The translations under genes and the position numbers were made by a program. From assembly GCF_000340215.1 (NCBI RefSeq), contig NW_006921541.1:1833527-1897526 (forward strand): 64,000 nt of DNA. The letters are read 5' to 3'. This document shows positions 1 through 64,000 of the stretch, one piece after another (position 1 is the first letter of the stretch; each line of letters starts with the position of its first letter). The notes beneath the pieces were generated by a model. That model ran no database searches. It was not told the origin of the DNA and saw nothing but the letters and a program-made list of their open reading frames with translations. Origin of the DNA: Pseudocercospora fijiensis CIRAD86. Its lineage: Eukaryota > Ascomycota > Dothideomycetes > Mycosphaerellales > Mycosphaerellaceae.

Positions 1-1340
1 CTAATCTCTAGTAATTGGCGTTCTTCTTTATAAGCCTCTAGATAGTCTTATACGAAGGCACTAATCCTATATTATTAAGGCTATCGATAATATATCCCGG
101 CAAATTGCCTATAGACACTAATAACAAACTAAGGGCCTTTAGCATAAAAGATAAGCGCTTTGTAGCTATCGAGTATACTACTATATACGTAATCGTACAG
201 ATACGCTTCTAAATTATATTACGCTTATCCTTAAAGGACATTGCGTATTACTTATAGTCCCTACGGGTATTTAGAAGAATCTAGGTCTTAAGGAAGCTAT
301 ACTAGGTTAGTGCGGCATTACGAATTACCTAATGCATGTCTATAAGGCTTCGTAGCGTTATACTTTCTTCTAGTCGATACTCGTCGAAGAATCGACGACC
401 GATTAAGCTCTTTAGTTCGTCGCGCATCTCTCCTAGGCTAATAAGAGTCTCCGAAGGGAAGAGGCCTTAGATAACCTTTATACGGTTCTAGTAGGTCTTC
501 GTACCCTTATTACTAGCCTATATAAAGATTACCTTCTTAAGTAGTAAGGTTAGACTCCTATAGAGATTTATAATAGTAGTATACTTCTCTTTTAGAGTTA
601 TACGTTAGCTACGCTAGCGGATGTTAGGGATAGCAATAGTAGTCTCTTTATCTTCTAAATCCTCTTTATCTATCTCTTAACAAGCTCGATTACTAGGCCG
701 CTAGACTAGTTCTTCCTCTTCTAGTTCTTCCTTTTCTAGTTCTTCCTTTTCTAGTTCTTCCTCTTCTAGTCGATCCTTATCGCTCTTATTCTCGTCCTTA
801 TTAGTAGTTTAATTATTATTATTATTACTAGGACTGCTAGCTATATAGTTAACGGCCTTTCTAGCCCGAAGGGTTAGACGATTAGCGGCAGATATAGATA
901 GACCGGCGGACGTAGGTAGAGTAGATAGCGGACTACCGCGGACGCTAATATCGGATTATAATTGCGGCTCTCTACCCTACTTATATTAGTCTAGCGCCTC
1001 GGAGTTATAGTAGTTGCTATAATATATACGCTAGCGCTGCCGATCTTCGAGGCCTAGCTAATTAGAATCGTTCTATTCTAGAAGTCTAGTCTACGTAGGA
1101 TCGTCTTATAGAAGATCTATTTCTATCTCTTCGCTAGTAGTAAAGTCGAGGTTAGATAGAGGCTCTAATAGGCTAGACGACGATGCTATGTTTGCCTATG
1201 CCTATAACTAAGTAGCGACTAGACGACGATTAAGCTCTAATATTGTTAGGAAATCGTTAGACGATATAGTAGTATACTAGCTAGAAGTGCTATCTAGAAG
1301 TATTAGCTCGACTAGCGTTTAGAATAGGGGTATTTCTCGA
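1..1340 (-). pseudogene. DUF6589-like gene, RIP-damaged, C-terminal part beyond the left edge
   Basis: Read on the minus strand, this is one frame broken by TAG/TAA codons. Near its low-coordinate end it gives IDSLNNIGLVPSYKTI followed by a RIP stop. This matches the same stretch in the two genes at 42.3-45.1 kb (VLGLVPTYKTI) and 48-51 kb (NNIGLSSAARTI). Further upstream are RRFFDEYRLEE and a basic Tyr-rich segment with counterparts in both relatives. A 15-bp repeat at 711-775 encodes a Glu/Lys-rich run (EELEK units). The family resembles fungal DUF6589 proteins, which I recall as uncharacterised and multi-copy. Membership is from memory of the family pattern; the similarity among the three copies in this window is directly visible. 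The start codon cannot be placed, and the protein continues off the window. Confidence 0.5.
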
Positions 1341-1990
1341 TAGAACAAGGCTATAGACTGTTACTTCTAATATAAAAGATGTTCGAAAATACTAAGCCTT
1401 AGAGCTAGTAGCGGTTTAGCGGGTATTCGGAGTAATAAGTTTAGTAACTTCTAGCTACCGGTAACTAGCGTTAGCGAAGTAACGAGAACTTAATACTACT
1501 ACCTCGTAGAGACTTAGGTACCGCAAAGAAGTTAAAGATAATTACCTTACGAAGGGCCTCGAGGTAATCGTTGCTAATTCTAGGATATCGAATTTAGTAG
1601 TATAGCGAGCGGTCGTCGATAGGGTAATAAGAGATAGGGAAGGAGAGGTCGTACGGCAATGCCTTTACTAAAGAAGTTGTTCGAATAGGTCGCCTCTCGG
1701 ACCTCCGAGTATTAGTAAGTCGATAGCTTAAGGTACGTTATTTAGTATATATTAGCGGTTAGATAGCTATATTAAGCTACGCGGAGTAGCTTTGCGAGAT
1801 TTAGTATAACTTAACGCGTATACGTCGTACGAGCTTTATTTTTAGTGCGTTTAAGAGCGCATTATACGCGCTACAATCGCCTTACGCAAAGTATCTCTAA
1901 ATACGTAGTATTGCAAATATCGTGTTTAGATAACTATAGCCGTACTAGATAGCAGCGGTTTAGCTTTAGACCTCTAGGCGAAGAATTATT
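1341..1990. other. RIP-damaged DNA, nothing recognised
   Basis: TpA-rich and depleted of CpA/TpG. Minus-strand translation gives short plausible coding runs between RIP stops, perhaps the head of the DUF6589-like gene to the left, but no domain is recognisable. Composition changes to normal at about 1990-2040. Confidence 0.5.
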
Positions 1991-2143
1991 AGGAGTGCTG
2001 TTTAATTGGCTATTCGGATGCTAAGCTAGACCCAAAACGAACCCGATCACGAGACTCGATGACGTATACGCAATTCGGGTGCAATTCTTCATCCTAGAGG
2101 TCTGAATGGAGATAGGATAATTCAACCTCATAACCGCTGACTT

Positions 2144-2625
2144 GTGGCCAAGGTGTTCTGCATTCATCACCTGGGCCTCGGACTCTTCACCTCATCAAAG
2201 CTGAACGAGGCACAGTCATTAGGGCGACCACTACAGCTTCCCGAACGGCAAATAGAACGTATCGGATGGACCTTCCATAGAGTCGCATCAATGACTGATC
2301 TCGACCCGTATCATATGGACGTCTTGATCAAGCTGTAGGACGATGCTCTTTTCCACACGAGAAGTTCGCACAATGTAAATTCGTGCGCGAATGTAAAGAC
2401 CTCTTACCGAAGGCAATCGACACTGATCCAAGTCTAATGCTGTCCTTGCTGCATTCGAAGCCGAAGATAAGGCTGAGGATCAAAATCTACGACAGCTTTA
2501 TCGACCTCTACATCTTCGGCGACCGTTTCGACATCATGAGTGAGCTCCAAGCCCATTCCATCTTCCTGAACTCACGCTACACCCAAACACTGGCTAGTCT
2601 CAGCCCCAGTTCGAGAGTATTATGA
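2144..2625 (+). pseudogene. Frameshifted hypothetical gene, possibly a BTB/POZ-type protein fragment
   Basis: This lies in a stretch of normal composition. One frame runs 2144-2338 and ends in TAG. The next frame is open from about 2301 and reads on to a TGA at 2623, so a single frameshift near 2300-2338 would join them. No ATG opens the first frame; it starts on a GTG/TTG-type codon. The second part contains FIDLYIFGDRFDI, which resembles the segment after the BTB fold in fungal BTB proteins (LYVFADKYDI-type), and a Cys-rich lead-in (CKFVRECKDL). The BTB assignment is a weak resemblance. It is probably a gene relic and not RIP-mutated. Confidence 0.3.
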
Positions 2626-3920
2626 AAACATACGAGACTCTAAGAGAAGCGATGCCAATGCTTGAGAGCCAACGCCACAGATAAGCAGAAGCAGCGCTTG
2701 ACTTGAATCGTGTTTGAAGCAGAGTCGATGCAACCAGCACACCGCTGGCGTCTGCAACTTCTGAGACAGTCGCCGAGAGCCTCAAGGAGATGGACATGAC
2801 TTGGAAGTCAACGCACGCCGTTTTACGACAAGTGAGCCAAAACGTGCGACGCAGGAACCAGGTCCGTTGGCGCCATCCGGATCTTGCTACCGTTCTCGCG
2901 GACAGCGATTCCCGGTTACCCATCGTGGTTGAAGCGGTGCCATTTTGCGTTCGTCGGAGATCTTGAAACGATCGAATCTGTGGGTTCGCGAGGAAAGTCT
3001 AAGAGGGCTTTTTGACTCAAGAATTGCAACATCAGCGTAGCATATGCCAGAGCGATATCATGGCAACTAACTATGCGGCTCGCTCGCAATTTGAAGCTCT
3101 TTCTCACTTACTCGTAATTCAAGCGAGGATGTCGAAGAATCCGGTGCTTGAGATATACCACAGGACGGCCATCATGCTAGATAGGATACCGCGGTGGCTG
3201 CCGCGTGATAGTTTGGTGATGCGTTCGACATATCACAGGTGGAAAACAGCCGGCCGGTGCAAGAGTCGATCGAATGCCTGTGAGCGATAGCGTCGGGCCC
3301 GAACGTCTTCTTTTGGTGGCAGCGCTCTTACAAGGGCGGGTAGTCGGCTGAGCTCGGCGCTGAGAAGCTCCAGTAGTGAGGCAGAGCTGATTTGTCTTGA
3401 CGTATCGATGTTCCTCATGTAGACGGTCTTGGGATCATAGTTTCCGAAAGACACCAGCAGCATCGGATATTGCTGATATTTGAACGGAGTCGACCTGATA
3501 TCATTCCAAGGCATACTCCCATAACAAGACCAAGCAGGACATAAGTGCATCTAACTTTCGCTTCCGGCTCTCACCACGCTCCATGTAGAATAGCTGACAG
3601 AGCTGTCCGGAAGTTTGAGGTTGTGAAGCCTACCGAGACGTTCTCATCGCAAACGGTGACAGAAGACGCCGGCCAGATGCTGTGCCGTCGCCCGATGTGC
3701 TGGAGAAGGTCGGTGGCATACCCGACCAGACCAGCGCACACGCTACGCTACAACGGACAGCCGTCACACCCAGGTTCCCGGATGTCTGGTCTGTAGTGGA
3801 ATCCTTCCGTGCTGTCATTCATAGTCAGTCATTCAGGTATTCTTGTATGTCAGGAAATTTAGCGTACCACTGTTTGCAACAGTGGTTTACTTCCGGAGGG
3901 CGTTATCCACTGACTTAGTA
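2626..3920. other. Non-RIP stretch with broken coding traces
   Basis: CpA and TpG are present at normal levels. A plus-strand run at about 2750-2965 (SLKEMDMTWKSTHAVLRQ) reads like protein and ends in TGA. Another open frame lies at 3012-3290. On the minus strand 3233-3550 also reads plausibly (PMLLVSFGNYDPKTVYMRN). None has a convincing ATG, splice structure or known domain. The stretch is most simply an old host segment with decayed genes, bounded on both sides by RIP-damaged DNA. Confidence 0.4.
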
Positions 3921-3924
3921 TAGT

Positions 3925-3935
3925 TTGCCTAGTAA
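3925..3935. repeat. 11-bp direct repeat at left edge of nested block
   Basis: TTGCCTAGTAA occurs here, at the change from normal to RIP-type composition. It occurs again at 23749-23759, near the opposite change. It could be the target-site duplication of the outermost element, since 8-11 bp is usual for Mutator-like elements. Chance is not excluded: I found no inverted repeats next to it. Confidence 0.3.
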
Positions 3936-4189
3936 TCGACGGTGCTTTTCCCATTCTAGTACCGTATTAACCTTCTCGGTTATACTTCTAGTTCTAACCT
4001 TATCTCTATAGCTCTTTCTTATATATAGATCTAGCTCTTTCTATAATAGCTTAAATACTATTTAATCGTTATTATTGTTATCGTCGCTATACTGCCTATC
4101 TTATCTAAACTAGTACCGCCGCCGTTTAGGCCTAACTATATACTATATAATATAATCGATATCTAAAAGTAGCTATTTAATATACTATA

Positions 4190-4718
4190 GGGGTTAACTT
4201 TCGAGCCTAAGCGCTTCGAGGTGCTAAAGGGCTATATAAGCAATATATATAAGGAGGCGAAGTCGCAAAGGACAAAGGATAGATTATAATAGCGGTCGTA
4301 CTAGTATTATTATTATAGGCGCGATTAGTAGCGAAATAAGTCGCCCTCGGAGGGTATTCGCAAGGCTAAATATAATAAAGAGCCGTATAATACTATAATA
4401 CTAGTTATCTCGTACTTCTAGAGCAAAGAAGAGGCTAATCTATATAAAATTAGTATCTACCGTTACCGAGTCGACCCTTCTATAGTAGGTAATAACCTAT
4501 ACTACTATAACCTAAAGCATATAGATATTAGGTCGGCTAGCAACGCCTTAAGGGTATTGCTCGAGGAGTTAATAGAATAGCGTAAATTTAACGTTACTAA
4601 GGTTATTAAATTTATTAAAAATAGCCTAATAAAGGACGAGTTTAGCAAGATTAGTAGGTAGTATATAAAGGCTAGTACTATCGGTTAGTTAAAGATTAGG
4701 CCGGACTTAAAGAAGGTG
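4190..4718 (+). pseudogene. N-terminal part of the Mutator-like transposase gene, interrupted by the hAT element
   Basis: The frame reads through RIP stops: NLYYYNLKHIDIRSASN, then EELIE, KFNVTKVIKFIKNSLI, and up to LKKVRSA at the hAT insertion. It resumes at 21039 in the same frame. This part contains no domain I can name. It is probably the N-terminal region of the protein whose catalytic-looking segment lies at 21.4-21.8 kb. The real start is not identifiable. Confidence 0.4.
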
Positions 4719-4746
4719 CGTAGTGCTAGACCCCGCAGTAGTTCGG
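4719..4746. repeat. hAT left end: 8-bp target duplication plus terminal inverted repeat
   Basis: CGTAGTGC (4719-4726) is followed by TAGACCCCGCAGTAGTTCGG (4727-4746). The same 8 bp follow the right end at 21031-21038. The right end, read on the minus strand, begins with the same 20 bases except T for C at position 10, a RIP-type transition. An 8-bp duplication with short inverted ends is the hallmark of hAT transposition. Confidence 0.9.
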
Positions 4747-4867
4747 TTTCCGAACTACTAAACGTATATAGTTTGGTTTCTTAGCGGCGAACTAGCTCCC
4801 TAGTTCTAGTTTGGTTTTTTCGAACTATATAGATTCCTAGTTTGAACTAGAGACTATATTAGTTTTA

Positions 4868-5113
4868 CTATAAGGACACTCTTATTCGACTGCCGGCTAC
4901 GATTGCCGGCTATAATAGTAACTCTGTTACATTTACTACGCTCTTTTACCGTTACTAGGGCGTAGTTGCCGTTACTAGGGCGTAGTTTTGCTATAAGGAC
5001 ACTCTTATTCGACTGCCGGCTACGATTGCCGGCTATAATAGTTACTAGGTTGTATTTACTACGCTTTATTACCGTTACTAGGGCGTAGTTGCCGTTGCTA
5101 GGGCGTAGTTGCT
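4868..5113. repeat. Subterminal tandem repeat, two 123-bp units
   Basis: The units start at 4868 and 4991 with CTATAAGGACACTC. Each contains two GCCGGC motifs 13 bp apart, followed by GGGCGTAGTTGCCGTT-type short repeats. hAT transposases commonly bind short subterminal repeats, so this may be the left transposase-binding region. The second unit is extended by extra GGGCGTAGTT copies. Confidence 0.6.
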
Positions 5114-5209
5114 ATTGCCGGGGCGTAGTTACCGTAGTTACGAAAGCTAACCTATATAACGTTACGTAGGCGGTAACAATTAGGGCTTCGCGATATTCTT
5201 ACACTTTTA

Positions 5210-6850
5210 ACTTCTTCCTCTATACCTATACCGACAATAACTACTATACGCTACGCCCCCGCCCCTTTCCCTTATAATAGTAAGAGAGAAGCGCGCCGCG
5301 CGCTAAACAGAAGATAGAACTAAAGACCGCGAGTTTGTTTTGCCTAAGCGTCTAACTAAAAAGCGTAAGACTAAAGAGGAGTACTCTACGAAGAAGAATT
5401 CCGTACGAGACTACGAGAGAAAGGACAAGATAGATAAGGATAAAAGAGCTAAGGATAAGAGAAGAAAGGCGCGGAATAAGGCATTCTATCGATAGCTAGC
5501 GCCTATAGAAAAAAGTAAAGGTTAGAATAAGAAGACAACCTAAGAGAAGGCTAAGAGGAGGAAAGAATTGCGGCTAGTTTTCGAGCGTAAAGTTCTAGTA
5601 GCGTAAGTTAATCTAGCTAGCGGCCGTAGCTAGCAGCTATAGCCGGTAGCCGTAGCCGGCAGCTATAGCCGGCATATTTTTCTTTAATACGTTAACTAAT
5701 AGCATTTAGACCTATAGCCGCTACCTCTATCGATACGACCGATAGTAACGGAGATATTTAGATAGCCGAGAACAACAATACTAGAGTTTAGGATGCCGCG
5801 ATAGAGCTTAATACTACGAATAAAGGAACTAAAAAAAGCGAGGAGATACTATACGTCGATCTAGTAATAGGTGCAGTCTTAGGGCCTAACGCTATAGACG
5901 ATAAGCGCTAGGAGTAGATCGAGTATAGTCAAAGAGACGAGATACTAGTAAAGGGCTAAGGCATAAGTCCTATTAATCTAGAAAATCATAGTTAAAGCTA
6001 CTACGAAAAGCTAGTAAGGATTGGAATCGAGACTAGTCGTCTTTATATCCTCGATATAGAGTAGAAGTTTCTTCGTTAGTATTAGAGCGAAGCCTTTACG
6101 TCTATAAAGGCAAAGTAGCTTGCGATTAATGCGATCGGGGCTAGGTATCTAGGGACGGTAGAAGTATTACTATAGGAGGAAGGGGTATAGGTAATTATTC
6201 TATACTCGGCATACACAGCCGGCGTTCGTAGCCGGCAGATACTAATAGTTAAATAGAAAGCGTTTCTCGAAGGCAGAGTGCTACTACTATATAAAATCTT
6301 TACTAAGGCAGAGAGGGCTTATATCCGGAATCTAAGCTGCTAGTAGGATAGGTTAGCGTTAGAATTCTCTAAATCTCTATATAAGCCTCCGAAGGATTAC
6401 CTATTTTAGCGATACGGCTTTATCTCGACTACTCCGTAGGCACCCGAAGAAGCTCGAGCGCTCTTTAAGATCTTTACTAAGAAGCGGAAGGAGTTCGAGG
6501 ATTAGGATTAGTTAATAGAGCTATTAGTTAGTCTTAGGTTTCGTAGTTAGACTCGGCCTAAGTATTTGCTTGTCGAGTGTCTTATACCGAAAGAGGATAG
6601 ATTGAGACTAAAAACGAGCTTAGATTCGTTAGATATAGTAGCTCGGTTCCGTTAGTAGAAGAGAGCCGCCGTATAGAAGGCAAAATTTAGGTAGTTAGGG
6701 TAGCTAGGAAAGAAATTCTAGTAGTTAGGCTAGCTAGGGTAGCTAGGAAAAAAAATCTAGTAGTTAGGTAGCTAGGAAACAAAAAAAAAGATAGCTAGCT
6801 ATTTACTACCTAGCTATTCCTAACGATACGATGCTATAAAAGAAAGGGTG
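5210..6850 (+). pseudogene. Unidentified Lys-rich gene in the hAT element, with two motif-bearing introns
   Basis: The first part is strongly basic (KKRKTKEEY, KDKIDKDKRAKDKRRKARN), suggesting a nuclear or nucleic-acid-binding head. A clear intron at 5603-5709 starts GTAAGT, has an ACTAAT-type branch site and ends TTTAG. A second at 6191-6256 starts GTAATT and ends with ACTAATAG...AATAG. Both contain GCCGGC motifs. Between and after them the frame reads through RIP stops (LGPNAIDDKR, LVRIGIETSRLYILDIE, KIFTKAERAYIRNL). No known domain is recognised. It could be an accessory transposition protein or the N-terminal part of the transposase gene; I cannot decide between these. Confidence 0.45.
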
Positions 6851-6899
6851 TTTCCCTATAGCTACTAGTATACATCTACTACTCCTAAGTCCTTACCTT

Positions 6900-9800
6900 A
6901 CCGTACGAAACCTTAAAACATACCGACCGACATTGTATATATACTAGGCGCTATACTAGGAAGGGTAACAACAAGACGATAGTCGAAACAGTCTAGTATA
7001 CGAGCGAGATTGCGACAACGTCGAGAGGAGGTCGTATACTTACCTTCGAGCCTATCGAGTCCTAGACGACGATTAGGGCTAGATTTATCCTCTCCGAATC
7101 CTAGTAGTAGGAATTTATTATAGGGTACTACTACCTAGTCCTTACCTTTACGGAGTCTAAGTAGAAGGTTGTTCGGAGATATAAGAATATCGAGTATTAA
7201 CCCGGAAATCTTCGAAAAGGCTAGCTAGGCGTATCTTTAGAAACCCGAGTATATAGAGCAGTTTAATTAATAGGTCTATAAGATATAGTTCCCTTTATAC
7301 TTACGTTCGAAGGAGTATAAACTCCGGAAGTACTCGATGCGATAGGGGAGTAAGGAGCGAACGGACACATTCTAGAAGTTCTTTATAGAGGGGGCATTAT
7401 ACCGTTATACGACTTCTCGACTTAAAGGTTAACTAGTAATTGTCTGTAACTTCTACGGTTTAATCTTAAATACCGAAACTAGGGGATAGGAACTTATCGC
7501 CTACGAACTATCTCTATTCTAAACAGTATCGGGAATCTTAAGGAGAGAGGAGAGTTAATATAGATACAGCGTTCTAGAAAGAGGTACGTCTTCTAAAATG
7601 CCGGCTATAGCTGCCGGCTATAGCTGCCGGCTATAGCTGCCGGCTATAGATTCCGGCTACAGATTCCGGCTACTTGAATTAACCGTAGAGGTCTAGCTAA
7701 TTATTATAGGCTACGCTTAAGGAAGCTCTAGGATTAAAGGCTACCGATTTCTCCCCCGAAGACTTTAAGCAACTAGCAAACGAAATGCTAGCTACAAACG
7801 GTCTTCCGGAAGACTTCTACGAAAGGGAGTCTATATAGAAGATATACCTATATCTTATAAACTACCCTCCCCTATTTCTTAGCGCGACAACCTAGCGTAT
7901 TATATTCGAAAAGAACAAAGAGGCTGCGTTAGACGACATTCGGGAGATCCTCCGTAATACTCGCCGAGTAGCTATTGCTATCGATAGCTAGTTAAGCCGG
8001 ACTATAAGAGCCTCCTTCCTCTCGATTATACTATACTTTATTAATTCGGATTAGAAACTCTAGGAACTTATAATCGGATTCCCTGAAATTCTAGGTTCCT
8101 ATACTAGTAAGGATATAGCGAAGCTTGTCTATACGGTAATAGATAGGGTTAGCGTAATAACGAAACTAATCTCGATTACTACGGACAACGCTAGTAATAA
8201 TCGAACATTATATAAGGCGTTGTATATACAATTCACTCGCATATGTCTTTAAAATTACTAATTATATCGATAGGGTCGAGTACGTAGAGGAGATTATAAG
8301 GTCTATAATCTAGCTTAATCTTCCGAATATTAAGCTCGCTACGATTCCGGATACGTACGACAATACGTACGATAATAACGATAAAGAGGAGCCTATTAAT
8401 AGCCCTAGCTCTAACGAATCGGAGCCGACGTCGTTGCTAGTTACATCCCTATAGAAGTTTCCCTACCTCGCTTATATAGTTCAAATCGCGATCCGAGCCC
8501 TCTTTAAGACGCTTAAAATTGCACTATTAAACGACGACTAATAGAAGATCCTAGATAAGGATAAAGCAAAGTCGAAAGTCGAGAAACTTATTATAGTAAT
8601 AAGACGGGATAAGGCAGAGAGCCTCGCTCTCGTTTTATATAAGGTATAACTTTTGTCCGTAGCTAGCACCTATAGCCGGCAACCTAGTATAGTTCTAACT
8701 CTTTTTCTCTAGCTTCGTCGTCTAGTAATATATACGAACTCGAGCTTATAGAGATATAACCGATTCGAGGCTATTTAAAAGAACCTAATCGAGCGCCCTA
8801 AAACCGATGCCTAGAATATCGTATAGAATAAGCGATAGCAAAAGCGGCCTCCTTAGCGCCTACTCCGTTTTACCTAAGACGTTAAGACTCGGTTCGATTC
8901 GACTTTCTATATAGTTATAAGGGGATGTACTTTATATACCGCTTTCGAGATCTATTAGAGTTCCGAGGGTATTAAGTAGCTCGGCCTTACCGCCGCCGAA
9001 TAGCGCTAAGCAGAGTATCTCGTCGATATTAGTAAGTATTACGCGAAGGTTACTACTACGATTAGAAGAACCCGAGGACCGACGATCTACCTTGTCTTTG
9101 CGTACTATAACTAGCTCTTTAACGAGCTCGAGGAAACCGTAGCTAAGCTAGCTAAGAAGAGCGTTCCCTAGAAAGTAGCTATAACGAAAGCTATAGATAC
9201 CTCCTTAGTCCTATACTAAGTTGCATAAATATTATAGTGCTACCTTTAACTTGTTCGGGGATATCTATAGCGTTACGTACTTGCTTAACCCGGTAGAAAA
9301 GGATATATACTAGTAGAGGCCGGAATAGAAGGCGGACGAGGTATAGCCGAAGCATTACTAGACTATTCTAGAAAAGATATTCTACGAGCGTCGGAAAGAA
9401 ACTAGTCTAAATGCAGCTCCTATAAAGAAAAAGAAGGTTTAGAAGGCTCCGATATTATACCTGTTTCGTAGGTAGGAAGTAGAGGTAGAAGAGGAAGCAA
9501 CTACTAAAGTAAATAAAGAAGAGTTCGATCTCTATCGGCGCGCGAGTAAGTATAAACCCGTAGGCTCGGAAAGAGGGCTAATAATCTCTAGATCTTACCG
9601 GTCTTCTAGACGAATTCGGAGACGATATTCTCGCTATATAGCAGCGGTTAGAGCCTAAGTTTCTAATAATAGCGTCGGTCGCTCGGGACGTCCTCGCTAT
9701 CCCGAGCGTAGGTATAGGCTATAAGAGGTCTTTTAGTATCGCTCGTTACTAGGGCCGCTTTAATCGAACATGCTCGCCTACTACCTTCGAATCTATTATA

Positions 9801-10060
9801 GTATTCCGATACTATCTCCTCTACTAGAATCGCTAAGGTAGGTTACTAAAGATTATACTAAAGGAGTTGATCGAGGAATTAGAAAACCTTAAAATCGAAG
9901 AAACCTAGGAGCGCGAAGAGAATACGAAATTTAGTCTAAGCGAAACCCTAATTAGCAATAACGAAGAGGAGGAGGGCGGAGGTAGAAGGCGATACCGGGT
10001 CGAGAAGCGGAAACGTATATAGGCTTAGAGTAGCTTTAAGGAGACGAAGCGTTTACGTAT
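6900..10060 (+). pseudogene. hAT-family transposase, RIP-damaged
   Basis: The catalytic region reads AIAIDS, then FLSIILYFINSD, GFPEILGSYTSKDIAKLV and ISITTDNASNN. This is the RNase H-like hAT core with its characteristic DNASNN block (about 7970-8215). Near 9660-9780 the frame gives ARDVLAIPSVGIGYKRSFS and RYQGRF, matching the hAT C-terminal dimerisation region (DiLaIPas...eR.FS). Likely introns at 7584-7688 and 8644-8712 have GT...AG ends and contain GCCGGC motifs. Stops sit at Trp/Gln-type positions, as expected from RIP. I could not place the N-terminus or a BED finger. The enzyme would cut and paste the element, consistent with its 8-bp target duplication. Confidence 0.8.
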
Positions 10061-10378
10061 AAGGTAATATAGCCGGCGTATATAGCCGGCATATATCCGA
10101 AATGTGTTTCGAATTCCTAGGACCTAAACAGACTAGTTACTATAGTAACCGACCCCGCTTACCTACGGACTATTTCTAATTCTCTATTCGCTCTTCCTCT
10201 CCTTCTTCCCTTTCCCTATATTCTTAAAAACAAACATACCTTAAGGATTCGGCTCTTCGGGCCTTCCTAAGCCGGCTACCTTCCCTTCCTTAAGCTACTA
10301 TCCTTTATTCGAATCTAACGATAACCTAATAAGGCGGTTTAATAGAAGACTATTTGTTCTAGAAGGTAAGAAGTATTA

Positions 10379-11020
10379 ATGTCTCCTTACGATTATATAC
10401 TTATTAATTTTCTAGGTCCTACCGATATGCCCTCGTCGCCTAAACGCGCAGATAAATATCTTTAGAGGCTAAAGGGCAAGGGTAAAGCAAGCTAAGTATA
10501 GGGAGACCGTAGCGAGAACGAGATATCGGAAGAGTAAGGCTCTCCGTAGTATATACGAAGGAAGGGGGTTCCTCGGAAAACAGTACCGAAAAACAAGAAG
10601 GCTATAGGTAGATAGGAGAAGGCTAAAAAGAGTAGGCGGACGAAGACTATCGCGAAGAAAAGTTATCTTTCTATTAAAAGAAAGGGAATAAGGTAGGACT
10701 CGACGACAAAGAAGCGGCGCTTTAAACTAGGTACTATTGCCCTTCGCTAGATCCGGCTTTTCTAAAACAAAAGAGGGACCGAGCTTTTAATCCCTAAGAC
10801 TCCCTTCTAGCGACTCGTCCGAGAAATTATATTAGATTTTCGGTCTAGTATACGATTTACGGCTAAGGCGATTAGTACTCTTTAGGAAGCTACGGAGGCA
10901 TTTCTCGTAACCGAGCTTAAGCTTTTAAACCTCCTTACTATCTATACGAAGCGGGTTACTCTTTAAAATAAAGATATATAGCTTCTAGCTAAAATTCGGC
11001 GTCGGTTTATAGCGGATTAA
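10379..11020 (+). pseudogene. Histone H3-family gene with long tail, resembling centromeric H3 (CenH3/CENP-A type)
   Basis: The frame runs 213 codons from an ATG to a TAA at the position where H3 proteins end. Residues 1-117 form a long basic tail. The histone fold starts near residue 118: FKLGTIALR, stop, IRLF, stop, NKRGTELLIPKTPF, stop, RLVREI, then AISTL, stop, EATEAFLV, LLTIYTKRVTL, stop, NKDI, and a final KIRRRF. The stops after PF and TL fall exactly on Gln codons conserved in H3, as does the one after IRLF, so they are RIP products. The long tail, the LL at the loop before TKRVT, and the divergent core fit CenH3 better than canonical H3. The exact class is inference. It has no visible intron, unlike the other H3 gene in the element. 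If expressed before RIP it would enter nucleosomes, perhaps at the element or at centromeres. Confidence 0.8.
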
Positions 11021-11039
11021 TTGGAAATTGTATTTAGTC

Positions 11040-11305
11040 GTTAGATTAACCTAGGAGGAGGCCCATTTTCGCATCCTTTTACCGGCTATAGGTGCCGGCT
11101 ATATTTCTGATTTTATCTCCGCGCCGTCTCTAAATCTAAGGTACGAAGTAGAAACCTAGCGCTCTATATTTACCCGGCTATTATAGAGACGAGCTATATT
11201 TAGATTAGTTTCTTCGCATATCGCGACCTAGCGGGTAGTAAGCGAAAGGGCGATAGAACGTTTATAATACGTCTCTATTTAGACCTAAAACATAAAGGTC
11301 CTAAG
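11040..11305 (+). pseudogene. Unidentified hAT cargo gene, first part
   Basis: After a stretch with two GCCGGC motifs (about 11083-11104), perhaps an intron, the frame reads LALYIYPAIIETSYI, ISFFAYRDLAGSKRKGD and LYLDLKHKGPK up to the gypsy insertion. It resumes at 18055 with the frame intact once the insert and one CTAAG copy are removed. No domain is recognised. Confidence 0.4.
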
Positions 11306-12024
11306 TGTAAGGGTTAGTAGCTGAGCAGTAAGAATGTGTACGAAACTTTGAACTGAACTGAAGGGAGCACTAAATTAATATAGCTACTATCTGTATAAGA
11401 CGAACTACGAAGAAAGGAAGAAGGGTGCCTTAGAGGGAGAGCCCCTTCCTTAGTATTCCGCCCTACGGCCGTCTAGCGCGTCCGACGCGTAAGCGTAAGT
11501 ACGTATATCCTGCTTGTCCGCTGTCTCGTAGCGCCTTTGTCTCCTAGCTAACTAGCGTAGCGCGCGTACGCGAACTCGTTTAACCGCTCTTAAGCAAACA
11601 TGTTTCTCCTAGCTCTTCCCTACCTTCCGGTTCCTTCCTACTACTCGGATCTATTCTACGACTCTATATATCTCGCTTACTATCGTCCGTATGTGCGTAC
11701 GCGTAGTTTAGTGCAGTCCCGTCGTTCGTGTGTTAATGTATAACGTATTGTTCTGCTGTATACGGCCTCCGCGGGAGTCCCTAAGATGTTACGTTATACG
11801 GCTAAGTAGGCGACCTAGGCGTACTAGGCGTACTAGGCGTACCGGGCGTACTAGGCGTACTAGGCGTACTAGGCGTACTAGGCGTACTAGGCGACCTAGG
11901 CTAGCTAGGCGACCTGCTTCGCTAGGGGCCCCTGCTACTAAGGCAACTCAAATCCGATATTACTTTATAGTATAGCGGCTAGCTTATAGGACTTGTCGGT
12001 GCTTTCTAGGCAGCTACTATAACA
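11306..12024 (-). repeat. 3' LTR of the gypsy element (719 bp)
   Basis: It begins TGTAAGGG and ends ACTATAACA on the plus strand. It keeps several TpG sites that have become TpA in the other LTR. It contains a 9-bp array (GGCGTACTA, about nine copies, roughly 11817-11890), also present in the other LTR; the resulting Arg/Thr-rich frame is a by-product of the array. Confidence 0.9.
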
Positions 12025-12038
12025 GTAGCCCCCCCCTC
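12025..12038 (-). other. Polypurine tract of the gypsy element
   Basis: On the minus strand GAGGGGGGGCTAC lies directly before the 3' LTR, where plus-strand DNA synthesis would be primed. Confidence 0.6.
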
Positions 12039-12199
12039 GTTCTGCGCGGAGTTCCTACGACGCTAAAGGAGGTCCGTATACAATAGGTGCTAGTGTTCTT
12101 GTCCTAGTTCGGGTCGGAGACCTTAATCTAAATTCTATTCGTACGCTTCTCGGAGAAAATGTTCCGGGACAGCTCCTTCTATTGTCGTATAGTCGGTAT

Positions 12200-15100
12200 A
12201 GTCTCGTAGGAATTCCTCGATTGCTTCGCGGGCGAAGATAATGTAGCGTAGAGGTTCCTAGGTCGTGTCCTCGTCTAAGTACCCCTCCTATTGTACCTCT
12301 CCCTACGGCCCGGGAGGGTTAAGATTTCCGAAATTTGTATTACTAAAGCTCTATCCGATAATCGCCCGTACTATACCTAAGGCAGATTCCGGCTCGTCTT
12401 CGGCCTAATCGGTAGCCTCGGTAGCTTCCGGTATCGGCGGGATGTCTTCGGGGTCCGCGATTTCTCCGGCGGTTCTTAGGTTAACAACGTATTTGACCGG
12501 GTAAATGTTGAGATTTTCTAGGAGATCTAGTTCGTATGCGTATATGCCGATTTTCTTTACAATTCGGAAGGGTCCTAGATTTTTCTAGTCGAGCTTTTTC
12601 GAAGGTCGGTTAGTTCTAATATATCGTAAGTCGAGGTAGACGTAATCTCCGACTTAGTAATCTAGCGCGGCGCGTCTGCGCTAATTAGTATAGTGCTCGT
12701 ACACTTCTTAGGTATACCTTATCTCGTCCTAGAGCTCTTAGTAGGTCTAGGCTATTTAAAGAGCGAAGGCATTAGCGTCTCTTTCCGGATCGTTTACCGG
12801 GGGCTCTAGTTCGATCTCTATCGGTTCTATACCGGTTCGAGGGTGAAATCTAGTAGAGGCGTAGAACGGCGTAGTCTAAGTTGTAGCCGACTCCTAATTG
12901 TTAATAGCAAATTCAATAGAAGGCGTTAATCTTAGCTAGTCGTTTTAGTAGTAATTGTAGAAGCACCTAATAATTTGCTCGATCTGCGCGTTAGCCCGTT
13001 CGGTTTACCCGTCGGTCTACGGGTAGTAAGCCGTTAAAAGGCGCGCTTGAATTTTCAATCGTTCGTAGAGGCGCTTCTAGAAACGGGCAACGAAATTCGG
13101 GCCGCGATCAGATACAATTAATTCAGGTAGGCCTATATCTTTCTATACGTCCCGGTAGAAGACCTAAGCCGTATTCTTTGCGGTTAGGCTGCGGGCATTC
13201 AATACCTTCTTACGTTTCGTAAGGCGGCAAACTACGACTAGCATGTTTTGAAACTAGAGGCCGTTAAAATCGGATCCTTTCGGTAGGCCTATAATGAAAT
13301 CTATTAAAATGTATTACTATAGTCGTAGAGGGACTTTAAGAGGTTTTAGTAGCCCTTGCGGCTTACGCGTGTCTGCTTTCGCCCTACGGTATACTACGTA
13401 GTTCTTAACGAATCGGTCGACATCTCGGTATAGATTGGGCTAGTAGTACCACTTCCGGAGCTAAGACAATATCTTAGCTCGACCGGGATATACTATTCCG
13501 AGAGGGTTATAAGCGGAACGCATAATCTAGTCGCGTAAATCTTCGAAGTCCGGGACGTAGAGGGCATTTCTGAATATTGTACGGGGTGCTCGCGGTAGAG
13601 TTCTACGGAGCTCGTACTCCGAGAGAGAAACGTTCTCGTACAACCGCTCCTCGTTCTATAAAGCTTAAATTAGACCTTTAGTAAAAGCGTCTTCGGCGTA
13701 TACTGTCGTAAGCTGCTGTTCGAGCTAGGTAGGTTCGAGGAGGTCCTATGCTTCCTCTTCGCTTTCCTAGTCGCTATCTAAGCTTTCTAAACTCGTATCT
13801 TCGTCGTCCGAGCTATCGTCGTCTCTAAGAAAGGCGGGAGCGGCTATTAGTACAAAGGATGCTACGAGAGGCTCTAGGCCGGTAAAGTCGTCTCCGAGGA
13901 GCTCGTATAGTTCCTAGCTAAGGTTGTACTCCTTAAGGATAGACTATTCTTTACGCTACGGACCTCGATCTAAAGGCGAGTCTCCGTTGCGCCTCGTAAG
14001 TACGTCGGCCTATAAGTTTGCTTTACCGGGCGTATACTGAATAACGAAGTTAAACCGGGAAAGAAACTCACTCTAGCGTACCTGCCTACGGCTAAGGATT
14101 TTGCTCTTAAGAAAGTAGATGAGGTTCTTATAATCCGAGCTAACCTAGATCGGTAACTTAGAACCTTCGAGTTCCGGACGCTATTCTTCGAAAGCCTTAA
14201 CGATTACGAGGAGCTCCTTGTCGTAGATGTCGTAATTGCATTCCGCGGAGGATATTTTCTTAGAGAGGTAGGCTACGGGCAGCTACGTATCTTCCGGGGT
14301 CGTTCGTTAAAGGAGAACGGCGCTAGTTATACCGTCGGAAGCATCGGTTTCTAGGCGCGTTTCTTTATCGAAGTCGAAGTACTATAGGATCGGTGCGGTC
14401 GTAAAACTTTGCCGTAACTAGTCGAAGGCTTCTTAATAGGCCGGTAACTATTCAAATTTAACGTCTTTCCGCGTAAGTGCCGTAAGTAGACGGGCGATTC
14501 CGCTAAAATTCCGTATAAATCTCCGGTAGAAGTTAGCAAAACCGAGGAAGCCCTAGACTTCTTTTACGTTTCGTAGCACTCCCTAGTTTAGAACGGCTTC
14601 GATCTTGCCGGGATCTATTCAAATACCTTCTAAAGAGACAATAAGGCCGAGGAATTTCACCTCTTACTTATAGAATTCGCACTTATCGATATCGATATAC
14701 AGTCCGGCTTCTACGAGCTTCTTAAGTACCTTTTCGATATATTCGTAGTATTCCGCTTTCGTTTTGCTATAAATTAGGATATCGTCTATATACGCCGAGA
14801 CGAAGGCGTCTAGGAATTCTTTAAGCGTATCGTTGATATATAATTAGAACGTGCTAGGTCCGTTACAGAGTCCGAACGGCAAGACTAGGTATTCAAAAAG
14901 GCCGTAACGGGTTCGGAAGGCTATTAACTATTCGTCTCCCTCGGCAATACGGATTGCGTTAAAGGCGGCGATTACGTCGAGCTTAGTAAACTAGCGAGCC
15001 TTCGAAAGGCGTTCGAGCGTTTCGTTTACGAGAGGGATTAGGTAGCGGTTCTTTTTCGTTAACGCGTTAAGGCCCCGGTAGTCTACGTAGAAACGGAGAC

Positions 15101-17290
15101 CTCCGCCGGGTTTCCGGGCAAATATAACTAGTGCGGCTGCTTCGGAGGAACTAGGGCGGATAAAGCCCTTTTATAGGTTGTCTTCTAGGTATTTCTTTAG
15201 TACGAGGAGCTTATCTCGAGACATCGAGTAGAGAGGGCCGTACGGCGGCGGCTTGCCGTCGATTAGCTTAATTTTGTAGTCGACACCTAGCCGGTACGGT
15301 AGTAGAATGTCGGCGTTCTTCTTCGAAAACTAGTAGAGTCGGTGCTAATGCTCCTTCGGTAGTTTCGTTCTTAGATCCGTTAGTTCTTCGTCGAACTTTC
15401 GGATAGCCTTCTCGATATCCTATATTATTATAGCGAAGATCTAAGTGCGTTTATCGCGGGCAAGACGCGAGAAGGCAGCCGCGCTAATAGCGAATACGGT
15501 ACGATCTCGGGGAGTATCGGAGGTAGAACTAGATTCGTTGAAGTAGTACTTAGCGTAATACTTGCTTATAAAGGATAGAGATTCGGAGGCCTAGTCGATA
15601 ACCGGGTTATGCTTTTTAAGCTAAGGAAGACTAAGAATAACGGGGTAAGTCTTCGGGAGTTTCGTAAGGAAAAACATAATGTGTTCGGTATACGGGCCGA
15701 TAGTAATAGATAAGTAGCAGATCTGGGTTACCTTGCCGGCGGCCGCGGTCGTACCGTTAAACATTTCCAACTCCCGAGCGTACGTAAGGTCTTAGAACGT
15801 TAAGCCGAGCTCTCTCGTATAGTCGTAATCTATAAACGAGTAGCCGGTTACGCCGTTATTAATAAGAGCTACAGTTTTTAATAATTTCTTTTAGTTTCCT
15901 ATTAACGTTTCTACTACGAAAGGCTAGTAGACCAACTCTTTCTCTATAGCCGAGCTAGAGAAAGGGAAGGTAGCAGTAGATACTCTTAGTTTTAGAACGA
16001 ATAAACCTTGTAAGCGACTATATATAAGGTTCAAGCTTTTCCCTAGCCGCTCGGAGTAGCGCTAGCCGGTAAAGGCGTATCTAGAGTCGTAACATTCGCG
16101 GCGGCGACTCGCTATATCGTTAGCGTATTTAGCCGGCCGACGAGAGACGGGTAGAGGCGAGCAATGTATCCTTTTACTCTATAGTAGATGCATTCTCCTA
16201 CCGTACGGCGACGCTGCTTCTCTTCTTCCGAAAGCTTGCTATTCACTAGGGGCGCGCGTAGACGGGCGCTAAGCGAGGCAGCGCTTAAATCTATCGGATC
16301 GGCGGCAGGCTAGGCGCCTAGCGGTATTAGGGCTATAGCCGGAGCTAGTGCTAAGGCCGGCGTCTAAGCTATCTATAACTTCGACGGTAGCGTAGCGAAC
16401 GGCGACGTAAAGCGACCGGTATTCGTACGGGCGCCTCCGCGGTTAGCGATGATTTTCGCGAAGTTTCGAGTCGTATTGTCGATACGCGTAAGCAAGGCGT
16501 ACAGTTCGGTAATGTTTAGATTCTCCGTATCCTTATCGCGGACTTATAGCATTATTTCTTCGCTAAGGCCGCGCACTAAGATCCACTTAGCGACGTCCGG
16601 GGGGTATTCGGCGTACCTAATCTCGTATTAGAAGGCGGTATAGTACTCTTAGTAGGTCTTGTTTGCTTGCTTAAGTTTGTCTAAGTTTAGGCGCGCAGTT
16701 TGCTTACGGTCGGGGTCGCCGAAACTAGCGTCGAGGGCCTTCTAGATAGTAGCCGTTATAGTTGTTTCTACATTTTCTAAGAGGCTGCGGTAGGAATCGA
16801 GGGCGGAGCTACCGAGTAGAGAAAACATAAATCCGGTCTTTGAAGCTTTAGTCGGATAGTAGTCGGCGTTAGCGAGAAAGCGGATCTTAACCTATATCTT
16901 GAATTCTTCGTATACTTTACGCTTACCGGTAAAGCGTTCGGGGTCGCTTAGCTTCTTACTCTTATTCGAAGTAGGTATAAATAGGTAAGAAGCGGGTACC
17001 GCGGCGCCTAGGCGAGCAGAGGCGAGCTACGACTAGAGGCGGCCTACCTCGTCTTCTTTTTCCGCGATAGAAGCATTCGCGTCGCTAAGAGCCGTACTAA
17101 GGCTAGTACGGGAGACCGAGAGGAAACGAGTAGCATCTTTATAAGCCTTAAGCAGGTTAACGAGCAGTTCCGGGTCGGTAGCGTAGGCGTGATCTAGCTG
17201 TTCGCGCGTAGCGGGGATTTCATTCTATACTAAGCTTAAAAAATCGGGTACGTCGTTAGGTCTTGTGTTTTGAATCCATTCGTCGGGCGT
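12200..17290 (-). pseudogene. Gag-Pol of the gypsy element
   Basis: Minus-strand translation gives, in order: Gag with LSDPERFTGKRKVYEEF near 16.9 kb; a CCHC zinc knuckle near 16.17-16.20 kb, two of its ligands changed to Tyr; a retropepsin-like ALINNGVTGYSFID near 15.85 kb; reverse transcriptase with [20 protein letters not shown] and the YIDD catalytic motif at about 14779-14790; the connection [17 protein letters not shown] and ETDA of RNase H near 14.35-14.55 kb; integrase with GLPELIVSDRGPNFVARF and the YHPQTDGQTER block, now with RIP changes, near 12.97-13.14 kb; and a chromodomain (EGYLDEDTT, stop, EPL) at about 12205-12299. In the chromodomain both stops sit at conserved Trp codons. 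There are no indels in these parts, only point changes. Confidence 0.9.
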
Positions 17291-17330
17291 ATCTATCTTA
17301 ATAGAGGCGTTTTTTTAAGGCAGTTCGTAA

Positions 17331-18049
17331 TATAAGGGTTAGTAGCTAAGCAGTGAGAATGTATACGAAACTTTAAACTAAACTAAAGGGAGTACTGAAT
17401 TAATATAGCTGCTATCTATATAAGACGAACTGCGAAGAAAGGAAGAAGGGTGCCTTAGAGAGAGAGCCCCTTCCTTAGTATTCCGCCCTGCGGCCGTCTA
17501 GCGCGTCCGACGCGTAAGCGCAAGTACGTATATCCTGCTTATCCGCTGTCTCGTAGCGCCTTTATCTCCTAGCTAACTAGCGTAGCGCGCGTACGCGAAC
17601 TCGTTTAACCGCTCTTAAGCAAATATGTTTCTCCTAGCTCTTCCCTGCCTTCCGGTTCCTTCCTACTACTCGGATCTGTCCTACGACTCTGTATATCTCG
17701 CTTGCTGTCGTCCGTATATACGTGCGCGTAGTTTAGTGCAGTCCCGTCGTTCGTATATTAATATGTAACGTATTGTTCTACTATATGCGGCCTCTGCGGG
17801 AGTCCCTAAGATGTTACGTTATGCGGCTAAGTGGGCGACCTAGGCGTACTAGGCGTACTAGGCGTACCGGGCGTACTAGGCGTACTAGGCGTACTAGGCG
17901 TACTAGGCGTACTAGGCGACCTAGGCTAGCTAGGCGACCTGCTTCGCTAGGGGCCCCTGCTGCTAAGGCAACTCAAATCCGATATTACTTTATGGCATAG
18001 CGGCTAGCTTGTAGGACTTGTCGGTGCTTTCTAGGCAGCCACTATAACA
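17331..18049 (-). repeat. 5' LTR of the gypsy element (719 bp)
   Basis: Same length as the other LTR. Its left end is TATAAGGG, where TG has become TA by RIP. The sequence just inside it on the minus strand (TTACGAACTGCC) should hold the primer binding site, but I cannot match it to a tRNA. Confidence 0.9.
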
Positions 18050-18054
18050 CTAAG

Positions 18055-18600
18055 GAGCCCTAGCATCCTAACTATAAGGAGATTCTTTAGTATTAGTACT
18101 TTAATCCTCTATACTGCGAGGTAGATAGCAAGCCTACGAGAGAGAAACTTTAACGAGAAATTCTCTATAATACGTAGCGCTATTATATAGCTATAGATGC
18201 GCACTAAGTCCGGCAACTCGAAGAAGAATTAAGATAGCGTATTAGCGACCGAGGAAGAGATCGATAGTATACTAGTAGAGTCGAGGTCTTATAAGCGAAG
18301 TATAAGATAATATAGGCTCTTAGTCGTATAGAGTAACGTACTATATAAATAACTAGGCGTACTACTCTTATTTACTTACGACCTATATCCTAGGATACTC
18401 TTCTCGTACTTTTTATACTCTTTTCTAATATCTTACCTATAAGCGCTCCGCGACAACCGAGTAAATATAAGCTATAGGGTTTCCGCTCGGTACCTTAGCC
18501 TCCGAGATAGGGCGGAGTTGAATTTAGAGCGATAGCCGGCACTCGTAGCCGGTATATAGAGACGGTAGTAGGCCTTTTCCTACTAAATAACTAGCTTGTT
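18055..18600 (+). pseudogene. Unidentified hAT cargo gene, second part
   Basis: Continues from 11305: EP, stop, HPNYKEIL, then NPLYCEVDSKPTREKL, REILYNT, RYYIAIDAH and an Arg/Glu-rich helical stretch. RIP stops fall at Gln-type positions. Two GCCGGC-type motifs at about 18534-18556 may mark another intron or the 3' end. No domain is recognised; the Arg/Glu/Gln-rich part may form a coiled coil. Confidence 0.4.
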
Positions 18601-19058
18601 TAGTATAGCCTACCTAATATTTCTTATATTTACTAGTAATAGGCCTAGGTTACTTATAAGATTACTATAGCTAGTAAAGGCATTACTAAAGAATATCTAT
18701 ACTATAGTAAGATACTATTATTACGCCGGCTATTTATTAAAAGGAGGCTTTCGCCTATTACTATGCCGGCTATATATGCCGGCTATATTTCAAAGTCTCC
18801 CGTACCTGCCTTTTTTAGCCGTACCTACCTTTTTTAGCCGTACCTGCCTTCTTTCCTTACTCTAACGTTACTATAATATAGGCTTGCGCGAAGCTTACTC
18901 TATTGCCTAGCGATACCGCGATACTACCGCTATATTCAACCTTCGCATCGATACCTATACCTCTACGCTCTATATCTACTACCTCCGTAATACCCTCGCT
19001 CCGCGCGCGCCTTCGTATACCTTCGTAACGCACTTTTTTCCTCAATTCGACGACTTTT

Positions 19059-19734
19059 ATAATAGCGAGTCTACTTAACTAAGTTACGACGCCTCGCAAG
19101 AAGGGACCTAGTACTTCTGCGGGTCGCAATAAGACCGGAAATAGTAGAACGAGTATAGTATATTAACGTAAGAGGGCTGCTGCTACTACCGCTAGCTCCG
19201 GTACTAGAAAGGGCGTCGCGAGTAAGGCTCCGCGTAAGACAACGGCGGGTAAGGCTCTACGTAAGACGACAACTAGCGCTTCTACTACTAGTAGCAATCG
19301 TACGAAGCGTCGATAGCGCCTAGGAAGTAAGTCCTATTTATAGCCGGCAGCGTAGCCGGTAGCGTAGCCGGTAGCGTAGCCGGCATTCTTACTGTCTTTT
19401 TACTAATCCTTCTTTAGCCGTAGCCCTCCGTAAGATTCGGTAGTATTAGAAGAGTTCTTAGCTCCTAATCCGTAAAACTCCTTTCTAACGACTTATTCGC
19501 GAAATTGCCTAGGATTATAGAACGGACCTTCGCTTCTAAGCCTCCGCGATAGGCGCCCTTTAAGAGGCTATAGAAGCCTACCTAGTTCGTATCTTCGAAT
19601 GTATATTTCTCTTCTACCTCTTTTCGGACTATACTAATACTATTTTAGCGGTTAACCTTATAGCTATCTACGCGAAGCGTATAACGATTATAGACAAGGA
19701 TTTTAAAGCACTCGATCAGATTCTAAAAGGCTAG
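19059..19734 (+). pseudogene. Histone H3 gene carried by the hAT element
   Basis: Three exons (to 19326, 19418-19600, 19649-19734) join in frame. Intron 1 (19327-19417) is GTAAGT...TACTAAT...TTTAG and holds four GCCGGC/T motifs. Intron 2 (19601-19648) is GTATAT...ACTAAT...TTTTAG. The joined protein is about 178 residues. The fold reads GTVALRKIR, KTPF, stop, RLIREIA, stop, DYRTDLRF, stop, ASAIGAL, stop, EAIEAYLVRIFE, then NLIAIYAKRITI. All four stops from PF onward fall on Gln codons conserved in H3. The tail has TRKGVASKAPRKTTAGKALRK, with Lys at the exact spacing of H3 K9, K14, K18, K23 and K27; S10 is Gly and S28 is Thr. The start is probably ATA at 19059 or 19062, an ATG hit by RIP. The tail is some 45 residues longer than in normal H3. 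Past the TAG a coding-like frame runs on, so the stop may not be natural. Confidence 0.88.
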
Positions 19735-20059
19735 AATGTCTATATTCGAGACGGTACTAGGTAGGATAGATATTCTAGTAGAAAGGATGTTCGTAGTATT
19801 ATCTATAAGCTTTTCTATATACGAAATAAGCCGCTATTATACGGCGCTGCATACCGCGCTCTAAATACTCTCTAAGCATATATATATAGTATAGTATGCT
19901 TTATTAGCCGTACGGAATAGAAGTCTCCTAAAATCCCGTTAGTACTAAGGAGTAAAAAGGCCGGCTACGCTGCCGGCTACGCTGCCGGCTACGCTACTAG
20001 CTACGCTGCTAGGTTTTTTAAAGAACTAAAAGAAGATAGACATTCCGGTTGATTTATAT

Positions 20060-20598
20060 TAGTTTAGATTTTTATAAAAAGAAAACAGGGAAAAATAAGG
20101 AAGGTTGAAGAGCCTAATAGTTATAGTTATAGGCACTATCCCTGTTTTCTAGAGCATATTATATACCTGCCTTCGCAACTCTACCTAATACTCCCTCTAA
20201 ATATCCTTATACTCTACCTACTAAAAATTTAACTAGGTACCTAGACCTGTAGCTGCCTCTATATCTTTTACTATCTTCTACAGGTTGAAGGCCTCTTCTA
20301 TAGCAGCCTCTACCTCCTTATACAATACGAAGTTACTACCTGCCCTACCCTTTATATCTCCTAAATAACTAAGAGTTCTAAGGAACGAACTAGCATTCGG
20401 CCTTAGTATAGCGAGTAACTAGTAGAACGTTCTATAGAGCTGCCTTATAGCTCTTTTATATACTATACCGATACCGAGGGAGGAGCTATCCTAGTACTTA
20501 ATATTGTCGAATAGTTCGGTAGGAAAGTGTATAAACTTCTTAAGGAGGAAGACTTCTAGGGAAATCGATAAGTTCTGCCTAGATCTAGATAAAGACAT
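20060..20598 (-). pseudogene. Unidentified minus-strand gene at the right end of the hAT element
   Basis: From ATG at 20598 the frame reads MSLSRSRQNLSISLEVFLL, HFPTELFDNIKY, stop, DSSSLGIGIVYKRAIRQLY, LRTLSYLGDIKGRAGS and EVEAAIEEAFNL, with RIP stops at Gln/Trp-like positions. It would be 150-180 residues, mostly helical by appearance. No family is recognised. It is the only cargo gene on the minus strand and converges on the H3 gene. Confidence 0.4.
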
Positions 20599-21010
20599 TC
20601 TACTAAGCAGTTAGGGAATTGAACTATAAACGAAAGGATGAAATTTATACCTAAGGAGTATAGTTTCCGAACTAAACTATAATGCCTTATATATATGTGT
20701 GTATGCTTTTAATTAGTTAGTACCCTTAGCTAATTGTCTATAGATTTGAGGTTATATAAGTATCTTTATATAACTACGTAGCCTAAGTAGGATTCGAAAA
20801 TTCTATAAGTACTAAGGACTAAAAATGCCGGCTACGCTGCCGGCTATACTGCTAAGTCTTATAAAGGGCTTGCTTGAAGCTACGTATACATTCGTACACT
20901 TCTTAAAAACCGATAAATTATATAGTTCGAACTAGCTACTTATATAGTTGCTTAGCAAACCAACCTAAACTAAACTAGAGTTTCGGCTTAGCAAACTAAA
21001 CTAAACCAAC

Positions 21011-21038
21011 CCGAACTACTACGGGGTCTACGTAGTGC
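21011..21038. repeat. hAT right end: terminal inverted repeat plus 8-bp target duplication
   Basis: CCGAACTACTACGGGGTCTA (21011-21030) is the reverse complement of the left end with one transition. It is followed by CGTAGTGC (21031-21038), identical to 4719-4726. Confidence 0.9.
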
Positions 21039-22760
21039 TAAGCGTAGAAATGCGAATATCTAGCTAGGCGACCTTCCTGCTATCCTTAATAGCCTTTATA
21101 ATAATATAGACGGCAAAGAGCTTAAATACTAGGTAATATCGAAGAGATTGAAGGGCAAGGAAGAGCGTAGTATTGTATTTTAGACCGACTAGTAGCGAGA
21201 GTTATTAAATACTAAGGTAGGAGATGTAAGTGCAGGTATTGTTATTATTACTATAGAAGGCAGGTATATAACTAAGCTTCTAAGCTTGCGTTCTACAGTT
21301 CTTACGACTAACTTTAAAAATTCAAAACATTACTAACTTATATACTATATAGTTATTCTTACTAGACGCAACTTATAAGACTACCAACCTTAGCTAGAGC
21401 CTTTTTACTATATATGTTTGTAACAGGTTAGGGTACTAGTTGCTAGTAGGATATATGTTGCTAGAATCTTAGAAAGCTAAGCTAGTAGAAGCCGGTCTCT
21501 AAGTCCTTAAAGGGTAGTTACTACTATAGAATGCTATTATAGCTATAGTAGACGACTCGGCCTCTAAGCAGGCCGTAATTAACCTCTCTTAGAAGGAGAA
21601 ACAGGTGCTTATCTACCTTTGCTAGCGGTACGTTAAAGAGACCTTCCTTCGCTTATTTCTAGAGGCCTAATTTCTAGAGGTTGTTAAGCGATTCTACTAC
21701 GTAATCTATTACGCCCGTAGCGCTAGCGAGGTCGCTAACGATATAGTTTAGATCTAGGAGTAGTTATAAGAGAAGAAGCCTACAGACTAGCAAAACAAGG
21801 TCTAATATATACGCTATAATTAGAATAGTTAGACTTTACGAATATAGGCTATATAGGTACGGCTTTATAGTCTATTATTGCTGCAAATACGGACAACTTC
21901 GCCTCTCGAGGGCTATTACTATGCTATTAAGTATAACCGGAACAAGCGGAACCTCGTGTTCTATAACCTCTATAGTACGATTCTCGAGGTTCTTAAGGTA
22001 GACGACAGGCTAGCTTATAAGGCACAACTCGCTAGCTATAGGGTTAGCAAAGGCATACAATACTAGTATAAAAAGCGCCTTCTAAGCTTCGAGAGTCTGT
22101 AACCGCTAGCGGCTTAAGATCGACTACGAGAATAGATAGATATCGCTATTAAGATAGAAGCTAAGGCGGCGCCTATTTATAAGGATATACTACGTAGTTA
22201 CGACTATATAACTCCGGCTCGTTATAATTGCCTCTCGTAGTTTTAAACCCGGCTACCTTGTTACTATATTCTACGAGACTACCTATTTAATAGACTAGAA
22301 ATTAGTAAGCTATAATAGCAACGATATATCGAGCTGTTTCTAGGCCTTAACGTAATGTTTGCTTACGAATACTAGCGCGTTCTCGATACTTAGTAACTCG
22401 TAATCGAAGGTTACGAAGAAGACGCCGTTGCCTTAGTATAAACACCTCAATTAAGAGACCTTCGAGGCTACTTTAAGGAGGCAGTAGAAACGCTAAATCT
22501 AAAATATTAGTATATAGTAGACGACCCTACTATTAACGCTTCTATAAAGGACTTATTCTACGCCTTCTACGTGTAGAAGGTTAAGGACTTCTCGGATAGT
22601 TGCTACGTACTAAATGTTAACTATTTTATCGCTAATCTATAGGAAGTCCTATTTATAGGCGAGACCGAGCGACGGTAGACAACTTAACTACCTTCTAAAC
22701 TAGCGATACTAACTCTAGCGATACTAACTCTAGCGATACTAACTCTAGCAATACTAACTC
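21039..22760 (+). pseudogene. Mutator-like transposase, main part, RIP-damaged
   Basis: The stretch LVGYMLLES, then AIIAIVDDSASKQAVINLS, then IYLC, stop, RYVKETFLRLF (about 21440-21660) resembles the MULE transposase core: a conserved Asp block followed by a Cys and His (here Tyr, a RIP change) spaced like C-x-x-H. Downstream are EGYYYAIKYNRNKRNLVF, a Gln/Arg-rich helical region, and SIKDLFYAFYV with DFSDSCYVLNVNYFIANL. A 15-bp repeat (AGCGATACTAACTCT, about 22700-22760) encodes LAILT units near the end. The MULE call is moderate at best. The frame seems to change near 21.4 kb, which may be an intron. Confidence 0.4.
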
Positions 22761-22899
22761 GCACTCGATTGCTACTAACTATACTAGAAACGTACTATGT
22801 CTATGCTAATATAATACTACGACCGTTACCTTTAAAACGGCGCATTTAATCGTTACCTATTCGCTAACCTATATTCTTATTACTACCTCCGCTAGGTAA

Positions 22900-23430
22900 C
22901 CTTACTCCGAGGCTAATTCCGCGCCTACCGCCGCCCTCCTTCGATACGCCGCGCCGCGAGACAACGCTAGAAATACAGTCCTTATAACTACTCGATTTAG
23001 ACGATATAGAAGAGGTAGATTTAATAGAAGACATAGAACCGCCGCCGCTAGTGCGAGGTCTACCTACGCCGCTAGGTACTTGCTATTTAACTAACTACTA
23101 GCATTAGGGTAAGCTATTATAGCTTTATATATATAGTATTCGCGAGATTAATAGTATTACTATAGACGACCGCTACTTTACAGATTCTAGCCTCTCGTCC
23201 TTTAACGAGCTTCTTATCTTCTATAACGTAGACTAGTATACTATAGATAGGATAATAAGCTATATCCGAGACGAGGATTACAAACGAGCGAATAGGCGAC
23301 TAAATAGATAGATAATAGATAACTCGGAAGACGACGCCGCTAATAACTTACCTAGCGATAAGCGAGTTAGACGAGAGATAAGAGGTTTAAGAATATATAG
23401 TAACCGCTAGTTAACCGCTAGTAAGCTAGC
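22900..23430 (+). pseudogene. Hypothetical coding remnant at the right end of the outer element
   Basis: Plus-strand frames give LLDLDDIEEVDLIEDIEP followed by YIYSIREINSITIDDRYFT, SSFNELLIFYNVD and IRDEDYKRANRRLN. This is acidic, then mixed charged. There is no recognisable domain, and start and end are not placed. Confidence 0.25.
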
Positions 23431-23748
23431 AATACGTACGAGACTACGTACTAAGTAATAACGAGGTCGAAGAGATAGCTATTAGCGTAGATAAGCCTTC
23501 TACTATAGTCGTAGAAGGTAGTAAAGGCAATAATAGTATTTTATAGTAATAGTATGTATTTAATCTTAGTCTATATATTAGTCTATAATAGTCTCTTCTA
23601 CTATAAAAGCGCCGCTTCTATAATAGTTAAATAGCCGCTTTAATAATAGTTAACCGATAGGCTCGAGAGAGGCGCCCTTCTTAACCTAATCCGTTACTAC
23701 GCCGAGTGGTTCCAAACAGCACTAAACCAGAGGATTGCGGGTAGCTTA

Positions 23749-23759
23749 TTGCCTAGTAA
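23749..23759. repeat. 11-bp direct repeat at right edge of nested block
   Basis: TTGCCTAGTAA, identical to 3925-3935. The surrounding bases already have near-normal CpA/TpG content, so if this is the true end, the last 50 bp of the element escaped RIP. Confidence 0.3.
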
Positions 23760-25683
23760 ACGCTAGTAAAAGACTGTGCCCCTAACTCCGCTCTAGGTTC
23801 AGCTAAAACTCCTGACATCCAAGAGTAACCAGTTATTCGTCATCGTCATCATCATCATCATCATCAGACGGTGAGTACATGTAGCGCATCGCATCGCATC
23901 GCACGAGGCGCTTAACCTTCCACGCCACAGATTTTGAAACGCTGGTTGTGCGAAGCGGAGCAACAAGAGGGAGCTTTTTCCGGCTTCCCAGCCTCAGAGA
24001 GTAGTGTGCGGCTCATCAGGAACTTATCCGCATTGTCCCGAATAGGGCGAGAGGCTAGAACTAACCATCAACCCGGCAGGTGGAATAATTGCACAAGGCC
24101 ACGCATGCATGCTGCACCTTCTCGTTCTCGCCCCCTTCGAACTCTGCTTTTGCACAGCCACACTTGCTCTTCGACGATCACCCTTTTTTTTCCTCGCTAG
24201 TACCCTCTCAGAAGGGATCATCAAGTCAGGCGTCAAGGAGCCCTCGAACATGCTCGTCTATCTACATCACACCATAGCACATTCTTTCAGCTTCATGCAG
24301 GCCGCGTATAGACTCGAGAAACAAACAGCTACAGTATGCCTGTAGAATACGTACCGACAGACACGCCAAGGTTCTAGAATAATCACGAGGCGCTCTCGAG
24401 GCGGACAGTCTGACAAACTCAAGAATACAGAATTGGGCGGCAATACAGTATTCTACAGCAGTAACTTAGTAGAACCCCAGACCCCAAAAAAATAAATCCG
24501 TACATATGCAGCCCAGACCGGTACACACACACATCTAAGAAAAAAGCTCGTATCGATAAGAATCACCCAAGCAAACAGCAAAGCAAAGCAAAGCAATGAA
24601 TGCAGTTTCACCTTCCCATCACCTCAAAGCGATGACAGGCCATTCCAACTCCACCTCCTCCAGCGTTCGGGAATAGAGTTCGCCTAGGGATACCTGTACA
24701 TACGCATGTGAGAAGGGTTCTTCCATGGATGTGCGGGAGGGAGCTAATAAGATGATTGGGTTCGATGTACTTACGGTACAGTACAGTAGAACCCGCTCTG
24801 TTTAGCGTACCAAGAATAAAAAAGAATTTCTCTAAGCCACGCCACTTCACCCGGGGAGAGTACGTATCTGATGGTGGTCTGTGGACGGGATGCTCAACCC
24901 CACCCTACGAACAACAACCTACTACTACCTTGCACATGGGACGGACGATTGAGCAATGAGCATGGCTGCAATCCTGCCGCCTTGCGCCTGGGAAGTGTCA
25001 CGTCACGGGACGCCGTGCATCAGCAAAGCAACGACACATCATCGCCTCGGGATGGACTATAGACACACACGATACCCTGAGAAGCAATGATGAACGTATG
25101 ACTCGTAACATTTGATGATGTGCCGAGTGCTACTCTGTGCGTGCGCAAGTGGCCATCTGAGGCCTTCCTCCTCGCAGCTTGTCAGGGCCCGCGCCCGATT
25201 GTCGTTGCAAGTCTCTGTGCTATTTACTGATGGAACCGATCAGGAAACAACCATGATCCATTCTGAGGCTCCAGAAAGTCAGATTTCTGCCTGTATTGCG
25301 AGCAGGAGGCCTGCTACGCTGCTGCTACATGGCTTTCCGTATAAGTGACTTTGTGAGGAAAACCGTGAGCCCAACACCCGTCCGTGTCCGTACACCCATG
25401 TATTAAAAGTAGAAAAGTATGCTTCCTGCAAATGATTCGTCCATCCCAATCTTCGCTGTAGTGGGTATCATCAAAAAGAGAAAAAAGTGCAGCCCGATAT
25501 CAAAGGCTTGGTATCTCAAAATGCCCAAGTTTCGAGGCGCGATATCTTGGAGTTGTTCCGTTCATGTACACGGCTGAGGGTTTGCATGATAGGTAGGAGA
25601 AGCGTGATCCGTCGTTTTGCTCGTGGTTCGTGATATTAAGGAGTGGTCTGTGCTCTCTTCATGGGAGAGCCATGGTGGTAGCA
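23760..25683. other. Normal-composition intergenic DNA downstream of the Grainyhead gene
   Basis: Normal CpA/TpG content. It holds a short CAT/TCA microsatellite (23839-23870) and GCATC repeats near 23885. Open frames on both strands are short, mostly start on GTG/TTG, and overlap one another, so I call none of them. The part next to 25684 is presumably the 3' untranslated region and terminator of the minus-strand gene. Confidence 0.5.
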
Positions 25684-28487
25684 TCAAAATAGCAACTTCA
25701 GCTCATAACCGGTGGAGCTGACATTCTCGATGGTCGGCAAGTCGCCATCGCACTGGATATCGGTGGGTCCGGCGTCCCACTCTCGCTTTGGTTTTACTGG
25801 GGTGTCTGGCTGGACCTCGCAGAATTCGGCCGTCATGTCCTGTCCTTCTGGGAGTTCGCGGATGCATTCGTCGTCGAAAAGTACGGTTAGGCCATCCCTG
25901 TTGATGCGGTACGTTCGCAATACCTGCGTAGGTTCGATGCCGCATTTCATGGCCAAGGTGTTGTTGAACTCTTTCAGTGACCGCTTCATCAAGTAGATGG
26001 CGCGGTAGTAGTTGTCACATGTCTTTCCAGCCACGCGAGGCTGGATGAAAAAGCATGCGACTGGCTTGACCGGTCTTTCGGGAGGAGGTCGGTAGCTGTG
26101 ATCCACACCGACTGCCTCAATCCAGCCAGCAGATGTGCCGTCGTCTGAGGTTCTAGTGTGGACCTTCATAGGCTGATTGTCTGGCGGGCTTTGCAATTGC
26201 TCCGAAATCGTGGGCTGAATGTCCATCGTCGCGGTCTGGGGATTATTGCGCCATTCACTCGAATTCACTCGTGAAGGGCCATTGATCGGAGTCGGCTGCT
26301 GCATCGTGGAGTCTTTTCTGCTGCCGATCAACGAATTGTTGCTTGGAGTGGGCGAGACGACGGAGGATCCCTTTTCATCGCTGTTTCTCTCCCAACTCGT
26401 GTCTGCAGAATCGGTCCTGACCAGCTCAATTTCTCCCGAGAGCTTGACCGGTTGAAGATCTGGATCATCACCATCTTCACCGCGCAGATAGAGCACACTT
26501 GCAGGTCTGGTAGAAGTGAACATATCTTGCAGTGTCATGAGTTTCATGTGCAAATCTTCTTCGGCGCTGCCTCTGCCGCCGTTCGAGGTCCCTGAAGTCA
26601 TTGACCAGGTCCTTCTGTGTTTCGGAACCTTTCCAGGTCGGTTGTCAAGGCCTTTCGCGACGGAACCTGCGCGTTTTCGCTTGCCAAGGTCGCGCATTCC
26701 AGATTCGATCTGCGCAATCTGTTGGTTGAGTTTGTCAATGGTCTTCTTGACGTGGGCCACGTCGTTGGACAATTTTCGTTCGGCGCCATGATCTCTGAAA
26801 AGCTTGACTTTGCAGTAGCAGACTTCCGGACCGGTAGGCGTCGTCGACTCCTCGATGGCTTCCGTCTTCGCGCAAAGTCGAACGGGAATGCCCTTGACGC
26901 CTTTTGAATGGCTGAAATCGGTCGACAAGAAGTTGAATCGAACAGAAATCGGGCACTCAGATGCGCCCGCGGCTGGACTCCACGTCACGCAGAAGCCATC
27001 GAAAGAGGAGCATTCGAGGTCGACTCTTGGTTTCGTGGGATCTTCTGCACCTCCCATGTGACCGGAGTCGACATATTCGACGGCTTGCAGACGGCCACCT
27101 CTTTGATGCGCCTCATTCGTTCCGCGGCCTTCTTTCCACAGCTGCCAGCAAGCTGCAGGCTTCTGCCGTTGCTGCTCGTCTTCAAAGGATACGCGTACAA
27201 AGGTGCGGTATTTTGTGGCTGGTGCAGTCGGTTGAGCATGGGTATCGACGACGTTAAGTGTGTACGCCTGGCCCTTATTCAGGTATGTCACGGGAATTTC
27301 GTCTGCATGCTTGATCATCGCCGTCGGCGCGTTCAGCGTGACATGGTATCGAAATCTGTTCAAAATTAGCACCGGAGGTTCGTCAACAGTGGCTGTGAAC
27401 GATACGTACTTCTCGGCGGACGGATGTAGCGGAGGTGGCCGCATCGTGTTTGGAAGGTTTGGAGGGCGAAATAGAAGGTCCGGCGATTGGTGCTGGGGTG
27501 GCAAGCCCATGTCCAGACCCATGTCGTCGATGGGCGATTCTCCGACCGGGCCCTCGATCGACTCAAAGGACGGTTGATGGGTAAAGTGCGCTGGAGGAAA
27601 GGCTTGTTGTTGATGCATGTGGAAGGGATTGACATTTTGGAATTGGTGAGGTTGCATGTGTTGCGGGAGATGTGCGTGGAAGGCATCGAAGGGTGCGGTC
27701 TGCTGGCCAGCATGCAAGGCACCTTCCGAGGTGGGCATGGACAGAGGGGTGCCCAGTCCCATGGCGAAGGTGGGTGTATGAAGGTCGCCGGCTTGGTTGT
27801 GATAGAGAGGATTGGAGGCACCGGGCGTGGGCGTGTAGTAGGCCGACATGGGGTTGGCGAACATGTTGAAGTTGGGATTGTTTGGATCCATTAGTGATGG
27901 TGTGAGGCCTGAAGTTCCAAAATTCCACGGCTCGTTGGAAGGGCGTGGAGTGGGGTCTGCATCGTTGATATCGTGCGGCTGAGTGTCGAGAGAGCTGGGC
28001 AGCGATGTCAGTGCTCGTTCCAAACACGCAGTTGCCTGCGAAGCAAATGGGGTTGATCTGTGCTGGGGATATTATCAGAACAGACAGGGAAAGGCCTACC
28101 GCGGCTTCGGCGGGACATCGAGGGCTTCTGCGAGCGGCTGTGCCTGAGCGTGCGCCGGCGCCGGTGCACTGGAGGCTGGAGAGGTGGTGGCGGCGGACAG
28201 TTCGGGGAAGTTGGCCTTGAAGTCGCGATACAGCTCGTCGCTGGGCTTTTGCGATGTTCTCCTGTGCGCACAGAGATTATTGTCAGCAGGCGCAGGCGCA
28301 GGCGTGGGGATTGATGGCGAGGGCGATGGCGATAGCGATAGAGTTCCAGCGTTGCGCAACGCGGAGCCTGGAGCCTGGAAGCCGATCGTGTGGCTGTCCC
28401 GTCCAGCGCTCTCAGAACAGCGCTGCGCTGGCTGAAGGGCGGACATTGCGTCTCGTCGCGACATTCTGCTTACCGATTTCGAAACAT
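25684..28487 (-). CDS. Grainyhead/CP2-family transcription factor
   Basis: Exons 28487-28474 (14 nt, MFRN plus part of a codon), 28261-28100 and 28057-25684 total 2,550 nt, giving 849 residues in one frame. Intron 1 (212 nt) is GTAAGC...CACAG. Intron 2 is only 42 nt (GTAGGC...CACAG); the alternative acceptor at 28036 breaks the frame. The long last-exon frame alone would begin on TTG, so it is not the start. The N-terminus reads MFRNRRTSQKPSDELYRDFK. A Gln/His/Pro-rich region follows. The CP2 DNA-binding domain lies at about residues 275-485 (KYVSFTATVDEPPVLILNRF onward), then a coiled coil near 488-515, a basic GKRKRAG signal near 517, and a C-terminal ubiquitin-like dimerisation region at about 720-810. 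In Neurospora a family member (csp-2) controls conidial separation; a similar role here is inference. The gene is intact, without RIP changes, between two RIP-damaged blocks. Confidence 0.92.
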
Positions 28488-29551
28488 GGCCGGTCCAGCG
28501 AGGAATGCGTCGGCAACAGCAGCGCTGGGACACGCAGAGCTGGAGGGGGCATGAAAGAAACACGCACAAGGCGGAGGCGAGAAGTAGTAGAGCTGCTCTG
28601 CTGCGTGTGCGCCTGCGCCGTGGTGAAACTGCGAGAGAGAGAGAGAGAGAGATTGTGTTCCAGCCACAGCAGATGGCTTGAACATATTCTTGACACCGAC
28701 ACGGCAGAGCTGGCCAGGGGCTGCTGGTGGCGCTAGCGCCTAACCCAACCCCCGCGGCTGCAGAATAGAACCATCACTCTCCGCCTCGTTCAACACCACG
28801 ATCGATGGGGGAACGCTGCTATGCTGCCAGCAAATGGCATGCACACACCGCTCGCGTCCCTCCTCCATCCAATGCTCCGTTGTCTTCGCTTTCCCCTCAG
28901 CAAATGAGCATTGCACACTCTTAGCGAGGCAAGGCTTCTCCCTTCTCCCCCACCAGCACCGCCACAACGATGCTGCGCCACATCCACATCGAGCTTTCGC
29001 TTTCGAGACACTAGCCACAGTGCAGGGATGGCAGAAGCTACGGTGAAAGCTGTGGCACTCGTGCTCCACCTTGCCGCGACACTCATGCACACCCCGGCCT
29101 AGCGCTGTCGCTGTCGCTGGACGATGCCCTGTGGCTCGTTTCGTATCGTGCTCCGCCGCCAGTCTCCGCAGTACGAAGCGTCGAAGCGTCGTATAGGTGC
29201 TTCATCTTTTAGCTCAGCGTATGAGAGCTCGCAGGCCTACTCAAACATTGTTGCATCCTCAGTCCTTTCATGTCCTTCCACCAGCCCATTTCGCGCCTTC
29301 CCGTGCTGGCCAGCAGTAATGTCCTCAACAACACTGGACCCACTACGGAGCGAATGAACGAGAAGGCCGGCCTGCGTGGGACCCCCCGCCCGTTGCTGCC
29401 CTTCGCCGTCATCGTCACGCCTCTGCGTGGCACAGACGTCTCGCAAGGTGCACATCGCGGTCTGGAGTTGCGTGCGCGTGTCAGTGACGTGCTGTGACTG
29501 CTGTCCTTCATCAAAATTTCTCCTTCGCCCTACTACAAAGCGCTGCTGAGA
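28488..29551. other. Upstream region of the Grainyhead gene
   Basis: Normal composition, about 1 kb, probably promoter and 5' untranslated region. It includes a (GA)n tract at 28632-28652, which is CT-rich on the gene strand; pyrimidine-rich tracts are common in fungal promoters. The overlapping open frames on both strands begin on non-ATG codons or have no consistent coding character, so none is called. Confidence 0.5.
28632..28652 (-). promoter_or_regulatory. CT-rich microsatellite in the presumed promoter
   Basis: An uninterrupted GA dinucleotide run on the plus strand, 145 bp upstream of the start codon of the minus-strand gene. It could affect transcription start choice, or be a plain microsatellite. 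Confidence 0.35.
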
Positions 29552-30152
29552 ATGGATCATCCCGGCTACACATCCCGCCTGCCGCCCAACGACCTGTCGT
29601 CCGGCACGTACAGCCCGATCGCGCGGATCGGCAATGATTTCAGTTGCTTGTGCTCGCTCACCACTACTGCTGTAGGTCTATCCTGTATCCGAAACGTTCA
29701 ACTGTGGTCCAGAATTGCTTCACTGTCCTTTCCATATGATGCCCCTGTGCCACATGCCTCTTGTGGTTCAGTATACTGCACTAGCCGAAATGAGCACTGG
29801 AAATGGTACTGAGCACCCTTTCCTATAGGAGCTATATCAGCAGCAGCATCCGTTGCCACTGCTCGCCCACTGCCTCCCCGCTTGTGCTATTCAGGGCACA
29901 CAGGCTCACACAGCGGTGAGGGTTCCGCTGAAAGCTGTAATGTCGGTCATTTCAGTACAGATTATGGTCTCATATCGGATAATAATGATTGCCAGCAAGA
30001 ACAGCGGACTGCCCTTCTCCTCTTCCCTCGTAATTTGGCGTGGACGGCGCTATCAAAAGCACAGGCGCCAAGGCAATATGGTGAACAAGACCCACTGCTT
30101 CTGTGAATCGTCGATGCCCTTAACATCTGCGACCGTCGAAACACGGCGATAA
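29552..30152 (+). CDS. Possible small two-exon gene, unidentified
   Basis: Exon 1 (29552-29671) starts with ATG and reads MDHPGYTSRLPPNDLSSGTY, then SPIARIGNDF. A GTAGGT donor at 29672 and a CCTATAG acceptor ending at 29828 would join it in phase to 29829-30152 (ELYQQQHPLPLLAHCLP onward), giving about 147 residues. In a second exon frame, 29882-30106, the translation also looks protein-like, so the splicing is uncertain. No domain is recognised. Exon 1 looks more convincing than the rest. Confidence 0.28.
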
Positions 30153-30740
30153 TTTCAGCTCCTAGTGCTTCGTTCCGGCTGCATATGCGGCCGAGATGAT
30201 GTTAGACAGCTCCTATGTGCCCCGAGACGTGATCGCGTTATGCAGATGCCCAGTCACGCGCGCGCATTCGCTTCCGCGCGAAGCTGCTTCGCGAAGGTAG
30301 AAGTATGTAGTAGATCGTGTCGCCTACGCCTTCTGCAAGACATGCAGACATCCAGCGTGGAAGCCATTTCTTGCACAAATCCCTCGACCATCGTCCATCA
30401 ACAGCCATTATTACGAATTCTCGAATGATTCAGCAAGTGTGGAAGCAACGCTGAACGCTTCGCTCCCGCTCCCGTCCTGTGGCATTATTGTGGGCGTGGC
30501 ACTACTCACACGCTGTGGCATCCGGAGATTTTAGCCGATGGATTGTGGCATTTTGGCAGGGCTGCTGATCGAGCTCGTGCGAGAAGCTTGAGTGCAGCAA
30601 GCAGTCGTGGCAGTGGAGTTGACGACAACATCCTGTCCCAGTATCTGCCGAGTAGGTGGTAGAAATTGGCGCTGGTATTGGAATTGGAATTGGCGCTGGC
30701 ATTGGCATTGGCTGTTGATATTCTGCGAGAGCATGCCTAG
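30153..30740. other. Normal-composition intergenic DNA
   Basis: No supported gene. From about 30660 there are short GGAATTGG/CATTGGC-type repeats (30665-30710) that lead into the larger repeat region to the right. Confidence 0.4.
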
Positions 30741-30744
30741 TTGA

Positions 30745-31589
30745 GCTGCTTCTGCGAGAGCTGGCGCTGGAATTGGCGGTGAAATAGCGCTGGAATTGGC
30801 ACTGGAATTGGCATTTGATAAGGTCCTTCCTTACCACCCTTCCATTATGTTCTTGCAAGCTCGCTGAGTCCTTGTCCCATCCCCGGAAAAGTGAGCCGTA
30901 ACACCACGCTCGATCGCGTTGCTTCTGTGAGAGCTGGCGTGTAATGTGGGATGCCTGGTTGAGTTGCTTCTGCGAGAGCCGGTGTGTAATGTGGGATGCC
31001 TGGTTCAGCTGCTTCTGCGAGAGCTGGCCTGGTTCAGCTGCTTCTGCGAGAGCTGGCCTGGTTCAGCTGCTTCTGCGAGAGCTGGCCTGGTTCAGCTGCT
31101 TCTGCGAGAGCTGGCCTGGTTCAGCTGCTTCTGCGAGAGCCGGTGTGTAATGTAGGATGCCTGGTTCAGCTGCTTCTGCGAGAGCTGGCCTAGTTCAGCT
31201 GCTTCTGCGAGAGCTGGCCTAGTTCAGCTGCTTCTGCGAGAGCTGGCCTGGTTCAGCTGCTTCTGCGAGAGCTGGCCTGGTTCAGCTGCTTCTGCGAGAG
31301 CTGGCCTGGTTCAGCTGCTTCTGCGAGAGCTGGCCTGGTTCAGCTGCTTCTGCGAGAGCTGGCCTGGTTCAGCTGCTTCTGCGAGAGCTGGCGTGTGGTG
31401 GTGCCTGGTTCAGCTGCTTCTGCGAGAGCTGGCGTGTGGTGGTGCCTGGTTCAGCTGCTTCTGCGAGAGCTAGCGCTGGAATTGGCGGTGAAATGGCGCT
31501 GGAATTGGCAATGGAGATAGCACTGGAATTGGGATTTGATAAGGTCCTTCCTGACTACCCTTCCATTATGTTCTTGCAAGCTCGCTGAG
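30745..31589. repeat. Direct repeat of about 125-135 bp flanking a minisatellite
   Basis: The copy at 30745-30868 and the copy at 31455-31589 share CTGCTTCTGCGAGAGCT, GCGCTGGAATTGGCGGTGAA, TTTGATAAGGTCCTTCCT and TCTTGCAAGCTCGCTGAG in the same order. They bracket the 29-bp array. Differences include small indels in the GGAATTGGC part. Neither copy shows RIP changes. Confidence 0.8.
30960..31480. repeat. 29-bp minisatellite, about 16 units
   Basis: The unit contains GGTTCAGCTGCTTCTGCGAG followed by AGCTGGCCT. Units start near 31001, 31030, 31059, 31088 and 31117, then from 31161 onward to about 31364 at 29-bp spacing. Longer spacers (GTGTGTAATGT and GCGTGTGGTGGT) give a second-order pattern. 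The array is open in all plus frames, which yields spurious frames. It is not RIP-mutated despite being tandem. Confidence 0.9.
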
Positions 31590-31779
31590 CAGGCTTTTCC
31601 ATCATGTCCTTGTAAGCTCGCTAAGTAGGCTCTTCCATCGTGTCCTTGTAGGCTTGCCCTCGTAGTTGAGCACATTGAATTGGCTGTTGACGCGCTTGCC
31701 GAGAAGGGCTTGTAAATGGTCGTGGGTGTCGTGGTCGTAGGTGTCGTGAAAATCGTATACAAGAGCTGGTCGAGAAGCG

Positions 31780-31931
31780 TGAATTCGAGGAAGCGACAAG
31801 GATGCCGAGTCCCGCCAAGACCCCGGATTTAGTATAGTAGAGCGCTTGATTGGTGGGATTAAACGTTATAGCTGCTTCCTTCCGCGCATTCACAACACGA
31901 CTTTCACGACTTTCACAACAGCACATCACCA
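31780..31931 (+). promoter_or_regulatory. Unmutated copy of a repeated promoter-like segment
   Basis: Contains GAGTCCCGCCAAGACCCCGG, then TATAGTAG and GCTTGATTGGTGGG, then TTCACAACAGCACATCACCA directly before an ATG at 31932. Damaged copies lie at 36456-36570 (same strand) and 45590-45740 (opposite strand). The CA-rich stretch before the ATG looks like a fungal 5' leader. This is the last unmutated sequence before the RIP block begins. Confidence 0.5.
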
Positions 31932-33750
31932 ATGCAGCGAGATACGTCGATTAAGCGCATTTCTAGCAAATGGCGCTAACAAAAGTGTCTAACACGATAA
32001 CGACGGCCGCCTTAGGCACTAAGAACCGCCTCCGAAACCCGAGAAGTTACCGACACTAGCGACACTAGCGACACTAGCGATACTAGCACTATACTCATTG
32101 CACCGCAGCCATTGGCACTACAACATATACGGCAAGGATAGATACGTAGGGCGATAACATATATCGAGCGTAAGCACTCTTCGAGAAGCTACGATAGCCC
32201 TCTTACGTTAACGCCCTCTATTACTTAGACTCTCCTAGAACGATTATTCCGATAACTAGTTACTATACAAGGCAGAGAAGAACGAGTAGTAGCGTCCGGG
32301 GATCTAATCAACTAGCGGCACTAAGCGGCTATAGAAGCATATACTCCGAAGCATACTAGTATTATATATAGCCTATATACTACGCGTAATGCGTAACAAT
32401 TAACGCATTCTATTACTAACTATAGCACGTATAGCCGAAGACAAGGTGTATAGGACGGGACTTATTAAGCGAAACAATAATAGCTTATTCGCTAAAGCGA
32501 CACTTATTAGTACCTAGACAATAATAGAGTATAACCGCGCCCTTAGTATTAGAGACACCGTAGAAAAGGGTTGTCGAGCGCGTTATAGTCGTATAGTAAT
32601 GTTAATACGCTTGCTAGAAGAGGAGGCGTACTATAGTCGGATAATAGTCTTAATACGCTTTCGATCGGTTCGGTTCGGTACGTACTATAGTCGAATAGCA
32701 GTCTTAATGCGCAAAGGGCTATAGTCGTATAGTAGTGCTATAGTCGTATAGCAGTAAAGACTAAGACTAAGCGCCTTCGGGCTTAATAAGTACACTAGAG
32801 GCTCTTACGCACTAAGGTTATTATAACTAACAGTCCTAACGAAGGCGTTACGCCGACTTAACTAGATGCGCGTATGTTATCCTATAAAGAATCCGAACGT
32901 AGGAAGCCTGTAGCCGCTACTTAAGGTATACCTTACTAAAGAGTTTTTACCGAGTTAGGCCTAGCCGCTACTTAAGGTGTACCTTACTAAAGAGTTTTTA
33001 CCGAGTTAGGCCTATAGCAATGCTACGAACCTATTAACCTACTTAGTCTATTAACCTACTTAGTCTATTAACCTACTTAGTCTATTAACCTACTTAGTCT
33101 ATTAACCTACTTAGTAGGAGAGTCGCTATCGAGTCGCTACTTAAGGTGTACCTTACTAAAGAGTTTTTACCGAGTTAGACCGTTAGCCGCATTATAGGTA
33201 TACCTTACTAAAGAGTTTTTACCTCCGCCAATCTATCTAAGACCTCTATAGTTTATACTAAGACTGCGATATTCTAACAAAAACTATACTCTTTCGGTTA
33301 AATACGTAGTCGACGCCCGCTAAAGCTATAGTATACCTACTCGCTAGGAGAGTCGCCTCGTAACGTCTTACGTCGGCAAAGCCTATCGGAGACTAAACCT
33401 CGAAGAGAAAGGACTAAACAAACTCTACCTGTCGAGGAACCTTAACTATTAGACAAGCGGCTCTATCGGTAGCAAGCCGCAGAACTAGTAAGGAATAGTG
33501 TTAATCGCTATAGAGCTATCTATATACGACAAAGAGGTATCGACACTGTTACTATTAGAAGCCGATAGCTAGTGTATTACTAGGGGTGTTAGTGTATTAG
33601 TGTATATAGAAGAAGAAGAAGAAGAAGTTGAACTAGGAAGCGTAGGTCTATATTAGCGTATCGTAGGTAAGGTTTGCCTCTACTAATAGGATTGCGCTAT
33701 TTAGCTATAATAGCAAGGCAACAATAACGGCTATATATTATCGCACTTTC
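31932..33750 (+). pseudogene. Multicopy gene family member A, RIP-damaged
   Basis: It begins ATGCAGCGAGATACGTCGAT (MQRDTSIKRISSKWR, then a RIP stop). A paralogous segment at 45760-47470 matches it in order: the start, a GGCAGAGAAG...GGATCT block, the block AGCCTATCGGAGACTAA, GGTAGCAAG...GCAGAACTAG, AAAGAGGTATCGACACT, and a GAA-repeat before GTTGAA. The 5' 70 bases recur a third time at 47866. Between these blocks are local duplications of TACTTAAGGTGTACCTTACT (near 32910-33210). The translation has no recognisable domain. RIP damage starts within about 40 bases of the ATG. It may be a gene or a non-coding repeat; the shared leader and ATG favour a gene. Confidence 0.4.
33031..33115. repeat. 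17-bp tandem repeat, five units
   Basis: CTATTAACCTACTTAGT repeated five times without variation. Seventeen is not a multiple of three, so it would break a reading frame if coding. Confidence 0.9.
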
Positions 33751-34020
33751 AACGTAACGTAATAGCCGCCGACTGCTGCTAGTCGAATGCCTAAGGCGAG
33801 AATGCCTAAGGCTAGAATTGCTAGCGACTAGAGGCATAGGTAAGGACTTCGCATTAGGCTATAGCTAGTTTAAAAAGCTCTTCGGCACGATAACAGAATG
33901 TACTCTACGCTCGTTAGCCGACGTAGCTCTTTACTCGAGTTGTCGCACGCCCGCATCCCCGACAAGATACGCACTCTAGTCTACCGCTACTACTTCGCCG
34001 CTAACCCCCTAGTCTACGGA

Positions 34021-34580
34021 GCTATTAGCTATTAAACCATTATCGTACGCCTAGCCAAACCCTTCGTAGCCGGCTATCAAACTATTATCGTACGCCTAGC
34101 CAAACCCTTCGTAGCCGGCTATTAAGCTATTATTATATGCATAGCCTAGCTAGCTATTAAGCTATTATCGTACGCCTAGCCTAGCCTAGCCGGCTATTAT
34201 CGTACGCCTAGCTAAACCCTTCGTAGCCGGCTATTAAGCTATTATTATACGCATAGCCTAGCCTAGCTAGCTATTAAGCCATTATTATACGCATAGCCTA
34301 GCCTAGCTATTAAGCTATTATCGTACGCCTAGCCTAGCCTAGCCGGCTATTATCGTACGCCTAGCTAAACCCTTCGTAGCCGGCTATTAAGCTATTATTA
34401 TACGCATAGCCTAGCCTAGCTAGCTATTAAGCCATTATTATACGCATAGCCTAGCCTAGCTAGCTATTAAGCCATTATTATACGCCTAGCCTAGCCTAGC
34501 TAGCTATTAAGCTATTATCGTACGCATAGCCTAGCCTAGCCGGCTATCAAGCTATTATCGTACGCCTAGCTAAACCCTTC
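34021..34580. repeat. Complex tandem array with TAGCCGGCTA and CCTAGCCTAG units
   Basis: Units combine CTATTAAGCTATTATCGTAC, GCCTAGCCTAGCC and TAGCCGGCTATTA in varying numbers. It is flanked on both sides by a repeated GCACTCTAGTCTACCGCTAC segment (about 33970 and 34630). The palindrome AGCCGGCT is the same core as the motif spread through the hAT element at 4.7-21 kb. Confidence 0.8.
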
Positions 34581-34789
34581 GACTTTACAAACACCCCCGA
34601 CGAGGCACGCACTCTAGTCTACTAGGCGCGCACTCTAGTCTACCGCTACTACTTCGCCGCTAACCGCCTAGTTAACGGGGCTATCGTTGTCGGCGGTAAG
34701 CGCACTTAGAAGATAAAGCTAGTACCTAAGAGATAAAGCTAGTAAGGAAGGCCTAAATAGTAGTATAGCAGGTTAGATTACTATAAACG

Positions 34790-35290
34790 AATACAAAAGC
34801 TATATTTATTTATTCCTTAGTCGCTACAACCGCTACCCTTATCTATATCTTAGTTACCGCCTATCGTATCGACTACTTTAACCTCCGCATCGATAAGCTA
34901 AGCCTATCTATAAGCACGTTAGATAGCATCGACCTACTTAGAATCGGTCTTATCGATAGTAGCACCCTATATATTGCTACGATTAGTCGTAGCCTTACGA
35001 CTAGCCTTAGTAGCCTCTATGTCCTCTACGACCGCATCCGTAACGGTAGAACGACCTTCGAAGTACTCCTTATATAGAGTATATCGGCAATGCTACTATC
35101 TGTCTAGGAAGAGGTAGACCGACTAGAGCGTGCTAATAACCTAGCTAGCCTAGAAGTAGCGCATTATCTGAATCCTAGTCTATTAGATCGCCGCTATCGT
35201 CTTGCTACTAAGGCGGAAGGATTAGATTGCCTTTATCGTCGTAATTATATACCGTTATCTTACTAGAAGGTTCGTTAGACATCTTAAAGG
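34790..35290 (+). pseudogene. Hypothetical coiled-coil-like protein, RIP-damaged
   Basis: The frame reads VTAYRIDYFNLRIDKLSLSI, then STLDSIDLLRIGLIDS, SLYVLYDRIRNGRTTFEVLL, EEVDRLERANNLASLEVAHY and DRRYRLATKAEGLDCLYRRN. Only about four RIP-type stops are present. The Leu spacing suggests a helical or coiled-coil protein. It runs into the GGTAGTAGC array just downstream. Family unknown. Confidence 0.35.
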
Positions 35291-35300
35291 ACTCGAGGCC

Positions 35301-35550
35301 TAGCAGCGGTAGTGGCAGCGGTAGTAGCAGCGGTAGTAGCAGCGGTCTGCTAGCGGTAGTAGCAGCGGTAGTAGCAGCGGTAGTAGCAGCGGTCTGCTAG
35401 CGGTAGTAGCAGCGGTAGTAGCAGCGGTAGTGGCAGCGGTCTGCTAGCGGTAGTAGCAGCGGTGGTGCTAGCGGTAGTAGTAGCGGTACTAGCAGCTATA
35501 GTGGCAGCGGTAGTGCTAGCGGTCTACTAGCTATAGTAGCAGCTATAGTA
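35301..35550. repeat. GGTAGTAGCAGC-type 12-bp array
   Basis: About twenty units of GGTAGTAGCAGC with variants (GGTAGTGGCAGC, GGTCTGCTAGC). In one frame it would encode Gly/Ser repeats, in another Ala/Val. It may extend the preceding gene or be a plain minisatellite. Confidence 0.8.
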
Positions 35551-36455
35551 GTAGTACTAGCAGCGACTTTTAGGTGTTTTAACCTTAGCTTTAGAGTCGC
35601 GTTTGCTATATAGCAGCAACTCAACAACTATACCTCGGATAGACTTATGCTATATACAAAAGGTGTTTAGAAATGGTCTACGAAGGACCTCGAAGTATCG
35701 AGTCGGCTATAGGAAGGTTGTCGATTGCCCTCGAAGGCTATAGAGCGGTTAGTAGGCGTCGGACGGAATTTTCGCCTACCTAAATAATAATTACCGGCGT
35801 TAGGAGAAGGACCTCTAAGTGTTAGCTAGGCGATGCGGTATGTTATATATTAAGGTGTTTCTAGCAGTATAGCTAGCCGCCTAGCAATCCGGACAGCTAT
35901 AGTCGAGTCGGCTTAGTAGAATAGCGAAAACTTAACGCGCTAACGTCGCATAGACTTTTTTAATAGGTAGAATAAAGCGCAATTAGTAGGGCTATAACCT
36001 CCGCTATTTAGAATGTCTTATATACGTTGTAGTGTTATATTAGTGTTTAGTAGGCTAGTTTCGTACGGGTTTATATTAGGCTCGTAGGCGAAGAATTAGG
36101 TAGAGTACTCGTAATTAGTTGTCGGTAAGTTCGGAAGCTAGCCCTAATTACTAATCTATTACGTACACTCGGTCGCAATATAATCCCTATCTACTATATA
36201 TCTACGCAACTTAATTCTTTATTATGCCTACGAGCCTAAATAGAGGTAGAGTATAGCTAGAAGATTGTATTATTAAAAAAAAACCCGAGTAGAAGAAACT
36301 GCTCGTATAGTAATTTAATGTTTAAAAGAGCCGTCAATTTCGTATATTACGTGGATTTTAGGCGCGCGGATAATACCTAAAGGTGCAGAAATAGTAGATT
36401 AGACTTAGTCGTTTTAATGTTAGTAATGTAAAGGAGAATAAAGAGGATGCTACGT
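35551..36455. other. RIP-damaged DNA, nothing recognised
   Basis: Plus-strand translation shows scattered protein-like runs (WSTKDLEVSS, GRNFRLPK, ARIIPKGAEIVD) between RIP stops, so a gene may have been here. The string GGCGCGCGGATAATACCTA near 36368 recurs near 41034. Confidence 0.4.
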
Positions 36456-36570
36456 AAATTCGAGGAAAGGATAGGGATATCGAGTCCCGCTAAGACCCCG
36501 GATTTACTATAGTAGGGTGCCTGATTAGTAGGAAGTAGCATCGCGACTTCTTCCTTCTCTATATCGCGAC
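36456..36570 (+). promoter_or_regulatory. RIP-damaged copy of the promoter-like segment
   Basis: About 75% alike by eye to 31780-31885, sharing GAGTCCCGCTAAGACCCCGG, ATTTACTATAGTAG and GCCTGATTAGT. It faces right, although the next recognisable gene (the RecQ-like one) is on the opposite strand and ends here. It may belong to a gene lost or unrecognised at 36.6-36.85 kb, where a plus frame reads DIVYVYREHSLYRRVREFYL. Confidence 0.4.
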
Positions 36571-36879
36571 CTCGACTTTTACTCTACCTAGTAAATTCGA
36601 TAACACATTGCAATACGAACGACGAACATAGTCTCTAGAGTCTCGAATCTATATAACTACGATATAGTCTACGTATACCGAGAGCATAGCTTATATCGAC
36701 GCGTCCGGGAGTTCTACCTAGACGAGGAAGATATAACGACGAAAAAGATAAGACGAAGACGGGTATAAAACGGATACGTACGAGGTATGCGTATAAGAGC
36801 GACATAGTAGAAGTGCTATATATTATAAGAGCGATCACTAGCATCCCTTACGGCCCTTATAAATCTACTAGTCTTCCTC

Positions 36880-39800
36880 CGATATAACTAGCATATCTAC
36901 TTAGCGACTATAACCTAGAGAGCTAGGTAGAGAGAGACCTATTATTCGCATACTAGCTAGCGTTAAGGAACGATTATAGCGAAGGACACGACTACTAGTC
37001 TCCTTAGCTATACGAGAGACAGTGCTTAGAATGTACTCTGCTTCGTTAGTAGCTCTCTCTAATATAGGATCTATACGACGACGACCTTTACCGCGGCGGT
37101 TGCTCTAGCTTATAGCTAGCGACCTAGATATAGCACGCTTGTCTCGTATATTGCTTGCCTCTCCTATTACAATATTATCGCTACTAGTAGCGGCGATTGC
37201 GGTACTAGCGATAGCACTAGCGGTAATCGGGGCTATTAGTTAAGTCGGGAAGGCTTGCACTTGTTAGTTAAGTCGATAACTGCGACGGCTAGTCTTTGCT
37301 CGAGTAGAGCTAGTAATGCCGTCTCTTAGAGCCTAGTATACCGTAGCTTGCTCTTCTAGTAATAGCGCTAGTACGGTCGGTAGAGTAGACGGTTGCATTT
37401 GGCCTTACTAGTTATTATTATTGCGAGCGGCATCTAGTACTACTTAAGCAGCTTCCTCTACGGCCTTTTCCGTAGTAGCCTTTTCCGCCTTACGCTTGTT
37501 CTCTATATCGATACGCGCTCGCTACTTTGCAATAATATCTAGACCGATACGCTTAATCTCGGCAATTAGGTCGTTAAGCTAAAATAGCTACTCGTGCTAC
37601 GCGATGTCCTTCGAGAACTAGTCTATAAATTCTAGCGACTTCTACTATAGCAGCGCTTAACTAACGGTTATATTCTCCTCCTACGCCTCTAGCGAGTTTA
37701 TAGTAGTAAAGACGTTGCAGATACTCTAAAGCTTGCGGTCCTCTAAGGTATACATCGAAGGCAGGTCGAATATATACCGGTTAGACTAGCCTAGCTACTT
37801 TCTCTAAGTACTATAGGAGCCGCACTAAGCTTAAAGTATAGAGAATCCGAGAGCTTAACGAGTCTTCTTACTAGGAGGCTTAAACTTATTAGACTCTACG
37901 CCTACTAGTAGCTCTTAGCGATATATATCGTTAAGCTTAGGATTGTAGGCGTTATAGCAGTCCTTCTTATCGACTAGAGGCTAAGGGTATATAACCTTAT
38001 ATTCGCCTAGGTACCGAAGCAGGACTTAACGTAGACACAATCTATCTTAGCGATAGCGATTATTCTATACTTCGAACTAGATACGAGGAACCTTGTTACG
38101 CTTCTTTATCTTATCGACTGTCTAGTAGTCTAGGTTTTCCTCTCCTTTATCTTCTTCTTCGTCTTTATCTTCGGGGTACGTAGCATCCTCTCCTAGTAGC
38201 TTAGATTAGCGGAGGCCTAATAGTCGGAATAGTATATACGAGCCTCGACGACGAAGCATACGGATTGCCGGGTAGTTAGACTATAGCTTTAGCTACTTAA
38301 TGCTATCGTTAATATAGTACGGTAAGAAGATAAAAGCTATACTTCGCTTACCGATCTGCGTAAGAGCGCGACTAATACGACCGAGGCGCTAGACTACATC
38401 CTCGATATCCTTAGTAATAGGAAATTCGATCTAGCTATACAACTTAATGTCTAGGACATTCAGACCGACGCTAAAGGCAGTAGTAGCGATTATAATACGG
38501 ATCCGAGATAGGCCTTCTATATAATCTGCAGTCTTTATAAACTAGTTATATCGACGCTTCTAGTCGCGCTTAGCTACACCGCTAGTGTAGAAAGACACGG
38601 CCGTATATACGTTATACCTAGTGTTGTCCTAAGTGTATCGCTTCTTAGGATCCTAGCACTCCGTAGTAGCGGCAACTAACTAGTGTCGGATAACATTAGC
38701 TACTTCTTAAACAGCCTTCCGACTATCGATAAAGAACAGTGCCTTCTTAATATTCTATAGTATAGCCGCTTTAGTTACAGGATCGACTACGCCCTCGGTA
38801 AGGAAGTAGAGATACTAATACGGCGTCTTTAGCTTTAGCGGTATCGTACGGAGGATATATATAGTATCCGGGCGATTAATACTGCTACGGAGGATCTTAG
38901 TATAGTATAGCTCGTTGCTAATCGGACGGAAGCTACCGTACTTAAGAACGAAGTCTTTAGTCTCTTTAGACATAGTTGCAGAGTATCCGAGCTAGACTAT
39001 ATCGGTACGGAGGAGCTTACGTAGAGAGAAGATTTGCGTATACTCCTTGCGAAAGTCTTTCTACTTGCTAATTAAGTGCGCTTTATTAATTACAACTAGG
39101 CCTACAAGGTGTTAGCTAGATACTATAAGAAGTAACTAGATAAGGATACATACCAATTCGCGCGCGAACCTTAGGATTACGTATAGCCTCGCGAAATTCC
39201 GGGCTCGCACTAGTCTCTAGACTTAGTATTAAATAATGGAATTTGCCGTCCGTAATGTGCTTATACAGGTTCGGATCTAAGCTCTTTGTATCGCTAGTAA
39301 TGTTAATAGCGTTTACTAACATCTTTAGCTTATCGGAGGTATTAAAGCTGTCTGCCTACTCCTTACTAAGGCGATTAAGCGGTATGAATTAGAGAGTAAT
39401 CTAGCCTATAGCTTGTTAGTACGAGGTCTCCGACAATCTAGCATATAGTAGCAATATATACCTATTAGTAAGGTGAAGCCCTAGAAAGTTAGACTCTTGC
39501 CCTCTCTAGTCTTAGAGATCTACACTATATCGGAGCATCCGAATACTAGAGTATAAAGCGAGTCGGTCTAAACCTTACGCGGCTTAAAGCCTTTTCCTAG
39601 ATGCAACTTGTCGAGGACCTTAATTAGGCCTTATTCGATAATGTCTCGATAAATAGGGACAGCTTCTAGATAGGTAGCGGCATCGTAAACGAGTTAGCGG
39701 AGCTGTTCGATACTTAGCGGATCGGTAGCATCGTTAATCTACCTATAGCGCTACTTAAAGAAGGCCTTGTATTGCGACTTCCTATTAGGCTACTAGATCG

Positions 39801-40130
39801 GGGGTAAGTAGCTAAAATCTAGGCGCTCTCGAGTAACTGCGGCACGGCTAGGTAATTGAGCTAGGAAGACTTACGCTTTATTAGATTTGCTAGCATTCTG
39901 TCGAGTCTTGCGTCTCTTATTAGCCCTAACATTCTTCTGCTTACGCGCCTTCTTATAGGAATTCTTAGGAAGTACTATCTTAGGCGCTAGTATAGAATAA
40001 GCAGAGATAGCGGAGGTCGAGTAGTAGCGGCGATACTGCTTTATACCGGAGGTCGAGTATTAAGAAGGACAGCGATAGCGATTACCGAACAACGAAGGCG
40101 GAGGCTGAAGTATAGAAGTTAAGCAAGAAC
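36880..40130 (-). pseudogene. RecQ-like DNA helicase, RIP-damaged
   Basis: Minus-strand frame of about 1,080 codons. Helicase motifs in order: Walker A KTREGKS at 39492-39512 (Arg for Gly, a TpG-to-TpA change); the Asp-box VINKAHLISKQ at about 39076-39090, two changes away from a DEAH-type box; LGYSATMSKETKDF; RSSINRPDTIYILRTIP, typical of RecQ; RIRIIIATTAFSVGLNVLDI; and motif VI DVVQRLGRALTQIGKRS. The C-terminal region is long, with an Ala/Glu-rich helix near 37.45 kb. RecQ enzymes unwind DNA 3' to 5'. Related helicases are common in fungal subtelomeric repeats and large mobile elements; which applies here is unknown. Confidence 0.8.
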
Positions 40131-41352
40131 TTAAGAAGTTAAGAAGTATAGAATATTAGGAGCGCGGACTAAACGAAGCTAAAGAACGCGTCGCGTTTAT
40201 ATATAAAGGAGTACGGACGTATAGGCGGGAGTATACACTAGTCGCTTGTTAATACCCGTACCGCTTCTTTAATCTTCTTCTAGAAGGCGGCGACGGTGAG
40301 GTCGGCTGCCCTCTGTCCGATATATACATTACGATACCTAGCAACACTACGTCTATAACGCCGTGCGAGAGTGTGTTAGTATATGCTTTATAGTGCTACT
40401 AGAACGTATATAAGAGAAAGGGTGCTTTTTATAGATTTGCTAGCCCTAGTCCGCTCGCAGGTAGCAAAGGAAGGTGTTTTTAGACATTCTAAATACTAGC
40501 GGTTCTCGAGATAACCTGTACGATGCGCCGCATATGTTTTGTTTAATACCTTTAGCGTAGTTGGACATTAAGTAGTATAAGGGAGGGTAGAAGTATACAG
40601 TATAAGCAATCTCAAACCTTAGAATATCGCTCGTATACCTCGCATTCGTTAAATTAATATATACTTTGTATAGACGAAACGATAGATCGTAATTTTCCGC
40701 AGGACCCTTTTTTTTGGTTTGTTATATTAATCTGTAGTTGTATGTATACAAAATGTCTTCTGCGTTATATAAGTATACTGCCTGCTACCCTATACGGTTT
40801 GGTTTTAGGCGCTTCGCTATAGGCTCGCGTAGACAACCTAAGGCACTAATATTATATAAGACCTAGCAAGAATAGTAACAAGCACGTGCAGTAGATACAA
40901 AGAAAGAACACGTCGTTACAATGTCTACGTAAGAGACTTAGCAAGCGCCTATATAGAGGTAGGCTATACTACTTAAAACGACTAAAAATCTAGATCCCGA
41001 AGATCTCGGAAATCGAAAAAATCGGCTAAATAAGGCGCGCGGATAATACCTAGGTAGCAAAAATCGGCTAAACAAGGCGCGCGGATTATACTATATTAGT
41101 ATGCTATTATAGAATCGACAGATTATAGCGCGCGGATCTTACTACAATAGCGTACTATTATAGAATCGACAGATTAAGGCGCGCGGATCTTACTATAATA
41201 CTATGTCCTATAACTAAGCGTTAACTCCGATCTACGAGCGACATTACTAAGCGACAGGATTCATATACTAAGGATAGAGGATCTATAGGACAAGAGATAG
41301 AAGACAAAAGCATATTAAAGGTAGGCAGAGATAGTAGTATTATTTCAATATC
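40131..41352. other. RIP-damaged DNA with GGCGCGCGGAT repeats
   Basis: No gene recognised. At 41030-41200, AAGGCGCGCGGAT or close variants occur about four times. The last two are part of a near-identical pair of about 60 bp with ACTATTATAGAATCGACAGA. One related copy lies at 36360. It may be the promoter side of the RecQ-like gene, which would start near 40.1 kb. Confidence 0.5.
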
Positions 41353-42110
41353 TTAAGAATCTATATACTTATAGTTAGCGACTCTGCGATATCGATAGCG
41401 GCCGCACTTCTTGTTTAGCGTACTACTATTATATGCTGCCTTGCCCTCCTTAGTATAGATACGACAAGTATACCCTAAGCGGATATAGCGCTTGTAGGTA
41501 GGAATACGTAGCTCTCTATTATCTGTTTCTTCGATCCGGCCGATATACGTCAATCTAATCTACGTCTCGTTTAAGCTCTGCGCCTATAGCTTTGCAGACT
41601 TAGAATAGTAGGCATTTTTAGCCTCTAGGCAGCGTAGCGCAATACGTGGTCTACTTAGACCCTTCTTCTTCTTCTTCTTCTTCGTCGTAGCCTAAGTTAG
41701 TAGTACTAGTACTAGAGCAGGAGCAGGTACTAGCGGTAGTAGTGCCCTAGTTATAGTTGCTAAAGTCGAAGTTAGAGGCGGCGGAGTAGGCAGAGAGATA
41801 GGAGGCAGACCTTAGCGAGAGCGATCTTGCTACCGACGTGCCTACGTACTTAGACTAGAGCGGCGAGATAGTACTGCTAGAGCTAGAGCCGGAGCTGCAT
41901 TAACGATACTAAGATATATTAGCTACTACTTAAATAGAGCGACACTCGAAAGCATACAAGTCTAGTACGTTAATATCCTAAACCGAGAAGTCTTGCTATT
42001 ACTATTGCTACTATTGTAGTAGTTATAGAGGCGCCTACGCCTTAGAAGATAGGAAGTCGATCGCAAAGTCTGCGATATTATCAAATTCTTAGTTAGATAT
42101 AGTAGCGACG
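41353..42110 (-). pseudogene. Small Cys-rich protein gene, unidentified
   Basis: The last 66 codons are free of stops and read RIEETDNRELRIPTYKRYIR, then LGYTCRIYTKEGKAAYN and KKCGRYRYRRVANYKYIDS. Several Tyr codons are probably RIP-changed Cys (TGC to TAC), which would give a CxxC-type cluster as in zinc-binding modules. Upstream is a Lys run (KKKKKKKG) after a Thr/Pro-rich stretch. The zinc interpretation depends on undoing RIP and is tentative. Confidence 0.35.
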
Positions 42111-42329
42111 GCGAGGTATTAAAGGCAGGATAGTGTCTGTATCGCTAAAGAAGAAAGGAAAGAAGGAAGAAGAACGAGTACGAAGTTATATATATTCGGC
42201 TGCTATTGTTAGACCGAGTATTATAATAACCTCACTTTGCTATTATTATAGCCCTCAATCTAGCTTAGTATACTAGCTTACAATAGCTTTGCTTCCTATT
42301 ATTAAGCACTCTATATAGCCTTAGGCTAA

Positions 42330-45100
42330 TATAATCTCGCTATATCGTCAACATTATATTAGCCGCTAAGATCTAGGACCTCTGCCTCAATTAGCTCGTA
42401 CTAGCTATCTCTACGCTTAATCGCACCCTCCTAGGTAGTGCTAGGCTTATTAATAGCCGCATCTTCGGGATCTCTAATATCGTTAGCTTAACGGAATACA
42501 GCGGCAGCCTCTATATCCGGTACTAGCGTATCGGAGATAGTAGTGCGGCCCTCGAAGAAGTTCTTATTACTCTCGTTAAAGTTAGCTACCTTCTCTAAGA
42601 TCTAAAGGCCTCTAATCTGCTAAATATTATCGGATACATTGCCGCCTAGGTTGCCGAATAGTCGAATAACACCGTCTGAATACAACTTCTTAGCCCGGCT
42701 AAAGACATTAATAGATGTGTCCTTATAGGTATAGTAGCTACTAGGCTTAATGCTACTAAAATTGGTTATTATACTACGGAGCACTCGCGACGGCTCGCGG
42801 TTAAGAGCAACCTTTCTAAAAGTCGCATTAAGGTTATAAGTCGAGTTTGCTAGGCGGTTAATATCTTAGGTATACTCGTAGTTATAGAGCTCGAGGGCTT
42901 TATTAGCCTTAATAGTATAAGCCTTATTGCCGTTCAAAGACACTACACTCGATGTAAGTAGAGCATCTTGTGCTTCTTAGTCTAAGCCGGGACCTAGTAG
43001 CTAGCGCTTATAAATTATTATTCGACCGTAATTGCCCTAGCGGGCACTAAAGAAGTGCGGGATTAGGAAGTCTATAATACGGCGAAGATGTCTAGTATCT
43101 ATATTACGGATCGATAAGCGGAGGGTAAGGAATAGCTCGATTTCCTTTATTATTCGATATATAGTAACATACTATAGGTTAGGCTCTTAACCGCGGATAG
43201 GTCTACTACGCTACGCCGCTATAGATAGGGTCTCTTCGTAGATCTTCTCGACTATACTAAGGTACTACTTCGGAGTTAGCTACCTAAGAGCATCGCTAAC
43301 GATCTCTATACGGTTGTCCTTCCCTACTAACACTATACGGTCCTTATCTTTAAGCTAGTCGATTACTTGCTACCGACCCGCGAACGGAAGCCTGCTTTTA
43401 GTAAGTTCTAGATCTCGAAGAACTTTAGATTGTCCCTACTAACCTTATTCTCGCCGTACTAGAAGGCAGTATCGTTCTTTGTAGTCTATAGAGGTAGGAG
43501 TAGCTCGCCCTTACTATTCTTCTCCTAGTAGGTCTTCGTAACAGTATAGGCTAGGTTTATAAGCGTATAGAACTATACTAGAGAGCTTAGGATTGAATCG
43601 TACTTGTCGTATAGATCCTCGTTCTTAACGCTCTCGTTACGAATACTATAAGTACGTAGGACGGTTATATTGTTACCGTTAGCAATAAGTAGCGGTCCTT
43701 CTAGTCTACTATTGAAGTCCTTCTCGCGATCTAGATCTATAAAGTCGAGTAGCAAGTTGTCTAGGACTAAGCGAGTGCCCTTAGTCGTCGACTCGTCGTT
43801 AAAAGATATAGGTATAGAGAAGAGTTCAGTCCGCTCCGGATCTATCTTATCTAACACTAGCTAAGTAGGCCGCAGTATAGGATCCGGACTATCTCCGCTA
43901 TCGTCTGCGGTAGCAGTAGCCTCTTCCTCCTTAAAGATTGCCTTTATAATATCCGGCTAGATATATACGATAGCCTAATCGATATAGTATATTGCGGTCT
44001 TCTTGCTAATGTCCGTAACCTTACTATTTAGACCGAATGCCTTATCCTCGAAGATATTGTTAAAGATTTCGTCTAGGTTTAGAGGTCTATCGTAATAGAT
44101 CATCTTCTTCTTTAAGCCGCCCTTAGGGATACGCTTGTTCTTAGCAATATATAAGGTTGTTATACTTATTATCTTATTCGTATCGCTAGTGCGCTAGACG
44201 GTCTTCTTCTATATCTTATTGTAATTATCCTAGGTAATATAATACTGCCTACTTAGATTATTAGCTAATTCTACAATATAGAGCATCGATACCTCCGTAT
44301 TCTTTACTATAAGGATCTAGATAGTCTTATACGTAGGCACTAGACCGAGGACATTTAGACACTCAACCTGCCTACGACTCGCTCCGTTACTAACTAAGAA
44401 GATACCTAGATTCTTAGGAAAGTATAAGGCTCGAACGTGCGCAATAGAATATAGTACCTGCGAGGTTATTATCGTCGTACGCTTACGGATAGTGTCTCTC
44501 TTATCCTAGAACCTAGCCTAGTAATCCTTATAGTTGCGACGGCTATTCGGCAATAGCTCTTTAGTTACTAGGCGATACTAATTCGGGGCGGTTGTACGGA
44601 TCGTATTATCTATCTTATCTAGATCGAACTCCTTGTCGCTAAAGTCTAGATTATAGGTACCGAAGAAGTCCTTACTAATTAGGTCTTTTAACTTATTCCG
44701 AACGACTCGAGCGCTAAATAGACGGTCGTATAGCAGAGCATTAAAGATCGCTTATAGACCCTTCTTATACTTCTTCGAGCGTTACGTTGTCTTTAGAGCT
44801 ATACTAGCACTAGCATTAGCTCCGCTACGCCTGCCTACTAAAGAAGCCCGACCTAGTAGGCGACCGCGGCTACGAGGACGACTACGTCCTATGCTAGAGC
44901 CTTCTCTAGGATCGTTAGCGGTACGCTTCTTGCTAGGCTTACCGAGAATGTGCTAGATTAGCTAAGCGAGGCTAACCTTATCCTTCGTTATTTAAGCTTT
45001 AATAGCTTTATACTTCTTAGCGATAGAACGCTTAGTAGCTCTAGTAGCGAACGAGTCTCCTATCTATCGCCCTCTATACTGCGGTATTAAATCCTTTAAT
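42330..45100 (-). pseudogene. DUF6589-like protein, copy 2, RIP-damaged
   Basis: Minus-strand frame of about 920 codons. It has a basic Ser/Arg/Gly-rich region (RSRPRSRGRLLGRASLVG), then VVRNKLKDLISKDFFGTYNL, NLGIFLVSNGASRRQVECLN, VLGLVPTYKTI, RIPKGGLKKKMIYYDRPLNL and ERTELFSIPISFNDES. The 95-codon stretch 43573-43857 is free of stops. Copies 1 (1-1340) and 3 (48050-50990) follow the same order. The pattern matches my recollection of DUF6589, a fungal family without known function. A transposition role is plausible only from its repetitive company. Confidence 0.55.
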
Positions 45101-45589
45101 AGTATCCTAGACTACCCTTTAATCTCGACTAGTTAGTTAATCTCGACTAGTTAACTGATCTTTATTAGCCTCTTGCTCTCCTTCTCGTTCCTCAACCTTA
45201 ATATAAACATTCGTTGCTGCCTTTGCCTTTGCCCTTACCTTTCCCCTTGCCTTTCCCCTTGCCTTTGCCTTTGCCTTTGCATCTATCTTCGTATACTTCT
45301 ATATAAGTCGATAAATATACTGTACTATAGTATGCTAGCTCCTAGGCGGCTATCTAGGCTCTCTAGTAGTATTATATATCTCTACAATCTCCTGCTATGT
45401 TATACTAGTGCTACGCTTCGTACCTAGAACAACCGCAGCCCTTATCTCTTCGCTAAGGTAGTCGTCTAAGTCTAAGGATAAAGAGTCGTCTCGTAATAAA
45501 GATGCTATATAGGCTCGTAATAAGGATGCTATATCGCTGTCGCCTTGTAATGTTACAGAGACAGAGATGTTGCTAGCTCGAGAATAATA

Positions 45590-45740
45590 ATAAGGAAGAG
45601 GTCGCGATCCGTAAAAGGAAGAAGTCGCGATGCCTATTCCCGCTAATCGGGCGCTTTACCGTACTAAAACCGGAGTCTTAGCGGGATCCGAATCCTAGTT
45701 CCTTCTAACTCGAGACTACGAGCTTTCATAATACGATACT
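45590..45740 (-). promoter_or_regulatory. Inverted, RIP-damaged copy of the promoter-like segment
   Basis: On the minus strand it reads GGATCCCGCTAAGACTCCGG, then AGCGCCCGATTAGCGGG and CATCGCGACTTCTTCCTTTT, matching the copies at 31.8 and 36.5 kb. It lies about 500 bp upstream of the DUF6589-like copy 2 and faces it, so it may be that gene's promoter. Confidence 0.45.
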
Positions 45741-45759
45741 GCTAACAACAACACGACGC

Positions 45760-47335
45760 GCTAGCTCGCTAGCTAGCTAGTACGAGATACGTCGATTAAG
45801 CGCGTTTCTAGTAAAGCGCGCTAGCAAAAGTGTCTAATACGATAACGACGGTCGCCTTAGGCATACCGATGTCCTATCTCGAGAAGTCCTCGCTTACTAT
45901 ACCTTCTAACATTAACACGACGCGCTAGCTAGCTAGCTAGCTAGTACGAGATACGTCGATTAAGCGCGTTTCTAGCAAAGCGCGCTATAAAGAAGTCGAC
46001 GGTTGTTTAGGTTATATCGAAGCGAAGAGGCTAGAGTTAGCTATAAAGAAGTCGACAACTAACTAGAATACTATACTTATTGTACTATATGCTCTAGTTA
46101 GCAGGCACTACAATATATACGGTAGAATAGAAGCGTAGGGCGATAACATATAACGAGCGCTATAAATAGCATCTCTTCGAGAACCGCTAAAGCGACCTCT
46201 TACGTCCTCGCCCTCCTTTAAACCTCTCCCTAAAACTAGAGGCCTTAGTTGCTATATAAGGCAGAGAAATGAACAATAGCGTTCACAGGGATCTGATATA
46301 ACTAGCGGTTTAAGGGCCTACTAGGAGCATACTATAAGAAGCATACTAGAAGCATACATTGCCTATAAGCTTACTCTCTCGCTAGCTATTAACGTATTCT
46401 ATTACTAACTATAGCACCGAAGTAAGTAGAACAGGCATTATTAAGCGTGTAACACTAGCGAACTTAAAGAGTTAGAAACTAGGTACCGACTAAAGCTACC
46501 TAGAGAACAATAGTCGAACCGCGCCTAAAGTTATTAAAAAGACAGTGTTAAAAAGATATGCCCCTAGAAGCCTAACACGTGCTACGCACTGCTTCGAGCA
46601 GTCTTAATACGCTCGGTCTCGCGGATAGGGATGCGTACTATAGGTATATAATAGTCTTAATACGCTCGGAGGGAGGGGGGGGTACGCACTATAGTTGTCT
46701 AGCAGAGTCGATACGCTTACTATAGTCGTATAGCAGTACCCTTATAAAGACGTCTTGCTTAAGGACGCCTGTTCGTACTGCGGAACTATAGCATTGACAG
46801 CTCGCTACCTAGAGGCTATGTCCGACATCGTACGCTCCTAATCGCCGAAGTTGTAAAGGCTACGTTATACTAAGCTTAACTAGATATGCGTATAGTATCC
46901 CGAGAAGAGCCTAATATAGAAAGCCTGTTATAGCAATAGACAAGAAGACTATCTAATGCGGAATCACCTAACAGCAATGCTACTATAGAATAGCTATACT
47001 AAGACTGCGATTGATTCCTAAACCTACTCGCTAGGAGAGTTACCTTTCGGTAAAGCCTATCGGAGACTAAGAAGGACTAAACAAACAACACCTATTAAGG
47101 GACCTCGACTAATTCTAAGCGGTTCTGTCGGTAGCAAGTCGCAGAACTAGCAAGGAATAGTATTAATCGTAGTAGAGAGCTACTTCTACTTGCGATAAAG
47201 AGGTATCGACACTATTAATATCGACGCCGAAGCGAATACATAGACAGCTAGTATATTAACAGGGGTAGAGGTGTTTACTATCGCTAGTTACGCGCAAGGC
47301 GGATACCGGCATATAGTATAGTTGATGTAAAGAAG

Positions 47336-47366
<31 letters not shown>

Positions 47367-47470
47367 TGAAGTTAGAAAGCGAAGGTCTATCTACGTAGGT
47401 AAGGTTAAGCTACGTAGTCGACAATAGGTAGCAATAACGGCTATACATTACCTTGCTAACTAACCCGCTC
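45760..47470 (+). pseudogene. Multicopy gene family member B, RIP-damaged
   Basis: Homologous along its length to 31932-33750 in the same orientation. The 5' block CGAGATACGTCGATTAAGCG occurs twice here (about 45786 and 45950), the second time after a local duplication that includes runs of CTAG. Near 47337 a (GAA)n tract of about eleven units takes the place of a shorter one in member A. RIP stops prevent a clean translation and no domain is recognised. Confidence 0.4.
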
Positions 47471-48049
47471 CTTTACGGCAAGAGCGACATTATTTACTAG
47501 ACGCTAGCATATAATAGATTGTGCCTAAGGCCGCTCCGTCGTCCTAAGTAGCGTAATAGGCCCTAGGTCGAGTATAGTGTATAGTAGCAGGAACAAGCTG
47601 CGATAGCTATAAGACAGCAAACTCCAATTAGCACTATCTCTTTAGATGCACCTTATCCTACTATAGGTTATCTAGCGGCCTAGCCGAAGCCGCGATCTTA
47701 TCTAGGAACCTATATAAGAACTATCTTTCTACGACCTTCCTTCCTAGAGCTATTACTAACCTACTAGAGCTATCTTTCTACGACCTTCCTAGAGCTAGCT
47801 AGCTAGAAGGACGCCTATCTAGTTGACTTTATCGAGAAGCTACTTGCTATCTAGGGCTAGCTAGTACAAGATACGTCGATTAAGCGCGTTTCTAGCAATT
47901 AGCGCTAGCAAAAGTGATTAATACGATAACGACGGAGACTAGAAGTAGAGAAACATTATCTCAATCTACTAATCTATACTCGCTGTCTATTGTTCTAACG
48001 TCGTCCTTCTAGTATAGTATTCGATGCGAATTTTCTAATTGTATCCTCT
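47471..48049. other. RIP-damaged spacer with a third 5' fragment of the gene family
   Basis: At 47866-47935 the family 5' block recurs (AAGATACGTCGATTAAGCGC, then TTTCTAGCAA and ATACGATAACGACGG). Otherwise only GCTATCTTTCTACGACC-type short repeats near 47720-47790 are seen. Confidence 0.5.
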
Positions 48050-50990
48050 ATAAACCCTATTCTATTGCTAACGCCGTAGTAAGAGCTTCGTCTTTATCTA
48101 AGTCTAGATCCTAGAAGTCGGCATAATCGAAATAGCTAGCAGTAGCGGCGGTCTCTTAGATAGCGCTATAGATAATTGTTAGGTCGTTCTCGTTATCGCT
48201 AGGTGCTATATCGCGAACTAGGTTACGCGCGGCGTTATTAGACTAAAGGATATCTGAATTCGCGAGTGCTACGTTGTATAGCATAGCGCTAGCTATAGTG
48301 AAGAAGCCGAGATTGCTACTGTCAATATCACCGTTATTGCTACTACTACTGCTACTGCTATTGCTATTGCCATCTCCGCCTAAGGCCTAGACATATCCTA
48401 CTAGAGGTAGAGCATCGCCTAGCTAAGCAAAGCTATTAGCATCTATGTATAGCTCGTCTGCCCGGTTAATAGCGCTAGCACTAAGTGGCCCGTAATCTCC
48501 GCTATGCCTACGAGCATCTACGCTATCGATACTATCTACACTATTACTAGCTGCCTCGCTTATACTAAGTGTTACGTATAGCGAGCGCGTACGGTGTGCT
48601 TCGTTTAGAGCCTTGATTGCTAGTACTAGTTTCTAGATCCCTATCTGCTAGATGTTATCTAAGAGGGTACGGTTGTCCTTATCGATATTATTACTAACCG
48701 GCTGTCGCTCCGCAAGCCTATCTCGGAATAGCTTGTCTGCTATGCTTATTATATCAGTTACGGCGTTCTTGTTAGTATAGTAATTGGTGCCTTCTACGCC
48801 AATCGCGGACGTGAACATCTTCTTTAGGGTACGAGTAGCACGTCGGTTTCTAGCCTTCTTGCGAGCGACAGCGGCTATATTATAGGTCGAGTTGCTAAAG
48901 TAGTTCAGGTCTAGCGTAAGGTCGTTGTTAATGAGCTTAATTTCCTTATCTGCAGCGATGCCCTTACCTCTCTTACTAGATAGATTGACGACAGATATAG
49001 CTATTAACGAGTACCCTAACATATAATCCTATTGTAGTAACTATCGGAATTCTAGCATATACTTAGCGTAATTGGTCTAGTTAGTACTAAGGAATAGAAC
49101 GATTAGGTAGTCGACTATCCGCTTAAGATAACCGACGTCTATCTTCCGAATAGCGGTACGTATAGTTATTAGTTCCTCGATCTGCATTAGTAAGCGGCAC
49201 ATCGTAGTATAGTCGGCATCTTGTACAAGCACCTCATCCTTATTAGCATACTTGTTCTGCTATGCCTCCTTAGTAAACGCCTTCTTCTAGATATTCTTAA
49301 CTAACCGAAAATACTAATCTAGATCTAGATTCGAAACAGTAGTCTTTAACACCTCGATGCGGCTCTTTGATTTATTAGTATAGTCTAGCAAACCCTCTAA
49401 GTCTAGCTCGTGCTAGAATAAGGCAACAATGCGGCTACGGAATATGCGATATAGCAGGTTTAAGATAAGGAAGTACTTCGGGTTGTCTTTACTAATGCCT
49501 TTTATCGTATAGAACAAAGCATCGTCGACTAGACAATAAGCAAGCCGCGCTTCTTCGGAGTTCTTGTCGAAATAGGTCTTAATAATGCCGAATGCCTTAT
49601 TTATGTAGATATGTAACTAACTAGGCATAATAACGCCCTAGTCGTATCGATCGTACGGACGCTCTAACTTAATACCCTCTAATTAATAACTATTGAAGCG
49701 AGCGCATATTATCTAGTCTCTAACGATTAGATATAGACGACTCTTCCTATCTCGAATAGGATCTGGATTGCCGAAGTCCTTATCCTTATTAAGCTATATA
49801 TTATTAAGGAAGATATCCTTTAGTACCTCCTTAGATCCGGCAATTAATACCTCGTCATTTATCGACAGCTTTATTGGCACTAGATCGTTAGCATCTTCCG
49901 GATCCATTATATCTATTTCTAGCTATACAAAGCGCTTAATGTTAGTGCCTTGCTAGACGTACTAAGTACTAAGCCTAATAGCTGCATTAACATTACGCAT
50001 TACGATAGAACGGTATCGTTCGTCGAAGTCGTAGTTCTCGAATACCGCCTTTAGCTCCGGTCCGAATACAACACCTAATGCCTAGTCTATATAATACAGC
50101 GAGAGGTATTTACGAGTCCTATCCTTCGCATTATCGGCAAGGTTGTCTAGTATATGCTTATAGCTAAGCTATAGGTCCAGATTTAGTATATCCTTAGTTA
50201 GACCTTCTTCTAGGATGCGCTTATTAATACCAATATATAATATAGTTATGTTTAGTATCTCCGTGCAATCGCCTTGTTTCTAGACACCCTTACGATTCTT
50301 CTGCTTTACGAGATTGTCGTATACCGAGAAACTCCGCTTATTACGAGCTATTATAATAACGCGCTAGTCCTAAACCGCCTTAGTCTTCCGCATTAGCACC
50401 TAGATCGTGCGAGCGGCGCTAGACAAGCCTATGTTGTTAATAATACTAATAATATAGTATAGCATACCGCTAGTAACTAAATACAGGCCGAATTGCTTGC
50501 TAAATACGGACGCCTTCTTTAGCGAGATCGAACGAATAGCTATCTGTATTATTACCGCGATGCGCTTACGGAGGCGATCCTGCTTGTATAGAAGCTATGT
50601 ATCTTCCTTGTCGATCGAGACCTTCTTATTTAGAAGTAGCTTGCGTAGAAGGTTAACCTAGGTTAGCGCTACCTCTTCGATAATACCGTATATCTCCCGC
50701 AAGTCAACCTCCTATATCGAATCCTCTAGCTTATACTAGTTAAAGAATCGCTTGCTAATAAGCTTCTTCAGCTTATTACGAATAACCCGAGCTAAGACGA
50801 CATGCTTATGTTTTAGTGCGGCTATAGACTAGCGAATATAGTTGCGATAGGTCTTATTTAGCTTCTCGCTATACCTATTAAATATCATTATCTACTGCTT
50901 TAGCGGCAACCTAGCGCGCTTTATCTCTCCGAAGATATTAGTATACTTCTGCTCGCGGGTACGACGATAGCTACAGATACGCTAAGTGCC
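48050..50990 (-). pseudogene. DUF6589-like protein, copy 3, RIP-damaged
   Basis: The best preserved of the three copies: few stops over about 970 codons, including a stop-free run of 124 codons (48648-49022). Order on the minus strand: VIRNKLKKLISKRFFN, KQFGLYLVTSGMLYYIISII, NNIGLSSAARTI, YIGINKRILEEGLTKDILNL, AVFENYDFDERYRSIVMRNV, AAVARKKARNRRATRTLKKM. The block pattern and spacing match copy 2, but the sequences are clearly divergent, so these are distinct paralogs. Function unknown. It lies head-to-tail downstream of the SF1 helicase. Confidence 0.55.
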
Positions 50991-51369
50991 TCGAGTCGTC
51001 CGATTGCCGCGATCTCCGCCTTGCTGTATTTTCTAATAACGACAATAGTGCTCACTCGGATATGTAAATTGTGTACTCCTCTTAGTAGCTCTATAGGCAG
51101 AGTGTTAAGCTCTTATACTACGTTAAGGTAGAAGCACTTTATAAGAGTCCCGAAGGAGTTTTTTTAACTAGCTTTGCTACTGCTTTTCTTTTTTTTATAG
51201 GTTTCTTTGTTCAATTCCCGCCCCGACTATCGCGAGAGAATCGTATAGCCTAGCCTTGCGGTAAGTAGCCCTCTAGACAGTAGTTTTAATACCGTCGAAC
51301 AAATACGCCTACGAATAAGTGACCTAAAAAAAAAGATAGTTTGATTAGTTTCTATCGTTAGCAAAAGGG

Positions 51370-54300
51370 GAGCGGGGGATACTTAGCCGATTATAATCTA
51401 GTATCGTCTATAGTAGAGTCCTCTGCCCCGTCTTACGTAGTAACGCGAGATTAGGTAATACCTATAGTGCGCTTGCCGTTAGCGTTGCGCGAATCTAGAG
51501 GCTACGTATACGAGGTATCTCTCTTCTTAGGTACGGGCGGGAAGGTACGCTATAGTAGAGGCTAAGGGGTATATATAGGTGCTTTCCCGAATTTTGGGGT
51601 TAGTACTAGCTTCTTTCGGATATTATACGCTAGGTCTAGATCTTAACTATTAATTAGCGATAGTATATAGCTCGCTAATACTACCTCTTACTTTATACGG
51701 AAATCGGATACAATCTAGGCAAATATACTAAATTTTCCTCGCTTTTGCGTCAATTGAGGCGCGTAATTAAGCTACGCGACTATCTATACAAGCCAATTGC
51801 TAAAGGGCACAAGATAGCGTATTAGACGAGACAAGTTAACGCAAAGCTATCGAGCATCGGTTATAAATCCTAGAAGTAGGGCATTATCCTTATTATAGCG
51901 GACGAGAGAGATAAGGCTAATAGTAGCTTCTCGTCCTTAGACCTTAGCAGACGTCTTAACCTATAGCTAATTCGCTAACTCCGTATTCTGCAAGTACGCT
52001 AATAAGTAGCTCTTAATAATACCGGCCTACTCCTTGTACGGCGTAATAATAAGGAAGTCCGAAGGCAAAATCTTACGACTACCTTTAGGGACTTCGGCAC
52101 CGAGCAAGTACTTTATATAGAAGGCGACCGCCTAAGCCTCCGCTATATTATACGACGAGCCGGAGGCCGATTTCACCTTATAGGCGCTATTAATCCTAGA
52201 AACGTCGATAGCAAATCGCAAGCTTCGATTACCGGCTTCTAGAGCGTAGTATAGCTTTAACTTAGCTAGCGCGTGCTCTAGCGTAATATCGATAGCGTAC
52301 TACTAAACTACGGTAGAATAATCGACTAACTTACCGTCGTAGAAGACTTCCGAGATTATCCGAGAGATCTAAGGAGCTATACGACGCTACTCCGTTAGCA
52401 TATCTTTCTTAGTAAAGTCGGGATTCTTATAGAGCTTCTAGAAGATCGACGTTAGCGAGCATCGTATACTCTTATTAGCACCGCGTAAGATCGGTAGTAG
52501 GCCCTACTACTTATAATTACTAGCAAAGACCGCGGCGAGAAGGGTCTCTCTAAAGAAGGCCGTACTAGTAATAGTATCCTCGAATTGTCCTATCGCAACC
52601 TTATCCTAGTATAATAGCGTAGGTCTAGCTCCCTCTACTATCTTATTATAGGCGGACGCGTTGTTCGTATAGAATATAATATCTATAGTCTCTAATACTC
52701 GACCTTCCTAGACTCGGCGATTATTCCTTAGCTACTAAGTGCGTTCCTTTAGATCGTCTAGAGATAGACTCGCGCGATACTTCTTACTAACCGATCGCGC
52801 AACGTCTTAATATTCTAAGGCCTCCGTATAGTACGGGCTGTCCGCATTCTTAACGCAATCCTTAATAAACGGTATAGTCTAATTATATAGGTAGAAGTCC
52901 TATAGCTCTAAATTAGTATACGTGCTCCTTACGAGAGAGTCTACGATAGCCTATAGTAACCGCTAATGCTTATTATAGATGTCGTCGCGTATAGTCGCCG
53001 ATTCCTTAGCCTTACGAGTATACCTACCTTAGAATAGAACAACTCGAAGCTTGCCCTTAGCGTTGTAGGTCTTATTAAAGTTCTTATATAGATTCTATAC
53101 GGCCGGGTTAGTAGGCGCGCACGAGAGTACTTAGCACTTTAGAGCCCCTAGAGCCTTACTAGCTATAATATAGCTATAAGAGATAGCGTTTATAGTATAC
53201 GACTTGCCCGTACTAGGCGGACCCTAAATTAAGGTTAGGCTATCTCGAGAATAGAAACTCCTTAATATAGATTCTATCTAGCCTACGTTTAAGCTGAATC
53301 TCGCGATCGTATTCCTAAACGACGTCTCGGCCGTCGGACTATGCTAGCGGCTAAGCGCAAGCCCGTTCTACTACTAGATGCTTAGTATAGCGCCTAGAAG
53401 CTAACGAGCGAAGTCGACTCCGGTCGTACGCTTAACGCCCTTCCCGAGCTCGACTTAGCGCCTAGTTCTAGCGTACCGCGCTTGTAGGATCTTGCTTAAA
53501 CTTTATCGAGATCGTATAAGCCGCCTAAGGTAGGTTAGCGCTACCGCGCTTAGGCTACGCAAGAATATACGCCGTAGGATGCGTAGCGAAGATGTCGGTA
53601 GAGATCTCTCCGATAAGCTTTATGCCCTTAAACGGACCCTCTTCGTAGATAAATACCTCTACTCGCGTTCTAGTAGCGGGCTAGTATCGCTTGCTCTTCT
53701 TAACCTAACCGCCTACTTCTTTCTCTTCCTTATCTTTAAGGAAGATCTTAAGCTATAAGCTAGCGTTAGTGTCGCTCGTCTATAATAGCGTAATACGAGC
53801 CGATAGCGTCTTAGTCTCGTTAATTCCTTCGAATGTATCTTTTAGGAGATACCCCTCGTAGGCGTATATACGCTAGGCCGCGATCCGAGCCTCGATAGAC
53901 TTAGTCTCTACGTCTAGGCAATGCTCGATATCCGTAAACGATGCCTAGCCCTCTAGAGTAAAGTTCGCGATCTAGCCTTAAGCATCGTACTTAAGTCTCT
54001 ACGTCTTAACGAGCTAACGTAGTAGTAGTACTTAGACGAACGGAAACTTTAGATTTATAATGTCGGTATTAAGAAGTCGTGCCTATCGACGATAGTATAG
54101 GAAGTTGCCGTTAGTAGCTGTATCTTTTATAGCCTTACCCTACTAGTCCGAGAAGTTTTAAAATACCCGGAAACACGAGTTATTCTTAGGCCAATAGCGG
54201 AAGATAGAGAACTCTTTACTATAATAGAGCCGAGCGATAAGCTAATCCGTACGACAGATATAGTTACGATCTTCTTCTCTCTTATGCATTTGCTAGTAAC

Positions 54301-55440
54301 CTACTAGTTCCGGCAGGTTTAGGCTTAGATCGCCGTAAAATTTAGGGCGGCGAGGAGATATACCGAATAGCACGTCCTTATTAACGACGACTGCGTATTA
54401 ACTAGTAATCGTAGCAGGATTAAGTCTAAAATGAATCTTACTAACGCTATTCTCCTTATAGTTATCGCGGAAGGACTTATAAGCTTACGCCTAACGCGTA
54501 ACTATATCGGGATCTTCGCCCTAGTATATCTTAAACCCGATCGCGTCGATATCGTTCGTTCCCTAGATCTAACGAGCGATATCGTTAGTATATACGAAGA
54601 CTGTAACTAAAGGCTTCTTCGCTCCGGTATAATTAATACGGCTATTAATCTTTAGCTTGAACCCGGGCACCTACGAGTATATAATAGGCGTAAAGGAGAT
54701 AATCGGCTCGCTATTATCTAGGTAATCTTTGCGCGGCGGCGCAAGTAAACTAAAGAAGTCTAGCGGGCAGTCTCTAGTACCTAATAATCCGTATAAAGAA
54801 AGATCGCCGACTACAACCGCTGCTTGCGCTTTATTAGTATACAGGATCTGCTTGCTATCGGCTTTACCTTAGGCCTTCTTGCGAGTATTACGCTTTCTAG
54901 CCTTACGTAGCTAAGCTAAAGACCCCTATATAGCCTTGCCTAGCTAAGCTAAAGACGCCTAAGGTAAAGGTGCACTCGCCGTTGCCTCTAGTCCTATTAT
55001 AGGGTCTAGAGCATCGACCTTCTATATATTAGCCGACAGTGCCGGGAGCGGCACAAATTCAGCTGCAAACTTAGAGGTATCGGGTCGTACGGCCTTCCAG
55101 TATCTGCCGTAGATGTATCCGAGATATAGCGGATATAATCTGTCGCTATAGGACTCTACGCCCTACTTATCTACCGGCAAGTTCTTAACGATGCGATAGT
55201 TTTCCTCGAGCGGCGTAATCTAGGTACTCTTTACTTTAACCTCCTCTTTCTTATTCTCTTCTATTTCCGAATTAGTCTCTAACTAATCGTTATTAGACTT
55301 CTCGCCGGGACGGAGGTGCGGCGTATTACCCTATCCCGCGTTACTTATATTAATATTAGTAGCGCCGAACGCTATAACAGCTAATCCTGCGATAGCGGGA
55401 GAGCTTAGGTCTATTTCTAAAGCTATTTTATGTTTGTATA
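51370..55440 (-). pseudogene. UPF1-type SF1 helicase, RIP-damaged
   Basis: Minus-strand frame of about 1,300 codons. The N-terminal half reads YSDRLYPLYLGYIYGRYWKA and FRLNPATITS without a known domain. The helicase core has Walker A GPPSTGKSYT at about 53201-53224 (Ser for Gly, a TpG-to-TpA change), SCAPTNPAV, YKNPDFTKKDML, SRIISEVFYDGKLVDYS, SDFLIITPYKEQAGIIKSYL and a motif close to GREATISLISLV. This set is that of the UPF1/SETX-like AAA_11/AAA_12 helicases. Such helicases act on RNA or DNA; the substrate here is unknown. The gene is divergent from the Ulp1-type gene at 58.6 kb, with about 3.2 kb between them. Confidence 0.75.
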
Positions 55441-58400
55441 TAGGCGAAGCATATACGCGGTGCCTTAAGCCGGGTAGAAAGGGAAGAGGGGGTATATAAA
55501 AAGCGAAAAAAAAGCGGTAGAAGTCGCGAAAAGTCGCGAAAAGTCGCGGAAACTTAGGGCTATAAAGAGGTTAGTAAATAAAGCGCCTCCTATCGCTCGC
55601 TAGACGACAACGTACCTAGTTCGCAGCTAAAAGAGGTGTGCGTAGAGGTCGTACTCTGCTAGCTAAAGAGAGATTAAGCGCGCGTAGCAAATTTTCAAAA
55701 CACACTAAACGTATACCGGGACTTCCCGCTCGGTAATACTACAACTCATAGACGCAAACGGCTATAAGTTACGGCCGAATAGTCTACGTCCGTAGGAAGC
55801 TCGATACCTTAATTAACAAACTCGCGAACAGGACTGCCGAGAAAAGGCTGCTAGCGCCTATCGTAGGCCGAATAGTTGTTATATAGTAGAGCGAATAGTC
55901 TAGCAGTATCCTTTATTGTTATTTTACCTAAGACGGTAGTTACGACACTTCTACAGCGCGGTTATTAGCAGTCTTCGATTACGATTCACTTACTAGCTAC
56001 TCGTACTCTAGACATAATCTCGCTAGATTAATTCGGTTATCGATATACATTTCGCAGCTATAGTAAATCTGTCCTACCTGCTATACTATCCGTCTAAACA
56101 GCCTTCGAAGTGCGATATAGATTAACCGTAAAGAGCCTATAGCTAGCGTTAGTAAGATGTTTAAAAACGATGTTGTTTGCCTAGATATACTTCCTAGCTA
56201 ATATAGAACTACTATTGTTATCTCCGGCCTTCCCTAGGCTAGACTTGTCTATTCTATATACGTTCTTTGCCTTATCCCGACTTCTCCTTCGATATCTCTT
56301 TCCTTTTTAGATATACAAATCTGCCTACTCCTCCAACTTTGCTACTTATGCAAATAAAGATCCTATATATCTCTTGTATCTCGCGCTACTACGACTAACG
56401 TCCGATTGTTAGAGTTCTTACCGGTCTATACGAGAAGGTCTTTAAACTCGATTAGTATATAGAGTCGGCTCTACGGAACGTTTGTAGATTACTAGGAGTC
56501 CTTAGTAAAGATACTATACGACTCTCCGGTAGACTGTAAATCATAGTGTTAGTGCAGATTACTATTACATCCTCGACTAACAACGGTAGTATGCGTTGAG
56601 CCTCGGATAGGACGCTAAGCATATATATATGCTAGTAAGGAGGAAGGTGAAGTCGGAAATATATACTAGCTATAGCTAAGCGCGCCCGGATAAGTCAGCT
56701 AGCGATGTTAGCCGCCTAACCGCCCTTTCTTCCTTATATATACACAAACACTATAGACGATACGCCTAAGGCTGCTATCGAGCCGTATAACTTACTACGA
56801 GATTACGGGTCGGAGAATGCTATAAATTTTGCCGCGACTCGTAGTACTACGGATGTCGGAAATCTTACGGCATTTTGTACGCGGACAACGAAATTATACT
56901 AAGGAAGCTGAATATTACTCAAGTATATAGCGATAAGTAATAGTAAAGTATAGCGTAATAGAAATTTGTTAAGGGTACCGTTAACCGCTCGAGATAGCTA
57001 CGTATAGTATTAGTTTAGGATGTCGAGCATCTATAAAGAGCTATAGAACGATAGCCGAAAGAGCTTAAGGATGTTAAAAATCGCTTAGAATTCTTAGAAG
57101 AGGAGGATACTAAGGATCTCTCGAGTTAGCTATAGACGGAGCCGGCGTTATACTTAAGCATAAGGATAGCGAATATCTCTTATAGCGGCTTTTAGCCTAG
57201 AGGGATTCGTAAGATACCTATTGTCGAATCTTATAAGTAGCAACAGCGGCGTACTAAAGTTAGTAATAGCGTAATATTATTCAAACCTATACCGATCGCT
57301 AGCAATTGAGGAAGCTGCGGGTTTATCGTAGGTAAGGATTCTTAGTAAACCAATCGGGCGGTAGGCATAAATTGGATCGGCTATATTATAAGGATACAAA
57401 AATCACTTAGACTAGGTTCGAAAGACGTCTACGATCTAAGAAGCATCCCTAAGGATGTCGTATATCGCTTAGTCTAGCTATCGGAGGTCGTAGCGGTAAA
57501 ATAAGGAAGTCGATTATTACCTAAACTAGTATTCGTACAAGCGAGGGCCGTTAGTACTAGACGGAGTAATACGGCAAAACACTTATAAGGATGTCGAATA
57601 TCGCTCGAGCGGTATAGCGGACGAAGGAAGACTTATAAGGATATCGAATATCGCTCGAGCGGTATAGCGGACGAAGGAACACTTATAAGGATATCGAATA
57701 TCGCTTAAGTAGTATAGCGGACGAAGGAATACTTATAAGGATATCGAATATCGCTCGAGCGGTATAGCGGACGAAGGAATACTTATAAGGATATCGAATA
57801 TCGCTCGAGCGGTATAGCGGACGAAGGAATACTTATAAGGATGTCGAATATCGCTCGAGCGGTATAGCGGACGAAGGAATACTTATAAGGATATCGAATA
57901 TCGCTCGAGCGGTATACCGGACGAAGAGCGTTAGCTAAGAAGAAAGAATATAGGGTTGTCTAATACAATAGAAAGAAGGAAAGACTATACGCCTAGCTAG
58001 ATAGAGATTCTACTTATACGATTAGCACACTCTATTAATTAAAGGAGACTTTATAATACGTAAGCGCCTAAGAGTAGGAGGTCTATATTCTTTTATTATC
58101 TAGACCTATTGTACTTATTGCTAACATTAGCTGCTATTATAAGCTACTAGCCGATAGTCGCGCGGAAACATACTTCTAATAGAATCGAAGAAAAGATAAT
58201 ACGCGTAACTACGCGACGCAAATAGTACACTATACCGATTAAAGGAGACTTTATACTACGCGAGTATATTAGAGCTAAGTATACTTTGCATTAAAGTATA
58301 TCAAATGACTAATACGACACTATTAGTAAACGTAACTTTCTCGTAGTCTAAAGGGCAGTTACTAGATTTGCTACTTTGTCGAGCGATAGAGGAAGGTGCC

Positions 58401-58627
58401 TTCCTAAGAAGAGGCTTAGCAGAATTCGACTTTATATAGTATTAGGCTAGGCCTAAACGTCCTTTCTCCTTATATCCGACACGCTTTTATAAGTGTATTA
58501 TTGATTTCAATTCCTATAAGAGGCGTTACGCCTCTATTTACTTACTCTTTTCTCTACCGCTTACGCGGTTTTACTATTCCCGGCTTAAGGCGCTACGTGC
58601 GCGCCTCGCCTATATCTAAATTAGACA
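55441..58627. other. Long spacer between divergent helicase and protease genes
   Basis: RIP-damaged throughout. No gene recognised on either strand, although short plausible runs occur near 56.8 kb. Degenerate relatives of the downstream 50-bp unit (AAGGATGTC...ATCGCTTAG) appear from about 57060 on, so the array was once longer. It probably contains both promoters. Confidence 0.45.
57581..57927. repeat. 50-bp tandem repeat, seven units
   Basis: Units start at 57581, 57631, 57681, 57731, 57781, 57831 and 57881. Core elements are ACTTATAAGGATATCGAATA, TCGCTCGAGCGGTATAGCGG and ACGAAGGAAT. CGCTCGAGCG is palindromic. Units differ almost only by RIP-type transitions. Fifty is not a multiple of three, so it is unlikely to be coding. 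Confidence 0.95.
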
Positions 58628-61600
58628 ATGTTATCTTCGTATAGATACGCAGACGCTTCTAGGCGGACTCGTAGTCCTACTAGCCGGACGGCTAGGCGAG
58701 GAGATAGTAGAGTTAAGTCCTTATCTCGATATAAAGGCTCTAGGCTATCGCGTCGTACGGACGCGAGCTTAAGAACGTCTAGGAGGTCTCGTTCGCTATA
58801 CGACTCTCGATTAGACCGTCGATAGAGGCGAGGGTCTCTAGTAGCGGTACGTAGAAATAACCGTTCTCGAGAGAGACGGTTAGGTAAGTATACTAGTAGT
58901 CGTATAAGATTACTAAGACGGTTGCCGGACTCTATTTATTATAGTGCCCGACGAGATAATCGCGGCCGTAGACGAGGTCGTTCTCTAAGTCCTGCTAATA
59001 AGAATTACAGGTTCGATCGATACGTGCCTTTACGAGCTAACGATAGTAGATACTATCGAAGCGGATACGACAAGTACGTTCCTTTACGTACTAGTAGCGA
59101 TAGACATCGCAACGATTCTAGAGACAGATCGTACCGGCGGAGATCTCTAAGTACTAGACGCGATATAGGGCGAGCTTAGCGGCGTAAACGCTCTCTAGTT
59201 CGTAGGCGAGGCTCGTAGAAGACGTTAGGTCCGGGTCGAAACGGATCTCTAGATGCTAGCCCTAGACCTAATCGGCCTGTATGTTAGAAACGCGCTAAGA
59301 TTATATAGGGATAGGATGCTACTACGGAGAAAGGTAGAGTATAGCGAGAATAGAAGATCCGTAAAGGAGAGGTTAATACAGTGTCGAAGGGACCTACTAC
59401 TCTACTAATCTCTAAGTTTGCTAATACGAAAGCTTTACTAACGCTAAAAGCAGCTAGCGTAACGGTTGTATAGCTCCCGCCCGTTACTACTACGTAGATA
59501 CCGGCAGTACTACTAGCGGCATTACCGGTAGTTAACGAGATAGAGACAAGTGCCGACGTCTTCTATATAGACGATAGAGACTCGCTTATATAAGAAGATG
59601 TCGCAGTATCGAATCCTAATAATAAGTTGTTTATAACGGATAATAACGAGGAGGCTAAGTTAAGCACTCTATTAACTATATAGAAGAGCGTACTAGTCGT
59701 AGGATTATCGCAGAAGGATACTATAGTCCTAGACTATAAACTAGAGGATCTAGCTCTTACTAGGAAAAGGTAGAATAAGTACAACTTAGACTTCGCCTAC
59801 TAGAATATACGCTAGATCTCCTTCGAGTAAGGACTAAATCCTAACTCGAAGCAGGATAAGGACGGACTATTACTGCCGATTACGAGACCGCTCGCTCGCA
59901 TTATCGCGACTTACCTTAAGCAGAACAAAAAGGATAACGGACTCCGGAACTAGGGCGATCTATCGTTTCCTAAGAATACGGTCTTTTTAATAGACTATCT
60001 ATAGAACGACTATCGTCTTAGCGGGCTAAGTTTGCGCACCTAGAGTAAATAGTATCCGCTAATAGGTAACTATAACAGTAGCGACTACTAGCTAGATAAT
60101 ATAACGATTTCGGACTTTATCTTGCTCGATAGTTACAACTTCGTACCGGGAATCGTCTACTTCTCGCCCGTTAAGTTACTCCGCTAGCTTCTAGACGATA
60201 AGATAGAAGTCCGTTAAAATCAATTATAGGACACGCTCGCGCTCATCGACCGAGAAGGCTAGGATAAGCAGCAGAATTACGCCGTATACATCCTAGATGT
60301 GCCCGCAAACAGTAAGGCTATAGCAGGTACTATGTTAAGTAACAGCTATTAGAGCTCCTTTAATGTCGACTTTGTAAATAAAGTTATTATCTTAGCTAAT
60401 TCGCTTAGAGGTATAAAGCGTAGCGGAAAGTTAGAACAAGCTATTCGGATTATACTCGAGCTTGCTTCGAAGAAGCTAGACTTTCTATTTAAGGATGCTT
60501 ATACCTAGCCTTCTCGAGAGGTACTATACACTCTATAGCCGAATAACTACGAGTGCGGCTTCGCTACGATCGACAATATACGACACTTTATACGCGAGGA
60601 GCCGATTATAGTAAAGATAGGGCAGTAGGTAAGGTAGCACTTCGTCGAGCTACGTATATACTTAATACAAGAAGGTAGAAGACAGTAGCCTGCGCTATAG
60701 CATATCTTTGAAAGCATATCAAGTTAGTAGCCTTCGTCTAAGAGCAACTCGGCTAGTAAAGGTGCTTTATTCGCGAAGTAGCCTATCGGTAAGAGTGCTC
60801 TATCTACTAAGAAGGATCTACTAAGCAAGGGTAATGCTATTAAGGCGTTGTCCTAGCCTCTACTTAATAGCAAGCCGAAAGAATATACTCCCCGGTAGAA
60901 CGCTAAGTTCTATGCCTCGGCAGATTTACCTGCGGCTAACTTTTAGAGGGCAATTAAGAGGATTTATAAGACTAGGAAGGTATTGTCGACAAAGTCTATC
61001 TCGGATTAGACTTTAATAGTGCTTCGCTAGATCCTTAATACCTACTTTTCGGGCGATACGACCCGATTAGATGCCTCTAAGACAATTAGTGTCGTAGTTA
61101 ATGATACAGCCCTAGATAAGATAATCTAACTTACGGCTAGAGGAGTTGTTAGTCTAGCACCTATATTCTAGTTAGTCGACGACTTAGTTTTAGCTTTAGT
61201 CCGAATATACGTACTAGACCGAGTAAGAGGAAAGCTCGCCGTTAGAGTTCTAACTAAAGTCGCTTATTAGATAATGTCTAAAGATGCCGTTAAGCAGATT
61301 ATAGAATACGGCTTTAGATTTCCGTTCGCACTAACGGAAGACACAACTGAAGCCGCTTTAGTCCTAAACGAGGCTAATATATACTAGGAGTTCTTTATAG
61401 CTCGTCGAGAGTTATATAAGATCGTAGTCTTCGACTTATAGCACTTCGATCGTTCTAAAGTAGAATAAAAAGCATTCTATCGTCGGTAGGTCGAAACGAT
61501 TTTAACTACTCTATTCGAGAAGTTATACGGGTCGGCCTTCTGCTCGCCGTCTTAGATAAGTACAGTCGGTCGTTAGAAGTATATATAGGCCGATACTGCT

Positions 61601-63790
61601 TTTTAGAAGAATTATAACGACTATGCTATTTACGGAGTGCAAAATCTCGTAGAGTACGTCTATCTCGATATAGTAAGGACTTCCTAATTACGACTAGACG
61701 CCGCGGCGTATCGAGCTGTATACGCTCGTCGCGTAGAGAAGATGCTCGTATAAGGCAATACGAGCGGCTATAGTTAGCTAGATTACGACGAGACGCTTAT
61801 AGCGCTTTATAAGACTAGGGATATTAACTACTCTCCCGACTCCTCTTTAGAATCCGGCAACGGGAGCGATAACGCAAATAAAGACGTAAAGATAGACGAT
61901 AGATCGTAGAATAGCGAGGGTAAGGACGATAGTACCCCTTAGTAGGAACGTATCTTCTTCGCAGATATTTAGCTATATAACGGAGAAGTCCTACTCTTAG
62001 AGCTAAGGCGAATTGCATACGATATCTTGCTTCGCGACTTATAGGGCGAAGCGACGCTCGAAGCCGACATTATCGCTAGAGTTATCGAAGAGATCCGATA
62101 TTCCGTAGACATCGAAGACGAGAACTCCTTAAGAGATCGAATTAGCACGGTACTATTAAAGAGTGTTCAGACCTTTCTAAGGTATATAGATAGTTAAAAT
62201 ACTTTCTATAGCCTCTATCCTAGCGTCGGCAGACAAGTAGGTATATCTACTCTCTAGTACTTGCTATCCGACCTAAGAGAAGCGCTAGATCTTTAAGACG
62301 CTATCGACTATACGCTACGACTAATTATCTCCTAAGTACGGAAAAGTACGGTACTTAGAAAGATTAAAGATTTCGAAGATCTAGAAGGCCGTACGTTCGA
62401 TTAAGTTCGCGCGTTTTATAGGAACTTTAGTACGACTAGTAGACTCCCTAAGAAAGTTACATCCTAGGTAGAGCTACGTAACAATATAGACTAAGTCTCG
62501 TAGATTCCGTATACGTATTTAGGCAGTTCTAGAAAATAGTTCCTAGACCCCGAGGACGAAGGACAATCCGGACGTAGCGGCAATCTAGTACGTAGTTTAC
62601 TGTCCTAACTCGCGGACTCCGTCGAATAGTATAACCGCCCTATCGAGATTATGCTACTTTAGTCCGGACTAGACGGAGGTTCAACTAACAACGATATATA
62701 GTAGTATCTTTGTAGCACTTATCCGATACTTAAATTCCGTCTTACTATCGTCTATAGCACTTCCCGCGTCTAGAATTCTAACCTCTTTCGGATAGATAGA
62801 GAGGAAGCATAGGCATCCTTCGATATTAATAAATTAGCTAGGCTGTACACTAATGCTTTAACCGACAATAGTACAGATCCTAACTAGCCGGAGTACTATT
62901 TCCTCCTTGCCGTAACAGTCTGCGATTACGTGCGATAGGATTACTATAGGTTAGTAGGCGACAAAGTTGCTATACTTTTAATAGGACGTATACGAAAGAT
63001 ATTCCCGCTAAACACTAGCGAGCAAGAATACGAGATCTATTACTAGAAGCAAACAGAGGGCAATATTGCTATTAAGACAATGCCGTTAGATAGAATTTAG
63101 TCTCGAGGGATATTAAAGCTATTAGCTCTTCGCTATAACGCGCACTTAGAAGCGGAAGTTGTAGCCTTCGACGGATACGAATTATTTAACGGATTCCTAT
63201 ACCTAGCGTATCGACGTCGATTTAATACCGAAGGAGACCTAAAGACATATAAGAGGTTAGCTTATAAGAAGTGCGAAAACTGCCCTATAACATTTACGAT
63301 CTAAAGCAATCTAAAGAGGTATATAGTAACAATTTACAAAGGAATTAAAAGGGAAGCCGGCCTTAACCTAAAACCTTTTAAGTGCGAGAACTACCTTAAG
63401 GCATTTACGTTAAAAGGAAATCTAACGAAGTATATAGTAGCAAGTTACAAAGGAACAACGAGGGAAGCCGGCTTTAACCTAAAACCTTTTAAGTACGAGA
63501 ACTGCCCTACGGTATTTACGTTAAAAGCAACTCTAAAGAGGTATATAACAATAAGTTGCAAAGGAATTAAAAGAGAAGCCGGCTTTAACCTACAACCTTT
63601 TAAGTACGAGAACTGCACTAGTGCATTTAAGTACAAACACGACATAAAAAGGTATATAGCAACTTATAAGGGAGCAAAGAGGGAAGCCGATATTAGCCTA
63701 GAGACTTAGAAGTGCAGATATTACGCTCGAGGATGTATACAGAGTTAGTATATAAAAAGACACGAAGAATTATACAAAGCAAAGAGGTAA
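58628..63790 (+). pseudogene. Giant gene: RS-rich head, Ulp1-type cysteine protease, C2H2 zinc-finger tail
   Basis: A single frame of about 1,720 codons without a frameshift, broken only by RIP-type stops. Codons 1-185 are rich in RS/SR (SRRTRSPTSRTARRG, RRGRSLSPANK). The protease starts near 60113 (DFILLDSYNFVPGIVYFSPV) and has the C48 catalytic set: His-Trp at 60347-60352 (now Tyr and stop), Asp at 60398 (now Asn, in NSL), oxyanion Gln at 60536 (now stop) and Cys at 60554 in YECGF. Each loss is a CpA or TpG transition. A long region without recognisable domains follows. From 63270 five zinc fingers with 111-bp (37-residue) spacing read KCEN(C/Y)...AFTLKGNL...Y/H, with several Cys/His changed to Tyr. 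Ulp1-like proteases remove SUMO. In plants and fungi they also occur in large DNA transposons. Confidence 0.75.
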
Positions 63791-64000
63791 TACAGACTCT
63801 GTACGCATCGGAGATTCGGAGTGATAGTAGATACTCTGGTATCCCTGCATTTTCATAGATTTGAACGAATAGCGCTGCTCAGAATCGACGGTCCGCGTTT
63901 AGTGACTAGCACTCCGATGCGTTCATACGCTGTATCTCGTGATAATGATCACCACCGCACGCCCGCGCACTACCTTGCTCGGTTGTGTGCAGACACCGTC
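63791..64000. other. Right-hand return to normal composition
   Basis: CpA/TpG reappear from about 63800. ACGCATCGGAGATTCGGAGT near 63803 and ACTCCGATGCGTTCATAC near 63911 are partial inverted repeats about 110 bp apart. They may mark the end of the damaged block. The frame of the giant gene stays open to the window edge after the TAA at 63788, so the true stop could lie further on. Confidence 0.4.

Follow-up and report, generated by a model that had tools for sequence, protein, structure and literature searches.

Transposons of the hAT superfamily that carry histone H3 genes are already known from fungi. In Pseudocercospora fijiensis, Dhillon et al. 2019 (PMC6710886) report 784 H3-like sequences, 471 elements and an H3-hAT family of 9.5–9.9 kb with 20-bp terminal inverted repeats (TIR), 8-bp target site duplications (TSD) and two H3 genes per full-length element. 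The family is also reported from Cercospora and Sphaerulina, and the host H3 gene was placed on scaffold 6. In Pyrenophora tritici-repentis, Manning et al. 2013 (PMC3538342) described a hAT element of 5.6 kb whose transposase is full-length and which, besides a central ORF, carries a single H3-like gene (H3L) between inverted ends; most of its copies are intact, and these authors already asked whether it alters chromatin. The hATs of the two fungi share no DNA similarity and represent an independent event according to Dhillon et al. As far as these two open-licence accounts are available, they report neither introns in, nor selection on, the element H3 genes.

Here we analysed a 64-kb stretch of the P. 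fijiensis CIRAD86 genome (the window), which contains one such hAT element (Table 1). It agrees with the published P. fijiensis family in length (9,555 bp without a nested insert), TIR, TSD, two H3-like genes and RIP damage, and the host H3 lies on contig 6 of the assembly used here. A gene in the window shows 93% identity to P. fuligena. The window copy of the element differs from the published description in that it holds a nested LTR retrotransposon; moreover, a 16-residue insert is here read as an intron, the match to the hAT dimerisation domain is weak and constraint is seen at the level of residues. The element shares an H3-like gene inside inverted ends with the H3L element, but it is longer, carries two H3 genes and has been killed by RIP. 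Plant Pack-MULEs and other transduplication elements are likewise DNA transposons with host-gene cargo; however, these carry fragments of various genes, whereas the window hAT carries one gene family twice. Because H3-carrying hATs have been published, the find itself is not new, contrary to the initial annotation, which knew of no described DNA transposon with H3 cargo. What appears to go beyond the available published account are the predicted introns of the second gene (H3-B), its distance from the first (H3-A), the weak dimerisation match and the residue-level constraint. Comparison of the copies suggests that both histones were formerly maintained in working order and were not dead cargo. 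That move from dead cargo to selected gene is what would matter: if transposons keep their own histones, these would be an overlooked counter-player to chromatin silencing of transposons, and, with intact relatives reported in P. tritici-repentis, the idea is open to test.

Table 1. Features of the hAT element and its nested insert (positions in the window)
Feature	Position	Strand	Remarks
Left 8-bp TSD of hAT	4719..4726	.	CGTAGTGC
hAT element	4727..21030		inverted ends and TSD
Left TIR	4727..4746	+	19/20 against right TIR
Probable N-terminal transposase coding piece	7082..7480	+	frame: position modulo 3 = 2
Transposase piece with DNASNN block	7689..8201	+	DNASNN at 8184-8201
Central transposase piece	8302..9250	+	TRFDSTF at 8887; frame: position modulo 3 = 1
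C-terminal hAT dimerisation region	9567..9920	+	weak PF05699 match
H3-A, divergent H3 gene	10427..11020	+	~197 codons, long tail; natural stop 11018-11020
Left 5-bp TSD of LTR element	11301..11305	.	CTAAG, read from flanks
Nested Ty3-type LTR retrotransposon	11306..18049	-	LTR pair and domain matches; later insertion, outside the hAT proper
Right 5-bp TSD of LTR element	18050..18054	.	CTAAG, read from flanks
H3-B exon 1 (tail)	19062..19326	+	start inferred
H3-B intron 1, predicted	19327..19417	+	91 nt, GTAAGT...TTTAG
H3-B exon 2 (histone core)	19418..19600	+	
H3-B intron 2, predicted	19601..19648	+	48 nt
H3-B exon 3 with stop	19649..19734	+	
Right TIR	21011..21030	-	
Right 8-bp TSD of hAT	21031..21038	.	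CGTAGTGC

Element boundaries, copies and RIP damage

The 20-bp inverted ends start with TAGACCCCG, pair at 19 of 20 bases and are flanked by a perfect 8-bp duplication, CGTAGTGC; an 8-bp TSD with short inverted ends is expected of the hAT superfamily. Among all pairs of ends in the window that have an exact 8-bp repeat outside, this pair ranks top, and the runner-up (17/20) lies inside the element within a simple repeat. The ends proposed in the initial annotation are thereby confirmed, but the 16.3 kb between them overstates the length of the hAT, as it includes a retrotransposon of ~6.7 kb located between the two H3 genes. This insert has 720-bp LTRs that are 94.2% identical, matches to reverse transcriptase, RNase H and the integrase zinc-binding domain, and a gag match slightly below the cut-off; together with its 5-bp TSD, these features identify it as Ty3-type. 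Straight across its insertion site, 10 of 19 fetched copies of the hAT are collinear, and none showed the LTR element above a limit of 150 bits. The hAT is GC-poor (0.41). Translated in all six frames, the hAT without the LTR insert gave no Pfam family above its cut-off other than histone, and no Rfam family matched.

Both H3 regions are present in all 20 elements (19 fetched plus the window), in line with the initial annotation, which had named sharing by several copies as support, although the 19 were picked by a histone-search match and the count is not blind to H3. Both outer ends are visible in five elements; four of these have perfect and mutually different 8-bp duplications at four different sites, and the flanks of the fifth (L020) are unequal. 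No intact copy was found among those seen. The RIP damage assumed in the initial annotation is evident, with in-frame stops in 148 of 150 listed histone matches. Between the window and copy L014 there are 9 transversions and 267 transitions, of which 111 are C/T changes followed by A and 90 are G/A changes preceded by T. Stops in the H3 frames are exclusively TAA or TAG (266 in 26 H3-B copies, 211 in 20 H3-A copies). RIP cannot make transversions.

Transposase remains and the two H3 genes

Four pieces of a probable hAT transposase were recognized. The N-terminal piece has no Pfam match, and its transversion-only N/S (0.46, p 0.011; 7127-7726) is the lowest among the three frames. Two others contain the DNASNN and TRFDSTF blocks, which we take to be hAT transposase motifs; neither piece has a hAT Pfam match of its own, and their transversion N/S values, in the same frames, are 0.34 (p 0.026; 7770-8106) and 0.41 (p 0.040; 8650-9250). 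The dimerisation region (N/S 0.51, p 0.095) matches PF05699 weakly, with 18.9 bits (E=0.0013) in the window and 16.2-16.9 bits in three other copies, all under the cut-off of 21.4, and hhalign against an intact hAT of the same genome was also weak (probability 6, E=0.006). Of the two transposase hallmarks originally proposed, the DNASNN block is present, and the dimerisation region gives this weak match.

Two H3-family genes had been placed inside the inverted ends, and profile searches bear this out, both frames scoring far above the curated PF00125 cut-off of 26.4 bits: H3-A (10628-10999, +) with 88.5 bits (E=5.4e-25) and H3-B (19420-19731, +) with 82.3 bits (E=4.5e-23). Host H3 matches each of them in tblastn. 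H3-A lacks an intron across its core, and the best PDB matches of this core are H3. A protein search with H3-A gave 39 H3-like matches with a top identity of 56%; with H3-B, identity was at most 64% among the best 120 of 1,212 matches, the best of these 120 being a partial tandem H3 of 248 aa. No close relative was among the matches listed.

In H3-B, predicted intron 1 has GTAAGT and a terminal AG in 26/26 copies (length 69-116 nt), and the 5' site of predicted intron 2 is intact in 2/26. Removal of both restores the core spacing of H3, and one of them sits one codon off the second intron of host H3. The second H3 is longer by 16 residues (48 nt), which Dhillon et al. 2019 (PMC6710886) took as an insertion; this extra length fits the 48-nt intron 2. 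Since a second predicted intron is present upstream of it, H3-B does not appear to be a processed retrocopy, which would have no introns.

H3-A and H3-B have 47/90 core residues in common, against 52/91 (H3-A) and 62/89 (H3-B) in common with host H3, and they fall in separate clades; judged by these counts, their mutual distance matches the distance to host H3. Loop 1 of both keeps the H3 spacing, unlike the longer loop 1 of the putative host CenH3, so we rejected a CenH3 identity, and the earlier suggestion that the element interferes with centromeres is unsupported. Tyr replaces His in the core of both proteins, a change left out as evidence because RIP would produce it as well.

Possible selection on the histone genes

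We compared columns with transversions, at codon positions 1 and 2, between residues common to host H3 and host CenH3 and the remaining residues. In H3-B (26 copies), transversions occur in 19/128 sites of conserved residues and 26/50 others (p 9e-7); in H3-A (20 copies), in 2/128 and 9/50 (p 2e-4). The effect is weaker at third positions (p 0.05 for H3-B, 0.54 for H3-A) and persists without loop 1 (p 0.0014 and 0.0012). None of 88 circular shifts equalled the result for either gene, and permutation of residues gave p 5e-5 for H3-B (the floor with 20,000 shuffles) and 5e-4 for H3-A. Alignment columns in these tests are partly non-independent because the copies share ancestry and may recombine.

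Plain transversion N/S detected no purifying selection in H3-A (all 0.87, p 0.50; core 0.91; tail 0.81), and the values were similar for the H3-B core (pooled 0.86, p 0.35; against L025 0.73, p 0.48) and tail (1.02). The sole low value, 0.40 for the H3-B core against L016 (p 0.019), is one among several tests. The transposase pieces, by contrast, gave 0.34-0.51 (p 0.026-0.095). Transversions per site are higher in the H3-B core and tail than in its introns at every codon position, so constraint alone is an insufficient explanation. We infer with moderate confidence that both genes were kept as histones while the subfamilies diverged, the grade reflecting that plain N/S missed it. The residue test fits working histones, whichever role they had.

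Origin and possible role of the element histones

The locus is probably a RIP-killed copy of the known H3-hAT family, split by a Ty3-type retrotransposon, in which both H3 genes had been kept as histones before RIP. The element would have carried two distinct genes, H3-A with a long tail and intronless core and the spliced H3-B, and both would have been maintained during the divergence of several subfamilies. While it was active, its H3 proteins may have been built into nucleosomes or have sequestered H3 chaperones, which could have favoured expression or integration of the element or diluted silencing marks. RIP would afterwards have broken transposase and histones together, and the retrotransposon would later have split this copy. 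A stronger version, that the lineage kept both genes as working parts of its life cycle, one with fast-changing DNA-contact loops, and so made its own nucleosome component, is possible but doubtful.

The published account (PMC6710886) is passive transduplication, in which a host H3 transcript or retrocopy was captured by the hAT, amplified as useless cargo and pseudogenised by RIP, with an insertion setting the second copy apart. The intronless H3-A core and the plain N/S values near 1 for H3-A and pooled H3-B agree with it; nevertheless, we consider it unlikely, given the two predicted introns of H3-B, the avoidance of H3-conserved residues by transversions, and the separate clades and low mutual identity of the two genes, which give no sign of duplication within the element. 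Conservation of H3 residues through gene conversion with host H3, or recent repeated capture from it, would be in line with the few transversions at any position of the H3-A core (20 of 303 columns), yet it is very improbable: both genes are far from host H3, the element is GC-poor, and the H3-A excess at non-conserved residues lies in positions 1 and 2, not the third. There is practically no likelihood that a single hAT is mimicked here by a pair of unrelated elements or by host H3 genes lying by chance between repeats; a hAT of 16.3 kb would be long, but this reading is refuted by the copies that are collinear over the LTR site, and both H3 regions recur in 19/19 copies and perfect but differing TSDs flank 4/5 of those with both outer ends visible.

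Compatible with the preferred reading of a RIP-killed element with formerly maintained histones is adaptive evolution of the H3-B DNA-contact loops, as occurs in centromeric H3 of some animals. Transversions in H3-B concentrate in the αN-α1 link and loop 1 (31/51 bases versus 40/219 elsewhere, p 5e-9), but these codons also show raised third positions (9/17; p 0.55 versus positions 1 and 2), a pattern that would be explained equally well by replacement of several bases at once, by recombination between subfamilies or by a mutation hot spot. Adaptive change in these loops is thus rather improbable, and we do not claim positive selection. The earlier proposal that the element resists H3K9-based silencing finds no support in H3-B: its K9-like place, aligned by eye (the H3-A tail aligns too poorly for the same reading), is R-K in 25/26 copies and R-R in L032.

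Structure of the element and its nested retrotransposon

The initial annotation placed a hAT-type transposon with two histone H3-family genes in the window, and the element is real: its terminal inverted ends agree in 19 of 20 positions, CGTAGTGC lies on both flanks, and no other combination of inverted ends and 8-bp flanking repeat within the 64 kb scores as high. Both H3-family genes were likewise recovered, as two frames far over the cut-off for the histone family. However, the accompanying statement that no DNA transposon with H3 cargo had been described is wrong, and the arrangement is already known, because Dhillon et al. 2019 (PMC6710886) report the same family from Pseudocercospora fijiensis (784 H3-like sequences within 471 elements, 99 of them complete), with a 20-bp TIR, an 8-bp TSD and two H3 genes per full-length element, and Manning et al. 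2013 (PMC3538342) report an H3-like gene inside a hAT of Pyrenophora tritici-repentis.

The window copy is interrupted by a Ty3-type LTR retrotransposon with 720-bp LTRs that are 94.2% identical, minus-strand matches to reverse transcriptase, RNase H and the integrase zinc-binding domain, and a gag match slightly under the cut-off; CTAAG flanks it, as read from the adjoining sequence. The insertion site is uninterrupted in 10 of the 19 fetched hAT copies, and none of the 19 has a match to the retrotransposon above 150 bits. Without it the hAT measures 9,555 bp, inside the 9.5-9.9 kb full-length class given by Dhillon et al.

Remains of the transposase are spread over several frames. The C-terminal piece scores 18.9 bits against PF05699, under the cut-off of 21.4, which is suggestive of the dimerisation region but not decisive; Dhillon et al. 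describe this domain as not identifiable in the family and report a DUF659 domain, for which Pfam searches of the hAT frames gave no match. Elsewhere in the genome, two other hAT frames of more than 800 aa, one free of stops (L012) and one with a single TAG in the match (L010), have the dimerisation domain over the cut-off. Short GTAGCCGGC-type repeats, perhaps transposase binding sites, are scattered through the element.

Features in and near the H3-carrying hAT (window coordinates)
Feature	Position	Strand	Basis or remark
hAT element	4727-21030		inverted ends, 8-bp flanking repeat
DNASNN block, transposase	8184-8201		sequence motif
Central transposase piece	TRFDSTF at 8887		sequence motif
H3-A (first H3 gene)	10427-11020		long tail
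H3-B (second H3 gene)	19062-19734		putative start, two predicted introns
H3-B intron 1 (predicted)	19327-19417		one GTAGCCGGC-type array inside
H3-B hot spot	19453-19536		two blocks of core codons (aN-a1 link, loop 1), all three codon positions
H3-B intron 2 (predicted)	19601-19648		48 nt
Ty3-type LTR retrotransposon	11306-18049	minus	LTR pair, protein-domain matches
GTAGCCGGC-type repeats	4890-5037, 5623-5672, 7599-7672, 10067-10096, 18762-18788, 19341-19385, 19960-20009, 20820-20846	both orientations	
Grainyhead/CP2-type transcription factor gene	25684-28023	minus	intact

Probable constraint on the histone genes

Because RIP produces transitions only, selection was assessed from transversions, among copies that all come from one genome. 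Plain N/S ratios are near 1 for H3-A (0.87) and the pooled H3-B core (0.86); the H3-B core gives 0.40 (p 0.019) when compared with one subfamily and 0.73 with another. Taken together, these values do not demonstrate selection on either H3 gene, and the tails show no constraint in this test. Three transposase pieces, each in its own frame, give 0.34-0.51 (p 0.026-0.095).

In a residue test, sites were classed by agreement between the host H3 and host CenH3, with the element itself left out of the classing. At codon positions 1 and 2, transversion columns make up 19 of 128 conserved and 26 of 50 other sites in H3-B (p 9e-7, 26 copies), and 2 of 128 and 9 of 50 in H3-A (p 2e-4, 20 copies); at third positions, p is 0.05 for H3-B and 0.54 for H3-A. 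The result withstands omission of loop 1, 88 circular shifts and residue permutation, and comparisons limited to two or three copies, each of a different subfamily, point the same way (p 0.0005-0.08). An earlier classing by identity to the host agrees in direction but is partly circular, and the conclusion rests on the H3/CenH3 classing. Since transversions avoid residues on which the two host histones agree, we read both genes as having been under histone constraint while the subfamilies diverged.

Within H3-B, transversions affect 31 of the 51 bases of the aN-a1 link and loop 1, which are DNA-facing parts of H3, compared with 40 of 219 in the rest of the core. Adaptive change would account for this hot spot, but the excess extends to the third positions of these codons, so recombination or codon replacement fits equally well. 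Per site, core and tail of H3-B also have more transversions than its introns, an excess for which constraint alone does not account.

The best reading is that the element would have supplied its own H3 while active, and that RIP would later have broken its histones and transposase together. The histones may have entered chromatin or bound chaperones. H3-B does not favour escape from H3K9 marking, which the initial annotation had proposed, since 25 of 26 copies retain R-K at the K9-like position of its tail (alignment by eye).

Relationships of H3-A and H3-B, and predicted introns

Core residues shared with host H3 number 52 of 91 in H3-A and 62 of 89 in H3-B, and the two have 47 of 90 in common. 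In the tree, H3-A and H3-B fall into separate clades, both well supported, the deeper forks being open; these counts and clades give no indication that either gene derives from the other within the element. Both lack the longer loop 1 of host CenH3. In searches of 5.8 billion proteins, the matches listed were all H3-like: 39 for H3-A, with at most 56% identity, and 120 of 1,212 for H3-B, with at most 64%.

Dhillon et al. interpret 16 extra residues in the second H3 as an insertion and infer capture of a transcript or retrocopy. In H3-B that stretch instead appears to be an intron (intron 2): it starts with GT, contains a TACTAAT branch-like site and ends with AG, and its omission restores H3 spacing. 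Only 2 of 26 copies retain an intact 5' site, as RIP would give. All 26 copies keep the GTAAGT start and AG end of predicted intron 1, which ranges between 69 and 116 nt in length without regard to frame and lies one codon away from the second intron of host H3. No intron interrupts the H3-A core.

Copies in the genome

The histone search took in the 73.9-Mb assembly (30 contigs), with 150 places listed of 772 candidates. All but two of those listed (148) carry in-frame stops; the two are the intact host H3, on contig 6 in agreement with its published place in P. fijiensis, and a gene that we identify as host CenH3 by reading of its sequence. RIP damage in the element is plain: the window differs from copy L014 by 9 transversions and 267 transitions, and 201 of the latter are C/T before A or G/A after T.

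The sample of 19 full elements was drawn from histone matches and so represents H3-carrying members of the family only; 14 additional H3-B stretches were chosen by similarity to two subfamilies. Subfamilies group by contig: with 40 candidates scored per search and the query included, contig 13 has 6 of the 8 nearly full-length matches that reach 86% or more to the L026 type, and contigs 23, 20 and 17 have 9 of the 11 that reach 89% or more to the L016 type. Copy L020 has both outer ends with unequal 8-bp flanks (CTAGTAAC and CAAGTTAC), unlike four other two-ended copies, and is perhaps recombinant. Two short elements that have inverted ends of this kind, each within its own perfect 8-bp duplication, are apparently non-autonomous relatives: one of 383 bp, inserted at the end of H3-B in L017 (8401-8783, reverse complement; duplication CCTCGATC), the other of 372 bp, immediately upstream of H3-A in L019 (5635-6006, reverse complement; duplication GTGCTACC). 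Beyond the element, the product of the Grainyhead/CP2-type gene shares 93% identity with a Grainyhead-like protein from Pseudocercospora fuligena.
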